A stretch of DNA of 58,033 nucleotides from Candidatus Aquidulcis sp. (GTDB lineage Bacteria; Chloroflexota; Anaerolineae; Anaerolineales; UBA4823): positions 1 to 58,033 of the forward strand of contig DYIZ01000019.1 of NCBI GenBank assembly GCA_020723385.1, read 5' to 3'. How positions within the stretch are numbered: the first letter of the stretch is position 1; each line of letters opens with the position of its first letter. The translations under genes and the position numbers were made by a program. Below are positions 1 through 58,033 of the stretch, one piece after another. The notes under the pieces are model-generated. The model searched no databases and was not told the DNA's origin. It saw only the letters and a program-made list of their open reading frames with translations.

Positions 1-960
1 GCGCAGGAGCAGCACGGTGATAGCTGATTCAAGGTTGGGCATCAGCGGGACGAGAATCAGCAAGATATTGGACGGGATGCGGGTGAAAACCATCGTGTTG
101 AGCAGCCCCACCTTTTTGGCAATCCACGCCGCCGACAGCGCCGAAATCCCCGCGAAGATGTTCGCCCCGAAGAAGATCGCCCCCAACGTGGCCGGGTTGA
201 CCCCGTAACGGACGTGGAACCAGTAGGCGATGATGCTCTGCACCACGAATCCACCAGCGAAGGCGTCCAGCGAAAATAGCGCCGAAAGGCCCAGCACCGT
301 ACGCCGTGATTTCCCCAGCCCGAGGAAATCAATCGCCGGCTTGTCGGACGCGCTGACCGGCGCTTCGATGCGCGGCGAAAGAAATCCGAAAAGCACGGCG
401 AGCAAAGCCCCCAGCCCGGCATACAGAAAGATGACCGCCCGGTAGCTGTCGAGCGGGGCGCTCCCGCCGTTTTGCAGGATCTGGGCCAGCCCGCCGCCCG
501 TCAGGCTGCCCAAGGCGGTGGCGAGCGACCCCGAAAGCTGGTACCAGGCAAAAACCTGCGTCCTTTTGGCATCCGGCACGGTTTGGGTGAGCGAGGACTG
601 CTCGATGGCGAGAAAAGGCCCCACCTCGTTCCCGCTAGGGCTGATGACGCCGACGGTCGCCGCGAACAGCAGCAGGAAGAAATTGCGCGTCACAGCGAAT
701 AACACCCCGGCGAAAATCATCAGGATCGCGCCGATGATGAGCATCCGCTTGCGCCCGAAACGGTCGGCGCGGGTGGTGATCCACAGCGAGATGAGCGTAT
801 CCCCCACCAGGGTGAGGGTGAGCAGCAGGCCGATCTCAGCCTCCGTCAGCCCAACCTGCTGAAGATATAGCGCCAAAATGACGGCGGCCAATCCATAGGA
901 AAACATGCGGATGATGCGCGTGGTGAAGAGCAAAACCTGGCTGCGTTGTGTGCTGGTCAT
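1..960 (-). CDS. MFS transporter, C-terminus cut by window edge
   Basis: This is an open reading frame without a stop that runs off the left edge, so only the first 320 residues are visible; the family is usually about 400. It starts at an ATG (bases 960-958) and opens with MTSTQRSQVLLF followed by alternating hydrophobic helices. The loop after the second helix reads RADRFGRKRML, which is the MFS motif A (D-R-x-G-R-K) and fixes the family. It is an inner-membrane secondary transporter; neither substrate nor direction can be read from the sequence, though drug or metabolite export fits the DHA-like motif. It is transcribed away from the small gene that ends at 1085, with a long perfect hairpin between the two. 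Confidence 0.85.
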   Translation of the reverse strand, partial: MTSTQRSQVLLFTTRIIRMFSYGLAAVILALYLQQVGLTEAEIGLLLTLTLVGDTLISLWITTRADRFGRKRMLIIGAILMIFAGVLFAVTRNFFLLLFAATVGVISPSGNEVGPFLAIEQSSLTQTVPDAKRTQVFAWYQLSGSLATALGSLTGGGLAQILQNGGSAPLDSYRAVIFLYAGLGALLAVLFGFLSPRIEAPVSASDKPAIDFLGLGKSRRTVLGLSALFSLDAFAGGFVVQSIIAYWFHVRYGVNPATLGAIFFGANIFAGISALSAAWIAKKVGLLNTMVFTRIPSNILLILVPLMPNLESAITVLLLR

Positions 961-1011
961 CCTTCCTCACGGTAGCCTATTCAGGCCCTCTCACTTTTGG
1001 CGAGAATGATT

Positions 1012-1066
1012 CCCGAATCTTGGATGTGCGAGCGGGCGAAGCCCGCTCGCACATCCAAGATTCGGG
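1012..1066. repeat. Perfect 26-bp hairpin with GAA loop
   Basis: Bases 1012-1037 and 1041-1066 are exact reverse complements around a GAA loop. The arm begins CCCGAATCTTGGATGTGCG and ends GAGCGGGC. It lies between two minus-strand genes, with no T-run on either side, so it is not a classic terminator. A related hairpin of the same size sits at 57979-58033. Confidence 0.9.
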
Positions 1067-1084
1067 CCTTATCTCATCGCGGGG

Positions 1085-1288
1085 TTACAGATTCCCGTGG
1101 GTATGGTAAATGATCGAGGAAATCACCAGCCCGGTCACCACAATCGCCGTGGCCGGCCCGGCGGGAATTACCGCCTTGGGGCGTGATTCGCCCTGTGTTT
1201 CAGCCGTTCCCTGCGCTTGTTTTTGCTTCGCCCTGGCCGATGCGCCCAAAGCGAGGGCTGCCGGGACTGCTGCACAAAATACACACAT
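1085..1288 (-). CDS. Small hypothetical protein with CxxC start and one membrane helix
   Basis: This 67-residue protein begins MCVFCAAVPAALALG and ends in one hydrophobic helix (about residues 44-60) followed by YHTHGNL. A strong ribosome site (AGGAGG, 5 bases before the ATG at 1288) argues that it is a real gene rather than a chance frame. Cys2 and Cys5 form a CxxC at the extreme N-terminus, and two His lie at the C-terminus, so metal or haem contact is possible but unproven. It is divergent from the Zur/Fur regulator gene and shares its 220-base control region, which hints at a link to metal homeostasis. I recall similar short proteins in Chloroflexota without a known function. Confidence 0.65.
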   Translation of the reverse strand: MCVFCAAVPAALALGASARAKQKQAQGTAETQGESRPKAVIPAGPATAIVVTGLVISSIIYHTHGNL

Positions 1289-1449
1289 GTTAGCCTCCTG
1301 TGATCTCGAACGTCGCCGAGCTGCAATGCCGATAAGTATTGTCCGTATAATACCACAAGCAGAGATGCCTGTCGGTAGTCTGTTGCCTGGCCCCTTGTGG
1401 GCGGCGGCGCTGGAGAACAGCGCAAACGGGTGCTTTTCGAGAAAATACC

Positions 1450-1478
1450 TTGACAGCCTGTTTTGACGCGCCTATAAT
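1450..1478 (+). promoter_or_regulatory. Sigma-70 promoter of the Zur/Fur gene
   Basis: TTGACA (1450-1455) and TATAAT (1473-1478) match both consensus boxes exactly with a 17-base spacer. The start codon of the regulator lies 32 bases after the -10 box. Confidence 0.85.
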
Positions 1479-1493
1479 GAAACAGATTTTCAT
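1477..1493. promoter_or_regulatory. Probable Zur/Fur operator overlapping the -10 box
   Basis: ATGAAA-CAGAT-TTTCAT is a perfect 6-5-6 inverted repeat that overlaps the last two bases of the -10 box and the transcription start region. AT-rich palindromes ending in TTTCAT are typical of Fur-family boxes. It would let the regulator repress its own gene and perhaps the divergent small gene. Confidence 0.65.
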
Positions 1494-1510
1494 TTTCAAT
1501 AGTAGGCTAT

Positions 1511-1951
1511 ATGAGCGAAAACACTGACCCCACACTGACCGACCAATGGCTGGCGCAATTGCAGACCAGCGGCTACCGGCTGACCCAACCGCTGCGGGTT
1601 ATCGTTGATATTTTGGTGAACAGCCCACGCGCCCTTGGGCCGGTCGAGCTTTATGATCTGGGGCGCAAAGAGTATCCCCGGCTGGGGCTGGTGACTGTCT
1701 ACCGCACGCTGGACAAGCTGGAAGAATTGGGGCTGGTTCAGCGGGTTCACCAGATTGGCGGCTGTCACATGTATCTGCGCGCCACTCAGGGGCACGAGCA
1801 TCTTCTGTTGTGTACCCGCTGCGGCCAGGTGTGTTACTTCAAGGGTGATGATTTGTCGGCGCTGTTCAATGCTACAGCCGAGGCGAGCGGTTTCGTCATC
1901 CAGGAGCACTGGCTTCAGCTCTATGGCCTGTGCGCCAATTGCCAATCGTAA
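1511..1951 (+). CDS. zur: Fur-family metal regulator, likely Zur
   Basis: This 146-residue protein has the Fur layout: a winged-helix DNA-binding half (residues 10-85, including LGLVTVYRTLDKLEELGLV) and a dimerisation half with two CxxC pairs, C101-C104 and C141-C144, which hold a structural zinc in this family. His80, His86, His95 and His97 supply the usual regulatory metal site around HMYLRATQGHEH. It is cytoplasmic and would repress metal-uptake genes when metal is plentiful. The metal ABC importer genes that follow, with a His-rich binding protein pattern, favour zinc (Zur) over iron (Fur), but manganese is not excluded. A consensus promoter and an overlapping palindrome suggest autoregulation. 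Confidence 0.85.
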   Translation: MSENTDPTLTDQWLAQLQTSGYRLTQPLRVIVDILVNSPRALGPVELYDLGRKEYPRLGLVTVYRTLDKLEELGLVQRVHQIGGCHMYLRATQGHEHLLLCTRCGQVCYFKGDDLSALFNATAEASGFVIQEHWLQLYGLCANCQS

Positions 1952-1972
1952 TTCCAGTCGAAAGGAATTGGA

Positions 1973-2143
1973 CGCAGATCGCCGCAGATGCAGATTAACT
2001 TCGGTTGATGAAGAATCGAGTTTTGCTTTCTGTCCAATGTCTTTGAAACACAAAGGGCTCGAAGGTTTTCACGAAGGATTTGAAGGCATTGATAAAGTCT
2101 TCCTTTGTCACCTTTGTGTTGCCCCTTCATGACCTTTGTGTTT
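1973..2143. repeat. Intergenic word repeats CGCAGAT and ACACAAAGG / CCTTTGTGT
   Basis: CGCAGAT occurs at 1973 and 1983, with GCAGATT following. Then ACACAAAGG (2048-2056) faces two inverted copies, CCTTTGTCACCTTTGTGTT (2102-2120) and ACCTTTGTGTTT (2132-2143). The stretch has no convincing reading frame. It is one of several word-based inverted arrays in this window. Confidence 0.6.
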
Positions 2144-2183
2144 AATTCTTTTTGGTTCCGGCTTGTCCGGGGAGGCTGTAAGG

Positions 2184-3092
2184 ATGCGGAAAACGTTATT
2201 GTCGTTTCTTGTCGCCAGTTTGCTGCTGGCAGCCTGCCAGTCCAGCGCGCCCGCGCAGGATGGCAAGAAAACCATCGTCGTGACCTATTCGATTCTCGGC
2301 GCGGTGGTCGAAGAGCTGGTCGGCGAGCGGGTGAATGTGATCGTCCCGATGCCGGATGGGCAGGACCCCCACGAGTGGGAGCCGTCTGCTAGGGATATCG
2401 AGACCCTGACGAAGGCGGATCTGATCGTGCAGAACGGCCTGGGGCTGGAAGGGGGGATGGAAAAAGCCCTCGGGCAGGCCAGGGACGCGGGCGTCCCATT
2501 TTTCACCGCTTCGGATCACATCTCCGTGCGTCACGTCGGCGAGGGGGAGGGGATTCCCACCGGGGATGCAGACCAAACCGAGGGTGCAGAAGACCCCCAT
2601 CTCTGGACGGACCCCCTGAGCATGGCGAGCATCGCCGCCGCGCTCGCGGAGCAAATCAAAACCAACCTGGGCATTGATGTTTCCGACCGGGCGCAGGATT
2701 TGCAGTCCCGGCTGGAAAGCCTGAACACCGAGATTGCCAATTCGGTCAACGCTCTGCCCGCCGAAAACCGCAAACTCGTCACCGGCCACGAATCCATGGG
2801 CTATTTCGCGCAGCGGTATGGCTTCGAATTGATCGGCGCCATCATCCCGGGTGTATCCACGCAGAGCGAGGTATCCGCCTCCGAACTGTCTGCGTTGAAA
2901 ACGCTGATCGCCGAAAATCAGGTGCGGGCGATCTTCATTGAGCTTGGCGCTCCCCAGGCGGTGACGGAAGCCATCGGCCAGGAGACCGGGATCAAGGTGG
3001 TGGAATTGACCACCCACAACCTGCCCGCAGACGGCTCGTATTTCACGTTCATGCGGAATTTGGCCGGGGTGATCGTTGACGGGTTGAGGTAG
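2184..3092 (+). CDS. znuA: Metal ABC transporter, substrate-binding lipoprotein
   Basis: The start is the ATG at 2184, after a GGGGAGG ribosome site; it begins a lipoprotein signal, MRKTLLSFLVASLLLAAC, with the lipobox Cys at residue 18. The mature protein belongs to the ZnuA/TroA cluster of metal-binding proteins. Likely metal ligands are His63 (GQDPHEW), His139 (EDPHLW) and His202 (GHESMGYF); three His is the zinc-type pattern, whereas manganese proteins use Glu at the third site. The long His-rich loop of E. coli ZnuA is missing, replaced by a short acidic stretch at residues 120-136. It would hang on the membrane and deliver Zn (or Mn) to the permease encoded next. It lies after the Zur gene, with permease and ATPase genes following. 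Confidence 0.88.
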   Translation: MRKTLLSFLVASLLLAACQSSAPAQDGKKTIVVTYSILGAVVEELVGERVNVIVPMPDGQDPHEWEPSARDIETLTKADLIVQNGLGLEGGMEKALGQARDAGVPFFTASDHISVRHVGEGEGIPTGDADQTEGAEDPHLWTDPLSMASIAAALAEQIKTNLGIDVSDRAQDLQSRLESLNTEIANSVNALPAENRKLVTGHESMGYFAQRYGFELIGAIIPGVSTQSEVSASELSALKTLIAENQVRAIFIELGAPQAVTEAIGQETGIKVVELTTHNLPADGSYFTFMRNLAGVIVDGLR

Positions 3093-3162
3093 TCTAGCCC
3101 CTTGTGGGCGAATGCAAGCGGGCACAAGGCCCTAGGCTACATTTGGAACAGAGCAGGATTCT

Positions 3163-4014
3163 ATGAGCTGGTTATTCGAACCTTTTACTACAAACACGTT
3201 TTTACTGCGCGCCCTCATCGCTGGCGTGCTGGTGTCCATCTCATGTGGGATTGTGGGCACATTCATCGTGCTGCGCGGGCTGGCTTTCATCGGCGATGCG
3301 CTGGCTCATGGCGTTCTGCCCGGGATCGCGGTCGCCATTCTGCTGGGTTTCCCCGGCATCATCGGCGCGGCGATTGGGGCGGTGGTGATGATCGGCGGGA
3401 TCAGCCTGATCACGCAGCGCTCGCGGCTTTCGACCGATACGGCGATTGGCCTGCTGTTCGTGGGGATGCTGGCCCTGGGGGTGGTCATTGTCTCTCGGTC
3501 AACCACCTTCACCGGGGATATCGTGCGGGTGTTGTTTGGTGAAATCCTGGGAATCAACAACCAGGCGGTTCTGCTTCAGCTCATCGCGACGCTGGCGATT
3601 GCGGCGACCGCCTTTATCTGCGCCCGGCCGTTCCTGCTGCTGTGCTTCAGCCCCGAGCAGGCGCAGGTCTCCGGGTTTTCCTCGCGACTGTACCACAACA
3701 TCATGCTGGCGATGATTGCGCTGGCGGTCATTGTCTCGTTTCAAACCGTGGGGACGCTGCTCGTCTTCGGGATGCTGCTGGCCCCGGCGGGGGCGGGGGC
3801 GCTGCTGGCGAGGCGCATGAGGGCCATGATGACCTGGGCAGCTTTGATCGGGAGCTTTTCGGTGTATGCCGGGCTGATGATCAGCTATTACCTGAATCTG
3901 GCCGCTGGCTCGTCCATCGTTTTGGTGGCTACGATCATCTTCTTTATCGTTTTATTTGCCAAGAATCTCCAGCTTGCGCCCGCCCGGCCAGTGGAAGGCC
4001 ATTCGCATGATTGA
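3163..4014 (+). CDS. znuB: Metal ABC transporter, permease
   Basis: This 283-residue ABC-3 family membrane protein has about eight hydrophobic helices and the signature opening of the family (LVSISCGIVGTFIVLRGLAFIGDALAHGVLPGIA), here split into recognisable parts: a GTF-VLR turn and a DALAHGVLPG loop that contacts the ATPase. It forms the channel for the metal handed over by the lipoprotein gene upstream. The C-terminus ends GHSHD, giving two extra His at the cytoplasmic face. The gene lies 70 bases after the binding-protein gene and overlaps the ATPase gene by 8 bases, so the three are almost certainly one transcript. Confidence 0.9.
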   Translation: MSWLFEPFTTNTFLLRALIAGVLVSISCGIVGTFIVLRGLAFIGDALAHGVLPGIAVAILLGFPGIIGAAIGAVVMIGGISLITQRSRLSTDTAIGLLFVGMLALGVVIVSRSTTFTGDIVRVLFGEILGINNQAVLLQLIATLAIAATAFICARPFLLLCFSPEQAQVSGFSSRLYHNIMLAMIALAVIVSFQTVGTLLVFGMLLAPAGAGALLARRMRAMMTWAALIGSFSVYAGLMISYYLNLAAGSSIVLVATIIFFIVLFAKNLQLAPARPVEGHSHD

Positions 4015-4792
4015 AGATCGAGCAACCCCCAGCATTGAGGCGCGAAATTTACAAATCGGCTACCGGAATGAGCCGGTGGTTTCGAATATCAATTTCTCAC
4101 TGGAACAAAAACGTTCCCTGGCTTTGGTCGGCGTTAACGGCTCAGGGAAATCCACTTTGCTGAAGACCCTCGTCGGATTGCTGCCGCCCCTCGGCGGTGA
4201 ATTGTCGGTGCTGGGCACCGAGTCGGGAAAAACGCCGCGCCAGATCGCCTATCACAGCCAGTTTCACCAATCGGGCTTTATCCTGCCCCTGCGGGTGCGT
4301 GATGCGGTGCGCATGGGCCGCTTTGCCAACCATGGGCTGCTGGGCCGCATGACCAGCGAAGACGACGAGCTGATTGACCAGGCTCTGGTGCGAATGGGCA
4401 TCGAGCATCTCGCCGACAAACCTTTGCGGTCGCTTTCGGGCGGGCAGCAGCAGAGGGTTTACATTGCCCAGGTGCTGGCGCGGCGGGCGGACTTGTTGGT
4501 TCTGGATGAGCCAACTGCCGGGCTGGATGCGGGCGGCAAAGAAACTTACCAGCAAGCCATTCGGGATGAGCTGTGCCGCGGGGCGAGCGTGGTCTCAGCC
4601 ACCCACGATATTCAAGAAGCCATGCAGTGTGACCTGGCGATGCTGCTGGCGCGCAAGGTGATCGCGGTGGGGCCTGGGCAGGAAATCATCACCCCCGAGG
4701 CGCTCATGGAGGCCTTCGGGATCGTCATCACCCTGACCGGCCAGCAGATTGGGGTGGCGGTTATCGAGCGGGAGCACGGCCATGGGTGTTGA
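4007..4792 (+). CDS. znuC: Metal ABC transporter, ATP-binding protein
   Basis: The start is the ATG at 4007, inside the last codons of the permease gene, with GGAAGG eight bases upstream; an earlier in-frame ATG at 3956 would overlap the permease by 59 bases and has no better ribosome site. The 261-residue protein carries Walker A (GVNGSGKST), the ABC signature (LSGGQQQR), Walker B (LLVLDEPTAGLDA) and the H-loop (SATHD). It powers metal import with the two preceding products. Coupling through the 8-base overlap matches the usual Znu/Mnt operon. Confidence 0.92.
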   Translation: MIEDRATPSIEARNLQIGYRNEPVVSNINFSLEQKRSLALVGVNGSGKSTLLKTLVGLLPPLGGELSVLGTESGKTPRQIAYHSQFHQSGFILPLRVRDAVRMGRFANHGLLGRMTSEDDELIDQALVRMGIEHLADKPLRSLSGGQQQRVYIAQVLARRADLLVLDEPTAGLDAGGKETYQQAIRDELCRGASVVSATHDIQEAMQCDLAMLLARKVIAVGPGQEIITPEALMEAFGIVITLTGQQIGVAVIEREHGHGC

Positions 4793-4877
4793 TGTTATGG
4801 GAAGGTGTTTCGATGAAGTAGGCGGTAGGGTGGTTCGTGTTCAGGTGGGGCTAACGGATGAGTAGCTAACGCCGGGG

Positions 4878-4883
4878 TATAAT
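4878..4883 (+). promoter_or_regulatory. Possible -10 box before the histidine kinase gene
   Basis: A consensus TATAAT lies 67 bases before the TTG start at 4951, in the 158-base gap after the metal transporter genes. No good -35 box stands 16-18 bases upstream, so this is tentative. Confidence 0.35.
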
Positions 4884-4950
4884 GTTATCAAGTACGTAGT
4901 AACCCAAGCATAACAAGAATCGTGCTTGACAATTTCTCGAGGATTTTTCG

Positions 4951-7428
4951 TTGCATCTGTATCTCACCCCTGCTGCAATTGGTTCGCTGACCCAGTTGAT
5001 CCTGGTTGCGCTGATCAGCGGTTATTTCGTGCTCCGTTTACGCCGGCCGCCGCGCGCGCCGCACACGCTTTGGATGATCGGCTTTTTGACGTTCCTTGGC
5101 GTCTTTCTGGCAGCTTTCTTTTTCGAGGCCTCGCTGCTGCCAACGCAGCGGCTCATCCCTGTCTATCTGGAAAATACACTGCTCGGCGCAGCGCTGATTT
5201 GCCTGCTGCAATTCGCTTATCATTTCCCATCCCTGCCCAAATCGTTACGCCTCGAGTCTTATCTTGCCCTCGGTGTGAGCAGCCTTTACACACTATGGGA
5301 AGGCGTCTTTGCCGTTTACCGGTTCATACAGCTTGAGGGCGGGGAGGTTTGGTACCGTTCTGACTTGCAAGATTACGCCTTGCTGTTGTTGTTCCTGTGG
5401 GTTCCGATTGCCCTGGTGCGGCAACTCTTCGCCACTCGGGAGCGTGCCGCACGACGGGCGGTGGGGGTCTTTACACTGATCTTTTTGTTCGTGGCCGGGT
5501 TGAACCTCTTCACTATCCTGCGCAGCCACTACTTGATGTCGGTCTCCCTGGCGAACATGGGGATCTCGTTGGGTATCCTGACGGCAATACTGGCTTTCGC
5601 CATCACTTATCTGAATGCCCAGGCAGAGACAAGCTCTTTTATGGTGAGGTTGGCAGGAGTGGCGCTGACCATGCTTCTGGCTGTTCTGGGAATCGTGGGT
5701 TGGGTCACTGCCCCGGTATACGAAGCGCACTATCAGCCGGTTTTGCCCGATCATCGCACGCTTCGCTTCACACCGAATGAGGCCGGCGGTTACGATATTG
5801 CCGAAATCCCCTTCGCCTTCGAAACCGAATATGGGGATAATTTACATTTGGCCGACACCGGAGAATACTCTGCCCGTTCAGTGGAGTTGAATTTCGCCTT
5901 CCCCTTTTTCGGGCGAACGTATTCCCAGGTTTACGTATCTCAAGACGGGGTGATCGCTATCGGGATGAATGTGCAATATCGGGCCTACCAGTACCGTTAC
6001 GGCTCAGGGACCCCCCTCATCATGGCTTTGCTGGCCGATCTCAATCCGGAGATCAGCCGCGGAGGTGTGTTCGCCCGCCAGGAGGCGGATCGCCTCATCG
6101 TCACCTGGGATCGCCTACGAGGGTTTCGAAACACCGGGGATGAATACACTTTCCAGGCGGTTCTGTATCCCGGTGGGATGTTCGACATTACCTATAACGG
6201 CTTGCCGCCCAACCTGGTTTATCGCGCCAACGATGATCCCGGCGCGAACCCATGGGCTGTGGGCGCAATCCCAGGTGGGCTGACCAGCCATGATGTGCAG
6301 ATCATCAACCTCACCAGTTTGCCCGGACACAGCGGGCCAGACGGGATATTGCAAGATTATGTTTTAGAATTTCGCCAGCACTTGCACGAGCTGTATACGC
6401 CCCTGGCATGGCTGATACTGGCGTCCAGCGCTGTCATTGTGGCAGGATTTCCAAGCTTGCTCTACCTCAACATTGTCAAGCCGCTCAATGCGCTACTGCG
6501 CGGCGTGCGACGCCTGGAGGAGGGCGATTATTCCGCCAATATGCCGGTTCAGGCGGCGGATGAGATCGGTTTTCTGACCGATGCCTTCAATAAAATGTCT
6601 GCCGAGCTGGGAAATCTGATCCAGGATCTGGAAGCACGTGTGGCGGTGCGCACCGAAGAGTTGACCGTCTCCTTGTCGGTATCTCAACAACTCAACGAAC
6701 AATTACAGCAGGAGATTGCCGAGCGCGAGCAGTTGATCAGCGATCTCAAAGCTTTTTCGAATATGGTTGCCCACGATATCAAAGATCCGCTTGGCTTGAT
6801 TCTGGGTTATGCCCATCTCGTCAAGCAGGATGTCGAAAAACTCACGCGGCCGGAGCCGAAAGAGTGGAGCGGTTATATTGTCGAATCTGCTCAAAAGGTC
6901 AATAAAATTGTTGATGGACTCCTTCTCCTGGCCAGCTTGCGCCAGCAAGATTTGACGCTTTGTCCGTTGGACATGGAAAAAATCATCACGGAGGCCAAGA
7001 ACCGCCTGAAGGAGCAAATTGCTGGCGCTAACGCCGAGATCATCGAGCCAGATGTCTGGCCTTCAGCTTTTGGGAATGCTCTTTGGGTCGAGGAAGTATG
7101 GTTCAATTACATCAGTAACGCCATCAAATATGGCGGCGATATGCCGCGCGTCGAATTGGGGGCGCAGCTACTCTCTTCCACCCAGATTAGGACCACGCAA
7201 GTGCGCTTTTGGGTGCGCGATTATGGTCAGGGTTTGACTATCGAGGAACAAACCCGGCTGTTTGCCGAATTGGAACGTCTCCATCGGGGTCAATCTCCTG
7301 GGTATGGTTTGGGATTAGCGATTGTCAAGCGCATCGTCGAAAAACTCGGTGGGCAGGTGGGAGTCGAAAGTACGCCGGGTAAAGGCAGTACGTTCTTTTT
7401 TACCTTGCCGTGCCCAGATCAGTCGTAA
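4951..7428 (+). CDS. Orphan membrane histidine kinase with extracytoplasmic beta-domain
   Basis: The 825-residue protein starts at a TTG with AGGA seven bases upstream. Residues 1-250 hold about eight membrane helices. Residues 255-485 form a soluble domain outside the membrane; its FAFPFFGRTYSQVYVSQDG and GGVFARQEADRLIVTW stretches resemble nidogen-like or adhesion beta-sheet modules. A further helix (484-507) leads to HAMP (510-560), a coiled coil, the HisKA dimerisation helix with His608 (MVAHDIKDPLG) and a HATPase domain with N719 (N-box), DYGQGL and GYGLGLAIVKRIVEKLGG. It should autophosphorylate on His608 in response to something sensed outside or in the membrane. No partner response regulator is next to it; the nearest receiver proteins are 13 kb or more away. 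A strong terminator follows. Confidence 0.88.
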   Translation: MHLYLTPAAIGSLTQLILVALISGYFVLRLRRPPRAPHTLWMIGFLTFLGVFLAAFFFEASLLPTQRLIPVYLENTLLGAALICLLQFAYHFPSLPKSLRLESYLALGVSSLYTLWEGVFAVYRFIQLEGGEVWYRSDLQDYALLLLFLWVPIALVRQLFATRERAARRAVGVFTLIFLFVAGLNLFTILRSHYLMSVSLANMGISLGILTAILAFAITYLNAQAETSSFMVRLAGVALTMLLAVLGIVGWVTAPVYEAHYQPVLPDHRTLRFTPNEAGGYDIAEIPFAFETEYGDNLHLADTGEYSARSVELNFAFPFFGRTYSQVYVSQDGVIAIGMNVQYRAYQYRYGSGTPLIMALLADLNPEISRGGVFARQEADRLIVTWDRLRGFRNTGDEYTFQAVLYPGGMFDITYNGLPPNLVYRANDDPGANPWAVGAIPGGLTSHDVQIINLTSLPGHSGPDGILQDYVLEFRQHLHELYTPLAWLILASSAVIVAGFPSLLYLNIVKPLNALLRGVRRLEEGDYSANMPVQAADEIGFLTDAFNKMSAELGNLIQDLEARVAVRTEELTVSLSVSQQLNEQLQQEIAEREQLISDLKAFSNMVAHDIKDPLGLILGYAHLVKQDVEKLTRPEPKEWSGYIVESAQKVNKIVDGLLLLASLRQQDLTLCPLDMEKIITEAKNRLKEQIAGANAEIIEPDVWPSAFGNALWVEEVWFNYISNAIKYGGDMPRVELGAQLLSSTQIRTTQVRFWVRDYGQGLTIEEQTRLFAELERLHRGQSPGYGLGLAIVKRIVEKLGGQVGVESTPGKGSTFFFTLPCPDQS

Positions 7429-7437
7429 AGGGCCAGG

Positions 7438-7466
7438 GCCCCCGGAGTTTCCAAAACTCCGGGGGC
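7438..7466 (+). terminator. Rho-independent terminator after the histidine kinase
   Basis: GCCCCCGGAGTTT and AAACTCCGGGGGC form a perfect 13-bp stem with a CCA loop, followed by TTTGTT. Two looser relatives occur at 13335-13371 and 38274-38303. Confidence 0.85.
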
Positions 7467-7585
7467 TTTGTTATTGCCGACAGTTTTGTTCTATGCCTGA
7501 CGAAAAGGGAAGTCTGTCAATGCAATGTAGACTCTCCCGCCAAAGGCGGGAGAGCCGCAAAGTAGAAATATCTCCTTGGAAAGGG

Positions 7586-7614
7586 TTGACACAACGCTGT
7601 AATGCCTATATAAT
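7586..7614 (+). promoter_or_regulatory. Sigma-70 promoter of the MarR gene
   Basis: TTGACA (7586-7591) and TATAAT (7609-7614) are both consensus, 17 bases apart, 22 bases before the ATG. Confidence 0.88.
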
Positions 7615-7634
7615 TAGTTAGGATAAACTAACTA
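7615..7634. promoter_or_regulatory. MarR operator 1
   Basis: TAGTTAG-GATAAA-CTAACTA is a perfect 7-6-7 palindrome immediately after the -10 box, covering the transcription start and the ribosome site of the MarR gene. A near copy lies at 8087-8106. MarR proteins bind palindromes of this size. Confidence 0.75.
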
Positions 7635-7635
7635 T

Positions 7636-8064
7636 ATGTCCGAAGCGATGACCCCCTCTCTCGAACAGACCATTGCACAGGTGACCCGCCTGATGGCCAA
7701 CCTGGAAGGGCAGGCTTTCCAGCTCGAAGGCTTTGCCGAGCTTTCCATGCGCCAGATATTTTACCTGGAGACCATCGCCCGCCTGGGGCATCCCAGCTTC
7801 AGCGAGCTGGCTGATGCGCTTGGGGTCACCCGTCCTTCGGTCACTACACTCGTGGGTAAGCTGATCCGCAATGGCTATTTACAAAAGGTTCAGGACGATG
7901 AAGATCGCCGCTCCTTTCACATTATCCTGTCTCAGAAAGGACAGACGTTCACTCAATTGCACGCCAATATGCATAAACAGGTGGTTCAGGCTCTGACTTT
8001 ACGCCTTGATGCAGCAGAAATCGAGCAGCTTTCAGCCTTGCTGCGCAAAGCGGTGGGCGAGTAG
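7636..8064 (+). CDS. MarR-family transcriptional regulator
   Basis: This 142-residue protein has the MarR winged helix: FAELSMRQIFYLETIARLG, then SELADALGVTRPSVTTLVGKLIRNGYL for the recognition helix and KVQDDEDRRSFHIILSQKG for the wing with the conserved D-x-R-S core. It would act as a dimer in the cytoplasm. It sits directly on its own operator and is followed by a methyltransferase gene that has a second copy of that palindrome, so it most likely represses both. The ligand cannot be told. Confidence 0.88.
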   Translation: MSEAMTPSLEQTIAQVTRLMANLEGQAFQLEGFAELSMRQIFYLETIARLGHPSFSELADALGVTRPSVTTLVGKLIRNGYLQKVQDDEDRRSFHIILSQKGQTFTQLHANMHKQVVQALTLRLDAAEIEQLSALLRKAVGE

Positions 8065-8086
8065 CCTCTTTTTTTAACCATAAAGT

Positions 8087-8106
8087 TAGTTAGAGTAAAC
8101 TAATTA
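8087..8106. promoter_or_regulatory. MarR operator 2, before the methyltransferase gene
   Basis: TAGTTAG-AGTAAA-CTAATTA repeats the operator at 7615-7634 with one arm mismatch and the same 6-base spacer. It ends 11 bases before the ATG of the methyltransferase gene. No separate consensus promoter is seen, so it may act as a roadblock or serve a weak internal promoter. Confidence 0.65.
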
Positions 8107-8117
8107 TAGGAGACCCG

Positions 8118-8690
8118 ATGACCCCTTCCTCAACAATCCCCCACACCTGCCCATGGTGGCTCTTGTTCACCTTCGATAATCCGGTCCGAAAATTGATCCA
8201 TAACCCCTGGCAAATTCTCCTCCCTCATATTCATGCCGGCGATACCGTGTTGGATGTCGGCTGCGGGATGGGTTATTTCACCCTGGATCTGGCGCGGCTG
8301 GCAGGACCGAAAGGTCATATCATCGCTGCCGATCTCCAGCCGCAGATGTTGGCCGGCCTGCGCCGCCGCGCCGAGCGCGCCGGGCTGCTCGAGCGGATCG
8401 AGCTGCTCCAGGCAGCGCCTGACCGGATCGGGATAGATCGTCCGTTGGATTTCGCCCTCGCTTTTTGGATGGTACACGAGGTGCGCCAACCGGAACCGTT
8501 CTTGCAGGAAATCCTGATGGCGCTCAAACCTGGCGGGCGGCTGCTGGTGATCGAGCCGATGATTCACGTGTCTGCCCAAGCCTTCGAGCGAACGGTCAGC
8601 CTGGCAGAGCGGTCAGGTTTTATGATCGAATCCCGCCCCCAGGTGCGGATCAGCCGTTCGGTGTTGTTTCGCAAGCCTAAGGCAGTATAG
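8118..8690 (+). CDS. Class I SAM-dependent methyltransferase
   Basis: The 190-residue protein carries the Rossmann-type SAM site: motif I VLDVGCGMGYFTLDLA (about residues 37-52), an acidic residue after the second strand (IIAADLQPQM) and the post-I/IV region LDFALAFWMVHEV. It lacks a recognisable substrate domain, so it is a small-molecule methyltransferase of unknown target; it resembles the short UbiE/arsenite-like group in layout but has no Cys triad for arsenic. It has a good ribosome site (TAGGAGA) and follows a MarR gene, with a shared operator, suggesting a detoxification or stress role. Confidence 0.8.
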   Translation: MTPSSTIPHTCPWWLLFTFDNPVRKLIHNPWQILLPHIHAGDTVLDVGCGMGYFTLDLARLAGPKGHIIAADLQPQMLAGLRRRAERAGLLERIELLQAAPDRIGIDRPLDFALAFWMVHEVRQPEPFLQEILMALKPGGRLLVIEPMIHVSAQAFERTVSLAERSGFMIESRPQVRISRSVLFRKPKAV

Positions 8691-8693
8691 TTT

Positions 8694-9248
8694 TTAGTGG
8701 AACTGCCCCTCTACAAGCTGGATCGTCTCGTCCAGCCAGCTAACGTAAAGCGCCTCATACTTTTCGCCAAAGCGACGGGTGGCCTCCCAAAGCGCCGCGT
8801 CTTTCGCTAACATTGGGAAATCGTCCGCCGCTTGTTGAATAATTTGCGGTGAAACATCCCGGTAATAGGCCAATTGTTGATTGTGCAGTTCGCGCTGCAA
8901 GCGCAGTTGGGTGAGGATCGCCTGCGGGTCGAGTTGGGCCGAGAAAAACAGTTTGAGCACCAGCGTTTCTTTTTTGGGGCTGAGCGCCATCTCGGGTTGG
9001 GCCAGCCATTGGTGCAGATCGGCTTGCCCTTGCGGGGTGATCGTGTAGATGCGCTTATCGGGCCGGTCGGCCTGCGCCTCCAGGGTGGAGGTGAGACTGC
9101 CATCTTCTTCGAGAGCCTTGAGCGTGATATAGATCTGACTCAATTTGGCGTGCCAGAAATGGGTGGTCGAACTGTCCATGCGCTGCTTCAGCTCGTAGCC
9201 GGTTGCCGGCTGGTAATTGAGAAAACCGAGCAAGATGTATTTGAGCAT
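8694..9248 (-). CDS. PadR-family transcriptional regulator
   Basis: This 184-residue protein opens MLKYILLGFLNYQPATGYELKQRM, the typical PadR N-terminus, continues with the winged helix (SQIYITLKALEEDGSLTS, then RPDKRIYTITPQGQADLHQWLAQP) and ends in a helical Vir-type C-terminal dimerisation domain (residues 105-180). It is cytoplasmic and usually a repressor relieved by small aromatic or cationic compounds. It starts 5 bases after the end of the ICMT-like gene on the same strand, so the two form one operon, and an AT-rich 20-bp palindrome lies before that operon. Confidence 0.88.
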   Translation of the reverse strand: MLKYILLGFLNYQPATGYELKQRMDSSTTHFWHAKLSQIYITLKALEEDGSLTSTLEAQADRPDKRIYTITPQGQADLHQWLAQPEMALSPKKETLVLKLFFSAQLDPQAILTQLRLQRELHNQQLAYYRDVSPQIIQQAADDFPMLAKDAALWEATRRFGEKYEALYVSWLDETIQLVEGQFH

Positions 9249-9253
9249 GATCG

Positions 9254-9817
9254 TCAGAAGAGAAAGGGGATGAACATGCGAGTCTTTTTCATGTAGGCCT
9301 GATATTCCTGGCCGAAAAAGCGGACGTTTTCGCCTTCCTCGGCCCTGGCGGTAGCTGTCAGGAAGAGGGTGATCAGCGCCCCAAGCAGGAGATCCAGCCA
9401 GGAGGGGGATTTGAAGAACATGCCCCAGCCCAGGAACAGCAGCGAGCTATAGAGGGGGTGACGGATATAGCGGTACGCGCCCACCACAACCAGGCGCGTG
9501 GTCTTCTCGAAGTTGTACATAGGCGTATCATCGCGGCGGGCATCCTGCGCGCCGATCTGCTTGAGCAGCCATACCCCGTGGGCCACTAAAAAACCAGAGC
9601 CGATCAACAGCCCCCAGGAAATGAGCTGGTGCCACGAAAATGGATCGGTAAACCAGGTATCCATATTCACGATGAACATCGCCAGCAGAAATTCCCAGGC
9701 GAAGAAGCGATAGAACCCGTGCGAGCGCGGCTGCCGCAAGGAAGCGCGGGAAACGTAAATCAGCCCGCTGCTTCCCAGAACGAAAAGGCACAGTTTGATG
9801 ATGTCGAATAGATTCAT
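9254..9817 (-). CDS. Isoprenylcysteine carboxyl methyltransferase-like membrane protein
   Basis: The likely start is the ATG at 9817 (MNLFDIIKLCLFVLG), not the upstream frame opening at 9895, which would run through the AT-rich palindrome. The 187-residue protein has about five membrane helices and the ICMT/phospholipid methyltransferase C-terminus: GAYRYIRHPLYSSLLFLGWG (the RHP-Y signature), then EEGENVRFFGQEYQAYMKKTRMFIPFLF with the conserved E-x-Y-x-x-Y. Such enzymes methylate lipids or small hydrophobic substrates with SAM at the membrane. It is the first gene of an operon with PadR. Confidence 0.82.
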   Translation of the reverse strand: MNLFDIIKLCLFVLGSSGLIYVSRASLRQPRSHGFYRFFAWEFLLAMFIVNMDTWFTDPFSWHQLISWGLLIGSGFLVAHGVWLLKQIGAQDARRDDTPMYNFEKTTRLVVVGAYRYIRHPLYSSLLFLGWGMFFKSPSWLDLLLGALITLFLTATARAEEGENVRFFGQEYQAYMKKTRMFIPFLF

Positions 9818-9848
9818 TGGCGTCTCCGGTTGAACATACGCTGGTTGT

Positions 9849-9868
9849 ATATATAAATATTTATATAT
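9849..9868. promoter_or_regulatory. Candidate PadR operator
   Basis: ATATATAAAT-ATTTATATAT is a perfect 20-bp palindrome 32 bases before the start of the ICMT-like gene. PadR proteins favour AT-rich dyads near their own promoters. AT-richness alone makes chance symmetry easier, so this is tentative. Confidence 0.5.
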
Positions 9869-9951
9869 TATAATTGATATAATTGGAAATGGCAAGTAAG
9901 TTTTACTTTCGCAGTTCGCCGCGTGGGAGGTTGCCCCGGCGGATAATTTGC

Positions 9952-9980
9952 TTGACTCTTTTATATATACGTGCTAGAAT
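9952..9980 (+). promoter_or_regulatory. Sigma-70 promoter of the first TetR gene
   Basis: TTGACT (9952-9957) and TAGAAT (9975-9980) are 17 bases apart, 22 bases before the ATG at 10003. The -10 box lies within the TetR palindrome. Confidence 0.8.
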
Positions 9981-9984
9981 GTAT
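9967..9984. promoter_or_regulatory. TetR operator A1
   Basis: ATACGT-GCTAGA-ATGTAT is a 6-6-6 dyad with one arm mismatch, spanning the -10 box. It shares the pattern ATACRT-N6-AYGTAT with 10649-10666. Confidence 0.65.
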
Positions 9985-10002
9985 CTATAGTGAGAAAAGA
10001 AC

Positions 10003-10614
10003 ATGAGACGAACTAAGGAAGATGCCGAACTCACCCGCCAGGCCCTGTTGGATGCTGCCGTGAAAGTCTTCAGCCGGCAGGGCTATGCCGCCACCCGCCT
10101 GGAAGATATCGCCGAGGCGGCGGGCGTCACTCGCGGCGCGGTTTATCATCATTTTGGCGGCAAAGCCGAATTGTTTGTCGAAATCATTGATAACGCATCA
10201 CTGACAGGCGGTCAGGCCATTCAGCGTGCTATTCAAGAAGGCGGCACATTCCTGGAGGTTGTCCAGCGGATTTTCGTCTACACGGTGCAATTGCTGGCTG
10301 AAGACAGCCAATACCAGGCAGCGATGGCGCTGTTGGTCTTCAATGCTGGTGATTCTCCTGATTTACTTGCCATGCGTGAGCGGCGGCTGGAACAGGGATT
10401 GGCGCAAATGGAGCAGGTAGCTGGTTTTTTTAGCATGGCGATTGCGCAGGGCGCTGTGCGTCAGGATCTCGACCCACAAATTGCCGCGCGGGCCTTTATG
10501 GCCTATCAAGATGGGCTGGTGATGGTGTCGCTGGCTTCTCCAGGGATTATCAACGTTGAACAACATGCTGCTGGTCTGGCCGATGTCTTTGTACAGGGGA
10601 TTGCTCCCCGGTAA
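10003..10614 (+). CDS. TetR/AcrR-family regulator
   Basis: The 203-residue protein opens with MRRTKEDAELTRQALLDAA and a TetR helix-turn-helix (VKVFSRQGYAATRLEDIAEAAGVTRGAVYHHFGGKAELF, residues 21-59). The remainder is a helical ligand-binding and dimer domain of the AcrR/TtgR type. It is expected to repress until a ligand binds. Its own promoter is covered by a dyad, and the same dyad recurs before the next gene, a CPBP-type membrane protease, which is therefore its probable target. Confidence 0.88.
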   Translation: MRRTKEDAELTRQALLDAAVKVFSRQGYAATRLEDIAEAAGVTRGAVYHHFGGKAELFVEIIDNASLTGGQAIQRAIQEGGTFLEVVQRIFVYTVQLLAEDSQYQAAMALLVFNAGDSPDLLAMRERRLEQGLAQMEQVAGFFSMAIAQGAVRQDLDPQIAARAFMAYQDGLVMVSLASPGIINVEQHAAGLADVFVQGIAPR

Positions 10615-10648
10615 TTTTTGATGTTCGATATATTTTTTGTCCATATAC

Positions 10649-10666
10649 ATACATACAAGAACGTAT
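10649..10666. promoter_or_regulatory. TetR operator A2, before the CPBP gene
   Basis: ATACAT-ACAAGA-ACGTAT copies the arrangement of the dyad at 9967-9984 (15 of 19 bases agree when the next base is included). It ends 16 bases before the ATG at 10683. Confidence 0.6.
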
Positions 10667-10682
10667 CATAAGGAGACATAAA

Positions 10683-11504
10683 ATGAAATCAGAAACTGTT
10701 CTATCGAGAAACCTGTCCCACCCAACCTGGCCTGCAACCATCAATTCAATGGGCTGGGGGTCGTCGCTGCTCTTTTTTGGCATCCCGGGCTTGGTTCTGG
10801 CAGCGGCCTTTTATGGTTTTCGTCCCTGGCTGGAAAGTGTTGGGTATTCCGAGCTGGTCAGCTACCTGGCGGCGCTCTGCGTGCCGCTGGCCCTGATGTT
10901 TGCTGCAGCGCTGATCGCTTATCATCGCTTGGAAGGCTGGCCTTTGACCCGCGCAGCATTTGCCGCCCGAATGCGTTACCCGCGTTTGCGCATCTCTGAC
11001 GTTTTTTGGGGGATTGCCATTGCTGCCGTTGGAATGCTGCTCGGTTATGGCCTTTTGTCACAGGTCAGCTTGTTTTTAATCCGCAGCGGAATCATGCCCC
11101 TGCCGACTGAGCTGCCAGTGTTGGCTGACCCACTGGCAACCTTCTCGCTGGAGACCCTCAACCAGTCGGCTGGCGGGCCGATCCGCGGACAATGGTCAAT
11201 CGCGGTGTTGTTCCTGGTAATGTATTTTTTCAATATCGCTGGCGAAGAACTTTGGTGGCGCGGATACATCCTGCCGCGTCAGGAACTTGCCTTCGGACGA
11301 TTCACCTGGCTGGTGCATGGCCTGCTTTGGGCGGTTTTCCATCTGTTCAAATGGTGGGATATCCTGACCCTTGTCCCGGTCTGCCTGTTGATTGCGTATA
11401 TCTCCCAGAAGCGGCAGAGCAACTGGGCCGGCCTGATTGCCCACGCGCTGGTCAATGGGAGCGGGGTGCTGCTCATCCTGGCCGCGGTGGCGGGCTGGCT
11501 GTAA
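10683..11504 (+). CDS. CPBP-family intramembrane metalloprotease
   Basis: The 273-residue protein has about seven membrane helices and the three conserved CPBP (ABI) motifs: EE-x3-R as GEELWWRGY (Glu188, Glu189, Arg193), a His in GLLWAVFHLF (His220) and HxxxN as AHALVNGSG (His254, Asn258). These residues form the glutamate-based metal site of the Rce1-like proteases. In bacteria such proteins serve in bacteriocin self-immunity or membrane-protein cleavage; the substrate here is unknown. The start has a good ribosome site (AAGGAGA). A TetR gene stands directly upstream, with a shared operator motif. Confidence 0.85.
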   Translation: MKSETVLSRNLSHPTWPATINSMGWGSSLLFFGIPGLVLAAAFYGFRPWLESVGYSELVSYLAALCVPLALMFAAALIAYHRLEGWPLTRAAFAARMRYPRLRISDVFWGIAIAAVGMLLGYGLLSQVSLFLIRSGIMPLPTELPVLADPLATFSLETLNQSAGGPIRGQWSIAVLFLVMYFFNIAGEELWWRGYILPRQELAFGRFTWLVHGLLWAVFHLFKWWDILTLVPVCLLIAYISQKRQSNWAGLIAHALVNGSGVLLILAAVAGWL

Positions 11505-11561
11505 TGTGATCGCTCGAGGCTTCAAAGTTCTTCGAGAACCCAGAAGCCTTGATTTTTCCTC

Positions 11562-11590
11562 TTGACAACCGCCTATAAACACTGTATATT
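11562..11590 (+). promoter_or_regulatory. Sigma-70 promoter of the second TetR gene
   Basis: TTGACA (11562-11567) and TATATT (11585-11590), 17 bases apart. The -10 box lies in the left arm of the long palindrome. Confidence 0.85.
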
Positions 11591-11615
11591 TACGGTGTAA
11601 ATATACAGTGTTTAT
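11575..11615. promoter_or_regulatory. Long perfect TetR operator
   Basis: The 19-base arm ATAAACACTGTATATTTAC (11575-11593) is exactly inverted at 11597-11615, around GGT. It covers the -10 box and start site. A 19-bp perfect arm is longer than a single TetR dimer needs and could hold two overlapping dimers. Confidence 0.8.
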
Positions 11616-11631
11616 TAAATTAAGGAGAACC

Positions 11632-12324
11632 ATGTCCCCTCGCCCACGACGAAATGAACAGCAGCCCAATTTGCATGCAGCGATCAAAGACACCGCCTGG
11701 AGACAGATCGCCGAATCCGGCGCTCCAACCCTCAGCCTGCGCGCCATTGCCCGCGAGCTGGGTATCACCGCTCCGGCGATCTACAACTATTTCCCCGACC
11801 GTGATGCGCTGGTGACGGCCCTGATCGTGGACGCTTTCACCTCCCTGGGCGAATCGCAGCAAGCCGCGCTTCGGGATTTGTTGCCCGATGACCACGCGGC
11901 ACGCCTGACCACCCTTGGGCTGGCTTACCGCAATTGGGCGGTGGCGTACCCCCAGCGGTACCAGTTGATCTTTGGGACGCCGATCCCTGGCTATCACGCG
12001 CCGGAAGATATCACGCTACCCGCGGCAGCCTGGGCGCTGACCCCGTTGATCGAGACGATCCAGGCGATTTTCGCCGCTGGCAGGCTGCGAACAAACCAGT
12101 TTGCGCCGCGCACACCTGTGCTGACCGCCATGCTCGAAGCCTGGAGCCAGTTTGCCTCCGGGCCGGATGTCGAAGTCCTGTATGCGGCGCTGGTCATCTG
12201 GAGCCGGGTGCATGGGCTGGTTTCGATGGAAATTGGCAGCCAAATGCCCTCGTTCATCACCGACCCCGGTGAAGTGTTTCGCCGCGAGATCGAAAACATC
12301 AAAATCCAATATCTTATCGTTTAG
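11632..12324 (+). CDS. TetR-family regulator with WHG-type C-terminal domain
   Basis: The start is the ATG at 11632 behind AAGGAGAA; the frame extends upstream to 11608, but that part overlaps the operator. The 230-residue protein has the TetR helix-turn-helix (LSLRAIARELGITAPAIYNYFPDRDALV) and a C-terminal domain with YRNWAVAYPQRYQLIFGTPIPGY, the pattern seen in the WHG-type TetR group. It lies 15 bases before a NAD(P)-binding protein gene, so both are probably one transcript, repressed through the long palindrome upstream. Confidence 0.87.
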   Translation: MSPRPRRNEQQPNLHAAIKDTAWRQIAESGAPTLSLRAIARELGITAPAIYNYFPDRDALVTALIVDAFTSLGESQQAALRDLLPDDHAARLTTLGLAYRNWAVAYPQRYQLIFGTPIPGYHAPEDITLPAAAWALTPLIETIQAIFAAGRLRTNQFAPRTPVLTAMLEAWSQFASGPDVEVLYAALVIWSRVHGLVSMEIGSQMPSFITDPGEVFRREIENIKIQYLIV

Positions 12325-12339
12325 ATCAGGAGAACGAAA

Positions 12340-13269
12340 ATGTCAGATTTACACGTTATCTTCGGAACCGGCTCATTGGGCAAGTGGACGGCGCGGGAGC
12401 TGGTCAGGCTTGGCAAGACCGTCCGCATGGTGAACCGTTCGGGAAAAGCCGACCGGCTGCCGGCGGGTGTGGAATTGGTTGCCAGCGACGCCTACGATGT
12501 GACAAAAAATGTCGCGGTAACGAAAGGCGCAGCGGCGGTTTACCAGTGCGCTCAACCGGAATATTACGAATGGGCCGAGAAATTCCCGCCCCTTCAAGCG
12601 GCGATCCTCGATGCGGCGGCAAAAAATGGGGCGAAATTGATCGTGGGCGATAACCTGTATATGTATGGGCATTTTACCGGCTCTCTACACGAAGGCTCAC
12701 CGCTTGCCCCTAACACCAAAAAGGGTAAAGTTCGCGCTGCAATGGCGCAGGCTGTGCTGGATGCGCACGCCGCCGGCCGGGTGAAGGCTGCCATTGGGAG
12801 AGCCTCAGACTTTTTCGGCCCGGACGATCACGATCTGACCGGTTATGCCATTCTGCCCGCGGTGCAGGGCAAGACTGCCAATTTGCTGGGGCGCACCGAT
12901 TTGCCCCATTCTTTCACATACATCGCCGATTTTGGCAAATTGCTCGCCACGCTGGGCACGCACGATGAAGCGCTCGGCCAGGTGTGGTTTGCCCCGACCA
13001 ATGCACCCATCACCCAGGCCGAATTTATCAAACTGATCGAAGCGGAGCTGGGCAGGCCGGTCAAGAAGATGGTCGGCGGGCCGCTGATGATGCGCTTCCT
13101 GGGGCTGTTCAACAAAGCCATGGCTGAAACCGTCGAGATGATGTTCGAGTGGACGAACCCCTACGTGATAGAGTCCAGCAAGGCTGAGAAAGCCTTTGGG
13201 TTGACCCCCACCCCGATGCAGCAGGCTGTGCGCGAGACGGTTCAATGGTGCCGAGAGACAAAATTTTGA
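12340..13269 (+). CDS. NAD(P)-binding epimerase/dehydratase-like protein
   Basis: This 309-residue protein belongs to the extended (atypical) short-chain dehydrogenase group. The N-terminal GTGSLGKWTARELVRLG gives the dinucleotide-binding glycine motif, followed by a basic patch (VNRSGK) that favours NADPH. The usual YxxxK is not evident (LIVGDNLYMYGHF sits where it is expected), so catalysis is uncertain and it may be a reductase or NmrA-like sensor. The rest (residues 160-300) carries ASDFFGP and HSFTYIADFGKLLATLG, which are typical of sugar-epimerase relatives. It has a strong ribosome site (CAGGAGAA) and is coupled to the TetR gene before it. Confidence 0.8.
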   Translation: MSDLHVIFGTGSLGKWTARELVRLGKTVRMVNRSGKADRLPAGVELVASDAYDVTKNVAVTKGAAAVYQCAQPEYYEWAEKFPPLQAAILDAAAKNGAKLIVGDNLYMYGHFTGSLHEGSPLAPNTKKGKVRAAMAQAVLDAHAAGRVKAAIGRASDFFGPDDHDLTGYAILPAVQGKTANLLGRTDLPHSFTYIADFGKLLATLGTHDEALGQVWFAPTNAPITQAEFIKLIEAELGRPVKKMVGGPLMMRFLGLFNKAMAETVEMMFEWTNPYVIESSKAEKAFGLTPTPMQQAVRETVQWCRETKF

Positions 13270-13334
13270 TGTTCGTTTGGATGCCAATCTGACATGCGGT
13301 CAGATCGGTCTATCGCAAAATTGTCGGCAACGCC

Positions 13335-13371
13335 AAAGACTCCCGGAGTTTCCAAACCCCCGGGAGTCTTT
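13335..13371 (+). terminator. Probable terminator after the NAD(P)-binding protein gene
   Basis: AAAGACTCCCGG (13335-13346) pairs with CCGGGAGTCTTT (13360-13371). The loop contains AGTTTCCAAACC, which gives an imperfect extension of the stem. The sequence resembles the terminator at 7438-7466. Confidence 0.65.
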
Positions 13372-13431
13372 CTCGATTGTTTTGCGCTACATTTCATTTG
13401 GAGTTGTTCGAACCGCCGTGCCCGTTTGCGC

Positions 13432-13437
13432 TATAAT
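13432..13437 (+). promoter_or_regulatory. -10 box just before the EamA gene
   Basis: TATAAT lies 8 bases before the ATG at 13446 and there is no ribosome site, so the transcript would begin at or next to the start codon (leaderless). No clear -35 box is seen. Confidence 0.5.
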
Positions 13438-13445
13438 CGGGCCTT

Positions 13446-14345
13446 ATGCACAAGAACTGGATCGCTTACGCCAAAGCCGTCATCGCCGTCGTGGTGTGGG
13501 GAGGATCTTTCATCGCCACGAAGGTCGCCCTTGTTGAAATCACGCCGGTGGCTGTCGTCTGGCTGCGCTTTACCATCGGCGTGATCATCCTCGGTGCAGC
13601 GGTCTTCGCCCGAGGGCAGTTTGCCCTCCCCAGCCGCCGCGAGCTGGCCTATTTTGCGTTGCTCGGCTTCATCGGCATCACTTTCCACCAGTGGCTCCAA
13701 TCTACCGGACTGAAGACCTCCGAAGCCGCCACCACGGCCTGGATCGTGGCAACGACGCCCGTTTTCATGGCGCTGCTGGGCTGGCTGTTTTTGAAGGAGA
13801 AACTCGGCTGGGGAGGCGTGGTCGGGATTGGATCGGCGGCCTTTGGGGTGCTGCTGGTGGTCTCGAAGGGGAATCTGATTTCCTTAGCCGCCGGGCGATT
13901 CGGCGCCTCGGGAGATTTTCTCATCCTGTTGAGCGCGCCCAATTGGGCTGTGTTCTCGGCCCTGTCGAAACCCGGCCTGAAAAATCATCCCGCTACCCGT
14001 ATGATGTTCTATGTGATGGGATTCGGCTGGCTGTTCACCACAGTGCTATTCTTTGGCAGCAACGGGCTGGCGCAGATTCCCCTGCTGACAGTCAAAGGCT
14101 GGCTGGGCGTGGTTTTTCTCGGTGTTTTTTGTTCGGGGCTGGCGTATATTTTTTGGTACGATGCCCTGCAGGCCATCCCCTCCGCTCGATTGGGCGTCTT
14201 TCTGTATATCGAACCCCTGGTGGCGGTGGTTGTGGCTGCCATCGTGCTGGGTGAACCCCTGCTCGCCGCCGCGCTCCTGGGGGGTGCGATCATCTTGTTC
14301 GGCGTCTGGCTGGTCAATCGTGTCCACTCGCCAGGCAAGGTATAA
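13446..14345 (+). CDS. EamA/DMT-family transporter
   Basis: The 299-residue protein has ten predicted membrane helices in two EamA repeats (residues 1-140 and 150-290). The first starts AKAVIAVVVWGGSFIATKVAL and the second ends with the family's proline-glutamate motif YIEPLVAVVVAAIVLGEPL. Such proteins export amino acids, nucleosides or other metabolites; the cargo is unknown. It is flanked by a terminator before and a repeat array after, so it appears to be a single-gene unit. Confidence 0.88.
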   Translation: MHKNWIAYAKAVIAVVVWGGSFIATKVALVEITPVAVVWLRFTIGVIILGAAVFARGQFALPSRRELAYFALLGFIGITFHQWLQSTGLKTSEAATTAWIVATTPVFMALLGWLFLKEKLGWGGVVGIGSAAFGVLLVVSKGNLISLAAGRFGASGDFLILLSAPNWAVFSALSKPGLKNHPATRMMFYVMGFGWLFTTVLFFGSNGLAQIPLLTVKGWLGVVFLGVFCSGLAYIFWYDALQAIPSARLGVFLYIEPLVAVVVAAIVLGEPLLAAALLGGAIILFGVWLVNRVHSPGKV

Positions 14346-14389
14346 TTAACCGAAGCGTTATCATTCTCGATATATGTCCAGAATCTCCC

Positions 14390-14444
14390 AGGAAGGCAGG
14401 AAAACAGGAAATTAACTGCCCAATTCCTACTTTCCTATTTTCCT
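14390..14444. repeat. Inverted AGGAAA-word array
   Basis: Three words beginning AGGAA (AGGAAGGC, AGGAAAAC, AGGAAATT) face three inverted copies (ATTCCTAC, TTTCCTAT, TTTCCT). The period is 7-8 bases. It lies between the EamA gene and the molybdenum hydroxylase gene and could fold into one long imperfect hairpin. Confidence 0.75.
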
Positions 14445-14522
14445 AAGCGTCAATTTTATAAGGTCAAAAAGCCGAAAACCCACACTGGCGAAAATCCAAT
14501 ACTTGACTCCCGGAGCAACCCC

Positions 14523-16769
14523 ATGAATATCATCGGTCAATCCACCCCCCGCCTCGACGCCATCAGCAAGGTGACTGGAGAAGCGAAATTCCCCGGCGAC
14601 CTCAACCTGCCGAACCAGGCTTACATGAAAATCCTGTTTGCGGCCCGCCCGCACGCCATCGTCCGGCGCATTGACACGTCCAAAGCTGAGGCGTTGCCCG
14701 GCGTGATCGCCGTTTTCACCGCCAAAGATGTACCGGTGAACGAGTACGGCCTCATCATGCCCGATCAGCCTGTTTTGTGCGGCCCCGGCTCATCCAAGCC
14801 GTATACTGACCACGTGCGCTGGGTGGGCGACCAGGTGGCGCTGGTGGTGGCCGAAACCGAGGAGATCGCTGCCAAAGGGCGAAATTTGATCGAGGTGGAT
14901 TACGAAGGTTTGCCGCTGGTCACTGATCCGCAGAATGCCATGCAGGCCGACGCGCCAGTGCTGCACCCCGACCGGGGCAGCAACATCTTCTGCCATTACC
15001 GCATCCGCAAAGGCGATGTTGACGCGGCTTTTGCCGATTCAGATGTGATTGTCGAGGGTGAATACCGCACCCCGGCGCAGGAACACGCTTATCTCCAGCC
15101 CGAAGCCGGGTTGGGATACATTGACGAGCAGGGCCGCGTCGCCGTACAGGTGGCCGGGCAGTGGACGCACGAAGATCAGGAGCAGATCGCGCACGCATTG
15201 GGGCTGCCTCTCGAACAGGTGCGCGTCATCTATCCGGCGATTGGCGGCGCATTCGGCGGGCGCGAGGATATGTCCGTGCAGATCGTGCTGGCATTGGCCG
15301 TGTGGCGGCTCAACCAGCGGGGGATCAACCGCCCGGTGAAGATCATCTGGAGCCGCGAGGAATCCATCGTCGGCCATCATAAGCGCCACCCGTATATTTT
15401 GAAGGCCAAATGGGGCGCGAAGAAAGACGGCAAACTGGTCGCGGCGCAGGTGGAAGTCATCGCCGATGGGGGTGGATACGCTTACACCTCCACCAAAGTG
15501 CTCGGCAACGCCACGCTGATGTGTACCGGCCCGTACGAAATTCCCAACGTGAAGGTTGATTCCTACGCCGTTTACACCAATAACGCTGTGACCGGCGCGT
15601 TCCGCGGCTTTGGCGGGCCGCAGGGAGCCTTCGAAGCCGAGACGCAGATGAACCGGCTGGCCGAAATTCTGGAAATAGATCCCATCGAGATCCGCCGCCG
15701 CAACCTGCTCACCGAGGGGTCGCTGCTCTCCGTGGGAACGCCGCTGCCCAAGGGGGTGAGTCTCCCCCAGGTGGTGGATCGGTTGAAGGTCGAAAGTTCC
15801 AGGTTGAAGGATAACCTTCGATCCTTCGCCAGGCTCAAGGCAGGCTCTTCAACCGCCAACCCTTCGGCAAGCTCGGTGCAGGCTCTTCAACCGCATATCA
15901 AACGCGGCATCGGCTATGGAGCCGCCTACAAAAACGTCGGTTTTTCGTTTGGCGCGCCGGAGCAGTCCACCGCCATCGTTGAGTTGTTCGGCGCGGCGGA
16001 GATCGAGCGAGCCATCGTTCACCATGCCGGCGCGGATGTCGGGCAAGGAACGCACACCATTATGGCGCAGATTGCGGCTGAGACCCTTGGGATTCCGCTC
16101 GCCCGGGTGCAGATGATCGTCTCCGACACGGCAGTCACCGGCAACTCCGGCAGCGCATCGGCCTCGCGCTTGACCTTCATGGCGGGCAATTCCATCAAGG
16201 GCGCGTGCGAGCAGGCGCTGGAAAAGTGGCGCAGCGAGGAACGTCCCGTTTCCGTGACTTTCCAATACCGCCCGCCAAGGACCACCCCCCTCGATCCGCA
16301 AACCGGCAAATCCGAGCCGAATTTCGCTTATGGTTACGTCGCCCAAGCAGTGACGGTCGAAGTGGACACTGAGACCGGGCATGTGCGTATCCTCGATGTG
16401 ATTTCCGTGGACGATGTCGGCAAAGCAATCAACCCGCAGCAAGTGCAGGGTCAGATCGAAGGAGCCGTGGTGCAGGCCGCTGGTTACGCTGTGTTGGAAA
16501 ATTTCGTCCAGAAAGATGGGCGCGTGCTCACCGACAAATTCTCGAACTACCTCATCCCGACGGTGCTCGACGTGCCCGAGCGGGTGCAATCCGTCATTTT
16601 AGAATATCCCGACCCGATTGGCCCCTATGGGGCGCGCGGCATGGCCGAAATGCCCTACCTGCCGTTTGCACCGGCGGTCATCGCCGCGGTGCATGACGCC
16701 ATTGGTGTGTGGTTCCACGAATTTCCGCTGACGCCGGAGAGGGTGTTGAGAGGGTTAGGGAAATTATGA
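14523..16769 (+). CDS. Molybdenum hydroxylase large subunit (xanthine dehydrogenase family)
   Basis: The 748-residue protein has the aldehyde oxidase/xanthine dehydrogenase layout: an a/b hammerhead domain (about 14-125), then two molybdopterin-binding domains. Visible motifs are GGAFGGRED, GAFRGFGGPQ and, near the end, GARGMAEMP with Glu709 in the position of the catalytic glutamate. It should hydroxylate a heterocycle or aldehyde using water. Its iron-sulfur and FAD partner subunits are not in the window, so it either acts alone or uses subunits encoded elsewhere. Residues 420-457 (LKVESSRLKDNLRSF through SSVQALQP) come from a GGTTGAA-type repeat inserted in frame between the two Mo domains. 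It overlaps the YqeB gene by 4 bases. Confidence 0.85.
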   Translation: MNIIGQSTPRLDAISKVTGEAKFPGDLNLPNQAYMKILFAARPHAIVRRIDTSKAEALPGVIAVFTAKDVPVNEYGLIMPDQPVLCGPGSSKPYTDHVRWVGDQVALVVAETEEIAAKGRNLIEVDYEGLPLVTDPQNAMQADAPVLHPDRGSNIFCHYRIRKGDVDAAFADSDVIVEGEYRTPAQEHAYLQPEAGLGYIDEQGRVAVQVAGQWTHEDQEQIAHALGLPLEQVRVIYPAIGGAFGGREDMSVQIVLALAVWRLNQRGINRPVKIIWSREESIVGHHKRHPYILKAKWGAKKDGKLVAAQVEVIADGGGYAYTSTKVLGNATLMCTGPYEIPNVKVDSYAVYTNNAVTGAFRGFGGPQGAFEAETQMNRLAEILEIDPIEIRRRNLLTEGSLLSVGTPLPKGVSLPQVVDRLKVESSRLKDNLRSFARLKAGSSTANPSASSVQALQPHIKRGIGYGAAYKNVGFSFGAPEQSTAIVELFGAAEIERAIVHHAGADVGQGTHTIMAQIAAETLGIPLARVQMIVSDTAVTGNSGSASASRLTFMAGNSIKGACEQALEKWRSEERPVSVTFQYRPPRTTPLDPQTGKSEPNFAYGYVAQAVTVEVDTETGHVRILDVISVDDVGKAINPQQVQGQIEGAVVQAAGYAVLENFVQKDGRVLTDKFSNYLIPTVLDVPERVQSVILEYPDPIGPYGARGMAEMPYLPFAPAVIAAVHDAIGVWFHEFPLTPERVLRGLGKL
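15781..15892. repeat. GGTTGAA-type repeat inside the molybdenum hydroxylase gene
   Basis: GGTTGAAGGTCGAAAG and AGGTTGAAGG are followed by two copies of a second unit (CCTTCGCCAGGCTCAAGGCA and CCTTCGGCAAGCTCGGTGCA), each ending GGCTCTTCAACCG. The unit matches, inverted, the repeat at 29240-29289. It is read in frame here, in two different frames for the two copies. Confidence 0.85.
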
Positions 16770-17578
16770 TCGTCCTCATCCTCGGCGGCGGAGACCTGGC
16801 TTCGGGGGTGGCCCTGCGGCTGCACCGCGCCGGTCTGAAAGTTGTCATCACCGAACTGGCGCAGCCGCTCGCCGTGCGGCGTAAAGCCGCCTTTGCCGAG
16901 GCCGTCTATGCCGGCGAGACCACCGTGGAGGAAGTCACCGCCCGCCGGGTGGCTGATCCCACCGATAATTTACGCATCATTCAAATCCTTGCCAAAGGCC
17001 ATATCCCCGTGCTGATTGACCCCGAGTCGCAGGCCATCGCCAGCGTCCACCCGACGGTGGTGGTGGACGCCCGCATGGTCAAGCAATCCGTCCCGCTGCC
17101 TGCGACGCGTGTCAACTTGCTTATCGGGTTGGGACCGGGCTTCGACGCGCCGGTCAACTGCCATGCCGCCATCGAGACGAAGCGCGGCCACACCCTGGGG
17201 CGTGTGCTCTGGCAGGGCCAGCCCGAACTCGATACCGGCCTGCCCGACCCCGTTGGGAATCACCTCGCCGACCGGGTGCTGCGCGCCCCGGCAGACGGCG
17301 AGGTTGTCGCTCACGCCGAGATCGGCGCTCACCTCGAGCCGGGCCAGCCGATTGCTGAGATCGCCGGGCAGGTTATCGCAGCCCCGTTTGCCGGAATTCT
17401 GCGCGGGCTGATCCATCCGGGCGTCGCGGTCGCCGCCGGGCTGAAAATCGGCGATCTTGACCCGCGCGACGACCCGCGCCTGGTCAGCCTTGTCTCGGAC
17501 AAGGCCCTGGCAATCGGCGGGGCGGTGCTCGAAGCCATCCTTTCCCGGCCCAATCTGCGCCCCCATTTGTGGTCCTAA
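16766..17578 (+). CDS. yqeB: YqeB-like molybdenum hydroxylase maturation protein
   Basis: The start is the ATG at 16766, which overlaps the stop of the hydroxylase gene (ATGA); a longer frame from 16709 would overlap more and has no better ribosome site. The 270-residue protein opens MIVLILGGGDLASGVALRLHRAG, a Rossmann-like glycine motif, and follows the family known as EF2563/YqeB, tied to selenium-dependent molybdenum hydroxylases. GLGPGFDAPVNCHAAIETKRGH and GRVLWQG in the middle are typical of it. It probably helps insert or modify the molybdenum cofactor of the enzyme encoded upstream. Tight coupling to the hydroxylase and YqeC/MocA genes supports that role. Confidence 0.82.
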   Translation: MIVLILGGGDLASGVALRLHRAGLKVVITELAQPLAVRRKAAFAEAVYAGETTVEEVTARRVADPTDNLRIIQILAKGHIPVLIDPESQAIASVHPTVVVDARMVKQSVPLPATRVNLLIGLGPGFDAPVNCHAAIETKRGHTLGRVLWQGQPELDTGLPDPVGNHLADRVLRAPADGEVVAHAEIGAHLEPGQPIAEIAGQVIAAPFAGILRGLIHPGVAVAAGLKIGDLDPRDDPRLVSLVSDKALAIGGAVLEAILSRPNLRPHLWS

Positions 17579-17582
17579 AATA

Positions 17583-17656
17583 TTCACCGCTGAGATCGCA
17601 GAGAGCGCTGAGAAAACCGATAAAATCTCTGCGGACTCAGCGTGCTTTGCGGTGAA
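17583..17656. repeat. Inverted array of GCAGAG/CGCTGAG words
   Basis: TTCACCGCTGAGATCGCAGA with AGAGCGCTGAG faces TCTCTGCGGACTCAGCG and TTTGCGGTGAA. The outer ends TTCACCGC / GCGGTGAA are exact. It fills the junction between the YqeB and YqeC genes. Confidence 0.7.
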
Positions 17657-17686
17657 ATTCTTGTTTTGGAACAGGGCAATACATTC

Positions 17687-18724
17687 GTGAAACTTTCTAC
17701 AGCTTTCCGCCTGTCTTCCGGCAGTCGAATTGCCCTCGTTGGAGCGGGCGGTAAAACAACGGCGTTGTTCACGCTGGCGCGTGAGCTGACCCCGGCGCTG
17801 GTCGCCGCCAGCACCCATCTCGGCGAAGCGCAAGCGGCGTTGGCCGACCGGCACATTATCTGGCCTGACGACGAGCCGCTGCCAGACATCGAGCCGGTAT
17901 TGGGCCAGGGGGTGACGCTGCTCACCGGTCCGCTGGAAGCTTCCACTGGACGCTTGCAGGGTCTTAATCCCGCCCAATTGGAAAAGGTGGAAGCCCTGGC
18001 TGGCTATCATGATTTACTGCTGCTCATCGAAGCTGACGGGTCACGGATGCGCCCGGTGAAAGCCCCCGCCGCGCACGAACCGGCCATCCCGCCGTTTGTG
18101 GATACCGTGGTTGTCGTGGCGGGATTGTCGGCGATTGGGAAACCGCTGACCGATGAGTGGGTACACCGCTCAGAGATTTTCGCGGCGCTGGCGGGCCTCG
18201 CACCGGGCGGGATCATCACCCCCGAGGGGCTGGCGCGTCTCCTGGTCCATCCCGAGGGCGGCCTTAAGCATATCCCGGCCAAAGCGCGCCGCCTCGCCCT
18301 GCTCAACCAGGCCGATACGACGGAATTGCAAGCCGCCGGGCAGCGAATCGCAGGCCACCTTCTTTCAGCGTTTCATGCGGTGGTCGTAGCACGGTTGAAG
18401 GTTGAAGGTTTTCAAGTTGAAAGTTCATCCCCCAACGACCATCCACCAACTTTCAACCGCCAATCGCCAACCTTCAACCTTCAACCTTCAACCTTCGAAT
18501 CCATCGCTGGAATCGTCCTTGCCGCCGGGGGTTCGGCCCGCTTCGGGCAGCCCAAGCAGCTATTGGATTGGCAGGGCGAGCCGTTCGTGCGGCGCGTGGC
18601 GCACACGGCGCTGCAAGCCGGGCTGTCGCCGGTGGTGGTTGTGACCGGGTCGGATGCCGAGCGGGTAGGGGCGGCGCTGGACGGTCTCGATATTCGCATA
18701 GCCTACAATCCCGATTGGGAGTAG
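17687..18724 (+). CDS. yqeC: YqeC-MocA fusion, 5' part up to an in-frame amber codon
   Basis: The likely start is the GTG at 17687 ([28 protein letters not shown]); the frame opens at 17642 inside the preceding repeat. Residues 1-235 are YqeC-like: a P-loop [23 protein letters not shown] and the [12 protein letters not shown] region, as in the selenium-hydroxylase accessory family. Residues 236-272 are a low-complexity linker encoded by GGTTGAA words. Residues 273-345 begin a MocA-type nucleotidyltransferase ([19 protein letters not shown]), which would transfer a nucleotide to the Mo cofactor. Translation stops at TAG (18722-18724) after NPDWE, although the same frame continues as MocA for 170 more codons. 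As written, the transferase domain is incomplete. Confidence 0.75.
18393..18496. repeat. GGTTGAA-word inverted array inside the YqeC-MocA linker
   Basis: GGTTGAAGGTTGAAGG and further copies (18393-18426) face AACTTTCAACC and four AACCTTC words (18446-18496). It encodes the linker between the two domains without breaking the frame. Confidence 0.85.
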
Positions 18725-19234
18725 GGGCAGAGCACTTCGCTGCGGGCGGGGCTGCAAGGGTTATACCCTAAGTATCTATCGGAAAATTTACCGGATTGTC
18801 ATTGCGAGCGATCTTTGCAAAGCAATCTCGGTTTTGAAAATAATGGGATTGCTTCGTCGCCAAATACGCTCCTCGCAATGACAGGTCAACCATCGAACTT
18901 TCAGATCGAGCCTGGCGGCGCGATCTTCCTGCTCGCCGACCAGCCGCAGACGCCGCCTACGTTGATCCGGTCGCTGGTCGAGATGCATGCCCGCACGCTG
19001 GCGCCCATCATTGCTCCGCTGGTGAATGGGCAGCGGGGCAACCCGGTGCTGTTCGACCGGGCAACTTTCTCCGATCTGCTATCCCTCACCGGCGACGTGG
19101 GCGGGCGGTCGCTTTTCAGCCGCTACCCGGTGGAATGGCTGCCCTGGCATGACGAAGGGGTGTTGTTGGATGTGGATACGGAGGAGGATTATTCGAGGTT
19201 GGTCGGAAAGGGTGACGTAAAACGTAAAACGTAA
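18725..19234 (+). pseudogene. MocA domain, 3' part beyond the amber codon
   Basis: The frame continues directly from TAG with GQSTSLRAGLQGL, the conserved MocA loop, and later AIFLLADQPQTPPTLIRSL, GQRGNPVLF and VLLDVDTEEDYSRL, all typical of the nucleotidyltransferase C-terminal half. A palindromic element (18797-18883) is embedded in frame after GLQGL. The last residues (GDVKRKT) come from ACGTAAA words. No start codon with a ribosome site is found near the beginning, so I call it a remnant cut off by a nonsense mutation. Read-through, or a sequencing or assembly error at one base, would restore a full fusion protein. Confidence 0.65.
18797..18883. repeat. TGTCATTGCGAG palindromic element inside MocA
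   Basis: TGTCATTGCGAG (18797-18808) is exactly inverted at 18872-18883, and AAGCAATC / GATTGCTT pair inside. The element is 87 bases, 29 codons, and keeps the frame. The motif is a widely dispersed bacterial palindrome. Confidence 0.85.
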
Positions 19235-19298
19235 AACGTAAAACGTACACAGGTATACAGGTAAACAGGCATAGCTTTACGTTTTACGCATTACGTTT
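19214..19298. repeat. ACGTAAA-word inverted array
   Basis: Five direct ACGTAAAA-type words (19214-19246) are followed by AGGTATAC, AGGTAAAC, AGGCATAG and then the inverted CTTTACGTTTTACGC and ATTACGTTT (19275-19298). It joins the two MocA genes. Confidence 0.85.
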
Positions 19299-19330
19299 AT
19301 TGTGGTGAAGTTGCTCGTGGAAGGTGATTT

Positions 19331-20032
19331 ATGTTCTCCGCAGTTGTCCTTGCCGCCGGTTTATCGTCACGCATGGGCCGACCGAAGATGACGCTCCCCT
19401 GGGGGGAGACGACGGTCATTGGGAAGGTAGTATCCACGCTGGCGGAGGCTGGCGTGGAGGGGATCGTCGTGGTCACAGGCGGGGCGCGGGAGGCGGTGGA
19501 GGCGGCTGTCGCCGCTCTCGCCCCCAAGCTCTTCCCAGGAAGGGAAAGGGGAATAGGGGTCAGGGTCGTGTTCAACCCGCGTTACGCCGAGGATTCGATG
19601 ATCACGTCGCTGCAAGTGGGGCTGGCGGCGCTTTACCCCCCTCGGTCCCCCCATTTTCGCCCCAAATCTTTTCCCGATTCCATAACCTCCGGCGGGCGAA
19701 AATGGGGGGATGACAGGGGGGCTTTGATGCAAGCTGTCTTTGTCACCCTTGGCGACCAGCCCCAGATCGAAGCCGCGGTGGTGCGGGCGATCATGGATAC
19801 CTACCGGGCGACACACGCCCCGCTGGTCTTGCCGAGCTACCGGATGCGGCGCGGCCACCCCTGGGTGATGGATCGCTCGCTGTGGGCCGAGGCCCTTGCG
19901 GCTCCCGCGTCCGTCACCCTGCGGGACTTCCTCAACGCCCACGCGGCGCAAATTCATTATCTGCCTGTCGAGACGCCCAGTGTGTTAGCCGATCTCGATA
20001 CGCCAGAAGATTATGCGGCTGCCCAGCCTTAA
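19331..20032 (+). CDS. MocA-like molybdenum cofactor nucleotidyltransferase
   Basis: The 233-residue protein opens with the nucleotidyltransferase motif VVLAAGLSSRMGRPKMTLPWG (G-x-S-x-R-M/F-G-x-x-K), and has VTLGDQPQIE with the Mg-binding Asp, RRGHPWVMD and VLADLDTPEDYAAAQP at the end. It resembles MocA, which attaches CMP to molybdopterin for xanthine-dehydrogenase-type enzymes, and so would serve the hydroxylase upstream. It is complete, unlike the MocA domain of the preceding fusion. Residues 105-131 (SPHFRPKSF through WGDDRGAL) are encoded by a palindromic insert. Residues 61-73 (APKLFPGRERGIG) also look like extra, repeat-derived sequence. ATG at 19331; the ribosome site GGAAGG lies a few bases upstream. 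Confidence 0.82.
   Translation: MFSAVVLAAGLSSRMGRPKMTLPWGETTVIGKVVSTLAEAGVEGIVVVTGGAREAVEAAVAALAPKLFPGRERGIGVRVVFNPRYAEDSMITSLQVGLAALYPPRSPHFRPKSFPDSITSGGRKWGDDRGALMQAVFVTLGDQPQIEAAVVRAIMDTYRATHAPLVLPSYRMRRGHPWVMDRSLWAEALAAPASVTLRDFLNAHAAQIHYLPVETPSVLADLDTPEDYAAAQP
19647..19709. repeat. CCCCCATTTTCG palindrome inside the MocA-like gene
   Basis: CCCCCCATTTTCGCCC (19647-19662) is exactly inverted at 19694-19709; the flanks CCCCCCTCGGT and ATGACAGGGGGG extend the symmetry to about 19635-19721. Related hairpins lie at 49851-49962. Confidence 0.85.
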
Positions 20033-20107
20033 GTTTTTTGTCTTTCCCCTTGCTTTATCGCCCATCTTGTGCTATTTTTAGGGGCAGTGATCGAAAGGAG
20101 CCAGCTT

Positions 20108-20482
20108 ATGGCCTACAAAATTGTCGTAGTCGAAGACGAACCCGATACCGCCGAGATGTTTGCCGAGATGATGCGTTTGAGTGGTTATCTTGTGATCAAA
20201 GCGTATGGCAGCAAATCGGCGATGAGCATTGTGACGCAGGAAAAGCCAGACGCGGTGGTGTTGGATGTGATGATGCCGGACATATCCGGGTTGGAAGTGC
20301 TGCGCTTCATGCGCCAGGACGCGTCGTTAAAAGAAGTTCCTGTGATCATGGTTTCGGCCAAGAGCTTGCCTTCGGATATTCGCACAGGCCTGGATGCGGG
20401 CGCTTCGATTTACTTGACCAAGCCGGTGGCGTATCTCGAACTCAAGAAAGCCGTGGAAAACGCTATCAAAGGACGAAAATAG
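20108..20482 (+). CDS. Stand-alone response-regulator receiver protein
   Basis: The start is the ATG at 20108 (MAYKIVVVEDEPDTAEMF), with AAAGGAG upstream; the frame itself opens at 20069. The 124-residue protein is a single CheY-like receiver domain: the acidic pair in VVEDEPD, phospho-acceptor Asp in AVVLDVMMPDISG, Thr/Ser in VPVIMVSAKS and the Lys in IYLTKPV. There is no output domain, so it must pass phosphate or bind a partner. No kinase gene is next to it; the orphan kinase at 4951-7428 and similar receivers at 38394 and 47709 are in the window. Confidence 0.9.
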   Translation: MAYKIVVVEDEPDTAEMFAEMMRLSGYLVIKAYGSKSAMSIVTQEKPDAVVLDVMMPDISGLEVLRFMRQDASLKEVPVIMVSAKSLPSDIRTGLDAGASIYLTKPVAYLELKKAVENAIKGRK

Positions 20483-20508
20483 CCGTTGGGCCGGTTCAGG
20501 ATGCCTTT

Positions 20509-21090
20509 ATGTCAGTGATTCGTGCATTCATAGCTTTCGATTTGACGCCGGAAATCTTGCGGCGGTTGGGGCAGATTTCGACTCAGTTCCAAGATCGGCT
20601 GAATGGGATTCCTGTGCGCTGGGTGCCGGTCGAAAACATCCACCTGACGCTCAAGTTCCTGGGCGATGTCTCGATTGCTAACCTGGATATGCTGAAGCGG
20701 GTTTTGCAAACCGAGGCGGGCGGGCATCGCGGCTTCGAGATCAGCGTTGGCGGGGGGGGCGCTTTTCCCAATACCCGCAGGCCGCGCGTGATCTGGGTGG
20801 GGGTCGAAAGCCCGCCGGATTTGTTCAGCGTGCAGGCCGGGATCGAGAATCAGATGGCCCGCCTGGGCTATGCCCGCGAGGAGCGTCCCTTTTCGGCGCA
20901 CCTGACCCTGGGACGGGTCTCGCGTAACGTTGAGCCGGATGATGTGCGCCAGATTGGCGTGATGCTGGAAACGACGAAAATAGGTTTTTTAGGCGCCGCC
21001 CTCATGCGGGAGGTGCATTTGTACAAAAGTGATTTACGACCCGATGGCGCGATCTATTCCCGGTTGTTCAGCGCGCCATTGGGTGAATAA
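20509..21090 (+). CDS. thpR: RNA 2',3'-cyclic phosphodiesterase (ThpR)
   Basis: This 193-residue protein has the two H-x-T/S-x motifs of the 2H phosphoesterase fold, HLTLKFLGDV (residues 44-53) and HLTLGRV (about 126-132), and opens MSVIRAFIAFDLTPEI, typical of the LigT/ThpR group. The family opens 2',3'-cyclic phosphate on RNA or nucleotides and was first noted for 2'-5' RNA ligation in vitro. It starts 26 bases after the receiver gene and lies 36 bases before RsfS, on the same strand. Confidence 0.88.
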   Translation: MSVIRAFIAFDLTPEILRRLGQISTQFQDRLNGIPVRWVPVENIHLTLKFLGDVSIANLDMLKRVLQTEAGGHRGFEISVGGGGAFPNTRRPRVIWVGVESPPDLFSVQAGIENQMARLGYAREERPFSAHLTLGRVSRNVEPDDVRQIGVMLETTKIGFLGAALMREVHLYKSDLRPDGAIYSRLFSAPLGE

Positions 21091-21126
21091 CCGCCGCCGC
21101 GTGCGGCTAATTTGATGAGGTGACCT

Positions 21127-21471
21127 CTGGATACTTTAGCTTTAGCACATACAATTGTTGACGCACTGGAAGAAAAGAAGGGGGAAGATATCCTGATCCT
21201 GGATATTCGTGGCCTGACTTCGTTTGCAGATTTTTTCGTAATCGGTACCGGTACCAGTGACCGGATGTTGCAGGCGTTGGCGGATTCCGCTGTCGAGCAG
21301 ACCAAAAAGGTGCATGAGGTGCGCGGGCGGATCGAAGGTGAGCCGCACGATGGCTGGATTCTGGTGGATTTCGGGGATGTGATTCTGCACCTGTTTTCTC
21401 CCGACCGGCGCGAGTATTACCGCCTGGAAGAGCTTTGGGCGCAAGGGAAGATTCTGCTGCGGCTGCAATAG
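21127..21471 (+). CDS. rsfS: Ribosomal silencing factor RsfS, CTG start
   Basis: The protein reads LDTLALAHTIVDALEEKKG, then DILILDIRGL, FADFFVIGTGTSDRMLQALAD and DGWILVDFGDVILHLF, which is RsfS over its full length (114 residues). RsfS binds ribosomal protein uL14 and blocks subunit joining when nutrients are short. The frame opens only after the TGA at 21121-21123, and the sole start near the conserved N-terminus is CTG at 21127, behind GAGGTGA. The first ATG, at 21265, would remove a third of the fold. I therefore infer a rare CTG start. Confidence 0.82.
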   Translation: MDTLALAHTIVDALEEKKGEDILILDIRGLTSFADFFVIGTGTSDRMLQALADSAVEQTKKVHEVRGRIEGEPHDGWILVDFGDVILHLFSPDRREYYRLEELWAQGKILLRLQ

Positions 21472-21486
21472 CGGATAGAGCGTAAA

Positions 21487-22638
21487 TTGCAATGGAATAA
21501 TTCGAGAGATAAGCCTGTGTCTGAGATTATTCCAAATTTGAGCTATAGTGAACCAAAGCCAAAACCTGTTCTCCATAGGCGGGTTTTGTTTGCGTTTCTC
21601 TGGCCGCTTACCATCGGTCTTGTTATTCAGCTTCTCTTTCAATTCTTCTTTCGATTTGACGAAACCAAGTTCTGGATTTCGTGCAATTGGTTAAGCAAAA
21701 TCGGCTTGAGCCAATGTGTTGGTATATTGCCGTTTTCAAACCTCTTCGCGCATCAAGTTTATTTTCTAAACGATCAAGAAATTCTTAGCCCAAACGGCGA
21801 GCAATTTGTTAGAGCAACTTTCTTTTGGCCGCAGTCAATGTTTGGCAAGAAAGTAACCAATAATCCCGACGATATTTCCGCATCGAGTCTCTCCGATGAT
21901 AAAAAGATGATTGCAGTATGCGTTGATCGTGAATCGGCAGAAACGTCGGAGAATGATATAAACTCTGAAGTGTGGATTTGGGATATTGGAACCCGGCAAG
22001 TAGTCAAGAAATTGCCCTATCCATTCGATTTGTGCTGGTTGGATAAAATCAATTTTCTTCCTGGTAATGAAGCATTAGCATTCTCTGATGAAGAAGAAGA
22101 GAAAACTATCGTCATCAACCTGAATGATGGGAGTTCTAAAGAGATTCCCGGGAATCTGATTGCCGTTTCACCAGCGTCATCCGTTATGGCTACTCGTACG
22201 GGTGACCAAACCATTACACTCTGGCAATTACCTGGTTACAGCTATTTACGAGAGTTCCGAATTGAAAGCGGCTCTATTCGGGATATTTCCTTTTCGCCAG
22301 ATGGTTCTAAGTTGGGGGTAACTACCGATGACAGTAAAGTTTATGTCTGGAATGTCCGAGATGGTCAGATCAGCGGAGTCTTTCCGGTCGAAGAAAAATA
22401 TCTCAGTTGTAATGTGGTATTTTCGCCGGACAGCAGCAAAGTTTTTACGTGTACACTCAGCGAGCTTGGGGACAACGAACACAGCTACCTTTATACCTGG
22501 AAGTTAGAAGACGGCTCTTTGTTGGACAAGCTCGAACTGCCCCAAAAAGAGACATATTACGGGTTGGATATATCCTCCGATGGCTCATTGGTAACCGTTG
22601 CTGGTTATCATAAGATATTGGTGTATAAAGTCAAGTAA
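21487..22638 (+). CDS. Membrane-anchored WD40-like beta-propeller protein
   Basis: This is a 383-residue protein starting at TTG 21487 or GTG 21517; neither has a strong ribosome site. One membrane helix (about residues 36-56, LFAFLWPLTIGLVIQLLFQ) follows a short cytoplasmic part, then a long outside domain with repeated blades: SSLSDDKKMIAV, TLWQLPGYSY, DISFSPDGSKLGVTTDDSKVYVWNVRDGQ, VVFSPDSSKVF, and SSDGSLVTVAGYHKILVYK. This is a WD40-like propeller, probably 6-7 blades, for protein binding. The gene is visibly more AT-rich than its neighbours (many AAA, ATT and TTT codons), which suggests a recent arrival. No partner can be named. Confidence 0.75.
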   Translation: MQWNNSRDKPVSEIIPNLSYSEPKPKPVLHRRVLFAFLWPLTIGLVIQLLFQFFFRFDETKFWISCNWLSKIGLSQCVGILPFSNLFAHQVYFLNDQEILSPNGEQFVRATFFWPQSMFGKKVTNNPDDISASSLSDDKKMIAVCVDRESAETSENDINSEVWIWDIGTRQVVKKLPYPFDLCWLDKINFLPGNEALAFSDEEEEKTIVINLNDGSSKEIPGNLIAVSPASSVMATRTGDQTITLWQLPGYSYLREFRIESGSIRDISFSPDGSKLGVTTDDSKVYVWNVRDGQISGVFPVEEKYLSCNVVFSPDSSKVFTCTLSELGDNEHSYLYTWKLEDGSLLDKLELPQKETYYGLDISSDGSLVTVAGYHKILVYKVK

Positions 22639-22827
22639 GTCTAATTCTGGCTCTGGAAAGCGCTATGACAAACCACAATATCATGCAGCGGGACGCAGCT
22701 CGGTTTACCAATCCGACCTACTGCTGGATGTGCAGCACGGCAATTCTCGAAGAGCCTATACTTCTATCTCCATATCTGTCTGGTATGGATCAGAAATTGC
22801 ACAATTCATAACCTGGGGTGAGAAAAC

Positions 22828-23457
22828 GTGTCATCCATGTGGGATGTTTTGCCTGTAACCCAGAAATCTTTTGGGGAAGCGGCGCGAGTACTCGCATGGG
22901 CATTTCTGGACGAGCCGGTATCGCTGGCGATTTACAAAGGATTCGGCCCTGAAAAACGATTGCGAAATCTGACTGCCGATTTTGCCTCCGAGATGGAAGT
23001 TTGTTTGCGGTGCGGGAATCCGCTCCAGGTTTGCGAGGACGGAAAAGTCGTGGCTGCGGCGGTCATTTATCAGCCTGGCGCCTATCCTCTTTCGTGGATC
23101 GAGCAGACCCGCATCTTAATCAAATCCATCCTCGGCCATGATTTTTATGATATCCGGCCCTCCCTGAAATGGCTCGCCGAAATTGACAAAATCCATCCGC
23201 AGGAAGCGCATTATTACCTCGAATACCTGGGCGCTGCCCCGGAATATCAGGGCAGGGGGTTGGGTTCGGCCATTTTGCATTCTCTGACCGCGAAGGCCGA
23301 TGAAGAAAACAAAGGCTGTTACCTGGAAACCGCCAGCCCGAGAAATGTCCCTTTGTACCAGCGTCACGGTTTCACGGTGATTGCTGAGAAATCCATTATC
23401 GGGCTGAAAGCCTGGTTTATGTGGCGGCCTGCCCGTGGGGGTGGCGCACAAGCGTGA
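22828..23457 (+). CDS. GNAT-family N-acetyltransferase
   Basis: The 209-residue protein starts at GTG 22828, after GGGGTGAG. The acetyl-CoA site is YLEYLGAAPEYQGRGLGSAILHSL (V/A-x-P-x-x-Q-G-x-G-x-G/A), followed by CYLETASPRNVPLYQRHGF, the typical C-terminal part of GNATs acting on small molecules. The N-terminal half (AARVLAWAFLDEPVSLAIYKGFGPEKRL) fits the plain acetyltransferase group with an extended substrate lid. The substrate is unknown. A stem-loop at 23516-23544 lies between it and the convergent ferredoxin-like gene. Confidence 0.85.
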   Translation: MSSMWDVLPVTQKSFGEAARVLAWAFLDEPVSLAIYKGFGPEKRLRNLTADFASEMEVCLRCGNPLQVCEDGKVVAAAVIYQPGAYPLSWIEQTRILIKSILGHDFYDIRPSLKWLAEIDKIHPQEAHYYLEYLGAAPEYQGRGLGSAILHSLTAKADEENKGCYLETASPRNVPLYQRHGFTVIAEKSIIGLKAWFMWRPARGGGAQA

Positions 23458-23515
23458 CTTTTCTGGCCAGCCGTGAAGAGCGAGCTTCGCCCGCCTGAGT
23501 AGAGATATATGGGGT

Positions 23516-23544
23516 GTGTTGGCGGCACTGCGCGCCGCCAACAC
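23516..23544. terminator. Stem-loop between convergent genes
   Basis: GTGTTGGCGGC pairs exactly with GCCGCCAACAC around ACTGCGC. It stands between two convergent genes (ends at 23457 and 23570). There is no T-run, so it may act with Rho or only protect the ends. Confidence 0.5.
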
Positions 23545-23569
23545 ATCCCCAACACACCCCCAACCCCTT

Positions 23570-24853
23570 CTATCTGGCTCTCCATGCAATCAAACGTTCG
23601 AGGTAAACCGATTTCATCTGCCGGCTGGCCATCGCTTGCTGGATGGGCGGCAGGCGCAGGATCACGCCCAGGATAGCGGCTAGGGCGCGGTGGCTGAACA
23701 GCGCCCGGTTGTCGAAAACCAGGTCGGGTAACATGCCGCGCTCGATGGCCATGACCACCGAGCGGTGAACCGTGTCGAGGGGGGTGATGACCCGTTCGGG
23801 CCGCGGCTCGAGGCGGATACTCTGCTTCGAGCAGGCGCGCACGCACACCCCGCATCCCAGGCAGAGCCGCTCGTCGAGATGGGCTTTGCGCAGCCGGGGC
23901 CGGTTGGGATCGTTGGCCGAGACGAGGCTCATCGCCTCCACAGGGCAAGCGTCAACGCACTTGCCGCAGCCAGTGCAGCTTTCGATCTCGATGCGGGGGA
24001 TGAAATTGGTGGTGTGGATAGGCTTCAGCAGCCCGAAGCGCCGCTGGGCGATCAGCGCTTCACAGCAGCAGCCACAGCAGTTGCAAATGAATGCCACCGA
24101 GCGGCGCACATTTTCCCCAAATTGCACCAACCCCAGTTCCCAGGCTTGTTGAAGTAAATCCAGCCCTTCGGCAATGTCCACCTCTCGGGCAAAGCTGTTC
24201 CGGATGAGTGAGTCTGCGCAGCCGTTGAAGGTCATGCAGATGTCGAGCGGGGCGCGGCAGGCCCGGTCGAGGTGCTGCATCTTGTGGCGGCAGTAGCAAA
24301 CCCCCACGCCGCGATGGCTGGCGGTGCGGATGACCTCACTGGCGCGCTCGTAATCCAGCACGTGCAGCGCCTCATCGGGCGGGAGAGCCGCTTCCTGAAC
24401 GAAAACCCGGCCCAATTGCGTCTCGCCCCGCAGGAGCAGCTCCCGCATGAAATCGTCTTCCACGGTGATGTACTGGTAAAACAGCTCGGACAACGCCTTT
24501 TGGTCTACATCGCCGCGCACGCGCATCAGCGAGAACTCGAAGAAACCCGCCATGGGCGGCGGCAGGCAGTAGGTGCGTGCGCCGCCTGGAGTGACGGTGT
24601 CCACGAGCAGCGCCCGGCTTGCCAGTTCGTCGAGCACGCGCTGCGCCTCGACGAGGGGGGCGCCCCAGCGGCGGGCGGCGGTCTTGGCGGTGAAGGGGCG
24701 GATGGGCAGCTGCGCCACTAACCCAGCCTCGCGTTCGCTGAAGAGCAGCCTGAGGATGGCGTAGAGCGTCTCGCTGGCCGGCGCGCCTTGCGGGTAGCGG
24801 TTTAGCCGCTCGGTCAGTTGGGCATAGCTGGATTTGAGCGTGTGGTGAGCCAT
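23570..24853 (-). CDS. 4Fe-4S ferredoxin-domain protein with winged-helix N-terminus
   Basis: This 427-residue protein starts with a helical, winged-helix-like part (residues 1-100, AILRLLFSEREAGLVAQLP and TAARRWGAPLVEAQRVLDELASRALL). The middle has Cys pairs in GVCYCRHKMQHLDRAC and FICNCCGCCCEAL, and residues 290-355 hold two classical 4Fe-4S motifs, CTGCGKCVDACP and CLGCGVCVRACS. Similar proteins in anaerobes bind several clusters and are annotated only as ferredoxin-like; a role as a redox carrier or sensor fits. The Cys-rich CNCCGCCC patch is unusual and could bind a further cluster. It is probably cotranscribed with nothing upstream: DUF402 ends 7 bases before it on the same strand, so a three-gene operon is likely. 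Confidence 0.78.
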   Translation of the reverse strand: MAHHTLKSSYAQLTERLNRYPQGAPASETLYAILRLLFSEREAGLVAQLPIRPFTAKTAARRWGAPLVEAQRVLDELASRALLVDTVTPGGARTYCLPPPMAGFFEFSLMRVRGDVDQKALSELFYQYITVEDDFMRELLLRGETQLGRVFVQEAALPPDEALHVLDYERASEVIRTASHRGVGVCYCRHKMQHLDRACRAPLDICMTFNGCADSLIRNSFAREVDIAEGLDLLQQAWELGLVQFGENVRRSVAFICNCCGCCCEALIAQRRFGLLKPIHTTNFIPRIEIESCTGCGKCVDACPVEAMSLVSANDPNRPRLRKAHLDERLCLGCGVCVRACSKQSIRLEPRPERVITPLDTVHRSVVMAIERGMLPDLVFDNRALFSHRALAAILGVILRLPPIQQAMASRQMKSVYLERLIAWRAR

Positions 24854-24860
24854 CGAAGCC

Positions 24861-25385
24861 TCAAATGTTCGGCGCGTTCCTATTCCCCTCGGTGTAAGCG
24901 CCTGGAAAATTGCCGGCTTTCACTGCGGCGATAAGCCATTCGAGCGTGTCGCAGGCGGCAGCTTTAATCTCCGGGGCGAGCAGCCCCCGGCGGGCGGCAC
25001 GCTCGAATTCATCCCAATCCAGCTCGCGCACCCGATTGTCGGGATATACCCACAGGTCGAGAATCAAATCGGTGAGGTGATAGAGGCCATTGATCTTCTG
25101 TAAAGGGGTGGCGATGTCGCAGTAATGACCAAGCAGCTCGCCCTGCGCGCCGCGTACCTGCATGATGGTGAAATGCTCCCGGTAGAAGAGAAACTTACGC
25201 ACCACGGTAATCGTTTTTCGCGCTGAAATCAATCCCTGCTCGCGCCATTGGGCTGACCATTTCTTCCGAAACAATGGCGGCACGATGGAAGATGTGCGCA
25301 GCCGCACGCCGTCATCCTCGATCAATCCCTCGGTGAAGATGCGGGTGGGTTTGCCGATGCGGGCGCAGTGGATCGTAACATTCAT
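24861..25385 (-). CDS. DUF402-family protein
   Basis: The start is the ATG at 25385 (MNVTIHCARIGKPTRIFTEGLIEDDG), overlapping the stop of the methyltransferase gene by ATGA; the longer frame from 25478 would lie inside that gene. The 174-residue protein has the DUF402 core, FLFYREHFTIMQVRGAQGELLGHYCDIATPL, INGLYHLTDLILDLWVYPD and ELDWDEFERA, with conserved Tyr and Asp residues that bind metal in characterised relatives, some of which hydrolyse nucleoside phosphates or cyclic nucleotides. The substrate here is unknown. It is flanked by a methyltransferase and a ferredoxin-like gene on one strand. Confidence 0.8.
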   Translation of the reverse strand: MNVTIHCARIGKPTRIFTEGLIEDDGVRLRTSSIVPPLFRKKWSAQWREQGLISARKTITVVRKFLFYREHFTIMQVRGAQGELLGHYCDIATPLQKINGLYHLTDLILDLWVYPDNRVRELDWDEFERAARRGLLAPEIKAAACDTLEWLIAAVKAGNFPGAYTEGNRNAPNI

Positions 25386-26113
25386 ACCAGCGGCTTGACC
25401 CCCACAAACATCGGGTCGCCGTAATCGTTTTCGAGACGATGCACCTCGAAGCCCACCTCGCCCAACAAGCGTTCCCACGCAGCGAGTGGGAAGATGCCCG
25501 CCAGGTGGCGGTCGGTCTCGATGGTGAGTTTCCCGGCGCGGCGGATCAAATAGACGAAGGTGAACTCGACGGTGGTATCGGCGGGGTCGGGATCGTAATG
25601 GTTGGTGAACAAGGTGATCTCGACTTCTCCCTGGGTTTCAGTCTGCGAAAAACTTTCGTTCTGTTGGAAACGCTCGCGGCTGACCTCGGCATAGGTGACG
25701 AACACACCGCCGGGGGCGAGATGCTCGAACGCGGTGAGAAACGCCGCCCGCAGATCGTCTTCGTCGAGCATGTAATCAATCGAGTCGGCGATGACCACCG
25801 CGTCGAAGGTCTGGCCAAGACGGACGGTGCGCATGTCTCCCTGGGCGTAGATCACCCCGGGGTTGAGCGCCCTCGCCAATGCCAGCATGGACTCGCTCAA
25901 GTCTACCCCGGTCAACGTAAAATGCCGCTTGAGGGTGAAATCGTTATGCCCGCCGCCGCAGCCCAGGTCGAGCAGCGTCATCACCGGGCGGCGCGCATGG
26001 CTGCGAATGGCGCTGGCAAAACTCCAGGCCTCCTCGACATAATGTTCCGGCGCGCTGATGATCGGCCACGTCCAGGCCAGGTCTTTGTACATGCGTTGTT
26101 GATCGTCGGTCAT
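25382..26113 (-). CDS. Class I SAM-dependent methyltransferase
   Basis: This 243-residue protein has motif I LLDLGCGGGHNDFTLKR (residues 47-63), the acidic end of strand 2 in TGVDLSESMLALAR, and DAVVIADSIDYMLDEDDLRAAF for motif IV. The rest (TVEFTFVYLIRRAGKLTIETDRHLAGIFPLAAWERLLGEVGF) is typical of plain small-molecule methyltransferases. The target is not predictable. It starts an apparent operon with DUF402 and the ferredoxin-like protein, linked by a 4-base overlap. Confidence 0.85.
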   Translation of the reverse strand: MTDDQQRMYKDLAWTWPIISAPEHYVEEAWSFASAIRSHARRPVMTLLDLGCGGGHNDFTLKRHFTLTGVDLSESMLALARALNPGVIYAQGDMRTVRLGQTFDAVVIADSIDYMLDEDDLRAAFLTAFEHLAPGGVFVTYAEVSRERFQQNESFSQTETQGEVEITLFTNHYDPDPADTTVEFTFVYLIRRAGKLTIETDRHLAGIFPLAAWERLLGEVGFEVHRLENDYGDPMFVGVKPLV

Positions 26114-26128
26114 GGCTTTATTCTTCTT

Positions 26129-27481
26129 CTATCGCCGCGCCAGCGGCAGGAACAGCCAGTAGCGCGGGGCGTAATTTTGTACGGTCACAGCCGCTTGCAG
26201 CGGGTTGACAGCGTAGGGCTGGTATGCTGCTCCCAGGTTGGGCTGGCCGGGCGGCAGGATGAAGGTGGCTGCGGCGATGTCCACCAGCCCGGTGGGATTG
26301 TCTACCCGGAAGCCGGCGTCGCCGTATGAGCGTTGATCGCCGGTATCAGCGGCGTCCGGCGTCTGGTCATCTTTGTAATAATTCGAGACCGTCCCGCCGC
26401 CCAGGGCGAGGGTGGTGAGCTGCACCAGGCTGCCGCGGCTCCCGCTGACCTGCGCCCACGCGTTGGCAGGCGTGGCGGGCACGCTGTCGGGCGAGCCGTT
26501 GATCGAGACGCCGGCCGCTGTCTGCGCGTCGAAATAAAGGGCCGGTGACATCCCGCTGAGGGCAGGATCCAGCCAGTCGTTGGACACGCGCAGCCAGTTG
26601 ATGTGGATGCTCGTGCAGGGCGGCGGCGGGGTGAACGCCCCGGTATCCACCGAGAGGCTGGTTTGGAACATCGCCGCATAAGCCCACAGGCTGCTGGTCA
26701 GCGACCCGCCGCCCACCCGCACCGGGCCGTCAACATCGGGCGTAAAGTCGGCGATGGCGGCCAGGTTTTCCTCGGTGATGGTGGTCGTAGACAGCGGGAT
26801 AGAGAAGAAGTAACAGGTGGCGTTAACCCGTATTTTGCTTCGATCCAGCACGTCCACACTGCTCCCGTTCAATTCGAGCGACGCCAATCCCACGGTCGTG
26901 GCCGGGTCGAAGCCGGCCGCGTAAGCTACCGCTTCCAGCCGGCTGCCCGCCGCATTCCAGCTTACGTAATCTGTGGTTACCGCCGGGATGGTCGTCGAGC
27001 GGTACAGGTACACCCATCCCTGCGCCGTGGGGCTGAGCGGGTCGGTCACGCGGATTTCAAGGCGCGGGTGTGCCAGCGAAGCTGAGTCGCTGATCCACTC
27101 GGTTGGCGGCGCCTGGCCGCCGAGGTCCATCGCCATGAAAACGATCTCGTCGTTGGCGTCCAGCAGGCCGTTTTCGAGTGTGTATGCGCCGCTGGCGTTC
27201 ACCTCGTCCACTTGCATAGGAATCTGCTGCCAGCCGGAGGCGGCATACGCGAAGGCGGATATCTCAGATGCCGGGACGCCATCGAGCGAGGCGATTTCCT
27301 CGCCGCTGAGGATGACCGGCTCCAGCGGGCGGCTGAACGCCGCCGGATGAGCGAGGGAGTGTGGCGCAGCCAGAATCGCCGCGGTGATGCCGATGGCGGT
27401 TACCAGCGCGGCGGCGAGCAGCCATCGCCGGAGGGGAACTTGAATCAGAAGGGAAAAATGATTTGGATTGGAGGGGGTCAT
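26129..27481 (-). CDS. Exported protein of unknown function
   Basis: This 450-residue protein has an N-terminal membrane or signal helix (residues 18-42, RRWLLAAALVTAIGITAAILA), and ends with NYAPRYWLFLPLARR, a tail common to exported proteins of this bacterial group. The body is rich in beta-strand patterns and small residues, such as VILSGEEIASLDG and AFAYAASGWQQIPMQVDEV, and reads like a secreted or surface protein that handles values in a fixed fold. I do not recognise a domain. It lies 15 bases downstream of nothing on its strand and has no clear partner; the gene before it on the same strand starts after the repeat at 27495-27652. Confidence 0.6.
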   Translation of the reverse strand: MTPSNPNHFSLLIQVPLRRWLLAAALVTAIGITAAILAAPHSLAHPAAFSRPLEPVILSGEEIASLDGVPASEISAFAYAASGWQQIPMQVDEVNASGAYTLENGLLDANDEIVFMAMDLGGQAPPTEWISDSASLAHPRLEIRVTDPLSPTAQGWVYLYRSTTIPAVTTDYVSWNAAGSRLEAVAYAAGFDPATTVGLASLELNGSSVDVLDRSKIRVNATCYFFSIPLSTTTITEENLAAIADFTPDVDGPVRVGGGSLTSSLWAYAAMFQTSLSVDTGAFTPPPPCTSIHINWLRVSNDWLDPALSGMSPALYFDAQTAAGVSINGSPDSVPATPANAWAQVSGSRGSLVQLTTLALGGGTVSNYYKDDQTPDAADTGDQRSYGDAGFRVDNPTGLVDIAAATFILPPGQPNLGAAYQPYAVNPLQAAVTVQNYAPRYWLFLPLARR

Positions 27482-27494
27482 TTCGAGTTCACTC

Positions 27495-27589
27495 AGACCC
27501 TAAAGGTCTTTTTGCCAAAGCGAAGCGCTGAATTGGCAAGGGTTTGTGCTGGAAAAGTATTTTGACAGCCGAGGAGACCTTTAGGGTCT
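27495..27589. repeat. Inverted repeat AGACCCTAAAGGTCT ... AGACCTTTAGGGTCT
   Basis: The 15-base arm at 27495-27509 is exactly inverted at 27575-27589, about 65 bases apart, just upstream of the exported-protein gene. Confidence 0.8.
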
Positions 27590-27608
27590 CGGCTCGATGA
27601 ACACAAAA

Positions 27609-27652
27609 CCCTGGGCGGGAGACGGATTATCGTCTGGCTCGCACGCCCAGGG
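27609..27652. terminator. Nested stem-loop after the 155-residue membrane protein gene
   Basis: CCCTGGGCG (27609-27617) pairs with CGCCCAGGG (27644-27652), and AGACG/CGTCT pair inside (27620-27635). It lies just after the minus-strand gene ending at 27676 and may end its transcript; no clear T-run follows. Confidence 0.45.
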
Positions 27653-27675
27653 CCGTGTGTCGAAAAACAGGAAGA

Positions 27676-28143
27676 TTAGTAGGATGGCATTTGCGGGGTA
27701 GCGGCGTTTTTCTTGCCAGTGATCTGCCACCACAGGATACCGCCCAGCGCGCCCAGGCCAGCCATCAAAGCGATATTGAGAATCCCGATGCAGCAAGCGG
27801 TACCTACCAACACCCCCCAGTAAGTGGTCGGGTCCATAGCGGAGCCGCCCATGTCGAATTGCCGCAAGATGTCGGCAGCGCCCTCTGGGCCAACGATAGC
27901 GCCATTGATTGCACCACCGATTATCTGGCCCAGCAGCGAGCCAACCCCGCCGATGACGCCAGCAATAGCGCCCGACTTAGCCGTCGCTCCATTCGTGAGC
28001 GGTTTGTCGAAGACGCCTGCCAGGTATCCGGCGCCCAGGCCCAGGAAGATCACCAGGCAGGGTGAGCACAGCGGACTTATCAAAACGATACCTGCGGTAA
28101 GAAGAAGTGCAACGATCCCTAAAATCAAACCAGACTTAACCAT
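27676..28143 (-). CDS. Small glycine-rich membrane protein
   Basis: This 155-residue protein opens MVKSGLILGIVALLLTAGIVLISPLCSPCLVIFLGLGAGYLAG, giving a first hydrophobic pair with C-x2-C, then a GxxxG-rich middle (SGAIAGVIGGVGSLLGQIIGGAINGAIVGPEG), and a last pair of helices with a second Cys pair (VGTACCIGILNIALMAGLGALGGILW). Four membrane helices with glycine zippers suggest a packed oligomer. A GGAGG ribosome site precedes the ATG. Function unknown. Confidence 0.7.
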   Translation of the reverse strand: MVKSGLILGIVALLLTAGIVLISPLCSPCLVIFLGLGAGYLAGVFDKPLTNGATAKSGAIAGVIGGVGSLLGQIIGGAINGAIVGPEGAADILRQFDMGGSAMDPTTYWGVLVGTACCIGILNIALMAGLGALGGILWWQITGKKNAATPQMPSY

Positions 28144-28189
28144 TGTGTGCCTCCATTGGATGTGAAAAGATGAATTTTAGATGAGTAAA

Positions 28190-29296
28190 TTATATACCAA
28201 CTCGATGCGCATCACAACAGGCTTTGAGTAGTTTTTCCGGCTGGCGGGCAAAGGCATTCAGCGGCATCCTTCCCTCGGTGAGCGCCAGCAATGTCTCGGT
28301 CAGCCAGCGGTTGACCGGGGTGGGCATGCCCCGTCGCTCGCCGTAGCGCGCCACCGCTCCGTTGAGATAGCCCACCTCGCTCTGCCCGCGCCCGCTGTAC
28401 AAGTCAATGTGAAACGACGGCATTTTGTCGCCCCGCCCACGGCCGACGGCGCGCGCCAGCAGCGGGCGCGAAATCGCCGCGGGCAGGCGCACACCCAGCG
28501 CCAGCAGCCGCACCGGCGTGCGCGGCAAATCCACCACGCCCACGCCCATCGCCCGCATTACACGCAGCGCCTCCCGCAATTGCGTCACCTCCAGCCGGCA
28601 CAAGCCGGGATGGGCGAAGATTTCTGCGGGGGTCATGTTCAGGATGGCCGCTGAGGCGTTTGCCAGCAGGTTGGTGAGCAGCTTCGACCATTTCATGTCG
28701 GCGGAGCGCGGGTACAGGCGCGCATTCAGCCCGGCATCGGTCAGGGCGGCGGCCAATCTCTCGGAGAGCGGATGACCTGCGGCAACGCCGATCCCACGCA
28801 ATCGTTCGACGATCACTTCTCCCGGCGCGCCGCGCCCGATAGCGGAGGTCACTGTCCCGGCGATGATTTTCTCCGGGCCGAGGGTTTCTGCCAGAGTGGG
28901 TTCGTTGTCTACGCCGTTGGAGAGGCAGAGCAGAGCGTGAAGCGTGGAGCGTGAAGCGTGGAGCGACGGCAGGAGAGCGGGTATGTCGAAGGATTTGAGA
29001 GCGAGAATAGCGCAATCGAATGGCCCCAAGGGGAGCGCTTCGTCGAGGCTGGTCACAATCTCGAATGCTGGCGGTCGAATGTCGAGAGGGGTCTCGCCGC
29101 CCCGAAGGCGCAGCCCGCGTCGGCGAATCTCAGCGGCGATTTCCGGGCGTTCGATGAACACCGCCCGGTGGCCGCGCCCCGCCAGGCTGCCGCCGACGTA
29201 AGTCCCGATCGCCCCCGCGCCGAAGAGAAGCAGGTTTAATGGGTTGAAGGTTGAAGAGCCTGCCCTGAGCTTGCCGAAGGGTTGAAAGTCGCTCAC
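28190..29296 (-). CDS. Ketopantoate reductase family protein (PanE/ApbA)
   Basis: The NAD(P)H motif NLLLFGAGAIGTYVGGSLAGRGH marks the family; the C-terminal domain has DMKWSKLLTNLLANASAAIL with the catalytic Lys and Asn, and PSFHIDLYSGRGQSEVGYLNGAVARYG. It would reduce 2-dehydropantoate to pantoate for CoA, or a similar 2-oxo acid. No ATG stands at the usual N-terminus. The best start is GTG 29296, which overlaps the stop of the preceding gene (GTGA). The first 20 residues (SDFQPFGKLRAGSSTFNP) are then read from a GGTTGAA-type repeat. At 368 residues it is longer than the usual 300-320, partly from this extension. Cotranscribed with the phosphatase gene. Confidence 0.8.
   Translation of the reverse strand: MSDFQPFGKLRAGSSTFNPLNLLLFGAGAIGTYVGGSLAGRGHRAVFIERPEIAAEIRRRGLRLRGGETPLDIRPPAFEIVTSLDEALPLGPFDCAILALKSFDIPALLPSLHASRSTLHALLCLSNGVDNEPTLAETLGPEKIIAGTVTSAIGRGAPGEVIVERLRGIGVAAGHPLSERLAAALTDAGLNARLYPRSADMKWSKLLTNLLANASAAILNMTPAEIFAHPGLCRLEVTQLREALRVMRAMGVGVVDLPRTPVRLLALGVRLPAAISRPLLARAVGRGRGDKMPSFHIDLYSGRGQSEVGYLNGAVARYGERRGMPTPVNRWLTETLLALTEGRMPLNAFARQPEKLLKACCDAHRVGI
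29240..29289. repeat. GGTTGAA-type repeat at the start of the PanE-like gene
   Basis: GGGTTGAAGGTTGAAGAGCC, TGCCCTGAGCTTGCCGAAGG and GTTGAAAG follow one another. Inverted, the middle unit matches the two units in the molybdenum hydroxylase gene (15781-15892). Next to it, GCTCACTT words (29292-29316) encode the end of the phosphatase. Confidence 0.8.
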
Positions 29297-29952
29297 TTGC
29301 TCACTTGCCCATTTGCCTGTTCGCTGATCTGCTCGTTCAACCGCTCCAACAGCCAGTCGTGCCTGGCGGGGTTGTATACTGCCACCGCATAGGATGTGTT
29401 GCCGAAGCGGAAGCGCGGCCCCTGGAAATTGGCCTGAGGGGTGATGCCCAGGATGGCGTAAAGCGCCATGTTGAGTATCCCGCCGTGCGCGACGACGAGA
29501 TAACGCCCGGGCGCGCGGCGCAGGAGGGTGTTGATGGCGCGCCCGGCGCGTAAGTAGAGTTCCCACTGGCTTTCGCCGGTCTCGGCGATGGGTTGAAAAG
29601 GCGGAATGAAAGCCGGGCGGGGAAATTTTTCGGCGGCTTCGGCGCGGCTCAATCCCTGGAGTTGACCATTGTTGCGTTCCATCCAGTCTGGATCGAACTC
29701 GATGGGCAGCTTGAGTGATTCCGAGATGATCTCAGCCGTCTCACGGGCGCGCGCCAACGGGCTGGCAATAACCTGGTCGAACACTGCGCCTTTGCCAGAC
29801 CAGCAGTCCGCCAACGCCTGCACTTGCTGGCGGCCGCACTCGGTGAGCGGGAAATCTTGCTGCCCCTGGATGTAGCCCTCGGCGTTACCGATGGACTCGC
29901 CATGACGCAGCAGGGTGATGGTGTAGACAGGGATAGTAGGGGAAGTGAACAT
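29293..29952 (-). CDS. Histidine phosphatase family protein
   Basis: This 219-residue protein opens with the phosphohistidine motif ITLLRHGESIGNAEG (Arg-His-Gly), has SPLARARETAEIIS, the acid Glu in WMERNNGQLQGLSR and the second His in YLVVAHGGILNMALYAILG. It is of the phosphoglycerate-mutase-like (cobC/GpmB) type and hydrolyses phosphate esters; the substrate is unknown. The C-terminal 14 residues (EQISEQANGQVSK) are encoded by short repeated words rather than conserved sequence. The stop overlaps the GTG of the PanE-like gene. There is no evident ribosome site before the ATG at 29952. Confidence 0.85.
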   Translation of the reverse strand: MFTSPTIPVYTITLLRHGESIGNAEGYIQGQQDFPLTECGRQQVQALADCWSGKGAVFDQVIASPLARARETAEIISESLKLPIEFDPDWMERNNGQLQGLSRAEAAEKFPRPAFIPPFQPIAETGESQWELYLRAGRAINTLLRRAPGRYLVVAHGGILNMALYAILGITPQANFQGPRFRFGNTSYAVAVYNPARHDWLLERLNEQISEQANGQVSK

Positions 29953-29962
29953 GGGGAGTAGT

Positions 29963-30016
29963 AAAACATAAAGCGTAAAACGTAAGGTGTTTTTTACGTT
30001 TTACGCTTTACGTTTT
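29963..30016. repeat. ACGTAAA-word hairpin
   Basis: The 23-base arm at 29963-29985 (AAAACATAAAGCGTAAAACG...) is inverted at 29994-30016 with one mismatch and an 8-base loop. Same word as the array at 19214-19298. It lies between the phosphatase start and the FtsH stop. Confidence 0.88.
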
Positions 30017-30055
30017 AGCGGGTATAGAGGTCAATTCGATGCAGCCCGCTCATGC

Positions 30056-31915
<1,860 letters not shown>

Positions 31916-31941
31916 AGGTACCTCCACTAATAGCGAGTGAA

Positions 31942-31947
31942 ATTATA
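31942..31947 (-). promoter_or_regulatory. Extended -10 promoter of ftsH
   Basis: Read on the minus strand, TGG-TATAAT forms an extended -10 element about 27 bases before the ftsH GTG. No clear -35 box is needed for this type. Confidence 0.6.
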
Positions 31948-32014
31948 CCAATCTATGTCATCCGCTGGTAGTCGAGAATATCGAATCAAGGCATTTCTAA
32001 CAGCACTCTAACAA

Positions 32015-32043
32015 TTGACGCGGGAGGGAAAATATTCTATACT
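32015..32043 (+). promoter_or_regulatory. Sigma-70 promoter of the acidic membrane protein gene
   Basis: TTGACG (32015-32020) and TATACT (32038-32043) stand 17 bases apart, about 50 bases before the ATG. Confidence 0.75.
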
Positions 32044-32092
32044 GACACCAAGAAAGTTTGTCCAGATCACGAACCGTACGAAGGAGGCCATT

Positions 32093-33226
32093 ATGTCCGC
32101 GGAAGATGATCATCCCCAGGAGTTTCCACCTGAAGAAGAAACCCCGTCCGGCGAGGAGCCGGTAACCCCGGAGGATGCGACCCCATCCGAGGGTGGTATG
32201 GGCACAGCCCGTGAGGAGATCGAAACCGGCGTCGGTATGCTCCCCGAAGAACAGCCCCGCGAAGGGGATCGAGGCATGGGGGCCATGGATCCCATCCTGA
32301 CCGACGAAGAACTGCCAGCAACCCCCGGCGCGCCGCTAGCCGAGATGGAAGTTCCTCCAGCCGAAGCCGCCAAGGACGCGCCGCTTTTCAGTGAAAAGGC
32401 TTACGACGAGCCTGGCCCGACAGACTTTAGCAGCGAAGCGCCCAAGCCCAGCGAGATCAAGCCTGCCAACCCGGAAATGACGAAGCTGTTGGTCACCGAC
32501 AAAGATGTCAAAGAGCTTTGGAAACGGGCCGACACGGCCAAAGCTGGCGTGGATGAGCATGTGGGCACGCTGGTCATTGCGCGCGACCTGTTCGATCTCA
32601 TCAAGTCGGCGCGCAACGAGCTGATGGCTGGACGCGACAACTACGAGGAAGCCGAGCGGTTCGTAAACGAGGTGGAATACCGTGTGCATTTGAGCGTTTT
32701 GCTGAAAAAATGGTCTCAAACTATCGGCATCCGCCTATTTTTCTATGAATTGATTTGGGGTGTACTGCTGGTAATTCTGGCGCTGCTTACCTTGTCCAAA
32801 GGATATTCCAGTGGGCAGCAAGACCGGATATACCTGTTCACTACCATGGTCTGGGGCGGGGTCGGCGGCGTGGTCGGCGCGTGGTTCTCGTTGATCAAGC
32901 ACATTGCCCAGGATCAAGATTTCGATATCCAGCACACGCTTTGGTACCTCTATACACCCCCTATGGGGATGTTACTTGGGCTGGCTGTCTGGCTGATTAT
33001 GCGATCAGGGTTGTCAGCCGTAAACGGACCTCTCAACATTCAAAGTCCCCTCCTTATTTACTTCATAGCCTGGCTGGCGGGTTACCAGCACAATGTTTTC
33101 ACCGATCTGGTCAAGCGGGCGATGAAAGTTCTCGAAACAGCGCCTGCTCCGAGTTCTGGCAACCAAACGACGAGCACCACCACAACAACCACCACGAAAC
33201 CGACCAAGCCTGAAGATAAAGCATAA
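32093..33226 (+). CDS. Membrane protein with acidic disordered N-terminus
   Basis: The start is the ATG at 32093, behind AAGGAGG. The 377-residue protein has about 120 acidic, Pro-rich, probably unstructured residues (EFPPEEETPSGEEPVTPEDA), a helical part (KLLVTDKDVKELWKRADTA, then LVIARDLFDLIKSARNEL), and four membrane helices (about 217-240, 250-275, 288-305, 318-336) before a short cytoplasmic tail of repeated Thr and Lys. The tail TTTTTTTKPTKPEDKA is low-complexity. I do not recognise a family. The acidic arm may bind partners. It has its own promoter and terminator and so stands as a single-gene unit divergent from ftsH. Confidence 0.75.
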   Translation: MSAEDDHPQEFPPEEETPSGEEPVTPEDATPSEGGMGTAREEIETGVGMLPEEQPREGDRGMGAMDPILTDEELPATPGAPLAEMEVPPAEAAKDAPLFSEKAYDEPGPTDFSSEAPKPSEIKPANPEMTKLLVTDKDVKELWKRADTAKAGVDEHVGTLVIARDLFDLIKSARNELMAGRDNYEEAERFVNEVEYRVHLSVLLKKWSQTIGIRLFFYELIWGVLLVILALLTLSKGYSSGQQDRIYLFTTMVWGGVGGVVGAWFSLIKHIAQDQDFDIQHTLWYLYTPPMGMLLGLAVWLIMRSGLSAVNGPLNIQSPLLIYFIAWLAGYQHNVFTDLVKRAMKVLETAPAPSSGNQTTSTTTTTTTKPTKPEDKA

Positions 33227-33258
33227 CCATCATTTATCCCCCATCGTCCAAACGAGAG

Positions 33259-33317
33259 CCGATTATTTGATGTTCGAATGTGCTTCGCACGCTCGAACAT
33301 CAAATAATCGGATTTTT
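33259..33317. terminator. Bidirectional terminator hairpin
   Basis: A 25-base arm starting CCGATTATTTGATGTTCGA (33259-33283) pairs with 33287-33311, with TTC in the loop and only two non-Watson-Crick positions. TTTTTTT follows on the plus strand, ending the gene at 33226. It resembles the hairpins at 1012 and 57979 in size and loop. Confidence 0.85.
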
Positions 33318-33371
33318 TTGGCCGACAAGCGGCCTACGAACCAAACAGACGGGGAGGTCTGAGTATGACTT

Positions 33372-34493
33372 TCACCAATCCAGGTTGTTTCGCCCCCAAA
33401 TGATACCTTCGATATGCCGCCACAAGCGGCGCAGGATCGAACGGGTGCGCGCATACAGCCGGTAGCTGACCGGCCGCACTTTGCGCTTGACCGGGGCCAG
33501 GAATGGCCCGGTCCAAACTGCGGCGGCTGCGCCCCAGGTCAGCCCCGCGCCGAACCCAACAAAGACCACTTTATCCCCAGCCTTCAGCCGCCCCGCTCCA
33601 ATCGCCTCGATGGTCGCAATCGGGATGGAGGCTGTCGAGGTGTTGCCATAGCGGTCAACATTGACCATGCAGCGCTCCATCGGGATTTCCAACCCCCGCA
33701 CGGCTGATTCGATGATGCGCCGGTTCGCCTGGTGAGGAATCACCAGCGTAACGTCTTCCAATGGGATGGCGGCTTTTTCCAGTGATTCACGCGTCGCCGA
33801 TTCCATCACCCGCACTGCAAAGCGGAAAACTTCCCGCCCGTTCATCTGGATGACGTGCTGCTTTTTGGAGACAGTTTCATGGCTGGCAGGCAGGTGGCTG
33901 CCCCCGGCAGGCACCGAAAGCAGGTCGCCGCCGGAACCGTCCGAGCGCATCACGGCCGAAAGCACCCCGCCCGGCTCGTCGCTGGCTTGCAGCACGAACG
34001 CTCCCGCGCCGTCCCCAAACAAAATACAGGTGTTGCGGTCTTCCCAATTGGTAAAGCGCGAGAGCGTCTCCGCGCCGATGACCAGGGCGGTCTTGATGGA
34101 TTCACTGCGGATGGCTTGAGTCGCCATGTTCAAGGCGAAGATGAACCCGCTGCATGCTGCCGACAGGTCGAAAGCGCCAGCCTTCGACGCCCCGATAGCA
34201 TCCTGCACCAGGCAGGCGGTGGCTGGAAAAACGTGTTCTGGCGACGAGGTGGAGACGATGATGAGATCAATCTCGTCTGGCCTCAGGCAGGCAAGCTCCA
34301 GGGCCTTGAGCGCCGCGTCAACCGCCAGCGTGGCTGTTGACTGGTCGGGCGCAGCAATGTGTCGTTCACGGACACCGGTATGCGAAACGATCCAATCGTC
34401 AGTAGTATCAATCAGCTTGGATAACTCCGCGTTGGTCATTATCCGTTCAGGTACGGCCATTCCCCAGCCGGTTATGTGCGCGTATTTGGTCAT
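33372..34493 (-). CDS. fabH: Beta-ketoacyl-ACP synthase III (FabH)
   Basis: The start is the ATG at 34493 (MTKYAHITGWGMAVPERIMTN), rather than 34523, which would begin inside a repeat. The catalytic triad is Cys114 (SAACSGF), His254 (IPHQAN) and Asn284 (GNTSTAS). It condenses an acyl-CoA primer with malonyl-ACP to begin fatty-acid synthesis. At 373 residues it is about 45 longer than the family average; the extra C-terminal part (residues 330-373, PFLAPVKRKVRPVSYRLYARTR...) is basic and not typical. It follows FabF on the same strand. Confidence 0.92.
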   Translation of the reverse strand: MTKYAHITGWGMAVPERIMTNAELSKLIDTTDDWIVSHTGVRERHIAAPDQSTATLAVDAALKALELACLRPDEIDLIIVSTSSPEHVFPATACLVQDAIGASKAGAFDLSAACSGFIFALNMATQAIRSESIKTALVIGAETLSRFTNWEDRNTCILFGDGAGAFVLQASDEPGGVLSAVMRSDGSGGDLLSVPAGGSHLPASHETVSKKQHVIQMNGREVFRFAVRVMESATRESLEKAAIPLEDVTLVIPHQANRRIIESAVRGLEIPMERCMVNVDRYGNTSTASIPIATIEAIGAGRLKAGDKVVFVGFGAGLTWGAAAAVWTGPFLAPVKRKVRPVSYRLYARTRSILRRLWRHIEGIIWGRNNLDW

Positions 34494-34528
34494 AAGCAAT
34501 CCTCGTAATCCGCTGCCAAACAAATTCG

Positions 34529-34576
34529 ATCACGAATGACACGAATGGACGAATAGACACTTGTGTCATTCGTGAT
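34529..34576. repeat. CACGAAT-word inverted array
   Basis: ATCACGAATGACAC (34529-34542) is exactly inverted at 34563-34576; GAATGGACGAAT copies lie between. It fills the gap between FabF and FabH. The array at 56885-56980 uses the same word. Confidence 0.88.
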
Positions 34577-34595
34577 AATAAAGCGACATCCCATT

Positions 34596-35870
34596 TCATT
34601 GGCCTGGCGCGCCGGGCGTAGCTTCGAACCGGCTGAGGATGAGCGTGGCATTGTGCCCGCCAAAGCCGAAGGAGTTGGACATGGCGTGCCGCACCGCGGC
34701 TGGGCGAGCGACGTTAGGCACATAGTCGAGGTCGCAATCTGGATCGGGGGTGTCGTAGTTGATGGTCGGCGGTAAAAGCGACTCTTGCAGCGTTTTGACG
34801 CAAATCAATGCTTCCAGCGCGCCGGCTGCGCCGAGCAAGTGGCCGGTCATGGATTTGGTGGATGACACGGGCACTCCGTAGGCGAGTTCACCAAACGCGG
34901 CTTTGATAGCGGCCGTCTCGCTCTTGTCATTGAGCGGCGTGCTGGTGCCGTGGGCGTTGATATAGCCAATATCCGTAATGTCCAGCCCCGCATCGGCCAA
35001 TGCAATCTTCATGCACCGCGCCGCGCCAGCCCCTTTCTCGTCAGGAGCAGTGATATGAAAGGCGTCGTTCGATGCGCCATAACCGCTGACCTCGGCCAGG
35101 ATGTGCGCTCCCCGCGCCTGGGCGTGTTCGAGCGATTCGAGCACGAGCACCGCCGCCCCTTCGCCCATCACGAACCCGTCCCGGTTGCGGTCGAACGGGC
35201 GTGAAGCGCGCTGCGGCTCATCGTTGCGCATCGAAAGGGCGGTCATATTGTGCAGACCGGCCACGGCGATTGGGTGCAGCACCCCCTCGGCCCCGCCGGC
35301 CAGCATGGCGTCGGCTTCGCCGCGTTGGATGATATGGGTCGCCTCGCCGATGGCGTAGTTGCCGGTGGCGCAAGCTGCCGATACCGCCAGGTTGGGGCCG
35401 CGCATCCCGAATTGGATTGCCACCATCCCGCCTGCCGAGTCGGGGATCATCATGGGAACCAGGAACGGGCTGACCCGTGAAGGCCCGCGTTCGTGGTAAA
35501 TCTTGAATTGGTCGAAGAGTGTTGACCCCCCGCCGATGCCCGACCCAATGAGCACCCCGATGCGGTCGCGGTTCTCGTCGGTGACGGTCAGCCCGGAGTT
35601 TTCCAGCGCCTGCCCGGAGGCGGCCAACCCAAGCTGGGCAAAGCGATCCATCCGCCGCGCGTCACGGCTGCCGAAGCGCGTCGCGGGATCGAAATCCTTG
35701 ACCTGCGCCGCAATCTTGACTGGCGAGTCGCTGGCGTCGAAATAGGTGATCAACCCGACGCCGGATTTACCCTGGATGATGTTTTGCCAGAGCGTGTGTG
35801 GGTCGTTGCCCAGCGGGCTGATGCAGCCCATCCCGGTGATGACGACACGTGTGCGTTCACGATGATCCAT
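34596..35870 (-). CDS. fabF: Beta-ketoacyl-ACP synthase II (FabF)
   Basis: The start is the ATG at 35870 (MDHRERTRVVITGMGCISPLG), behind CAGGAGG; the frame is open further upstream but that part is the shadow of the HAD-DinB gene. The 424-residue protein has the triad Cys167 (SAACATG), His307 (NAHGTSTPLND) and His344 (MTGHLLGAAGALE), as in KAS II. It extends acyl-ACP chains in fatty-acid synthesis. FabH follows 100 bases downstream. There is no acpP or fabD in the window. Confidence 0.94.
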   Translation of the reverse strand: MDHRERTRVVITGMGCISPLGNDPHTLWQNIIQGKSGVGLITYFDASDSPVKIAAQVKDFDPATRFGSRDARRMDRFAQLGLAASGQALENSGLTVTDENRDRIGVLIGSGIGGGSTLFDQFKIYHERGPSRVSPFLVPMMIPDSAGGMVAIQFGMRGPNLAVSAACATGNYAIGEATHIIQRGEADAMLAGGAEGVLHPIAVAGLHNMTALSMRNDEPQRASRPFDRNRDGFVMGEGAAVLVLESLEHAQARGAHILAEVSGYGASNDAFHITAPDEKGAGAARCMKIALADAGLDITDIGYINAHGTSTPLNDKSETAAIKAAFGELAYGVPVSSTKSMTGHLLGAAGALEALICVKTLQESLLPPTINYDTPDPDCDLDYVPNVARPAAVRHAMSNSFGFGGHNATLILSRFEATPGAPGQ

Positions 35871-35909
35871 GGATACCTCCTGTTGGAGAACTAATCTTGG
35901 TATATAACA

Positions 35910-35932
35910 CCGCCTCCCGATGAGGGAGGCGG
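35910..35932. terminator. GC-rich stem-loop between the HAD-DinB and FabF genes
   Basis: CCGCCTCCC pairs with GGGAGGCGG around GATGA. It lies between two minus-strand genes. There is no T-run, so it may only weaken read-through or shield the RNA end. Confidence 0.5.
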
Positions 35933-35971
35933 CGGAATAAATGCGCGTTGACCAGGGAGGAGTGCAGCAAT

Positions 35972-37162
35972 TCAATGGGATTGGATGGTCTGATACACCT
36001 GCCGCACGTGCAGCCGGTCGTGTTGGGTGAGAATATTGACGATCTCGTGCAGGCGGGTGGGGCCGAAGATGGCGTGGCGCGCCGGGCGATCCCAGCCCTC
36101 CGGAGGCAGGCTGCCCAGCAAGGCCAGCAGCTCCTTTCGGGATGCAGTGAAATCCCGCATGGCCTGTATCCCATTCTGTTCGCAGTAACCCCGTTCGGCG
36201 GCCCAACGGTCGGTGTCTTCGCCTGGGATGAAGGGATTGGTTTCCTGGGTGATCTTTTTCATCCGGGGCAGATTGACCCCGTCTTCCACGTCTCTCAGAT
36301 GACAGAGGATCTCGTTGACGCTCCATTCATCTGGCAGCGGGCGGCGCGTCCAGCCGTCAGGGGTCAGGCGCTCCGCGAGAGTTGCCAACGCTGCGGGGGT
36401 CGCGGTGGCAATGGCAAGCAGGGATGATGGGGTGGCGTAAACCGGCTGCAAGGTTTCGGGGTTGGTCGAGTCGAGCCAGGGGAGCACATCTGCCAGCGTC
36501 CCGTGGGCGGTGGTTCCAAGCGGGGCGGGAGCACTAGAGTTGATCCAGAATGTGGGAAGCCCCAATTGCTGCGCCGGGGTTATATCGTTGGCCGGGTCGT
36601 CGCCGACCATCACAACTGGGCCTTCGGGCCAGCCCATCTGTGCCAGGAACTCGGCGTAATAAGCCGGGTGCGGTTTGGCAAAATGGAAGGATTCGTATGA
36701 GGGGATAAGGGAAAAGGGATATTGGCTTGGAGAGAGGCCAGCCCAAGTGAGACGTTGCACGATGGCCGTGCGCGGGAACAATGGGTTGGTGGCAATCCCC
36801 ACCCGGTAACCGTGTGCCAGGGCTGCCTCGACCAACTTGACTGCCTCGGGGCGAAATTGCGTCAGCGATTTGAGGCGGGGAAATTCTTCGGCGTAGAAGC
36901 GATCAATTGTTGCCTGAACATCGCTCCGTTTCACACCGAGCGGGGGATAGAAGGCAGTGTCGAAAGTTTCAGCCAGGGTAAGGTCGGGCTGGCCGGCTTT
37001 GACCATCTTTTGCGTGGCGGACAGCAGGGTTCTGACCAGAAACGCCGGATCGGCGTGGGGCGCCATGCAGCGCGACAGGGACTGCAAATAGGCGGGCACG
37101 AATGTGTCCATTTCATTGCCCAGCAGGGTGTTATCCAGGTCGAGAAGCAGGGTCAGGGCCAT
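35972..37162 (-). CDS. HAD hydrolase fused to a DinB-like domain
   Basis: The first 230 of 396 residues are HAD: motif I DLDNTLLGNEM (nucleophile and acid Asp), motif II IATNPLFP, motif III region FHFAKPHPAYYAEFL and motif IV VMVGDDPANDI. Residues 235-396 are a DinB/YfiT-like four-helix bundle, with LPDEWSVNEILCHLRDVED giving one His and TQHDRLHVRQVYQTIQSH giving the last two; together they match the three-His metal site of DinB proteins. HAD domains dephosphorylate metabolites; DinB-type proteins transfer thiols or act as hydrolases. The fusion is rare to my knowledge. It sits 8 bases before the gene at 37167 (same strand, upstream), so a shared transcript is likely. Confidence 0.82.
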   Translation of the reverse strand: MALTLLLDLDNTLLGNEMDTFVPAYLQSLSRCMAPHADPAFLVRTLLSATQKMVKAGQPDLTLAETFDTAFYPPLGVKRSDVQATIDRFYAEEFPRLKSLTQFRPEAVKLVEAALAHGYRVGIATNPLFPRTAIVQRLTWAGLSPSQYPFSLIPSYESFHFAKPHPAYYAEFLAQMGWPEGPVVMVGDDPANDITPAQQLGLPTFWINSSAPAPLGTTAHGTLADVLPWLDSTNPETLQPVYATPSSLLAIATATPAALATLAERLTPDGWTRRPLPDEWSVNEILCHLRDVEDGVNLPRMKKITQETNPFIPGEDTDRWAAERGYCEQNGIQAMRDFTASRKELLALLGSLPPEGWDRPARHAIFGPTRLHEIVNILTQHDRLHVRQVYQTIQSH

Positions 37163-37166
37163 GCGG

Positions 37167-37496
37167 TCACGCTTTGTCGAAGGGAGGCGGCAGGGTGTGG
37201 CACTCTCCGCAGCCGATGTGCGGGTCGAAGTTACCGCGTTGGGTTTTCCGGCAATAGGGTTTCACCTGCACCTGCCGTTTGAGGAAAGGAAACGGGCGGA
37301 TGACCTGGCCTTCGAGCACCATTTCAGGGCAGGCATTGGCCAGCAGAATGGCGGGTACCGGGCATGTGGTGCAAAGGTCGCGCGTCCAGCGCTGCGGCGG
37401 GGCAGCCGCGTTCAACAGACGGCATTCTTCGTGCTCGCGGCCGCGGTAATAATCCCCATAGAAATATCGGCATTCCTTACCAGCAGGGGTTCTCAT
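37167..37496 (-). CDS. Cys-rich protein of unknown function
   Basis: This 109-residue protein starts at the ATG at 37496 (MRTPAGKECRYFYGDYYRGREHEECRLL). Ten Cys lie in pairs or near pairs: DLCTTCPVPAIL, ANACPEM, KPYCRKTQ and GCGECHTL. The spacing points to one or two metal or Fe-S sites. I recall similar short proteins in Chloroflexota, annotated as hypothetical. It overlaps neither neighbour and ends 4 bases before the HAD-DinB gene; EF-P lies 90 bases upstream on the same strand. The longer frame opening at 37691 overlaps EF-P and should not be used. Confidence 0.7.
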   Translation of the reverse strand: MRTPAGKECRYFYGDYYRGREHEECRLLNAAAPPQRWTRDLCTTCPVPAILLANACPEMVLEGQVIRPFPFLKRQVQVKPYCRKTQRGNFDPHIGCGECHTLPPPFDKA

Positions 37497-37585
37497 AAGA
37501 GACAGGGGATAGGCGATAGGGATGGAAGCCGGAAGCCGGGAGAGGAATGACGAGAAAGGGTCATCTCCTCTCGACCATTGTTGCT

Positions 37586-38143
37586 CTAAACGCGGGTAAC
37601 GTAGCTCCCGGTTGAAGTGTTGACCCGGATGGTGTCGCCGGTTTCGACGAAATTCGGCACGGTAACTTCCAGCCCGGTCTCGGTCTTGCATTTCTTGGTC
37701 ACGCCGGTGGCGGTGTCGCCGCGGATGGCCATACCGGCTTCGGTCACTTTCATATCCACCGAGGCGGGTAATTCGATATCGAGCGGCTCACCCTCATAGA
37801 AAGTCAACTTGACTTCCAGGTTTTCGACCAGAAAATCTCTGGCCTCACCGAGTATCTCGCCGCGCACCGCGGGCTGTTCGTAAGTGTCCAAATCCATGAA
37901 ATTGTAAAGCTCGCCATCGTTGTACAGATACTGGACGTTGTGAAAATCCAGGCGGACATCTTGCACGCGGTCGCCGGATTGGAATGTTTTTTCCAGCGTT
38001 GTGCCGGTACGCAGATCAACCGCCTTGATGCGAATGGATGCGTTGCCGCGCCCGGACTTATTGTGATGGTAATCCAGCACTTTGTAAAGCTTGTTATCGA
38101 ACTCGAATGTGACCCCTTTGCGAAGGTCGTTGACATCAATCAT
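37586..38143 (-). CDS. efp: Translation elongation factor P
   Basis: This 185-residue protein has the three EF-P domains: KOW-like N-terminus (MIDVNDLRKGVTFEFDNKLYKVLDYHHNKSGRGNA), OB domain and the C-terminal S1-like domain (ETGLEVTVPNFVETGDTIRVNTSTGSYVTRV). It relieves ribosome stalling at proline runs. The loop tip, where E. coli has modified Lys34, carries Arg32 (SGRGNA). Arg at this site occurs in EarP-dependent EF-Ps, but no earP gene lies in the window. It appears to be the first gene of a short operon with the Cys-rich protein. Confidence 0.95.
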   Translation of the reverse strand: MIDVNDLRKGVTFEFDNKLYKVLDYHHNKSGRGNASIRIKAVDLRTGTTLEKTFQSGDRVQDVRLDFHNVQYLYNDGELYNFMDLDTYEQPAVRGEILGEARDFLVENLEVKLTFYEGEPLDIELPASVDMKVTEAGMAIRGDTATGVTKKCKTETGLEVTVPNFVETGDTIRVNTSTGSYVTRV

Positions 38144-38273
38144 ATCTTTCCTCTTTTTTCTCTGTGTGCTCTCTGTGGCAAAATACTAACCGCATCGAAC
38201 ATGGAGACTACCGATTTTCAGGCTTGCCGATTATAGTCCACCGCCAGAGGCGTGGCAAGAGGATTATCAGAAT

Positions 38274-38303
38274 ACCCCCAGGAGTTTTGAAAACCCCTGG
38301 GGT
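38274..38303. terminator. Terminator-like hairpin before the receiver gene
   Basis: ACCCCCAGGAGTTTT pairs with GAAAACCCCTGGGGT with one mismatch and one bulged base. It is a relative of the terminator at 7438-7466. It lies between the divergent efp and receiver genes, where a terminator is not needed, so it may be a repeat or a control element. Confidence 0.45.
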
Positions 38304-38393
38304 CTGCAGAGAGGATTATAGAAATAACCCTGACTCTTCGATAACCTTGTGGTAAACTTTAGAGGAAGATTGGGCGATGCCCAGGAGGTTCCT

Positions 38394-38792
38394 GTGGAAG
38401 AGAAAGTAAAACACCTGGTTTACGTCGAAGACGAACAAGAAATGATTGACCTGGTGCGGTTGATCCTCAGCCGCAGAGGCTTCGAAGTCCTTGGCGCAAA
38501 CGGCGGGCGCGAGGGCCTGGATTTGATCAAACAGCGGCTGCCGGACCTGGTGTTACTCGATCTGATGATGCCGGATATGGACGGGTGGGATGTTTATCAG
38601 CAAATGAAGGCTGATGAAGCCACCCGCGATATTCCTGTAATCGTCGTCACAGCGAAAGCCCAGAGCATTGACAAAGTGTTGGGTTTGCATATTGCCAAGG
38701 TGGACGATTATATTTCGAAGCCGTTCAGCCCCCAGGAATTGGTGGACAGCGTCGAAAAAGTTTTGAGCAAACGTCAGCCAGCCGCCGGATAA
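38394..38792 (+). CDS. Stand-alone response-regulator receiver protein
   Basis: The start is the GTG at 38394 (MEEKVKHLVYVEDEQEMIDLV), behind AGGAGG; the frame opens earlier at 38349 without a ribosome site. The 132-residue protein is a single receiver domain: VEDEQE, phospho-acceptor Asp in LVLLDLMMPDMDGWD, Thr in VIVVTAKAQSID and Lys in DYISKPFSPQEL. There is no output domain. It is followed by a DUF192 gene 54 bases downstream. Confidence 0.88.
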   Translation: MEEKVKHLVYVEDEQEMIDLVRLILSRRGFEVLGANGGREGLDLIKQRLPDLVLLDLMMPDMDGWDVYQQMKADEATRDIPVIVVTAKAQSIDKVLGLHIAKVDDYISKPFSPQELVDSVEKVLSKRQPAAG

Positions 38793-38846
38793 ACGATAAG
38801 AACAGTCAACGGGACGACGAGGTCGCCCCGTTGACTATTAGACGGG

Positions 38847-39224
38847 ATGCGTTACGTCATCGTTCATAACCTTAACCGGCCCGATATCCAGCCGCTCGTG
38901 GCTGGATACTGTACCTCGTTTTTCTGCCAACTGCGGGGATTGATGTTCGCCCGGCCCTTGCTGCACGAAAAGGCGCTGGCGCTGGTTCAGGCCAAAGATA
39001 GTCGTCTCGACGCATCTATTCACATGCTCTTCATGCGCATGGATCTGGCCGTGGCGTGGATCAACTCGATCGGGAAAGTGGTGGATGTCCGGCTGGCGCG
39101 CCGCTGGCGGCCGGCCTACCTGCCCAAAGCCCCGGCAAAATATGTCTTGGAGATGAATGTCTCACGATTACAGGATTTCGAAATTGGGGATCAGGTGCGT
39201 TTCGATGAAGCGTGGGTGGATTAG
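38847..39224 (+). CDS. DUF192-family protein
   Basis: This 125-residue protein has the DUF192 core: FFCQLRGLMFARPLLHEKALAL, then SIHMLFMRMDLAVAWINSIGKVVDVRLARRWRP, then PAKYVLEMNVSRLQDFEIGDQVRF. The family is widespread and small; its role is unknown, though exported forms exist. There is no signal peptide here, so it is cytoplasmic. It overlaps the LysM/M23 gene by 20 bases and is probably cotranslated with it. Confidence 0.8.
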   Translation: MRYVIVHNLNRPDIQPLVAGYCTSFFCQLRGLMFARPLLHEKALALVQAKDSRLDASIHMLFMRMDLAVAWINSIGKVVDVRLARRWRPAYLPKAPAKYVLEMNVSRLQDFEIGDQVRFDEAWVD

Positions 39225-40599
39225 CCTGATCCTGATTGTTTTATTGTTCTCACCGATTGGATGGGGGACGGCCCAGGGGCAGGAACCGGCTGGCCCGGTG
39301 TATATTGTCCAGCCCGGCGATACGCTGTGGGGCATTGCCCAGCGATTTGGCGTTTCGATGGATGCGCTGATGCAGGCGAATGGTATGACCGATGCGAACG
39401 CGCTGGCCGCAGGCGTTCGGCTGGTCATCCCCGGATTGGATGGGATTAGCGGTACGCTGGTAACGGAGCCGGTGCCCTATGGCGAATCGCTGCGCAGTTT
39501 GAGCCGCCGCTATGTTGTGCCGACTGATGTGCTCGTGCGCTTGAACCATCTGGCCAGCCCGGCGGAGCTTTTTGCCGGGTCGGATGTTGTCATTCCCGAG
39601 GCGGAGACCCCTCCGGTTCCAACTCGCCGTGTTTTGATGGAGCCGGGTCGAACTCTGCTCGAACTGGCTGTCCTCAACAAGGCCAATCCCTGGACTATCG
39701 TCGCCGCCAACACGCTCAGCGGGACGTGGGATGCGCTGCCCGGAGACGTGCTGCGCCTCCCCGGCGAAGCGCCCGATGGCCCCGGCGCGCTGCCCGAGGC
39801 CGTCACGGGGGTGGAGATCACCCCCCTGCCAACGTTTCAAGGCAAAACGACGGTGATTCGGCTTTCCGGTGATGGAACAGTGACCTTGAGTGGCTCGTTC
39901 ACCGATCATACACTGCATTTCTTCGCGGAAGACACCGGAGATTACGCGGCTTTGCAGGGTATTCATGCGATGTTAGCACCGGGTTTCTACCCGCTAACGA
40001 TCAGCGGTACACTGGCGAGCGGCGCACCTTTCAGCTTTTCGCAATGGGTTTACGTTCAGAATGGAGGCTACCCTTACGAGGATATCCAGGGAGTGGATCC
40101 TGCCACACTCGACCCGGCTGTGACTGCGCCGGAGAACGAGCTATGGTTTTCATTGACGGCGGCGGCTACCCCTGATCGGCGGTGGGATGGGATGTTCCAA
40201 ATGCCATCACCATTCTCCATCGAGACAGGGTTCCCATCGTATTATGGCAACCGCCGGTCCTATAACGGCGGCGCTTATGATTTTTTTCATACCGGCCTGG
40301 ATATGTACGGGCAGGTGGGAACGGAGATTTTCGCCCCAGCAGCGGGTGTTGTGGTTTTTGCCGGGCCGTTGACTGTGCGCGGAAATGCTACAGTGATAGA
40401 TCACGGCTGGGGAGTTTTTACAGCTTATATGCACCAGTCTGAATTCAAGGTGGCAGTCGGTGAAACGGTTGAGCCTGGGCAAGTGATTGGTCTGGTGGGG
40501 GGGACAGGCCGCGTGAATGGCCCTCACCTGCATTTCGAAGTGTGGGTCGGGGGTGTCCAGGTGAACCCGCTCGACTGGCTGACCCAGGTTTATCCTTGA
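39205..40599 (+). CDS. LysM-M23 peptidoglycan peptidase, secreted
   Basis: The start is the ATG at 39205; the frame is open from 39157. Residues 1-27 are a signal peptide (MKRGWISLILIVLLFSPIGWGTAQG). Then come a clear LysM (YIVQPGDTLWGIAQRFGVSMDALMQANG) and two weaker LysM-like repeats (EPVPYGESLRSLSRRYVVP, LMEPGRTLLELAVLNKANP). A beta-rich middle follows. The end is an M23 domain: HTGLDMYGQVGTEIFAPAAGVV, YMHQSEFKVAVGETVEPGQVIG and GPHLHFEVWVGG, with the H-x3-D and HLH zinc ligands. It cleaves peptidoglycan cross-bridges or senses them at the cell surface. Length is 464 residues. Confidence 0.9.
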   Translation: MKRGWISLILIVLLFSPIGWGTAQGQEPAGPVYIVQPGDTLWGIAQRFGVSMDALMQANGMTDANALAAGVRLVIPGLDGISGTLVTEPVPYGESLRSLSRRYVVPTDVLVRLNHLASPAELFAGSDVVIPEAETPPVPTRRVLMEPGRTLLELAVLNKANPWTIVAANTLSGTWDALPGDVLRLPGEAPDGPGALPEAVTGVEITPLPTFQGKTTVIRLSGDGTVTLSGSFTDHTLHFFAEDTGDYAALQGIHAMLAPGFYPLTISGTLASGAPFSFSQWVYVQNGGYPYEDIQGVDPATLDPAVTAPENELWFSLTAAATPDRRWDGMFQMPSPFSIETGFPSYYGNRRSYNGGAYDFFHTGLDMYGQVGTEIFAPAAGVVVFAGPLTVRGNATVIDHGWGVFTAYMHQSEFKVAVGETVEPGQVIGLVGGTGRVNGPHLHFEVWVGGVQVNPLDWLTQVYP

Positions 40600-40901
40600 T
40601 CCTCTTCGGCCCCGGCGTCATCCGGCGGGTTGTTCTCCCCGGTTTCCTCGTCCGCCAGGGTGAGATTGACCAATCTCCCGGCGTAGTAATCTTTCAACAA
40701 CTGGCGCGCCTGTTGACTGAATTTTACCGGGATCAGAATTTGCACGCGGCCTAACGCTCCAACCCCCACGCTGTAAACGCTGTGTCCGGCGCCCTCTTGC
40801 GAAAGAATGACGGGAATTTCCTGCGCTTCCAATAAGCCACGCAGGATTTCCGCCTGAAGGTCACCATAGATTTCTTCAACGACGATCCAATTTTCTTCCA
40901 T
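40590..40901 (-). CDS. DUF2007-like small protein
   Basis: This 103-residue protein opens MEENWIVVEEIYGDLQAEILRGLLEAQEIPVILSQEGAG, the layout of DUF2007 (a ferredoxin-like fold with an open substrate or peptide pocket), and has RVQILIPVKFSQQARQLLKDYYAG at its end of the fold, then an acidic tail. The function is unknown. It is convergent with the LysM/M23 gene and overlaps it by 10 bases. Confidence 0.75.
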   Translation of the reverse strand: MEENWIVVEEIYGDLQAEILRGLLEAQEIPVILSQEGAGHSVYSVGVGALGRVQILIPVKFSQQARQLLKDYYAGRLVNLTLADEETGENNPPDDAGAEEDQG

Positions 40902-41046
40902 CGGCAGACTCCTTCGCGAGATGTGGGATATGATGGACGAGTCACGGATACCTCTATCATACTCAAATTAACCCGATTCCGTCAAATTATTTGGGCGTTT
41001 GAATGTGATAAGTTTGCAAAACCTGTGATGTCTTTTCCCATTAGAG

Positions 41047-41085
41047 TATAATATTACCGGCGCAAAATCGCGTTGAGTTTTGCGC
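41047..41085 (+). promoter_or_regulatory. -10 box and 5' hairpin before the hypothetical gene pair
   Basis: TATAAT (41047-41052) lies about 100 bases before the ATG. GCGCAAAA (41060-41067) pairs with TTTTGCGC (41078-41085) in what would be the untranslated leader. No clear -35 box is found. Confidence 0.45.
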
Positions 41086-41149
41086 GATATGACGCGGTAA
41101 AGGGCAATCCCTGCTCTTTGCTGACACTGTAACTGTTTCGAGGCTGATT

Positions 41150-42736
41150 ATGGCTGTTGTTGCACCTTTTGCACTTCGTGAGGACTACTGGAGCACCTTT
41201 ACGCTCCAGCCTGAAGATATCGAATTTCTATATAACTACCTTCTTGATAAAGAAACGCCTCTTACGACGGAAGAACTAACCAACGTGTTGGTGGAGGAAC
41301 GTATCCGGCGGGAGAAGCAGACCATCGAGGAGCAGCGCAGTTCTGGCGGTGCGCTCTTTTATCCCAAAGAGCGTTACAAATCCCAAGATGCCCTTGTATT
41401 TCCGGCATTGGGTTGGCGCAAAGGCCAGGTTCTGGAAGTGCGTCCGGGTCAGAACCCAGACTTGGGGGATTTCCAGGTGATCCGTGTGGCCTTTTCAGAA
41501 GGTGATATCCGGGAATTCGCTGCAAACCTGCCGGATCATATTTTGAATCAGCCTCCTCAAATTGCCCAGGATGATGAGACGCTCGACCCTAAAAACGTTC
41601 TGGCAAATTATGGGGACGATTTGATTGATTATATCGAAGACGAGCTGCGAGACAATCCAGACTTCGTACGCATTGCCGGGCGCTGGTTCCCGCGTGCTTT
41701 GTTGGTAGATGTCAACGCGGGGCATCTGAATCTAGCCGAAGCCGTGCTGGATATGGCGGGCGGCGGTCCCATGCCGACAACTGACTTGCTGAAGCAAATC
41801 GAGCTGCCTTCCAACGTGAATCCTAAGTTGGTCGAGTTCTCGCTCGATCTGGCCCTTGATGAAGATACACGTTTCGATGAAGTCGGCCCGGCAGGAGAAG
41901 TGCTCTGGTTCCTAAATCGTCTCGAACCGGAAGGGGTCACGCAGCCCCCGGTGAACTTACGTTACTCCGAGATTGATTACGAACGCTCGCTGCTCAACCC
42001 GGCGATGGTATCCCTCGAGCGGGAACTCGACGATGAGTTGACGCCGTTTGAAGGCAAATATCCGGCAGCCAATGAAATTCAGATACGTCTGATCTATCCC
42101 CATTGGCGTGCAGGCACATTGCCCCTCTCGCCGAGAATGAAGCACATCTTCCCCACGGCTTACGAATCCCCGCGTATCCGCTTCATGTTAGTGGATGGCG
42201 ATAACGGCCAGAAATTTCCCGGGTGGGTGGTGCGCACGAATAAGTATGTTTATGGCTTGAAGGATTGGTACCAATCTCGCAATCTGATGCCTGGCAGCAC
42301 GGTGTGGATTCGCCGCGGCGACCAACCCGGCGAAGTCGTTGTGCAATGCGACAACCGGCGTCCCAACCGTGAGTGGGTACGCACGGTGCTGGTTGGCTCC
42401 GATGGCGGGATTGTGTTTGCTATGCTGAAGCAGATAGTTGCCTCATCGTTCGATGATCGCATGGCCATTGCGGTTCCGGACGTGGAAGCATTGGATCAGG
42501 TTTGGCAGCGCGTTCACAAAGAGCGTGTTCCTTTCGAGAAGATTGTGGTCAACACGGTGCGCGAGCTGGCAAAGTTGAATCCCCAAAGCCACGTTCATGC
42601 CAGCGAGCTTTACGCGGCGATCAACGTAGTGCGCCGGTGTCCGCCTGGGCCGATCCTGGCTCTACTGGTCTCGCGCCCGTGGTTTGTGCATGTTGGCGAT
42701 TTGCATTTCAGGTTCGATGATTCAGAAAAGCCGTAA
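41150..42736 (+). CDS. Lineage-type hypothetical protein with helix-turn-helix-like segments
   Basis: This 528-residue protein begins MAVVAPFALREDYWSTFTLQPEDIEFLYNYLL and has no signal or membrane helix. Two stretches (41-100 and 175-250, with FVRIAGRWFPRALL and DLALDEDTRFDEVG) loosely recall the HARE winged-helix layout, where a short L..D.RF...G motif follows a helix pair. The C-terminal half has MLKQIVASSFDDRMAIAVPDVEALDQVWQ and FEKIVVNTVRELAKL. I do not recognise the family; I recall proteins like this in Anaerolineae. It is followed 20 bases later by a second unknown gene, so the two probably work together. Confidence 0.72.
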   Translation: MAVVAPFALREDYWSTFTLQPEDIEFLYNYLLDKETPLTTEELTNVLVEERIRREKQTIEEQRSSGGALFYPKERYKSQDALVFPALGWRKGQVLEVRPGQNPDLGDFQVIRVAFSEGDIREFAANLPDHILNQPPQIAQDDETLDPKNVLANYGDDLIDYIEDELRDNPDFVRIAGRWFPRALLVDVNAGHLNLAEAVLDMAGGGPMPTTDLLKQIELPSNVNPKLVEFSLDLALDEDTRFDEVGPAGEVLWFLNRLEPEGVTQPPVNLRYSEIDYERSLLNPAMVSLERELDDELTPFEGKYPAANEIQIRLIYPHWRAGTLPLSPRMKHIFPTAYESPRIRFMLVDGDNGQKFPGWVVRTNKYVYGLKDWYQSRNLMPGSTVWIRRGDQPGEVVVQCDNRRPNREWVRTVLVGSDGGIVFAMLKQIVASSFDDRMAIAVPDVEALDQVWQRVHKERVPFEKIVVNTVRELAKLNPQSHVHASELYAAINVVRRCPPGPILALLVSRPWFVHVGDLHFRFDDSEKP

Positions 42737-42756
42737 AATTTAGCAGGAGGTTATCT

Positions 42757-43194
42757 GTGCCCGACGTCAAACGATTCAGCCTGGCTAAACCCACATTACA
42801 GACGCGGTTCCGCATTGATTTCGATTGGTGGCGTCAGACCGATAATGACTGGCGGGTGTACCTGCAAAGTCTGCTATGCTCCGATCATCAACAAGCCTTT
42901 GCCCAGGCGGGCAGTGACGAGATGGTAGACTGGGTTGACCCGGAAACCGCCGAAGTTCAACGAGTGGATGGCCTGCAGCACGTCTTGATATCACACTGCG
43001 CCAAGGTGCCAGGTTTCATCACAGAACATACCGCCATGGTAGACGCAGTTTTTCGTCTGTTCCTTTCGAATGGCAATGCGCCGTTGACGCCACTCGAGAT
43101 GGCCGGTCTGTTGGGCCGCTCGGGTGATGTGATTTTGCGTATGTTGACCGGGGCGCGCATTTATCGCGGCGTGCGGCCGGTTATGGAAGGATAA
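42757..43194 (+). CDS. Lineage-type hypothetical protein
   Basis: The 145-residue protein starts at GTG 42757 (MPDVKRFSLAKPTLQTRFRIDFDWWRQ), behind AGGAGG. The C-terminal part (MVDAVFRLFLSNGNAPLTPLEMAGLLGRSGDVILRMLTGARIYRGVRPV) has a helix-turn-helix-like spacing with a basic end, so DNA binding is possible. No membrane helix. It follows the 528-residue gene and ends only 8 bases before the split tRNA-Arg gene, suggesting that the tRNA is transcribed with it. Confidence 0.7.
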   Translation: MPDVKRFSLAKPTLQTRFRIDFDWWRQTDNDWRVYLQSLLCSDHQQAFAQAGSDEMVDWVDPETAEVQRVDGLQHVLISHCAKVPGFITEHTAMVDAVFRLFLSNGNAPLTPLEMAGLLGRSGDVILRMLTGARIYRGVRPVMEG

Positions 43195-43298
43195 TAGTAC
43201 AGGCCCCTGTAGCTCAATGGACAGAGCAACAGCCTTCTACATTCCGTGGGCCTCACAATGGAAACGCTGTGAGTGTAAGTGGTCAAATTCGGAGAAAC

Positions 43299-43772
43299 CT
43301 AAAGAGAAATCAGATGGTTGTCAAATTCCCAATGGCAGTTAGGACAAAGAGCGATTAGATTATCAAGTGAATTTATCTCGATAAGAGTAGCGGTTTTCGG
43401 AAAGCTGTCAATAGGCTTGATATGGCAAATTTCAATGTGCCTGCTGTAGCCACATCGCTGACACGCTTTAGGCAAAGGTGATTTCATGTATTTATCACGT
43501 GCCAACGACCGAATTCGGGATGAAATTTGATAATTTCTAAGCCGTTGTAAATCTGCCAGAGTCCGCTGTCCCCAGTCTACGGAATTTCGGTTACAGGATT
43601 GACAAACCGTGTGCCGACCGTTGACTGGCGCGCCGCAATACTTGCAAAAGCGTTCTTTCTTTTTCTTTCGAGGAAAACGCCGGTTATTGTAAGTAGTAGC
43701 GCAGGATTTGCAGCAGAATCTTGGATTAGCAGTCTCTTTGCCACAGGATTGACATATCATTTGTGTCTCCAT
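43299..43772 (-). CDS. HNH homing endonuclease, antisense inside intron loop L5
   Basis: This 157-residue protein is encoded opposite to the intron. The HNH core is CQRCGYSRHIEICHIKPI (C104, C107, H117), SLDNLIALCPNCHWEF (N138, C143, C146, H147); the N-terminal half has three more Cys pairs that look like zinc ribbons (CQSC, CCKSC, CKYC with CQSC). It would cut intronless tRNA-Arg(UCU) alleles and drive intron homing. Start: ATG 43772, or ATG 43760, which has GGAG six bases upstream. Its stop and start touch the P5 strands, so the gene occupies all of loop L5. A likely promoter lies at 43815-43843. Base composition is AT-richer than the flanks. Confidence 0.85.
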   Translation of the reverse strand: METQMICQSCGKETANPRFCCKSCATTYNNRRFPRKKKKERFCKYCGAPVNGRHTVCQSCNRNSVDWGQRTLADLQRLRNYQISSRIRSLARDKYMKSPLPKACQRCGYSRHIEICHIKPIDSFPKTATLIEINSLDNLIALCPNCHWEFDNHLISL

Positions 43773-43814
43773 GGTAACCCCGAGCCAAGCTTGAATGGGA
43801 ACGGCAATGTCGTG

Positions 43815-43843
43815 ATTTTACATCATTTGTCTTTTCGGTTCAA
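43815..43843 (-). promoter_or_regulatory. Candidate promoter for the antisense HNH gene
   Basis: On the minus strand, TTGAAC (43843-43838) and TAAAAT (43820-43815) are 17 bases apart. The -35 box coincides with the 3' strand of P6. The start site would be about 36 bases before ATG 43772. Confidence 0.5.
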
Positions 43844-44037
43844 GAAGGTGTAGAGACTAAACGGCCACCACCTAAAACGGCAACGTCATGGTGAAGATAT
43901 AGTCCGAGGAGTTAGGAAACTAACACAAACTTGAAGCTGGTGGTTGTGGGTTCGATCCCCGCCAGGGGCGCCTCGATCCGGTTTTACAATGCCAGCTTTA
44001 CCCTCAATTGGGTGAGGCTGGAATAAGGAGATATACA

Positions 44038-44562
44038 ATGAGCATCGAAAGAAAAGGAGGCTTCAAATTCGCCGGGCAGGATGTGACCGTTGTCGGCGCA
44101 GATATCGCCGCCGGCCAGCCAGCCCCCGAGTTTTCTGCCCACGCTCAAGATTGGTCCACTGTCTTTGGATTGGAGAGCACCAAGGGCAAAGTCCGCATCA
44201 TCGGCTCACTGCCCTCGCTCAATACCAGCGTTTGCGACCGGGAGACGCGTCGTTTTAACTTGGAAGCCGCGTCCCTTGGGGATGATATTGCCATCCTGGT
44301 TGTCAGCATGGACTTGCCGTTCACCCTCAAAAACTGGTGCGGCGCAGCAGGGGTTGATAAAGTTATCACCCTTTCCGATCACATGAAGGCCGAATTTGGC
44401 GAGAAATATGGTGTATTGATCAAGGAGAATCGCACCCTCCGCCGGGCGGTGTTCGTCATTGACCGAAACGACCGCGTCGTTTATACCGCTTACATGCCAG
44501 CCAATAGTGTAGAACCCAATTACGAGGAAGTTCTGGCTGCGGCGAAGGCAGCTATGGCCTGA
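44038..44562 (+). CDS. tpx: Thiol peroxidase (Tpx)
   Basis: The start is the ATG at 44038 (MSIERKGGFKFAGQDVTVVG), behind AAGGAG; the frame opens earlier at 44008. The 174-residue protein has the atypical 2-Cys pattern of Tpx: peroxidatic Cys66 in SLNTSVCDRETRRFN and resolving Cys101 in LKNWCGAAGVDKV. It reduces hydrogen peroxide and alkyl hydroperoxides in the cytoplasm with thioredoxin. It starts 67 bases after the tRNA-Arg gene. Confidence 0.95.
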   Translation: MSIERKGGFKFAGQDVTVVGADIAAGQPAPEFSAHAQDWSTVFGLESTKGKVRIIGSLPSLNTSVCDRETRRFNLEAASLGDDIAILVVSMDLPFTLKNWCGAAGVDKVITLSDHMKAEFGEKYGVLIKENRTLRRAVFVIDRNDRVVYTAYMPANSVEPNYEEVLAAAKAAMA

Positions 44563-44633
44563 CAAGCCCGATGACGGGTCAGAGCCTGGCAAGACTGCCG
44601 GGCCTCGACCTGCCTCGAGCCAGGAGGTGTATG

Positions 44634-45059
44634 ATGGTTGCACTGGCGCTCAAATCAGGATTCACCCGGTCGGGCTGGAATGCCTCAGACGAAATTCAAT
44701 ATCTCACCTCAGATGGCATTCACTGGCGAATCTTGGCTCGCCCTCACGTCTGGCGTCCGCCAACCGATGTTTACGAAATTGAAGACGCCCTCGTTGTCCG
44801 CATCGAAGTTGCCGGAATCAAAGAAAGTGACTTCTCGATCACACTCGAAGATCGTTACTTGTCTGTGCACGGCGTCCGGCCGGATATTTCAGAACGCCGC
44901 GCCTATTATCAGATGGAAATCCCATTCGGAGAATTCAGCATTGATATCGAACTGCCGGTTGTCGTTGAAACGGAAGCTATCGAAGCGGTTTACCGGGATG
45001 GATTTTTACGCATCGTATTGCCGAAGAAACGCTCACGCCTGATTCCGATTGGAGATTGA
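44634..45059 (+). CDS. Hsp20/alpha-crystallin small heat-shock protein
   Basis: The start is one of two ATGs at 44631 and 44634, behind AGGAGG; the second is better spaced. The 141-residue protein has the alpha-crystallin core: [45 protein letters not shown] and [38 protein letters not shown], and ends RSRLIPIGD. It binds unfolding proteins and keeps them soluble. It lies directly before lon and overlaps its possible TTG start, so holding and degrading of damaged protein are coupled in one transcript. Confidence 0.88.
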
Positions 45060-45067
45060 ACAAGGTT

Positions 45068-47731
45068 ATGCCTGCTTCGCGTTGGAATACAAACCTGCTG
45101 GATATTCTCAACTGGTTCGGAGACAAATCATCGTTAGGTGAGGATAGTCTATCCCTCAAAGAGTTGCTTTTTACCGGGAATTTGCAATTCGATGAAATCC
45201 TCGCCGGGGGCGGCCCGCAATCCGGGGAAATCGAAGTGACTGAGTTGGACAGCGAGATGGGGAAAATCCCATCTCTCCTGCCGATTTTGCCATTGCGCGG
45301 CCTGGTGGTATATCCCCAAACCGCAGTGCCTCTAACCATCGGGCAGCAGCGTTCTATCCGGCTGGTTGATGATGTGGTTGCCGGGGATCGGAGACTGATT
45401 GGTTTACTGACCTCCCGTAACCCTGACCTGGAAGTTCCCGAGCCGAAAGATCTGTACCCTGTGGGCACAGTGGCAATCGTCCACCGGCTGTTTCGCGCCC
45501 CCGACAATACTATCCGCCTGCTGGTGCAAGGATTGGCGCGCTTCCGCGCCGTGGAATTTCTCGAGACCGAGCCATATCTAAAAGCCCGCATCGAACTGAT
45601 CCCCGAGAAAACGGATGAGGGACTGGAAGTTGAGGCGCTGGCGCGTAATGCCCGCAGCCAGTTCGAGCGCATCGGGGAAATGATCCCCTCGATCCCACGC
45701 GAGCTGGTCGCCTCGGTCGTTTCCTTGGAAGATGCCCTACAAACAGTCTACACAATTGCCAACTTCCAGCGCATGGATCTGACCGACGCGCAGGAACTGC
45801 TGGAGCTGGATTCGATCTCTGCCAAGCTGCACAAGCTGGTGGGCATCCTGGCCCGCGAAGTCGAGGTGCTCGAGATCGGCCAGAAAATCCAGAACGAAGC
45901 CCGCTCCGAGATCGAAAAAGTCCAGCGTGATTATTTCCTGCGGGAGCAGCTCAAAGCGATCCAGAAGGAACTGGGCGAAAACGACGAACAGGCCGCTGAG
46001 GTGGAAGAATTTCGTAAAAAGATCGAAGCTGCCAAAATGCCCGAAGAATCGGAGAAGATGGCCCGCCGTGAACTGGATCGCCTGTCGCGGTTGCCCACCG
46101 CCGCCGCTGAATACGGCGTCATCCGCACTTACCTGGATTGGCTGGTCTCATTGCCCTGGTCGGTTATCACCCAGGATAACCTGGAAATCGCTCATGCACG
46201 TGAAACCCTCGATCAGGATCATTACGGGCTTGATGATGTAAAAGAGCGTATTTTGGAATACCTGGCTGTTCGCAAGCTGCGTCACGAACGAGCCGACGAG
46301 CTGAACAAAGAGCCAGTGGACGAAATCCGCCGCGTGCGGGAAGGCGTCATCTTGTGCTTTGTGGGGCCTCCGGGGGTGGGCAAGACATCGCTAGGCCGCT
46401 CGATTGCCCGCGCGATGGGGCGCAAATTCATCCGCGCCTCGCTGGGCGGGATGCGCGACGAAGCTGAGATTCGCGGCCACCGCCGGACGTACATCGGCGC
46501 TATGCCGGGGCGCATCCTCCAATCGCTGCGCCGCGTCGAAACCCGCAACCCGGTCTTCATGCTTGACGAGGTGGATAAGCTCACTTTCGACTTCCACGGC
46601 GACCCGGCTTCCGCCCTGCTCGAAGTGCTCGACCCCGAGCAAAACGCTGAGTTTCGCGATCACTACCTCGAAGTGGCTTTCGATCTTTCCCAGGTGATGT
46701 TCATCTGCACCGCCAACACCCTGGAAACCGTCCCAGGCCCGCTGCGCGATCGTATGGAGATCATCGGCCTGTCTGGTTACACCGAGGGTGAGAAGAAGGC
46801 CATCGCTGAGCAGTATCTCATTCCGCGTCAGCTCCGGGAAAACGGTCTGCGCCTCGAGGAAATCCATTTCGAACAGAATGCGCTGCTGACCATCATCCGA
46901 AATTACACCCGTGAGGCAGGCGTACGCAGCCTGGAGCGCGAGATCGGCTCGGTGTGCCGCAAGGTTGTCACCAAAGTGGCGGAGCAGGTCACCGAGCGGA
47001 TCGTGATCACCACCGAAGCGGTGCGCGAATTCCTTGGGCGGCCGGTTTACCTCGGCAACGAAGAAATCGCCATGCGCACCTCTATCCCTGGCGTCGCCAC
47101 CGGGTTAGCCTACACCCCTGTGGGCGGCGATGTCCTTTTCATCGAAGCCACCCGCATGCCGGGTGGGAAAGGATTCCAGATCACCGGCTCGGTGGGCAAC
47201 GTTATGCAGGAATCGGCCCGCGCCGCATTGTCCTACGTCCGTTCACGCGCCGGGGATATTGGCCTCGACGCCAGTTTCTTCGAAAAATCTGATATTCATT
47301 TACACATCCCGGCCGGCGCGCAGCCCAAAGACGGCCCCTCCGCCGGGATCACCATGGCAACTGCGTTAGTGTCGCTCGTCTCTGGAAAGCCAGTCAGCCC
47401 CGAGGTCGGGATGACAGGCGAAATCACCCTGAGGGGGCAGGTGCTCCCGGTTGGGGGGATCAAAGAGAAGGTGTTGGCCGCTCACCGCAGTGGCCTGAAA
47501 ACCGTGATTTTACCCAAACGCAACGAAGCCGATCTGGAAGATCTGCCCGAAGAAGTACGCAACTCCATCAATTTCATTTTTGTGGAAACGATGGATGAAG
47601 CACTGAAGGCTGCTATCGGGACGATACCCATCGGAAAACCAGTTCGCCGGAAAAAAGCCGCCGCGCAGTCAATAACCTCCCAACCGGAGTCAGAAGGGAT
47701 CATAGCCCATGCCGAAAGTCTTGCTGATTGA
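45068..47731 (+). CDS. lon: ATP-dependent protease Lon
   Basis: The ATG at 45068 is chosen; a TTG at 45056, overlapping the Hsp20 stop, is the alternative. The 887-residue protein has an unusual extra N-terminal part (about residues 1-73) before the LON domain starting [11 protein letters not shown], then a helical linker, AAA+ with Walker [10 protein letters not shown] (433-441) and [10 protein letters not shown], and the protease domain with Ser758 ([10 protein letters not shown]) and Lys799 ([12 protein letters not shown]). It degrades misfolded and regulatory proteins as a hexamer. It overlaps the next receiver gene by 23 bases. Confidence 0.95.
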
Positions 47732-48077
47732 AGACGACGCTACAATGATAAATCTCCTTGCCACCTTGCTCAAGATGGAAGGATTCGAAATCGCAAAGAT
47801 CACTAACGAAGCGTCGGTCGAAGATTTATTGCAAACTGTACGGCAGGAAAAGCCCGATATTGCCCTGATGGATGTACATCTGCACCAGGTCAGTGGTTAT
47901 GACCTGTTACGTGCCATGCGCAAGGATAAAGACCTGCGCTCGATTCGCGTGGTGATGTCCTCGGGGATGGAAGTTCGCCGGGAGGCTATGTTAGCCGGGG
48001 CAAATGATTTTATTCTCAAACCATATATGCCGGACGACCTCATCCGGCTCATTCGAAAGACCATAGAGGCAAAATAA
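47709..48077 (+). CDS. Stand-alone response-regulator receiver protein
   Basis: This 122-residue protein is a single receiver domain: LLIEDDATM, phospho-acceptor Asp in [17 protein letters not shown], Ser in [13 protein letters not shown] and Lys in [14 protein letters not shown]. It overlaps the end of lon by 23 bases and lies 2 bases before the PHP-AlbA gene, so the three are one transcript. The overlap suggests that its output acts on the products of this operon, but the partner is unknown. Confidence 0.88.
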
Positions 48078-48079
48078 CT

Positions 48080-49837
48080 GTGACTAAAAAACGTCCTCGC
48101 GCCCAAATGCAATGGCGCACGATAGATTTACACTTACATACTCCCGCATCGAGCGATTTTCAACAACCTGATACCAGCCTTTTGGATATGCTGGAGAGAG
48201 CCGACGCTCGTGGGCTGGACATCATCGCTTTCACCGACCACAATACGGTCGCCGGTTATCGCCGGATGCGAGAGGAGATTCAGCAGCTTGAACTGCTCGA
48301 AAAATTGGGCCGCTTGCTGCCCGAAGAACAACAACGCCTGAAGGAATACCGCCGGCTGCTCGACAAAATCCTGGTGCTGCCCGGCGTCGAGTTCACCGCC
48401 ACCTTCGGGTTTCATATCTTGGCAATCTTTCCGCCCGAGACCGATATTCGCGAAATCGAGCACTTACTGCTCACCATGAATATCCCCACTGACCAGCTCG
48501 ATGATGGCTCCGCCACGGTCGGCGCGACCACCGATGTGCTCAGCGCCTACCGCATGATTGACGAAGCCGGCGGCCTGGTAATCGCCGCCCACGCCAACTC
48601 CAGCAACGGCGTTGCCATGCGCGGCTTCCCGCTGGGCGGGCAGACGAAGATCTCCTACACGCAAGACCCCCACCTCCACGCCCTCGAGGTGACCGATCTG
48701 GAGCAGAAAGGATCGCGCAGCACGGCGGCTTTTTTCAACGGCACCAAGCCCGAGTATCCCCGCCGGATGCACTGCATCCAGGGGTCTGATTCTCACCGCC
48801 TGACCACTGACCCGCAGCGCAAGAAAAACATTGGCTTAGGAGACCGCCCGACCGACGTTTTCCTGCCGGATGTCAGCTTCGAAGCGCTCAAAGAGTTGTT
48901 CCAGAGCAATGACTTCGCCCGCACCCGCCCCCACAGGCACAAGGAAGAACCGGTATTCGATTTCATCCGCGTCGCTCGTGAAGAAGGCCCCAATATCGTC
49001 CAGGATTTTCACGAGAGCATGACCGTGCGCGGCGGGAAGCTGTATACCATCATTTCCGACGTGTGCGCCTTTGCCAACACCAATGGCGGCACATTGTACA
49101 TCGGCTTCACCGCTGACCCCAATTCCCCCGTGATTGGCGTGCCTGGCCCGCAGCAGGCGGTCGAACAGCTCCAAAAAGAGATCGCCAACCGCATCAGTCC
49201 CCCGCTTCAGTGTACTCTCGACATTCACGAGACCAGCGGCAAAAAAATCATCCGCGTGCTCGTACCGCGCGGCGACGACCCGCCTTATGCGGTTGACGAC
49301 AATCGCATTTATGTGCGCGACGAAGCCGAGACAGGGCTGGCCGTGCGTGATGAAATCGTGGGACTCGTCCTGCGAGGGCACCGCCAGCGCCAACCATTGG
49401 CGGCGGTTGTTGAACCCGAGGGAGGCGTCACAGTACCGCTAGAACGACCGGCGCCTGGCCCGGTTGCCGATTTGTCCGTCGAAGCAGCGCCGCGCACCGG
49501 CGTGGAAGTGGTGGCTGTCGAGGATCGCGAAGGGAACCAATATTACACCATGCGTGACCTGCGCAACGGGATGGTCGTCAAAAACGTCACCCGTACCTCT
49601 GCGCGCCGTTTGTGGCATTACGCTATCACCGAATATGCCAAACTGCCCGCCGATCCATCGCAAGCCAGCATCCAATGGGCGGGCAGGCTGGGTTTGCTGC
49701 GCACACAGCAGCAAGGCAAGGGCGACCGCTACGATCTGGTACAGCGTACAACGGATGGCCTACGCTTCTATTTCGGCGTGACCAACGACGGCATCCACGG
49801 CCCGTGGAAAGCGCTGGTGGGGGTAGAAGACGAGTAG
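48080..49837 (+). CDS. PHP phosphoesterase fused to a Schlafen AlbA_2 domain
   Basis: The 585-residue protein starts at GTG 48080, two bases after the receiver gene. Residues 12-300 are a PHP domain with the metal ligands in [28 protein letters not shown] and GSDSHR. Residues 300-430 form an AlbA_2 (Schlafen-like) domain: [31 protein letters not shown], and [17 protein letters not shown] long tail (residues 445-585) has [34 protein letters not shown], a winged-helix-like part. PHP domains hydrolyse phosphoesters; AlbA_2 domains bind or cut nucleic acids in some defence proteins. The combination suggests a nuclease or nucleotide-phosphatase linked to stress, but no known system is named. Confidence 0.8.
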
Positions 49838-49850
49838 GACCCGCTCCCGG

Positions 49851-49962
49851 CCTCCCGCATTCCAAGAACAGGAATGGGGGAGGAGTCACTCCCCTTATTT
49901 ACGCTTTCGAAATGGGGAGCGCAAAGACTCTCCCTCCATTTCTGCTTTTGAAATGGGGGGAG
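49851..49962. repeat. Three tandem CTCCC-ATTTC hairpins
   Basis: CCTCCCGCATTCC/GGAATGGGGGAGG (49851-49883), CTCCCCTTATTT/AAATGGGGAG (49889-49919) and CTCCCTCCATTTC/GAAATGGGGGGAG (49930-49962) follow one another. The core resembles the palindrome in the MocA-like gene (19647-19709). The first lies right after the PHP-AlbA stop and may also terminate transcription. Confidence 0.8.
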
Positions 49963-50010
49963 GCGGAGGGGAGTAGGGGATAGGGGAATCCCTGACCGTT
50001 TTGAAACGCT

Positions 50011-50445
50011 ATGGCAACACCTTTCACCATCCGCCCTTTCTGCTTTCCCGACGATTACGCCCCGGCTTATGCCTTGTGGGAAACATCTGGCCCCGGCGTT
50101 CACCCCGGTCGTTCTGACACGCCCGAAGAGATCGCCAAAAAACTCCAACGCGACCCCGATCTATTCCTGGTGGCCGAAGCTGATGGCAAGCTTATCGGCA
50201 CCGTCATCGGCGGCTACGATGGGCGGCGCGGGTTGATCTATCACCTGGCAGTCGCCGCCGAATACCGCCGTTTCGGCATCGGTCAAGCCTTGATGGACGA
50301 AGTGGAAGACCGCCTGCGGCAGAAAGGCTGCCTCAAGGCTTACCTGCTGGTTGTCAACGGCAACGACACGGCAGCCCAATTCTACGAAAAACGCGGCTGG
50401 CAGACGATGGATTTCGTCTCCCTGTACGGCAAGGAATTACAATGA
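50011..50445 (+). CDS. GNAT-family N-acetyltransferase
   Basis: This 144-residue protein has the acetyl-CoA site in LIYHLAVAAEYRRFGIGQALMDEVEDRLRQKG and the end LLVVNGNDTAAQFYEKRGWQTMDFVSLYGKEL. The size and layout fit a small RimI/YpeA-like acetyltransferase. Substrate unknown. It overlaps the MogA-like gene by 4 bases (ATGA), so both are translated together. Confidence 0.86.
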   Translation: MATPFTIRPFCFPDDYAPAYALWETSGPGVHPGRSDTPEEIAKKLQRDPDLFLVAEADGKLIGTVIGGYDGRRGLIYHLAVAAEYRRFGIGQALMDEVEDRLRQKGCLKAYLLVVNGNDTAAQFYEKRGWQTMDFVSLYGKELQ

Positions 50446-50945
50446 TCCTCCGTCTCGCCCTCCTCACCATCTCCGACCGCTCCTCACGCGGCGAGCGCCC
50501 CGATGCTTCCGGCCCGGCGCTGGCAGACGCGGCGGCGAAACATGGCTGGTCGGTGATCCGCAAAATGATCGTGCCCGATGATTTCGACGCCATCCGGGAA
50601 ACGCTGGCCGCGTGGGCCGATTCTGGCGAGGTGGATGTGATCTTGACCACCGGGGGGACCGGTTTTGCCCGCCGCGATGTCACCCCCGAGGCGACGCAAG
50701 CTGTAATCGAGCGGCCCGCGCCCGGCCTGGCCGAGGCGATGCGCTCTGCCAGCCTGGCGATTACTCCACACGCCATGCTCTCACGGGCGGTGACGGGTAT
50801 CCGCCAGCGGACGCTGATCGTCAATCTGCCGGGCAGCCCCCGTGCGGCTGTGGAAAATCTGGATGTGATCGCCCCCGTTCTGCCTCACGCTGTCCAACTG
50901 CTCCAAGAAGACCCAGGAGCCGAAGCCGGTCATCGGCAGGCTTAG
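50442..50945 (+). CDS. mogA: Molybdopterin adenylyltransferase (MogA/MoaB family)
   Basis: This 167-residue protein opens LRLALLTISDRSSRGERPDASGPALADAAAKHGW and has VILTTGGTGFARRDVTPEATQAVIERPAPGLAEAMR, the molybdopterin-binding TGGTG-x-x-x-R/D-D-x-T-P-E-A motif, then RTLIVNLPGSPRAAVENLD. It adenylates molybdopterin before molybdate insertion. This adds to the molybdenum-hydroxylase genes at 14.5-20 kb, but it is 30 kb away and coupled to a GNAT gene. Confidence 0.9.
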   Translation: MILRLALLTISDRSSRGERPDASGPALADAAAKHGWSVIRKMIVPDDFDAIRETLAAWADSGEVDVILTTGGTGFARRDVTPEATQAVIERPAPGLAEAMRSASLAITPHAMLSRAVTGIRQRTLIVNLPGSPRAAVENLDVIAPVLPHAVQLLQEDPGAEAGHRQA

Positions 50946-51016
50946 AGTTTTGTTAGAGCGCCCTTGAGGGCCTTCCATCCTGAAGAACACGGTCTTATAA
51001 TCAATTCGGAGGCATT

Positions 51017-51607
51017 ATGGAGTATTATAATTCCGATATTATCCCTGACCCGGTACCCCCGGAGGAATCACGCCGGTCGGTATTGCGGTTTTTGATCGAA
51101 GTCGTCGAGACGTTAGCGCTCTCGGTGATCCTTTTCTTTGGCATCAACGCCGTAACGGCCCGCATCCGGGTCGAGTCGGTCAGTATGCAGCCGACGCTCT
51201 TCGAAGGCGACCTGGTCATAGTGAACAGGCTCTCCCGGTTTGCCATGCCCTCGCGGGGGGATATCATCGTCTTCGATTATCCGCCCGATCCCACCCAGGA
51301 GCCGTATATCAAGCGGGTGATTGGCCTGCCGGGGGACCGCATTCACATCGCGGATGGCAAGGTGTATGTGAACGATGTGGCCCTAACTGAGCCGTACCTC
51401 AAAGTGACAACGATGCGCGGCGGCGACTGGACGGTGCCAGCCGATTCGCTGTTCGTGATGGGCGATAACCGCAACAACTCATCGGATTCGCGCTCGTGGG
51501 GGATGGTTCCGCTGGACAACGTGAAGGGCAAAGCGCTGGTGATCTACTGGCCGCCCGAGGATTGGGCAGCGTTGAACGTGCCCTCCGCGGCGGCGGCCGC
51601 GCCGTAA
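51017..51607 (+). CDS. lepB: Signal peptidase I
   Basis: This 196-residue protein has one membrane helix (residues 25-46) and the Ser-Lys pair of type I signal peptidases: Ser56 in SVSMQPTLFEGDLVIV and Lys99 in YIKRVIGLPGD, followed by VMGDNRNNSSDSRSWG. It removes signal peptides of exported proteins outside the membrane. A -10-like TATAAT (50996-51001) and GGAGG lie just before the ATG, and a bidirectional terminator follows. Confidence 0.93.
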   Translation: MEYYNSDIIPDPVPPEESRRSVLRFLIEVVETLALSVILFFGINAVTARIRVESVSMQPTLFEGDLVIVNRLSRFAMPSRGDIIVFDYPPDPTQEPYIKRVIGLPGDRIHIADGKVYVNDVALTEPYLKVTTMRGGDWTVPADSLFVMGDNRNNSSDSRSWGMVPLDNVKGKALVIYWPPEDWAALNVPSAAAAAP

Positions 51608-51631
51608 ACCCCTTTCTTCTTTTTTTAACGG

Positions 51632-51676
51632 AAAAATGAGTTTCGGATGGGCTATACCCGTTCGAAACTCATTTTT
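51632..51676. terminator. Bidirectional terminator
   Basis: AAAAATGAGTTTCGGATGGG pairs with CCCGTTCGAAACTCATTTTT (two mismatches near the loop, 14 outer bases exact). With A-runs and T-runs on both sides it ends lepB on the plus strand and the lipoprotein gene at 51684 on the minus strand. Confidence 0.9.
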
Positions 51677-51683
51677 CGAGTCC

Positions 51684-53858
51684 TCATCGCCCTCGCCGGT
51701 TCGCGGGCGGGATACTGACCACCGGCAGATAGATCCACGACTGCGGCTGCCAGCGCAGGATGATCAGCCCATCGTGGGGCGGCAGCGTCACCTGTGACAC
51801 CTGGCTGCCGTTGTTCACCGCCGTATCTTGCGTCCCGTTGATTTTTCGATAGGTCCCGCCAAGCTCGATGACTTGCGGCTGGGCGGATGCGTTGACCAGC
51901 GCCACGCCATTGGTGAAATCGCGCCGCCAGACTTCCCGGCTGCCCGTTTGCAATTGCACGCCGTCCAGCCAGACTACACCGGTCGTCTGCCCCAGGCCGA
52001 ATTGGAAAACGGACTGCGCATCGCTGCCGGTTGCGGTGGCGGCGACCTCGTATTGTCGCCACTCGGGGGTCAGCGTGAACTCGCCATATACCAGCCAGCC
52101 TTCCCAGGGATCGTGATTCTGCTGCCCCCAGGCGCTCACCGTGCGGGTGATGTCGGCTCTGGCCCAGAATGACAGGGTGTAATCCGTGCCAGAGATCACC
52201 GTCACCGGTTCGAAGGAGAGGGACACCTGCCAGTCGGTTCCCTGGGTTTGCAGGATATCCATTCGGGCTGATGCATCCCCTACGGCGGATGTGGTCGTGT
52301 CCAATCGAAGGGTGGCTGAATAACCCTGGTCGGTGTCGGCCCAAAAATCCCATTGATCGAGGTCGGCCTGGCTCTCGAAGCCGCCCGATGGCAGCAGGTT
52401 GGGTGTGGTCAACGCCGTGACGGCGCGCACCGCCGGGCCGAGGGGTACCCCCAAGTAACCGCGTCCCTGCCCGGCGTTGTCGTATTCGTCGAACCACAGC
52501 AGGCACAGCGAGCCGTGGCCGTTGGTGTTGATCTCGTAGCTGAAATAGCCATCGCCGAGCAGGGCGGTGGTCAGCCCGAAGCGCATCTTGCGGTAGTTGG
52601 GGGTGAAACCGGGATCGTCGCAGGGGTTGTCGTAGCCGCCCCCGGAGGTTGGGTCGGGGCCGCGGTCGTCCTCGTAGGTTTCGATCATGGTCAGGTTGGG
52701 CTGGCGGGCGTAGGCCAGCCAGTCGAAATAGCTGCCCTTTTCGGGCCAGGGGCCGAACACCGCCGAGCGCCAATTCTCCCCGTAAGCCGTGGCGTTATCC
52801 ATCGGGAAGCCCTCGAAATTGTTGCCGTTGAGCAGGTCGTAATTGGTCATGCCCCAGTTGACGAAGATGATGCGGCTATTGCCCACCGCCAGGCGCAGAT
52901 TTTGCTCGTACAGGCGCAGCCCTTCGTTCCAGGCCGCGTCGAAGGCGGAATAATCGGTGAGCAGTGTGTTGGATTGGTCGGGGTCAATCGTGCGGGCGGT
53001 GGAATTTCCTATTAGCCAGGATTCGTTGGGGTCGGAGCGGTCGAGCAGGATGCCATCCCAGCGCGGGTCAGCCAGCAGCCCGGCGGCGAGGCGGGCGTTG
53101 TATTCGGGCCAGATTTCCTCGCCGACGGTGGCGCTGATGACGCCTTGTGGCGAGAGGGTGCTGACGTTCATCACCCACGAGTTGGGCCAGAAGGTGACGT
53201 GAGCAGCGATGCGCGTCCCGGCGGCGTGCGCGGCTGCCGGGCGGACGTAGCCGCGCTGAACGGTGAGCGTGCGCAGGGTGGGATTCACCGCCTCGATGAG
53301 CACGCTCTCCCCCTCGATGAGCGCCGTGTCGCCGGGGATGAAGAGATCGTAGGCCGCGCCGTCGCCGCCGGTTACAGTGACCGCGTCCACGTGAAAGGTG
53401 GTCGTGGAAGCGTCAACATCTATAGAAAGCTGACTGCCCACCTGGGTCAGATACCACTGGTAAGGGATGTCTTGCAGGTAGGCGTTGTATGCCGGGTCGT
53501 CGGGGTCGTAATCCAGCTCGCAGGCGTTGGTCGAGGTGAGCAGGCGGATGTCGGGGTGCAGTGCCTTCAGCGGGTCAATGAATTCCGCCGACCACGGGCC
53601 GAGGATCACCCAATCGTAGCGGGCGATGTCGGCGAGGGGCTGCTCCCACGGGTTGGGCCACCACATGCCGAGGCGGGGGAAGGCGAGGGGTGTGGAGCGA
53701 GGGGCGGAAGGCGAGGGGAGAGGGGCGAGGAGCGTGGAGGAAGGAGCGAGAGGCGAAGGAGGCGTGGCGCTGGATGCCGGGCGGGGGATTCCGCCGCAGG
53801 CGAGGACGATGGCGAGCAGGATAATTGTTAGGATGGCGCGAACAATTTGTCTGGTCAT
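51684..53858 (-). CDS. Lipoprotein with putative glycoside-hydrolase and carbohydrate-binding domains
   Basis: This 724-residue protein has a lipobox (ILLAIVLACGG, Cys21), a Pro-rich linker and then a large domain (about 55-480) with the style of a TIM-barrel sugar hydrolase: GMWWPNPWEQPLADIARYDWVILGPW, WDGILLDRSDPNESW and DYDLLNGNNFEG (the DRSD and DERG-like acids could be catalytic). Residues 500-650 are a CBM4/9-like beta-sandwich (NLLPSGGFESQADLDQWDFW, WQVSLSFEPVTVISGTDYTLSFWARAD). It should sit on the outer surface and bind or cut a polysaccharide; the exact class is uncertain. ATG at 53858. Confidence 0.7.
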   Translation of the reverse strand: MTRQIVRAILTIILLAIVLACGGIPRPASSATPPSPLAPSSTLLAPLPSPSAPRSTPLAFPRLGMWWPNPWEQPLADIARYDWVILGPWSAEFIDPLKALHPDIRLLTSTNACELDYDPDDPAYNAYLQDIPYQWYLTQVGSQLSIDVDASTTTFHVDAVTVTGGDGAAYDLFIPGDTALIEGESVLIEAVNPTLRTLTVQRGYVRPAAAHAAGTRIAAHVTFWPNSWVMNVSTLSPQGVISATVGEEIWPEYNARLAAGLLADPRWDGILLDRSDPNESWLIGNSTARTIDPDQSNTLLTDYSAFDAAWNEGLRLYEQNLRLAVGNSRIIFVNWGMTNYDLLNGNNFEGFPMDNATAYGENWRSAVFGPWPEKGSYFDWLAYARQPNLTMIETYEDDRGPDPTSGGGYDNPCDDPGFTPNYRKMRFGLTTALLGDGYFSYEINTNGHGSLCLLWFDEYDNAGQGRGYLGVPLGPAVRAVTALTTPNLLPSGGFESQADLDQWDFWADTDQGYSATLRLDTTTSAVGDASARMDILQTQGTDWQVSLSFEPVTVISGTDYTLSFWARADITRTVSAWGQQNHDPWEGWLVYGEFTLTPEWRQYEVAATATGSDAQSVFQFGLGQTTGVVWLDGVQLQTGSREVWRRDFTNGVALVNASAQPQVIELGGTYRKINGTQDTAVNNGSQVSQVTLPPHDGLIILRWQPQSWIYLPVVSIPPANRRGR

Positions 53859-53993
53859 GTGACGAGTCTAGCATAGCGTCAGGGGGCAGACAAGCGGCTT
53901 GTGGTACTATAGCAAATAGCCTGTAACATTTGGGGCTGGGAAAGTGAATATAGAATATCGCTGGTGCGCACCAAAATCTGGAGGAGACGCCTC

Positions 53994-54593
53994 ATGCAGG
54001 CTGTTGATCACACCGAAAACCACAGGCGGTTGAAACGGTTCATCGAAAAAGAAACAGACACGCTGGTCGGCGCGCTGCGCCTGTACGTGATGCGCGGCAA
54101 CGTGGCCCGTGAGATGCCGGTCGAGGTGGCCGCGCTCGAACTGCTGAACGATGTGACCGTCGAGGCGCTGGATCACGCCGGTCGCTTCGATCCCGACCGG
54201 CAGCCGATGGCCTGGCTGCTGGGGATCGCTGCCAACCTGATCCGCCAGCGGCAGGCGGCTTTCACCCGGCGGGAATGGCGCGAACCCCTGGTGGGCGACG
54301 TGATCCCGGCAGACGGCGAAACCCTGTCTGAAGAAGAATTGTTCGACCGGCTGGCGGCGCTGGCTCCCGGCAGCCCCGGCGACGACATCGAATCCCGCGA
54401 AGAAGTCGCCGTTCTGTTGGCGGGGTTATCCGATAGCGACCGCGACATCGTCCGCCTGGCGATATTGAACGGCATGAACGGCGAGAGCGTGGCAAACGAA
54501 TTGGAAATCACCCCCGGCGCGGCGCGCGTGCGCCTGCACCGGGCGCTCGAACGGCTGCGCCGCAACCTGGCCTCCCAGCCGAAGGATGGATGA
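53994..54593 (+). CDS. ECF sigma factor
   Basis: The start is the ATG at 53994 (MQAVDHTENHRRLKRFIEKETDTLVGALRL), behind GGAGGAG; the frame opens at 53964. The 199-residue protein has region 2 (LNDVTVEALDHAGRFDPDRQPMAWLLGIAANLIRQRQAAF) and region 4 (LSDSDRDIVRLAILNGMNGESVANELEITPGAARVRLHRALERLRRNLA) of extracytoplasmic-function sigma factors. The end is immediately followed by a membrane protein that probably inhibits it. The target promoters are unknown. Confidence 0.86.
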   Translation: MQAVDHTENHRRLKRFIEKETDTLVGALRLYVMRGNVAREMPVEVAALELLNDVTVEALDHAGRFDPDRQPMAWLLGIAANLIRQRQAAFTRREWREPLVGDVIPADGETLSEEELFDRLAALAPGSPGDDIESREEVAVLLAGLSDSDRDIVRLAILNGMNGESVANELEITPGAARVRLHRALERLRRNLASQPKDG

Positions 54594-54594
54594 T

Positions 54595-55968
54595 ATGAGC
54601 AACCCAAATGCTGAGCAATTGGAATACGAGAAAATTCTATACCGGTATACCAGCGCCCTGGCGCGCGGCGATTTCGAGACCGTCGCGGCGATTCTGAAGC
54701 AAGCGGAGGAGGATGAGACTTTGGCAGAAATGGTGCTCGATTTGAACGAGACTTACCAGGACGAATTCGCTGAACAGGAAGAACAGGCCGGCCAACAGTT
54801 GATGAACAGGCTGCGCCGAACAACCGAAATCCGCCGCGAGCGAGAATGGCTGGCAAAGCTGCGCCAATGGTTTGGGCGGCTGCAAGCATCACCTGCCTGG
54901 CGCACCTGGGCCGCGGTGGGTGTGACGGTTGTGGTTTTGGCAAGCGTGACAGCTATAACCTCGTTTTGGAAATCAAATAGGGTGAGGATGGATGGACAGA
55001 CCAGCGCCTATACGTATGACCTCTTGCAGGCGACTTCGGAAGCAAATCTTTCTATGGCTTACCCTGCGCCTGGAACAGCGTACGTGAGCCAGGGTACTTA
55101 CCATATGATGTATTATGAGCCAGTGAAAGCCGCTGATGAATCATCGGGGGCAGATTATTATGCCATGTCTATCCCGGCCTCGGGTTTTTCAATGCAACCA
55201 TCCTCCAGCGCGATAGAATGGACTGCCATGGGCGATACTACTGTAAACCAACAAGCCACCGATCACTTGCTTGTGCGCACGGGCGGTCTGCAATTGCTCG
55301 TCGAAGACACCCGCGCCACCCAGGATGCCATTCAGAATCTCATCAAGGGCATGGCGGCAGAAGGCGCATTCGTCGTCTCAGCCAGCGAGAGCGGCGGCGA
55401 GGGCGACCGCTCGCCGGTGATCAACATGGAAGTGCGCGTCCCGGTGGATCGCTTCGACGATACGATGGCCCAGATAGCCGGGCTGGCGATCCAGGTGCTC
55501 GACCGGCAGGAGATTGCCCAGGATGTCACCGAGGAATACGTAGACCTGGGGGCGCGGCTGGAGAGCATGGAGGCCGCCCGCGATCGGCTGATGGGGATCA
55601 TGGCGACTGCCACCAAAGTGGCCGATTTGCTCGACATCGAGCGGCAGCTCACCGAGCGGGAGGCCGAGATCGAGGCGCTCAAAGGGCGCATGCAATACCT
55701 GGAACAGTCAGCCCGGTTGTCCAGCATCAACATTATCCTCCAGCCGGATGTCATCGCCCAGCCGATAGACGACCCATCCTGGCGGCCCGGCGAGACGGCC
55801 CGCACTGCTTTTGATGATCTCCTCGCCGGTCTGCAAAACCTCGCCGATGGGCTGATCTACTTCGGGATTGCCACTCTCACCTGGCTGGTTCCGGTTGGTT
55901 TATTGGTATTCGTGGTCGTGCGCTATCTGCTGCGGCGGTATCGCAAGGTAAACAAGGCCAGCGAATAA
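54595..55968 (+). CDS. Membrane anti-sigma-like protein with DUF4349 domain
   Basis: The start is ATG 54595 or the overlapping ATG 54586 (MDDMSNPN...). The 457-residue protein has a soluble N-terminal part of about 95 residues (LEYEKILYRYTSALARGDFETVAAILKQAEED), a membrane helix (about 100-120), an outside region, a DUF4349 domain (residues 220-420, LLVRTGGLQLLVEDTRATQDAIQNLI, EVRVPVDRFDDTMAQI, then a coiled coil), and a last membrane helix. DUF4349 proteins are exported or membrane-bound with unknown role. Position directly behind the sigma gene and the cytoplasmic arm suggest an anti-sigma factor that reads the envelope. Confidence 0.78.
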   Translation: MSNPNAEQLEYEKILYRYTSALARGDFETVAAILKQAEEDETLAEMVLDLNETYQDEFAEQEEQAGQQLMNRLRRTTEIRREREWLAKLRQWFGRLQASPAWRTWAAVGVTVVVLASVTAITSFWKSNRVRMDGQTSAYTYDLLQATSEANLSMAYPAPGTAYVSQGTYHMMYYEPVKAADESSGADYYAMSIPASGFSMQPSSSAIEWTAMGDTTVNQQATDHLLVRTGGLQLLVEDTRATQDAIQNLIKGMAAEGAFVVSASESGGEGDRSPVINMEVRVPVDRFDDTMAQIAGLAIQVLDRQEIAQDVTEEYVDLGARLESMEAARDRLMGIMATATKVADLLDIERQLTEREAEIEALKGRMQYLEQSARLSSINIILQPDVIAQPIDDPSWRPGETARTAFDDLLAGLQNLADGLIYFGIATLTWLVPVGLLVFVVVRYLLRRYRKVNKASE

Positions 55969-55989
55969 CATGACATAATTACCGTGCGC

Positions 55990-56055
55990 GTAGAGACGCC
56001 CCGCCGGGGCGTCTCTTGTTTTATTCAGACGTCCCGCCGGGGCGTCTCTACGAGG
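55990..56055. repeat. GTAGAGACGCCCC inverted repeat
   Basis: CGTAGAGACGCCCC (55989-56002) is matched by GGGGCGTCTCTACG, and between them lies a second inverted copy (CCGCCGGGGCGTCTC). This is a very common dispersed palindrome in several phyla. It fills the gap between convergent genes and overlaps the end of the SDR gene. Confidence 0.8.
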
Positions 56056-56869
56056 TTGTATGGCGTTTCAGCAGCAACGGCCCCACCCGGTCAATGATCC
56101 ACCCAAAATAGGCCTCTACCAACGGGGTCAACACCAGCCAGCGGGGGATATAGATCACCCGGCGCGGCCGTTTCAACAATCCCCAAATGCGGTCAGCCAC
56201 CACTTCGGCGGTCACGCCCATCCGCTCGGTAGGCACGGGCAGCCCGGCCTCACGCGCCGCCGCCGTCCCGCAGAACTCGGTCAGCACCGGGCCGGCGCGC
56301 ACCACGCTGAGACGCACCCGCGTGCCCGCCATCTCGCGGTGCAGAGCGGTGGTGAAGGCGTCCAGGAAGGATTTCGTTGCCCCGTAGAGGGCAATCCCCT
56401 GGCTGGGGAGGCTGCCCGAGATCGAGCCGATGTTGATGATGTGTCCGGCGTTGCGCTGGCGCATCTTTTGCAGGAATGACAGGCTGAACTGCACTACGGC
56501 TCCAATGTTCACTTGCAGCATTTCCAGCGCGGTCTTCCAGGGCATGTCCGCGCCGTAGCCGTACCAGCCCAGCCCGGCGTTGTTGACCAGCACATCCACT
56601 GCGCCGCAGCGCGCCGTGACCTCCTCGAAAACGCGGGCTCGGTCGGCTTCCACGGTCAGGTCGGCGGGGATGACTTCGGCAAGCCCGCCGGTTTGCTGGA
56701 TTTCATCGGCGATTGCAGTTAGACGGTCGAGACGCCGCGCCACCAGCGCCACGCGCAGCCCCTCGCCGGCCAGCTTTTTCGCCGTCGCCGCGCCGATCCC
56801 GGACGATGCGCCGGTGATGACGGCGATCTTATTTTGCCAGGTTTGACTCGTGATTGATTTCATAAGCAT
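56048..56869 (-). CDS. Short-chain dehydrogenase/reductase
   Basis: This 273-residue protein has the classical SDR pattern: IAVITGASSGIGAATAKKLAGEG (TGxxxGxG), NNAGLG, and the catalytic Ser-x(n)-Tyr-x3-Lys in NIGSISGSLPSQGIALYGATKSFLDAF, followed by PGP-like VRAGPVLTEF. It oxidises or reduces an unknown alcohol or carbonyl with NAD(P). Start ATG at 56869 or at 56863; no clear ribosome site. The stop falls in the repeat at 55990-56055, so the last residues are probably affected by it. It is followed upstream by the membrane gene at 57946. Confidence 0.85.
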   Translation of the reverse strand: MLMKSITSQTWQNKIAVITGASSGIGAATAKKLAGEGLRVALVARRLDRLTAIADEIQQTGGLAEVIPADLTVEADRARVFEEVTARCGAVDVLVNNAGLGWYGYGADMPWKTALEMLQVNIGAVVQFSLSFLQKMRQRNAGHIINIGSISGSLPSQGIALYGATKSFLDAFTTALHREMAGTRVRLSVVRAGPVLTEFCGTAAAREAGLPVPTERMGVTAEVVADRIWGLLKRPRRVIYIPRWLVLTPLVEAYFGWIIDRVGPLLLKRHTTS

Positions 56870-56884
56870 GAGAAGATGTTGTTT

Positions 56885-56980
56885 ATCACGAATGTCACGA
56901 ATGATCCGAATGTGACGAATGTTATCAAAATCATTCGAGCTATTCTTTTATTCGTGCAATTCGTGATCGAATTTCGTGAT
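56885..56980. repeat. CACGAAT-word inverted array
   Basis: ATCACGAATGTCACGAATG, TCCGAATG and TGACGAATG are followed by inverted ATTCGTGCAATTCGTGATCG and AATTTCGTGAT. The end of the array encodes the last residues of the minus-strand gene ending at 56948. Same word as 34529-34576. Confidence 0.88.
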
Positions 56981-57946
56981 CGGGAAGAAAGAATCTTTTT
57001 CAGGTTGAGCAGCCACGTTCCGGCCTGCGGCATAGATGATCCCAAGCAGCCCAAAATGGACGAAGCTGGACAACAATACCAGCCAAAGGATGTCATAATA
57101 TCCAGCGGAGATTGTGAAGAGGATGTCTGCGAGGTGAAACACGACAGGAGCCGCGAAAACCGGGAAGTCGCTTTTCAGCGAGAGCGGATTTTTCATCCGG
57201 CCGCGCCAAATGACTGCCAGCAGGATGGTGGGGAAAACCAAATGGAACGCCAGCATCACCCACTCGGCATTGCTTCCTTTAGCAAAAAGCGGCCCCAGCC
57301 ATAGGAGAAACTGCGAAAGCGGGCTGACCATCGTAATCAAGGCGAGCAATATGGCCGCGAAAGGATACACGTGCCCCACGATGGGTTTGTACCCGGAGCG
57401 CCGGAACCACCAGCGGCCAATCAGGAGATAGGCCGAGCCATACAACATGATCAGCATCCAGCCGGGGAAGTTATAAACCGGAATTTGGTAGATATTGGCC
57501 ATTCCCGGCGGGAGCAGCCACGTCCAGCGCCCGCTGGTTTGACCATTCGCCGTGAAAACCTGGTTGATCGAAACTGGATCGAGGGAGAAATCCTGCAACA
57601 TCCCCAGCAGCCCCACGATGAACGGTTTGCACCAATCGGGAATTCGCATCCGTTCGAGCATCCACAGCCCCAGCACCAGCACATCCATCTCGATGAGCGG
57701 CACCGCAAGCGGTACGTCGCCGATCATCAGCAGCGACCTGCCGTAAACGTACCACTGGTTGACCACGGCGAAATTCTCGAAGAAACTCGCATACAAGAAC
57801 ACGAATCCGAAGCATTCCAAAAAAACAACTTGCGGGTGCTTGCTCTTTCGGATGACGAAAACCACCACCAGCAGCGTGATCAGCACTGTCAAAAGATCGG
57901 CCAAAAGCCAGGGAATTGGGATGAGGTGTTGGAAAAGATACTGCAT
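56948..57946 (-). CDS. Membrane protein resembling carotenoid-biosynthesis DUF422 (CruF-like)
   Basis: The start is the ATG at 57946 (MQYLFQHLIPIPWLLADLL), behind AGAGG; a TTG at 57961 is less likely. The 332-residue protein has about nine membrane helices. A conserved-looking loop, DFSLDPVSINQVF then TWLLPPGMANIYQIPVYNFPGWMLIM, matches the DUF422/CruF signature (D-P-V..W.W...G.YFGIPLxNFxGW) in spacing, a family of carotenoid hydratases. FENFAVVNQWYVYG is another typical element. Substrate is uncertain. The last ten residues (ITKFDHELHE) are encoded by CACGAAT words. The gene before it on this strand is outside the window. Confidence 0.68.
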   Translation of the reverse strand: MQYLFQHLIPIPWLLADLLTVLITLLVVVFVIRKSKHPQVVFLECFGFVFLYASFFENFAVVNQWYVYGRSLLMIGDVPLAVPLIEMDVLVLGLWMLERMRIPDWCKPFIVGLLGMLQDFSLDPVSINQVFTANGQTSGRWTWLLPPGMANIYQIPVYNFPGWMLIMLYGSAYLLIGRWWFRRSGYKPIVGHVYPFAAILLALITMVSPLSQFLLWLGPLFAKGSNAEWVMLAFHLVFPTILLAVIWRGRMKNPLSLKSDFPVFAAPVVFHLADILFTISAGYYDILWLVLLSSFVHFGLLGIIYAAGRNVAAQPEKDSFFPITKFDHELHE

Positions 57947-57978
57947 GAGGATGCCTCTCAATTTCTGACAGGAGAACC

Positions 57979-58033
57979 CCCGGATTTGGGGTGTGAGAGT
58001 GGGCTTCGCCCACTCTCACACCCCAAATCCGGG
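57979..58033. repeat. Perfect 26-bp hairpin with TTC loop, at window end
   Basis: Bases 57979-58004 and 58008-58033 are exact reverse complements around TTC. The arm starts CCCGGATTTGGGGTGTGAG and ends AGTGGGC. It agrees with the hairpin at 1012-1066 at most positions, and differences are matched on both arms. Confidence 0.9.

Follow-up and report, generated by a model that had tools for sequence, protein, structure and literature searches.

Can genes for conserved enzymes take up repeat DNA of the kind usually found between genes, and keep their reading frames? The question is raised by a molybdenum-hydroxylase operon of an uncultured Chloroflexota bacterium (genome of 6.4 Mb; a draft of 239 contigs, 95.55% completeness), located in the window, i.e., the whole stretch of 58,033 nucleotides that was analysed. 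The initial annotation placed repeat-type DNA, in frame, at four sites in this operon. This was borne out at all four, and MocA2 holds two such segments, giving five repeat-like, in-frame inserts: one each in the hydroxylase linker, the YqeC-MocA linker and a MocA1 loop, and two in MocA2 loops. The genes and features are as follows.

14523 to 16769, forward strand: gene for the molybdenum hydroxylase large subunit (Pfam MoCoBD_1, MoCoBD_2 and hammerhead domains; 70-79% identity with orthologues in relatives), 748 aa, carrying insert 1.
15781 to 15892, forward strand: insert 1 (family D), in frame, DRLKVESSRLKDNLRSFARLKAGSSTANPSASSVQALQP; a TTGAAGG-like start followed by two 38-nt copies; fold z -1.85.
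17642 to 19234, forward strand: YqeC-MocA1 fusion gene, broken by a TAG codon, carrying inserts 2 and 3.
18393 to 18498, forward strand: insert 2, a heptamer palindrome (family A), in frame in the YqeC-MocA linker; fold z -7.56.
18722 to 18724, forward strand: in-frame TAG within MocA1, unique to the window among the aligned rows.
18764 to 18910, forward strand: insert 3, in MocA1, net +46 aa (family B, REP-like); fold z -3.97.
19212 to 19305, forward strand: GTAAAAC-type heptamer palindrome in the gap between MocA1 and MocA2, overlapping the end of the MocA1 frame; fold z -2.49.
19331 to 20032, forward strand: gene for MocA2 (Pfam NTP_transf_3), 233 aa, carrying inserts 4a and 4b.
19523 to 19558, forward strand: insert 4a, in MocA2, +12 aa (PKLFPGRERGIG); fold z -1.05.
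19634 to 19729, forward strand: insert 4b, in MocA2, net +28 aa, in frame; a CCCCCATTTTCGCC palindrome (family E); fold z -3.89.

Each insert has its own internal structure. The 38-nt copies of insert 1 stand in tandem at 15813-15888; insert 2 has arms of 18 bp within 18393-18493; insert 3 contains the inverted repeat TGTCATTGCGAG...CTCGCAATGACA at 18797-18885. Strong stem-loop folding was obtained for inserts 2, 3 and 4b (z of -7.6, -4.0 and -3.9), and the z values of inserts 1 and 4a (-1.85 and -1.05) are not significant. The GTAAAAC-type palindrome at 19212-19305 is the intergenic counterpart of the inserts. A repeat origin, proposed earlier for all of the inserted segments, stands for inserts 1, 2, 3 and 4b (families D, A, B and E, respectively) and is not established for insert 4a: the search for copies of 4a gave one further, weak copy only, and with its fold z it was dropped as a repeat-family member. 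Exact 16-mer counts were discarded as a repeat detector, being too strict for repeats this degenerate. Identity with a known Rfam RNA was also rejected; the search returned only two matches, both well under the gathering scores.

The inserts are missing from relatives, in frame, built of multi-copy repeats and flanked by conserved sequence. The alignments do not bear out the alternative, named in the initial annotation, that relatives share the residues of these segments. At the site of insert 3 the window has 60 aa, compared with 14 aa in 42 and 15-16 aa in 2 of the 52 other rows (the remaining 8 failed to align there). In MocA2, 17 aa stand at the site of 4a versus 5 aa in 40 of 46 homologues, and 42 aa at the site of 4b versus 14 aa in 40 of 46; in all of these loop and linker alignments, zero-length rows are sequences that are unaligned at the site. 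The hydroxylase linker is 26-60 aa long in 20 relatives (48 aa in the window) and, in a second alignment, 28-55 aa in 81 rows (50 aa in the window). The YqeC-MocA linker of the window is the longest among 53 aligned rows. As a counterpoint to insertion, both of these linkers, which account for two of the five sites, vary in length in all relatives. Alignment of window linker DNA with L172 and L308 was uninformative.

Similar repeats are found throughout the genome. Family A is a heptamer palindrome consisting of TTGAAGG arrays, frequently in inverted pairs; its pattern has 157 matches in the genome versus 3 for a reversed-pattern control, and two other repeat patterns have 23 versus 2 and 21 versus 0. 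A census of family A, drawn from the 100 of 157 matches that were listed, together with those from the window and from 20 contigs taken whole, comprised 64 clusters; one family A locus contains a run of Ns. Twenty-four of the 64 clusters examined are genic and in frame, although two of these (L056, an acyltransferase, and L102, an ABC transporter) look native by eye, as do two loci in relatives (L149 and L152). All seven of the genome's own family A proteins that were tested have 10-22 extra residues at that place compared with solved homologues, and the proteins with such inserts include KdpB, LipB, PrmC and Mfd. Many clusters contain both orientations, the inverted arms giving hairpins. Genic copies measure 14-105 nt, and most elements are short (14-117 nt). 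Intergenic DNA has 107 hairpins per 100 kb and genic DNA 2.3, a difference of about 47-fold, so that several in one operon is unusual. The earlier suggestion that these events exceed chance thus gains from the near-zero controls and from the hairpin densities; the operon clustering itself was noticed first and counted later, and has no formal p-value.

The genic copies of family A avoid stop codons. TGA arising from TTGA occurs 0 times in the host frame versus 16 and 26 times in the remaining two phases, an effect that is partly built in, an open frame being the definition of a genic copy. The idea that family A is simply stop-free was rejected; the opposite was seen, with 2.64 of six frames open in intergenic copies compared with 3.92 in shuffles. 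Stop avoidance explains the common reading frame of the encoded peptides, which recur across unrelated proteins: the peptide is LKVEG or LKVES for the first arm and NLQPSTF for the second.

We consider it probable that the inserts are hairpin repeats tolerated in frame, an explanation in which we infer translation, protein function and mobility. Small hairpin-forming repeats, selfish or neutral, would increase in number within this Anaerolineales genome; a trans-acting transposase might copy them, or heptamer arrays might give rise to them through slippage and template switching. The repeats would land or expand anywhere, chiefly in the narrow intergenic gaps of operons. Genic copies would survive only where (i) they add a whole number of codons, (ii) the host frame stays free of stops, and (iii) the added residues are tolerated, as in interdomain linkers and helix-to-strand loops. 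In genic copies of family A, heptamer positions would be altered where TTGA gives an in-frame TGA. By the same route, four repeat families would have come to lie in three adjacent genes. The products would be ordinary enzymes with extra loops, because intergenic-type repeats sit in their genes without loss of frame; each host protein would retain its fold and bear a flexible extra loop. In line with this, the structure model of MocA2 (pLDDT 90.4, pTM 0.88) has a MocA-like fold that is predicted to be intact despite the large insert 4b, a low-pLDDT loop; the MocA structure alignment omits 2 of 36 homologues (L230 and L252). The in-frame state is not itself proof of harmlessness, since an insertion that shifted the frame of a needed gene would not persist.

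Other genomes of the order bear on how such segments arise. In-frame inserts also occur in three independent genomes (G031, G060 and G029), and comparison of the congeneric genomes G031 and G056 reveals an exact 75-nt in-frame insert with both arms present. No clear target duplication was seen at this single exact empty site. Elsewhere the arrays themselves vary: in a ligase-like gene, congeneric genomes carry arrays at the same place that differ in unit and length, all in frame; the hydroxylase linker contains differing heptamer arrays in L244 and L221; and period 7 dominates among tandem arrays, with a unit that differs from genome to genome. This variation, and the two window sites that are variable linkers, would fit growth in place, in which slippage and template switching lengthened short heptamer-like stretches already present in linkers and loops, changed their unit and gave them inverted arms, with no need of a mobile element. 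We regard this as possible but rather unlikely: the clean inserts of MocA1 and MocA2 lie in loops whose length is constant among relatives and belong to families (B and E) that are not built as heptamer arrays, and the 75-nt insert has both its arms.

Decay of the operon, or at least of MocA1, with repeats accumulating as function is lost, has in its favour the TAG in MocA1 (missed in an earlier reading) and the presence of five inserts inside 4 kb. The TAG lies 13 codons ahead of insert 3, and YqeC and MocA1 are fused without interruption in all 14 aligned relatives. Downstream of it, however, MocA1 is still fully conserved, with the top mean identity among 15 sequences, and every flank is conserved to the level seen in relatives. 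Further, all inserts keep the reading frame, and KdpB, LipB, PrmC, Mfd and others have like inserts. Because they are as conserved outside the inserts as their relatives, the operon proteins are not the non-functional remnants that the initial annotation had named as an alternative, the MocA1 TAG being a caveat; conservation rules out decay as the principal cause, and we consider it improbable in any form. Slightly less probable still is that the inserts are functional, serving the host genes as mRNA hairpins or useful peptides. The strong hairpins of inserts 2, 3 and 4b and the peptides shared by unrelated proteins could be so read, but relatives with the same operon lack the inserts, the host genes have no common theme, and the shared frame follows from stop avoidance. 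Misjoining of repeats into genes in a metagenome bin is highly implausible: despite the draft state of the assembly and the N run, misjoins would not preserve frame at 24 genic sites, most elements are short, and the independent genomes show the same pattern.

In-frame palindromic inserts are best known in Rickettsia and in REP-rich species; heptamer-built repeats tolerated in frame are a variation on this known phenomenon. Here they are frequent, involve several families at once, reach core enzymes and extend to at least three further Anaerolineales genomes. The origin of in-gene elements without gene breakage becomes testable, because an empty site is available where one congeneric genome has an element that another lacks. 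Annotators of these genomes should expect proteins with unexplained added loops, and the peptides LKVEG, NLQPSTF, FDKLRAG and LRQAQG are recognisable as repeat-derived. We tentatively suggest that in the Anaerolineales, and perhaps more widely in the Chloroflexota, self-renewing heptamer palindromes whose unit turns over between species may repeatedly seed core proteins with new in-frame segments, with linkers and with LKVEG-stop tails at the C-terminus. If true, proteins would be evolving by this route across a whole lineage, in bacteria that have large genomes and are not endosymbionts of the Rickettsia type.

Cyanobacterial STRR are reportedly heptanucleotide tandem repeats. The parts of the literature drawn on here describe others: TAACTGA of Beggiatoaceae, whose units in forward orientation create stops in every frame and act as a source of stop codons (PMC4679880), and GGGAATC and GGGGA(C/T)T of Xanthomonas and Nostoc (PMC4692102). 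Like these, family A has a 7-nt tandem unit with scattered, mostly intergenic copies, and TTGAAGG, like TAACTGA, also supplies stop codons. Unlike direct arrays of the STRR/LSSR type, those seen here are often inverted pairs forming hairpins, and genic read-through is far commoner. Enterobacterial RU/ERIC and other MITEs are described as non-autonomous inverted-repeat elements that form in-frame gene fusions (PMC2759123, PMC2229807); the inverted arms and fusions are shared, and the unit structure differs. Of the marks of a MITE, namely terminal inverted repeats, a target-site duplication and a cognate transposase, the window repeats have inverted arms, the one exact empty site gave no clear duplication, and the genome contains six Y1_Tnp matches.

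The closest description is that of the Rickettsia palindromic elements (RPE) of Ogata and colleagues: palindromes of about 105-146 bp, found between genes and in frame in unrelated conserved protein genes (PMC2229807, PMC10969869). The likeness proposed by the initial annotation holds as a description and extends genome-wide. On the features given in those accounts, both systems have intergenic and in-frame palindromes, a recurring peptide, hosts that apparently still work, and stable stem-loops (here in inserts 2, 3 and 4b, with 1 and 4a not significant); ours differs in its organism group, its heptamer-built family A, and genic copies of 14-105 nt, below the RPE range. By this analogy the window repeats appear to work like RPE and intragenic REPs; neither kinship nor membership is claimed. 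The available account of GTAG and CGTC REPs (PMC3733652) describes small palindromic repeats, commonly dimeric, that lie chiefly between genes on the same strand; they also occur in frame within known genes, where they code for 20-30 aa, and their ends give neighbours stop codons. CGTC-1 and CGTC-4 include RPE-6 and RPE-4, and the five phyla given there for CGTC repeats do not include Chloroflexi (PMC3733652). By eye, families A, D and E differ in having no GTAG or CGTC tag. The CGTC REP has a stem of 8-9 bp beginning with AT, a loop of 4-5 nt and a tail near CCA (PMC3733652); in insert 3, compared without the published consensus, ATTGC/GCAAT pairing is present and the fit of stem and loop is not clear. 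The terminal CGTC is often altered to TGTC or CCTC in these REPs, and insert 3, with its TGTC and GACA ends, resembles a CGTC dimer at the level of sequence. Copies of family B elsewhere in the genome start with CGTC or TGTC.

The molybdenum-hydroxylase genes lie in the following operon order in the window, which is contig C91 of a 239-contig draft genome (6,434,379 bases):

14523-16769, hydroxylase large subunit
16709-17578, accessory gene, presumably encoding an EF2563-like selenium-dependent hydroxylase protein (a Pfam search gave no match)
17642-19234, YqeC-MocA1 fusion, its frame broken by a TAG at 18722
19331-20032, second MocA (MocA2)

Named relatives of the hydroxylase come from Anaerolineales and further Chloroflexota. 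The window proteins were aligned with 20 relatives for the hydroxylase, 14 for YqeC-MocA1 and 10 for MocA2; in each of the three alignments the window protein has additional residues coded in frame. Homologue lengths were counted from 80 loci, many of which share genomes with the aligned relatives. The first MocA2 site (insert 4a) has 17 residues in the window versus 5 in 40 of 46 homologues, and the second (insert 4b) has 42 versus 14, again in 40 of 46. At the MocA1 site (insert 3) the window has 60 residues, versus 14 in 42 of 52 homologues (15-16 in two; eight unaligned). The large inserts of the two paralogues occupy an equivalent position, ahead of the strand leading to the LxDQP motif. 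The extra in-frame stretches proposed in the initial annotation are thus borne out by both alignment and homologue lengths, and most homologues are shorter at the MocA1 and MocA2 sites rather than sharing the same residues. The remaining two sites fall in linkers whose length differs across all homologues: 43 residues between YqeC and MocA1 (insert 2), the longest among 53 rows, and 50 in the hydroxylase (insert 1), within a range of 28-55 across 81 rows. For these, the case for insertion is therefore based on repeat content, not length. Five inserts within 4 kb form a striking cluster, albeit one that was seen first and counted afterwards.

Insert 2 is a heptamer palindrome (family A), consisting of GGTTGAAGGTTGAAGG, a spacer and CCTTCAACCTTCAACC, with a folding score (z) of -7.6; TTGAAGGTTGAAGG, allowing at most one mismatch, has 157 matches in the genome versus 3 for the reversed control. 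Insert 1 combines TTGAAGG-like sequence with two copies of a 38-nt repeat (family D), whose 20-nt core has 21 genome matches versus none in the control. Insert 3 includes TGTCATTGCGAG...CTCGCAATGACA; a pattern search returned ten further copies of its family, all ten intergenic. Insert 4b, a CCCCCATTTTCGCC palindrome, has 23 matches versus 2 in the control, and it recurs in frame at one site in L266/L267, a hydantoinase/oxoprolinase-like gene, and at another in L274/L275. The proposal that the inserts are repeat DNA holds for these four; for insert 4a, neither repeat search nor fold score established membership of a repeat family.

The host genes are not remnants, a possibility that had been raised at the outset. 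The window's mean identity to the other sequences over shared columns lies inside the range of all sequences for the hydroxylase (0.748; 0.715-0.766), MocA2 (0.534; 0.427-0.554), YqeC (0.506; 0.403-0.507), and MocA1 both upstream (0.572; 0.441-0.589) and downstream (0.571; 0.395-0.571) of the TAG. This in-frame TAG (18722-18724, in the MocA1 part of the fusion) occurs in no other aligned homologue and, since the sequence past it is fully conserved, probably reflects either a nonsense mutation of recent date or an error in the assembly. An AlphaFold2 model of MocA2 has a mean pLDDT of 90.4 and a pTM of 0.88; residues 101-130, the large insert, contain its sole blocks below 80 (57-67). By fold, the model comes closest to 2we9, a MocA-like structure (TM-score of 0.83 normalised by target length).

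For gene calling, a dicodon script was trained on the long ORFs found in 440 kb of the same genome. Hairpins scoring at least 14 in this sample number 47 intergenic, 9 genic and 3 partial, or 107 per 100 kb of intergenic versus 2.3 of genic sequence. Family A clusters were called genic when lying within a gene with coding signal on both sides; among the 64 in the stretches examined, 24 are genic, 22 intergenic and 9 over a gene end, with a further 6 close to a start and 3 close to a C-terminus. Two genic clusters (L056 and L102) look native by eye. The usual reading in genes is LKVEG or LKVES for the first arm and NLQPSTF for the second, and all seven proteins of this genome that were compared with solved structures carry extra residues at the family A site:

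Extra residues at family A sites relative to solved structures
LipB, ~21
PrmC, 11
KdpB, 22
Cellobiose phosphorylase, 10
Formate dehydrogenase, 19
RsmF, 13
Mfd, 11

A second hydroxylase in the genome (L123) carries a family A element in the equivalent linker. C-termini would be rewritten too, since some genes end within a TTGAAGG element and take its TGA as their stop codon (L101, L121, L124, L134, L105, L109, L110 and L127; the first four exemplify ...LKVEG* endings). Family D, with core AAGCTCAGGGCAGGCTCTTC, has 21 loci, some of which are one site; 9 of them fall within genes and 7 between genes, 3 lie close to a start and 2 are overlapping. Six matches to a Y1 transposase were found in the genome.

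How is the frame kept? The repeat itself is unfriendly to translation: of six frames, 2.64 are open in intergenic copies versus 3.92 in their shuffles. Among copies of at least 55 nt, the seven intergenic ones have 6 open frames out of 42 and the twelve genic ones 23 out of 72. In genic copies, the TGA of TTGA falls 16 and 26 times in the two harmless phases and never in frame, a stop avoidance partly inherent in the definition of "genic"; heptamers at the dangerous phase are variants (e.g., TTGCAGG, TTCCAAG, TGGAAAG). In cases where the flanking frame is set by homologues on either side, stop avoidance is a real property of the insert. The simplest reading is a filter on insertions, by which the majority of genic insertions would be lost, leaving those that the host frame can pass through.

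Ten of the order's 61 genomes contain the exact TTGAAGG pair (33 matches in this genome, 40 in G031, 31 in G060, 6 in G029 and 1-2 in each of six more); within the family, only one of 36 other genomes has a match. G031, G060 and G029 all have genic in-frame copies. Comparison of the congeners G031 and G056 gave an exact empty site for a 75-nt in-frame insert in a UDP-N-acetylmannosamine dehydrogenase-like gene. In another gene, which by motif we take to resemble NAD-dependent DNA ligase, G031 has CCTTCAA units and, at the equivalent position, G056 has CCTCCAA units; both arrays are in frame, and that of G056 exceeds the other by 48 nt. Orthologous hydroxylases of two other Chloroflexota genomes (L244 and L221) have different heptamer arrays, in frame, in the same variable linker. 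Among tandem arrays of periods 4-15, period 7 is commonest both in 80 named loci (12 of 24) and in our sample of this genome (14 of 21). Together, the differing units and the prevalence of period 7 suggest that the heptamer architecture is general in the group, while the unit sequence turns over.

Repeats in frame inside bacterial genes are a feature shared with RPE (PMC10969869, PMC2229807), GTAG and CGTC REPs of many species (PMC3733652) and enterobacterial RU elements (PMC2759123). Repeats of seven nucleotides have been described in Beggiatoaceae, Xanthomonas and Nostoc (PMC4679880, PMC4692102). The REP table of RepRanger includes Anaerolinea thermolimosa, and a term search of its text yielded nothing on copies inside genes (PMC12306157). 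A search of one open-access library turned up no account of heptamer palindromes lying in frame within genes of Chloroflexota.

Several further repeats were observed. A joint family A and D repeat (29241-29289; VSDFQPFGKLRAGSSTFNPLNLLLFGAGAIG) lies at the extreme N-terminus of the minus-strand gene 28190-29296, whose true start may be downstream of it. In this genome's DNA polymerase III alpha gene (L133:1-3768), the C-terminal linker has a family A element, and the gene also contains an intein bearing a LAGLIDADG domain. SPLAPRPSPLA-type low-complexity stretches, possibly a further in-frame repeat family, occur at 53675-53730 and in L123, L144, L117 and L045. Long hairpins with 25-26 bp arms lie at 1012-1066, 33259-33311, 57979-58033 and 55989-56052; those at 1012 and 57979 are similar to each other and to one at L042 (1584-1638), which points to further palindromic repeat families here.

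Follow-up and report, generated by a model that had tools for sequence, protein, structure and literature searches.

Rickettsia palindromic elements (RPEs), which are about 100-150 bp long and form several families, are described as lying in frame inside unrelated genes and also between genes (PMC2229807, PMC10969869), and Gmk with an RPE insert is reported to be still active, with an altered affinity (PMC2229807). Different palindrome groups have been recorded at nearby sites of one Rickettsia gene, a hot spot being one of two explanations offered; that work left undecided whether such a site is a hot spot or carries one old insert that has diverged (PMC3767692). Bacterial MITEs (Correia, ERIC, Coxiella QMITE) are likewise described as small, non-autonomous elements with inverted repeats, some of which give in-frame fusions (PMC2229807, PMC5896051).

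Comparable inserts are found in MocA-type nucleotidyltransferase domains, those of a cofactor-building enzyme, in uncultured Anaerolineae. Like the palindromic elements of Rickettsia and Wolbachia, they are in frame, belong to several unrelated families and occur in unrelated genes as well as in intergenic DNA, and, as in RPEs, they do not close the reading frame: that of the second domain considered here (MocA2) is open, and the insert of the first (MocA1) adds no stop codon itself, the TAG of that gene lying upstream. They differ from RPEs in residing in another phylum, in that several families share a single loop, in both of two paralogous domains and in many genera, and in the existence of filled and empty sister genomes. 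The MocA inserts clearly work like protein-coding palindromic elements, and it is on this behavior that the likeness to RPEs is based. With REP elements and their RAYT (Y1) transposases they share the form of short imperfect palindromes in many copies but, unlike REP/RAYT pairs, the two in-gene elements described below were not found beside the Y1-transposase genes of their genome. As regards the target-site duplications of MITEs, none was cleanly visible in eight aligned sister pairs, in which loop residues were often replaced. Literature searches returned no report of such inserts for Anaerolineae or MocA and no paper joining MocA cytidylyltransferase with palindromic insertion; a search on the core of the first element returned unrelated papers only.

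The window, the whole 58,033-nucleotide stretch of DNA that was analyzed, comes from a 6.43 Mb draft genome (G000) and contains a molybdenum-hydroxylase cluster at 14.5-20 kb, composed of an XDH subunit, YqeB, a YqeC-MocA1 fusion and MocA2 (Table 1). The YqeC part is matched by TIGR03172 and PF19842, and the N-terminal half of MocA1 by PF12804/TIGR03310. PF12804 identifies MocA1 and MocA2 as MobA-like nucleotidyltransferases, the host MocA-type NTP transferase exceeding its gathering score of 27 with 102 bits. Both domains fall below the TIGR03310 MocA equivalog cut-off (129.1 bits for MocA2 against a curated 186.45), above which just 12 of the 396 genomes in the class have a match. The reading frames of MocA2, YqeB and XDH are open. 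What the sequence-only reading had treated as a fusion protein carrying the first insert is actually interrupted by an in-frame TAG at 18722-18724 (context NPDWE*GQS), 13 codons upstream of that insert, and the PF12804 match at 18509-19126 spans MocA1 with this one internal TAG. Relatives have E or another sense residue at the aligned position. The TAG is either a nonsense mutation or a draft-assembly error, and MocA1 in this genome may be dead or misassembled.

Table 1. Features of the YqeC-MocA1-MocA2 region (window positions; approx., approximate ends)
Feature	Position	Strand	Evidence or remark
YqeC domain fused to the N-terminal half of MocA1	17642..18724	+	ends at in-frame TAG
Palindrome in the YqeC-MocA1 linker, in frame, 18-nt arms GGTTGAAGGTTGAAGGTT	18393..18493	+	DNA fold z -8.3; linker compared with relatives
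Remainder of MocA1, same frame past the TAG, open to the domain end	18725..19234	+	C-terminal half of TIGR03310/PF12804
Insert 1 in loop B of MocA1 (element 1), long imperfect nested inverted repeat	18764..18913 (approx.)	+	alignment; arms shared with other copies
Element 1 left arm TGTCATTGCGAG, outer, perfect, 12 nt	18797..18808	+	
Element 1 right arm CTCGCAATGACA, outer, perfect, 12 nt	18872..18883	+	
MocA2, intact second MocA-type nucleotidyltransferase, 233 aa	19331..20032	+	PF12804 E 4.8e-29
Smaller insert in loop A of MocA2, about 12 residues (APKLFPGRERGI)	19520..19558	+	alignment
Insert 2 in loop B of MocA2 (element 2), residues about 102-133	19634..19729 (approx.)	+	alignment; low-pLDDT blocks
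Element 2 left arm, perfect, 17 nt	19646..19662	+	
Element 2 right arm, perfect, 17 nt	19694..19710	+	

Both inserts fill a single alignment gap, which follows GL..L and precedes (A/G)A(I/V)F.L.DQP; at this point relatives have about 5 residues. This helix-to-strand surface loop, bounded by GL..L on one side and by the strand that ends in DQP on the other, is referred to as loop B. The two inserts are different inverted repeats, and the sequence-only reading was right that unrelated palindromes occupy the same loop of adjacent MocA domains. Insert 1 comprises about 50 codons, more than that reading had assigned to it, and folds as DNA with z -2.9; its inverted-repeat score of 12 was matched in none of 200 single-nucleotide shuffles of the loop DNA and lies under the cut-off of 14 used in the window-wide shuffle test. 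Element 1 is a repeat family with about 30 places in the genome at E<=0.01, and the outer arms GTATCTATCCGAAAATT/GAATTTTCGGATAGGTTC flank other copies, which suggests that nearly all of insert 1 is element 1. Insert 2 (about 32 codons, DNA fold z -4.4) leaves the MocA2 frame open and belongs to a family with about 8 places at E<=2e-4; in three proteins element 2 encodes GRKWGDDRG, GRRWGDERG and GRKWGEDRG, respectively, and element 1 differs. Twelve inverted repeats in the window, insert 2 included, score at least 14, and five dinucleotide shuffles of the window gave none at that score, excluding chance inverted repeats.

An AlphaFold2 model of MocA2, built from 42 sequences, has a mean pLDDT of 88.5 and places insert 2 between a helix (residues 90-101) and a strand (135-140). 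The blocks covering residues 101-130 have average pLDDT values of 61, 55 and 54, and the other blocks 80-98, most of them above 90; insert 2 is thus modeled with low confidence on a fold that is otherwise predicted with confidence. Among solved structures Rv0371c (PDB 2we9; Foldseek E 4e-14), of 190-197 residues, is the nearest match; it shares the host fold and aligns without a counterpart of the MocA2 insert. The motifs LAAG and DQP, which we take to be the active-site motifs of MocA domains, follow strands in this fold, so a loop that leads into a strand would be expected on the other side of the fold. Loop B would accordingly face away from the active site, and the inserted MocA proteins presumably stay active. 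The palindromic character of the smaller insert of MocA2, in loop A, was not significant in a shuffle test (93/100).

In-frame copies of these elements are also found in other genes. In G000, element 2 lies in frame in a radical SAM protein and in a hydantoinase A homologue, where it appears to sit just before a strand (ITFDMGGTSTD); the in-frame copies of element 1 are in one protein resembling glycosyltransferases and one resembling YfhO. An element of the type common in family f2 (see below) is in frame in two Eco57I-type restriction-modification proteins, in one HsdM and one HsdS protein, and in an FtsW-type protein of G000. Among 31 exact-arm loci inspected, four are in MocA and five others inside Pfam-supported genes. 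In-frame palindromes lie in restriction-modification genes at four loci of f2 genomes (L453, L454, L456, L494), and such genes may be a second favored host class.

Other palindromes are scattered through the window. An XDH subunit linker (15780-15893) carries CGGTTGAAG...CTTCAACCG, apparently of the same family as the YqeC-MocA1 linker palindrome 2.6 kb away. Intergenic palindromes of the ACGTAAAAC type occur at 19220-19298 and 29962-30017 and at positions 2921-2980 of another locus (L126); a similar palindrome lies near the best Y1-transposase gene of G000, a possible REP/RAYT pair. Similar long hairpins with 26-nt arms and a 3-nt loop lie at 1012-1066 and 57979-58033, and the assembly probably broke at the latter, which ends exactly at the contig end.

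To map length variation, MocA domains of Anaerolineae were gathered by ranking on the C-terminal half, which is independent of loop B and would miss very large inserts within that half, together with relatives and named genomes. The survey, drawn from part of the matches listed, comprises 400 usable domains after removal of identical sequences; numbered and named genomes may still share a few near-duplicates. Of 401 distinct sequences one was excluded because its N-terminal half was short, and before that a shorter copy contained in another had been set aside. Most of the genomes are draft metagenome assemblies (MAGs), and the sample is enriched in family f2 (210 of the 400 domains). Among these matches, loop B has exactly 5 residues in 312 domains and 17-51 in 43. 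Loop A, which precedes the VRVV strand and is likewise a helix-to-strand loop, has 8 residues in 302 domains and at least 14 in 11, and a third region that was checked has 15 in 386 and 26 in one. Length variation thus clusters in loop B, the outcome that the sequence-only reading had named as support for its idea, with loop A a distant second insertion site.

Thirty domains have a clear palindrome (score at least 10, reached by at most 2 of 200 shuffles) in loop B; of these, 28 belong to eight genera of the related family f2 and two to G000. When whole domains were scanned at a score of at least 12, 25 strong palindromes fell in loop B, one in loop A and seven elsewhere; the same position has been hit repeatedly by different elements, as had been proposed from the two neighboring domains. 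The single loop A palindrome, in G193, has perfect 15-nt arms. A close form of the AGACCCTAAAGGTCT-type hairpin, which is common between genes in f2 genomes and occurs at 27495-27589 of the window, has been inserted in frame into loop A of MocA in G193 (L215). Family f1, to which G000 belongs, has a loop B of at least 13 residues only in G000 (2 of 42 domains). In family f35, three loci (L199, L218, L225) have a loop B of 13-30 residues with no significant palindrome in its DNA; these are either old, eroded inserts or of another origin.

The independence of the inserts can be judged from a tree of the 212 domains of f2 and G000, calculated without the loop columns. The presence of a palindrome changes at least 23 times among 30 palindrome and 161 short-loop rows, the remaining 21 rows, with long loops that are not clearly palindromic, being unscored. 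Seventeen changes fall in MocA1 (22 palindrome, 70 short rows) and six in MocA2 (8 and 91); the count does not separate gains from losses, and the 17 may include losses, while gains are the simpler reading for MocA2, in which 91 of 99 loops are short. Sister genomes provide a closer view. G571 is filled and G537 empty in MocA1 and MocA2 alike, and in another pair MocA2 is filled in G544 and empty in G560. The palindromes in MocA2 of G130 and G223 are different. MocA1 of G539 and G213 has different inserts at one place with 96.5% identity of the aligned bases, the G213 insert resembling a trimmed form of that of G539, and the MocA1 inserts of the sisters G571 and G573 have their outer ends in common but not their centers, as if the apical part had been exchanged. 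Both domains were scored in 93 genomes, of which six (G000, G130, G223, G544, G571, G573) have palindromes in both, 13 in MocA1 only and two in MocA2 only; six of the eight MocA2-filled genomes are thus also MocA1-filled, a co-occurrence with a Fisher p of 7.6e-4 when kinship is ignored.

The main f2 element has the layout ACCCCCTCC - small hairpin - CCTCCCCCAAAT...ATTTGGGGGAGG - GGGGG and forms, when folded, two hairpins on an outer stem (z -6.8 and -8.7 in two examples), the small hairpin being on the 5′ side in the common-form MocA1 inserts among those listed. Further loop B palindromes have arms such as CCCCTCTCCC, CCTCCCCTTCC, TCCATCCTGCC or CCTCCCCCATTTTC. At 80 named loci, where genes were called with simple home-made callers, noncoding DNA (35.2 kb) contains 31 palindromes scoring at least 12, and other ORFs (299.7 kb) contain 23; within MocA, loop B has 9 in 4.5 kb, loop A (3.8 kb) has none, and the remaining 76.6 kb have 2. 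Loop B is therefore denser than the other ORFs and the rest of MocA combined (25 in 376.3 kb; p 2e-10) and than noncoding DNA (p 0.04). Counting exact arms only, with shared ancestry in both numerator and denominator, there are 460 copies of the f2 element in 150 f2 genomes (252 + 208), at least 16 of which are in loop B (210 domains, 116 genomes); if copies were placed uniformly in noncoding DNA, 15.3% of the genome by home-made gene calls, 0.03 would be expected, and the excess is more than 500-fold. In 420 kb around MocA of the 80 named genomes, all seven exact-arm copies are within MocA and none in the flanks, which rules out regional enrichment, and 20 random f2 stretches (396 kb) contain none. 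None of the 56 noncoding palindromes in random f2 stretches is C-rich.

How so many inserts came to lie in one loop can be explained in several ways. Insertion could be uniform, with loop B among the few sites of the proteome that survive it, and the depletion of palindromes in coding DNA outside loop B and the helix-to-strand nature of loop A both fit such tolerance. Tolerance, however, cannot raise a site above neutral DNA, as the exact-arm count in loop B and the confinement of all seven copies to MocA would require, and as a sole cause it seems unlikely. The excess casts doubt on tolerance alone without proving targeting, and loop B copies may persist longer than intergenic ones. Somewhat more credible, if still doubtful, is that a mobilizing or repair process prefers loop B by its DNA structure, transcription or resident sequence; the excess over the neutral expectation, its restriction to the loop rather than the region, and the joint filling of MocA1 and MocA2 speak for such guidance. 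Against it, empty sites among those listed vary widely in sequence and, compared by eye, show no common motif beyond the conserved Leu codon, so that a shared target motif was rejected; the insertion point shifts by a few codons, the frame of the left end differs among inserts, and no clean target duplication was seen in the compared pairs. A link of elements 1 and 2 to Y1 transposases was likewise rejected, their motifs being absent at all six such loci in G000, and no mobilizing enzyme was found there. The sequence-only reading, of a loop either uniquely tolerant or guided, is accordingly supported in part: the loop would be tolerant but not uniquely so, since palindromes are found in frame in other genes, in the fusion linker and in loop A as well, and guidance has statistical support in the excess but neither a common target sequence nor a mobilizing enzyme at the six Y1 loci.

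A single ancient, inherited insertion whose apical part was turned over and which was often lost, the reading offered for Rickettsia RPE-4/6/7, would account for the shared outer ends and swapped center in G571 and G573, the trimmed appearance of the G213 insert and the small 5′ hairpin of common-form MocA1 inserts. It would also have to place unrelated families at one site, reconcile six changes in MocA2 nested among 91 short-loop relatives and the differing palindromes of G130 and G223, and let losses repeatedly restore a 5-residue loop, and is quite improbable. It is also rather unlikely that the G000 cluster is decaying under relaxed selection and gathers palindromes as pseudogenes do. The TAG in MocA1 is consistent with decay, as are the palindromes that within about 4 kb occupy XDH, the YqeC linker, two intergenic gaps and both MocA domains, but MocA2, YqeB and XDH are open, and the f2 MocA domains, among the matches listed, are in open frames without stops.

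For a loop in which unrelated elements occupy the same position, their presence changes repeatedly on the tree, sister genomes are filled and empty, and in-frame copies exist in other genes, the best explanation is probably a recurrent spread in the manner of RPEs into a tolerant loop B, followed by exchange or trimming. Several unrelated families of short palindromes would spread through Anaerolineae genomes, inserting between genes and sometimes in frame within them. Loop B, leading from a helix to the DQP strand, could accept 15-45 extra residues with the rest of the fold kept, and elements would land and survive there repeatedly in both neighboring domains, to be exchanged or trimmed afterwards. 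A filter against inserts elsewhere would produce the pattern; because neutral tolerance underpredicts the count more than 500-fold, such a filter alone is incomplete. It explains where inserts sit and not how often, and the concentration in loop B is only partly explained. As the copy number is far above the neutral expectation, we infer an additional preference for loop B, which could arise through targeting, exchange between copies, or benefit and selection. A more specific version, in which several families are preferentially delivered to loop B by a mobility or repair mechanism, or by copies recombining with one another, and in which the loop is an in-gene landing pad that the host protein has adapted to carry, is conceivable but unlikely.

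Overall, the data favor the hot-spot reading for loop B, and the pattern extends far beyond the two neighboring domains of the window. On this reading a protein can contain a genuine hot spot for small palindromic elements, and the filled, empty and differently filled sister genomes make the Rickettsia question of hot spot or old insert directly testable. The loop B inserts also offer a series, made by nature, of insertions into the loop of a small enzyme, and the MocA inserts a case of selfish DNA adding protein material outside Rickettsiales.

Follow-up and report, generated by a model that had tools for sequence, protein, structure and literature searches.

An antisense HNH endonuclease gene in the group I intron of a Chloroflexota tRNA-Arg(UCU) gene, and the association of its family with tRNA-Arg genes

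Group I introns lacking an open reading frame occur in the anticodon loops of bacterial tRNA genes, as in tRNA-Ile of Azoarcus and tRNA-Leu and tRNA-fMet of cyanobacteria, and the endonuclease I-Ssp6803I, which has a PD-(D/E)XK fold, is encoded on the sense strand. Group I introns of tRNA-Arg(UCU) genes are known from Beggiatoa and Thiomargarita, where they are short and the gene spans about 320 bp (PMC4853749). The endonuclease of cyanobacterial tRNA-fMet introns, I-SspI or I-Ssp6803I, was reported by Bonocora and Shub (2001), cited here as summarised in PMC3984707. Antisense homing genes have been described in nuclear rDNA group I introns, such as that of I-DsqI in Didymium (PMC9548176), and collaborative homing was described for the cyanophage psbA gene (Zeng, Bonocora and Shub 2009, as related in PMC2988022 and PMC3984707).

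In the window, by which we mean the whole 58,033-nt stretch of DNA analysed, a group I intron of 695 nt (43239-43933) interrupts the tRNA-Arg(UCU) gene at 43203-43970, separating base 36 from base 37, and an HNH endonuclease gene occupies its loop L5 on the opposite strand. The intron resembles the ORF-less bacterial tRNA introns in its anticodon-loop insertion, its short core and a P1 formed with the anticodon, but it differs from the short intron of Beggiatoa and Thiomargarita in carrying this antisense gene. With I-Ssp6803I, and with two sense-strand genes found in tRNA-Arg(UCU) introns of other Anaerolineae (L158 and L159, below), it shares the placement of a homing endonuclease gene within a tRNA group I intron and a presumed target in the anticodon region; unlike I-Ssp6803I, the enzyme belongs to the HNH group and is encoded on the - strand, so that it does not class with that enzyme. 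The introns of the I-DsqI type likewise carry a homing gene in a peripheral loop, encoded on the strand that yields neither the ribozyme nor the host RNA. Those genes, however, encode His-Cys box enzymes, lie in P9 of eukaryotic rDNA introns and involve spliceosomal introns and polyadenylation, whereas here the family matched is HNH_2, the helix is P5 and the host is a bacterial tRNA. Group I introns of tRNA-Arg(UCU), endonucleases of tRNA introns and antisense homing genes are each already known separately. In literature of limited coverage, antisense homing genes were found for nuclear rDNA introns only (PMC9548176), the word "antisense" is absent from a review of bacterial group I introns (PMC3984707), and no account was found of a bacterial or phage tRNA intron with an antisense homing gene, nor of an HNH family tied to tRNA-Arg. 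A first-pass annotation of the window had called the arrangement possibly undescribed, and the literature is in line with this. The features of the locus are as follows.

42757-43194, + strand: upstream 145-aa ORF, kept beside the unsplit tRNA-Arg(UCU) of relatives (tblastn, 28 of 30 loci)
43203-43238, + strand: tRNA-Arg(UCU) 5' exon, bases 1-36 (layout as in 30 unsplit family orthologues; ARAGORN Arg(tct) on joined exons)
43239-43933, + strand: group I intron, 695 nt, last base G (RF00028, 56.3 bits; covariation among nine related introns)
43236-43250, + strand: P1, UCU|AC (43236-43240) with GUGGG (43246-43250), U36-G at the cut (100% paired in nine introns)
43279-43868, + strand: P3, 43279-43284 with 43863-43868 (100% paired, two-sided change at 4 of 6 pairs)
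43290-43782, + strand: P4, 43290-43294 with 43778-43782, one A-C mismatch in the window copy (97.8% paired)
43298-43307, + strand: P5 5' strand, CC 43298-43299 and GAGA 43304-43307 (nine-intron pair count)
43766-43774, + strand: P5 3' strand, UCUC 43766-43769 and GG 43773-43774 (nine-intron pair count)
43299-43772, - strand: HNH endonuclease gene in L5, antisense to tRNA and ribozyme (PF13391, family invariants, predicted structure)
43855-43904, + strand: P7, the guanosine-binding helix, GACUA 43855-43859 with UAGUC 43900-43904 (100% paired, 2 two-sided pairs)
43869-43893, + strand: P8, 43869-43872 with 43890-43893 (97.2% paired)
43911-43924, + strand: P9, GUUAG-GAAA-CUAAC (97.8% paired, two-sided change at 4 of 5 pairs)
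43934-43970, + strand: tRNA-Arg(UCU) 3' exon, bases 37-73, without encoded CCA (unsplit orthologues; ARAGORN on joined exons)
44038-44562, + strand: downstream gene, thiol-peroxidase-like, named from its own sequence only (tblastn, 14 of 30 loci, 61-75% identity)

No tRNA was called when ARAGORN was run plainly on the window. When exons 43203-43238 and 43934-43970 are joined, the resulting 73-nt tRNA is recognised as Arg(UCU), and of all the junctions yielding 73 nt only U36 (43238)/G43933 combines the loop CUUCUAA with a terminal G. This junction was chosen because it agrees with the unsplit orthologues, with P1 and with the rule of a terminal G. The intron mode of ARAGORN detects the split gene and misplaces the junction after C35, giving anticodon CUU; this tRNA-Lys, with an intron ending in C, was rejected since the terminal G is absent and the unsplit orthologues have CUUCUAA. 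Those orthologues come from 30 loci in members of the family, with exactly this loop and with 82-95% identity over the full tRNA, save that the match at one locus covers bases 1-57 only. As the neighbouring genes flank the unsplit tRNA in many of these genomes (the upstream one at 28 and the downstream one at 14 of the 30 loci), what the window carries is the allele with the intron, at a locus whose intron-less alleles are known. In lying inside an intron whose site is empty in relatives, the HNH gene has the setting of a homing endonuclease.

The sole Rfam match in the window is to RF00028, at 43226-43926 on the + strand, with 56.3 bits against a gathering threshold of 50 (E 1.2e-11). For the structure, which was drawn on the window sequence, nine introns at the same anticodon-loop position were aligned with the ORF removed, five from tRNA-Arg (the window, L272, L265, L267 and L167) and four from tRNA(CAU) (L151, L166, L171 and L199). 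Across these introns 96.6% of the cells are paired and two-sided changes occur at 36 of 67 pairs, values reached in none of 500 shuffles, and shifting the partners by one base lowers pairing to 41%. The core helices P3, P4, P6, P7 and P8 are all present in the relatives, with two-sided changes in P3, P4 and P7; P6 is paired in 96.3%, and the pairs counted for P5 were 43298-43299/43773-43774 and 43304-43307/43766-43769. P1 of the window, UCU|AC-AUUCC-GU-GGG, has two-sided changes at 3 of its 5 pairs, its counterparts being UCU|AAAA-UCA-UUUU-GGG in L272, UCU|AUG-ACAA-UAU-GGG in L167, CCU|AC-AAAAA-GU-GGG in L267 and CAU|AC-AAA-GU-GUG in L199. The guide therefore follows the anticodon, exons UCU, CCU and CAU facing GGG, GGG and GUG, with the U-G at the cut constant; the support for P3, P7 and P9 is as good. 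An alternative P1 taken from the Rfam alignment, GCCU/GGGC with a cut after U33, was rejected since with the conserved 3' end it would leave a 4-nt anticodon loop; covariation also speaks against it, as L272, L167, L265, L267 and the tRNA-Met introns follow the U36-G register. Subgroup IC3 is plausible for the window intron from its resemblance in short core and anticodon-loop position, RF00028 being without subgroup resolution. The first-pass annotation had proposed a tRNA that is proper only when joined between bases 36 and 37, a U-G pair of P1 at the cut and an intron ending at 43933, and had named an intron-model search as a check. The joined exons and unsplit orthologues bear out the first, U36-G is present in all nine introns, the 3' end agrees with the terminal G and the loop CUUCUAA of the orthologues, and the model score is significant.

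The HNH frame is intact, with a longest reading of 157 aa from an ATG that is the complement of CAU 43770-43772, and of 153 aa from Met5. Residues 104-157 match PF13391 (HNH_2, E 1.2e-10), the N-terminus gives a weak double zinc ribbon match, and every invariant residue of the HNH family is kept. An AlphaFold2 model built with 17 sequences has a mean pLDDT of 94.7, and its best structural matches are to the HNH nucleases VcaM4I, Gme nickase and EcoKMcrA (Z 5.4-5.8 over 67-82 residues, within 66-157), while a sequence search against solved structures gave weak HNH matches only. The TAG stop, the complement of CUA 43299-43301, lies on P5 beside the CC of its 5' strand, and TAG is the stop in all 4 intact Chloroflexota intron copies. 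The UCUCC of the P5 3' strand reads in antisense as GGAG, a Shine-Dalgarno-like sequence 6 nt ahead of Met5 (ATG 43760-43758), and GGAG-ACAGCA-ATG is found in L265 as well; for this reason Met5 (43760) is the likely start rather than Met1 (43772). One stretch of DNA thus serves as helix P5 on one strand and as a ribosome-binding-like sequence and a stop codon on the other. The proposal that the gene is confined to L5 held, the intact - frame lying between the P5 strands; of the accompanying proposal that its stop and start touch P5, the stop stands and the start has moved to the likelier Met5, with GGAG as the antisense of the P5 3' strand. A search for an antisense promoter found none that is convincing, the one sigma-70-like site (43843-43815, - strand) falling within the chance expectation of 1.5 per region. 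This candidate, TTGAAC-17-TAAAAT, is situated roughly 55 nt before the start of the HNH gene, in an L6 that is enlarged.

In order to determine whether the arrangement occurs elsewhere, the HNH alignment was scanned against one genome per species for 84,980 bacterial and archaeal species, giving 17 loci, of which 3 have the same arrangement: an antisense HNH gene in the tRNA-Arg(UCU) intron of another member of the Anaerolineae (L272), and in tRNA-Arg(CCU) introns of two Chloroflexota (L265 and L267), always at site 36/37. The first-pass annotation had suggested looking for the arrangement in other Anaerolineae, and L272 supplies it. A decayed antisense HNH gene with three stops lies inside a tRNA-Arg(UCU) intron at 36/37 in L365/L366, and L167 has an ORF-less relative of the window intron at the same site of tRNA-Arg(UCU). 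Antisense HNH genes were also found in tRNA-Arg(UCU) introns at site 34/35 of phage contigs, namely the mutually related L060 and L121, and L290. All antisense-in-intron cases found are therefore in tRNA-Arg(UCU or CCU), at two splice sites. The Rfam score of the L290 intron is 54.1 bits. L060, L121, L265, L267, L272 and L365 have 28-47 bits (E 0.0015 to 3e-9), the match being to the strand that does not encode HNH, and these scores below gathering probably reflect the long L5 insert. The HNH family is present in 6 of 396 genomes of the class (E 1e-10), L365/L366 being among these finds, and absent from the plasmid collection searched. In these searches the arrangement is rare, as had been supposed, though it is not unique to this genome, being found in other Chloroflexota and in phage contigs.

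Group I introns as such are common in the class, with matches in 76 of 346 genomes; by ARAGORN in intron mode they interrupt tRNAs of many amino acid specificities, and they are present in rRNA genes as well. Two Anaerolineae (L158 in G146 and L159 in G122) have tRNA-Arg(UCU) introns at 34/35 with a sense-strand ORF, that of L159 being PD-(D/E)XK (PF11645, E 6.5e-28), a second enzyme type on the tRNA-Arg(UCU) gene. Others (L138, L148 and L153-L157) have group I introns of 630-663 nt in a 23S-rRNA-like exon context with sense ORFs, one of which was tested and is LAGLIDADG (PF00961, E 7.2e-25). None of these long introns (L138, L148, L153-L157, L158 and L159) has an antisense HNH gene.

It could be that the intron is real and spliced but carries the HNH gene as a passenger whose homing phase is over, with an intact frame but no mobility, and heading for loss. 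The decayed gene in the same kind of intron (L365/L366), the ORF-less version in L167 and the unsplit tRNA of the family members examined all point this way, and the window copy could be intact but inactive. Against this, the window protein retains all of the invariant residues, and divergence from the relatives is concentrated at third codon positions of the antisense frame, which are about twice as divergent as second positions (e.g. 0.65-0.68 versus 0.30-0.43 in Chloroflexota relatives); it is therefore the protein that is conserved. We consider this explanation unlikely.

Free-standing relatives of the enzyme adjoin tRNA genes, which they often overlap or approach to 0-30 bp, and several relative orientations occur. 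After the HNH relatives were collapsed at 60% identity, 47 clusters had a tRNA within 150 bp; the nearest one is Arg(UCU) for 22 of them and Arg(CCU) for 6, or 28/47 together. Among the other tRNAs of the same loci the two make up 24/401 (60% versus 6%, Fisher p 4e-18), and with canonical tRNAs only they are nearest in 17/35 clusters (p 2e-10); the p-values are optimistic given the kinship among clusters, and the contrast is still tenfold. Specificity is non-exclusive, as some free-standing relatives adjoin tRNA-Met, Leu, Ile or Lys. In some loci the free-standing gene lies beside a tRNA gene that itself has an ORF-less intron, either tRNA-Arg(UCU) at 34/35 (L330, L347 and L358) or tRNA(CAU) (L115, L106 and L362). 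In the former three, which are phage contigs, an abiF RNA (RF03085) lies immediately 5' of the intron-bearing tRNA-Arg(UCU) (L330:2126-2162, L347:2124-2160 and L358:2124-2160). For the antisense-in-intron label, a 66-protein tree requires five changes, of which well-supported branches force at least 4. Its phage antisense-in-intron proteins nest among the free-standing neighbours of tRNA-Arg, and resolution is incomplete in the branches close to the window protein. The targets of 34/35 and 36/37 introns are two bases apart. As far as sequence comparison goes, the tie of the family to tRNA-Arg(UCU/CCU) genes is a general one that extends beyond the window.

Such linkage might also arise if phage tRNA clusters were hot spots for mobile genes in general, the HNH gene having come into the intron by chance and having another target. 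Phage tRNA arrays do draw homing genes, as with T4 segB between tRNA genes (PMC2988022), and 12 of 78 nearest tRNAs are CAU, with other anticodons occurring. The enrichment, however, was measured against other tRNAs of the same loci, and the antisense-in-intron cases found are confined to tRNA-Arg(UCU or CCU) at both splice sites, which makes this improbable. SegB, too, is a homing endonuclease that stands free in a phage tRNA region, but it belongs to another nuclease family (GIY-YIG) and has no known tie to introns.

The genome containing the window is 6.43 Mb in 239 contigs, 95.6% complete with 4.5% estimated contamination. A second tRNA-Arg(UCU) was not found among its 41 other tRNAs (RF00005 search and ARAGORN), which is strong and not absolute evidence, because tRNA-Ile(GAU), Ala(UGC) and Asp(GUC) were likewise not found. 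Apart from the gene itself, 29 bp at G000:C68:21795-21823 match the 3' part of tRNA-Arg at 90% and may be an integration scar, and similar partial matches are present in G006, G009 and G030. Once spliced, the tRNA would carry a mismatch, A27-G43, in its anticodon stem (window 43229/43940) where the closest unsplit relatives have G27-U43, and AGA and AGG together make up 10 of 2386 codons in the neighbouring genes. Taken with the A-C mismatch in P4, these observations would fit a dead tRNA gene whose intron no longer splices; this is very improbable, as it is the sole tRNA-Arg(UCU) found, AGA codons are still in use and the core helices are intact. An assembly or binning artefact, in which a phage or other foreign piece was fused to a Chloroflexota contig, would suit the fragmentation and estimated contamination but is extremely improbable, since both exons match unsplit family orthologues, the genes on either side are the family's usual neighbours of tRNA-Arg(UCU), and the arrangement recurs in independent assemblies.

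The best explanation, and in our view the probable one, is collaborative homing, in which ORF-less introns have on several occasions captured HNH enzymes that were pre-adapted to tRNA-Arg genes. The window intron would fold from the + strand, its guide GGG pairing with the anticodon UCU, and splicing in vivo would leave a normal 73-nt tRNA. Once expressed, the HNH enzyme, which has an N-terminal zinc-ribbon region, most likely recognises the unsplit tRNA-Arg gene and cuts or nicks it in the area of the anticodon, and repair off the intron-bearing copy would insert intron and HNH gene together (homing). The enzyme family would predate its association with introns, its free-standing members adjoining tRNA-Arg(UCU/CCU) in phages, and ORF-less introns already in the anticodon loop would have taken up the HNH gene repeatedly and in antisense, in line with the prediction of the collaborative-homing model. 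An antisense position would allow translation from the gene's own transcript and keep ribosomes off the ribozyme, and a captured gene may later decay. As in collaborative homing, a free-standing endonuclease adjoins the gene that it presumably cuts at the intron site (here in 28/47 clusters, against 24/401 among other tRNAs), and its capture would make the intron mobile. The present case differs from that of cyanophage psbA in that the host gene is tRNA-Arg, capture is antisense, and all stages are seen: free, beside an intron-bearing tRNA, inside the intron, and decayed. This suggests that introns repeatedly acquired an enzyme already directed at their own insertion site.

Many phage tRNA-Arg(UCU/CCU) genes, for the most part neighbours of an HNH gene, are rearranged, and no description of this class was found in the literature searched. 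The D-stem encloses the anticodon arm, the order being acceptor stem, short D-stem strand, anticodon arm, other D-stem strand, a D-loop-like UAAUUGG and T arm. The enclosing D-stem is paired in 100% of cells in 16/16 sequences, with two-sided change at 3/3 pairs, and an anticodon-blind search gave 18 rearranged tRNAs, all UCU or CCU. There are 13 more beyond those named here:

L084:2912-2986, - strand: rearranged tRNA-Arg
L092:2908-2982, + strand: rearranged tRNA-Arg
L055:2909-2981, - strand: rearranged tRNA-Arg
L279:2360-2432, - strand: rearranged tRNA-Arg
L261:1406-1483, + strand: rearranged tRNA-Arg of the isolated Erwinia phage Ep030 (OQ603357.1), from the anticodon-blind search

Adjoining the rearranged tRNA-Arg(UCU) of L279 there is an apparent second rearranged tRNA with anticodon UAU, seen by eye only. 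A wider reading, which we offer tentatively as possible but doubtful, is that an HNH lineage specialised on tRNA-Arg(UCU/CCU) has spread among phages and several bacterial phyla, its carriers protecting their own tRNA-Arg by an anticodon-loop intron (with HNH captured in antisense), by flush insertion against the tRNA, or by a rearranged tRNA-Arg in which the D-stem encloses the anticodon arm. The window would then be the intron stage of a conflict over one essential tRNA gene.

The origin of the homing enzymes in self-splicing introns is an open question, to which collaborative homing offers the capture of a pre-aimed free-standing enzyme as an answer. This HNH family displays every stage around one small target defined by its sequence, the anticodon region of tRNA-Arg(UCU/CCU): free by an intact gene, free by an intron-bearing gene, in the intron at two splice sites, and decayed. 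It also extends antisense homing genes to bacterial and phage introns.
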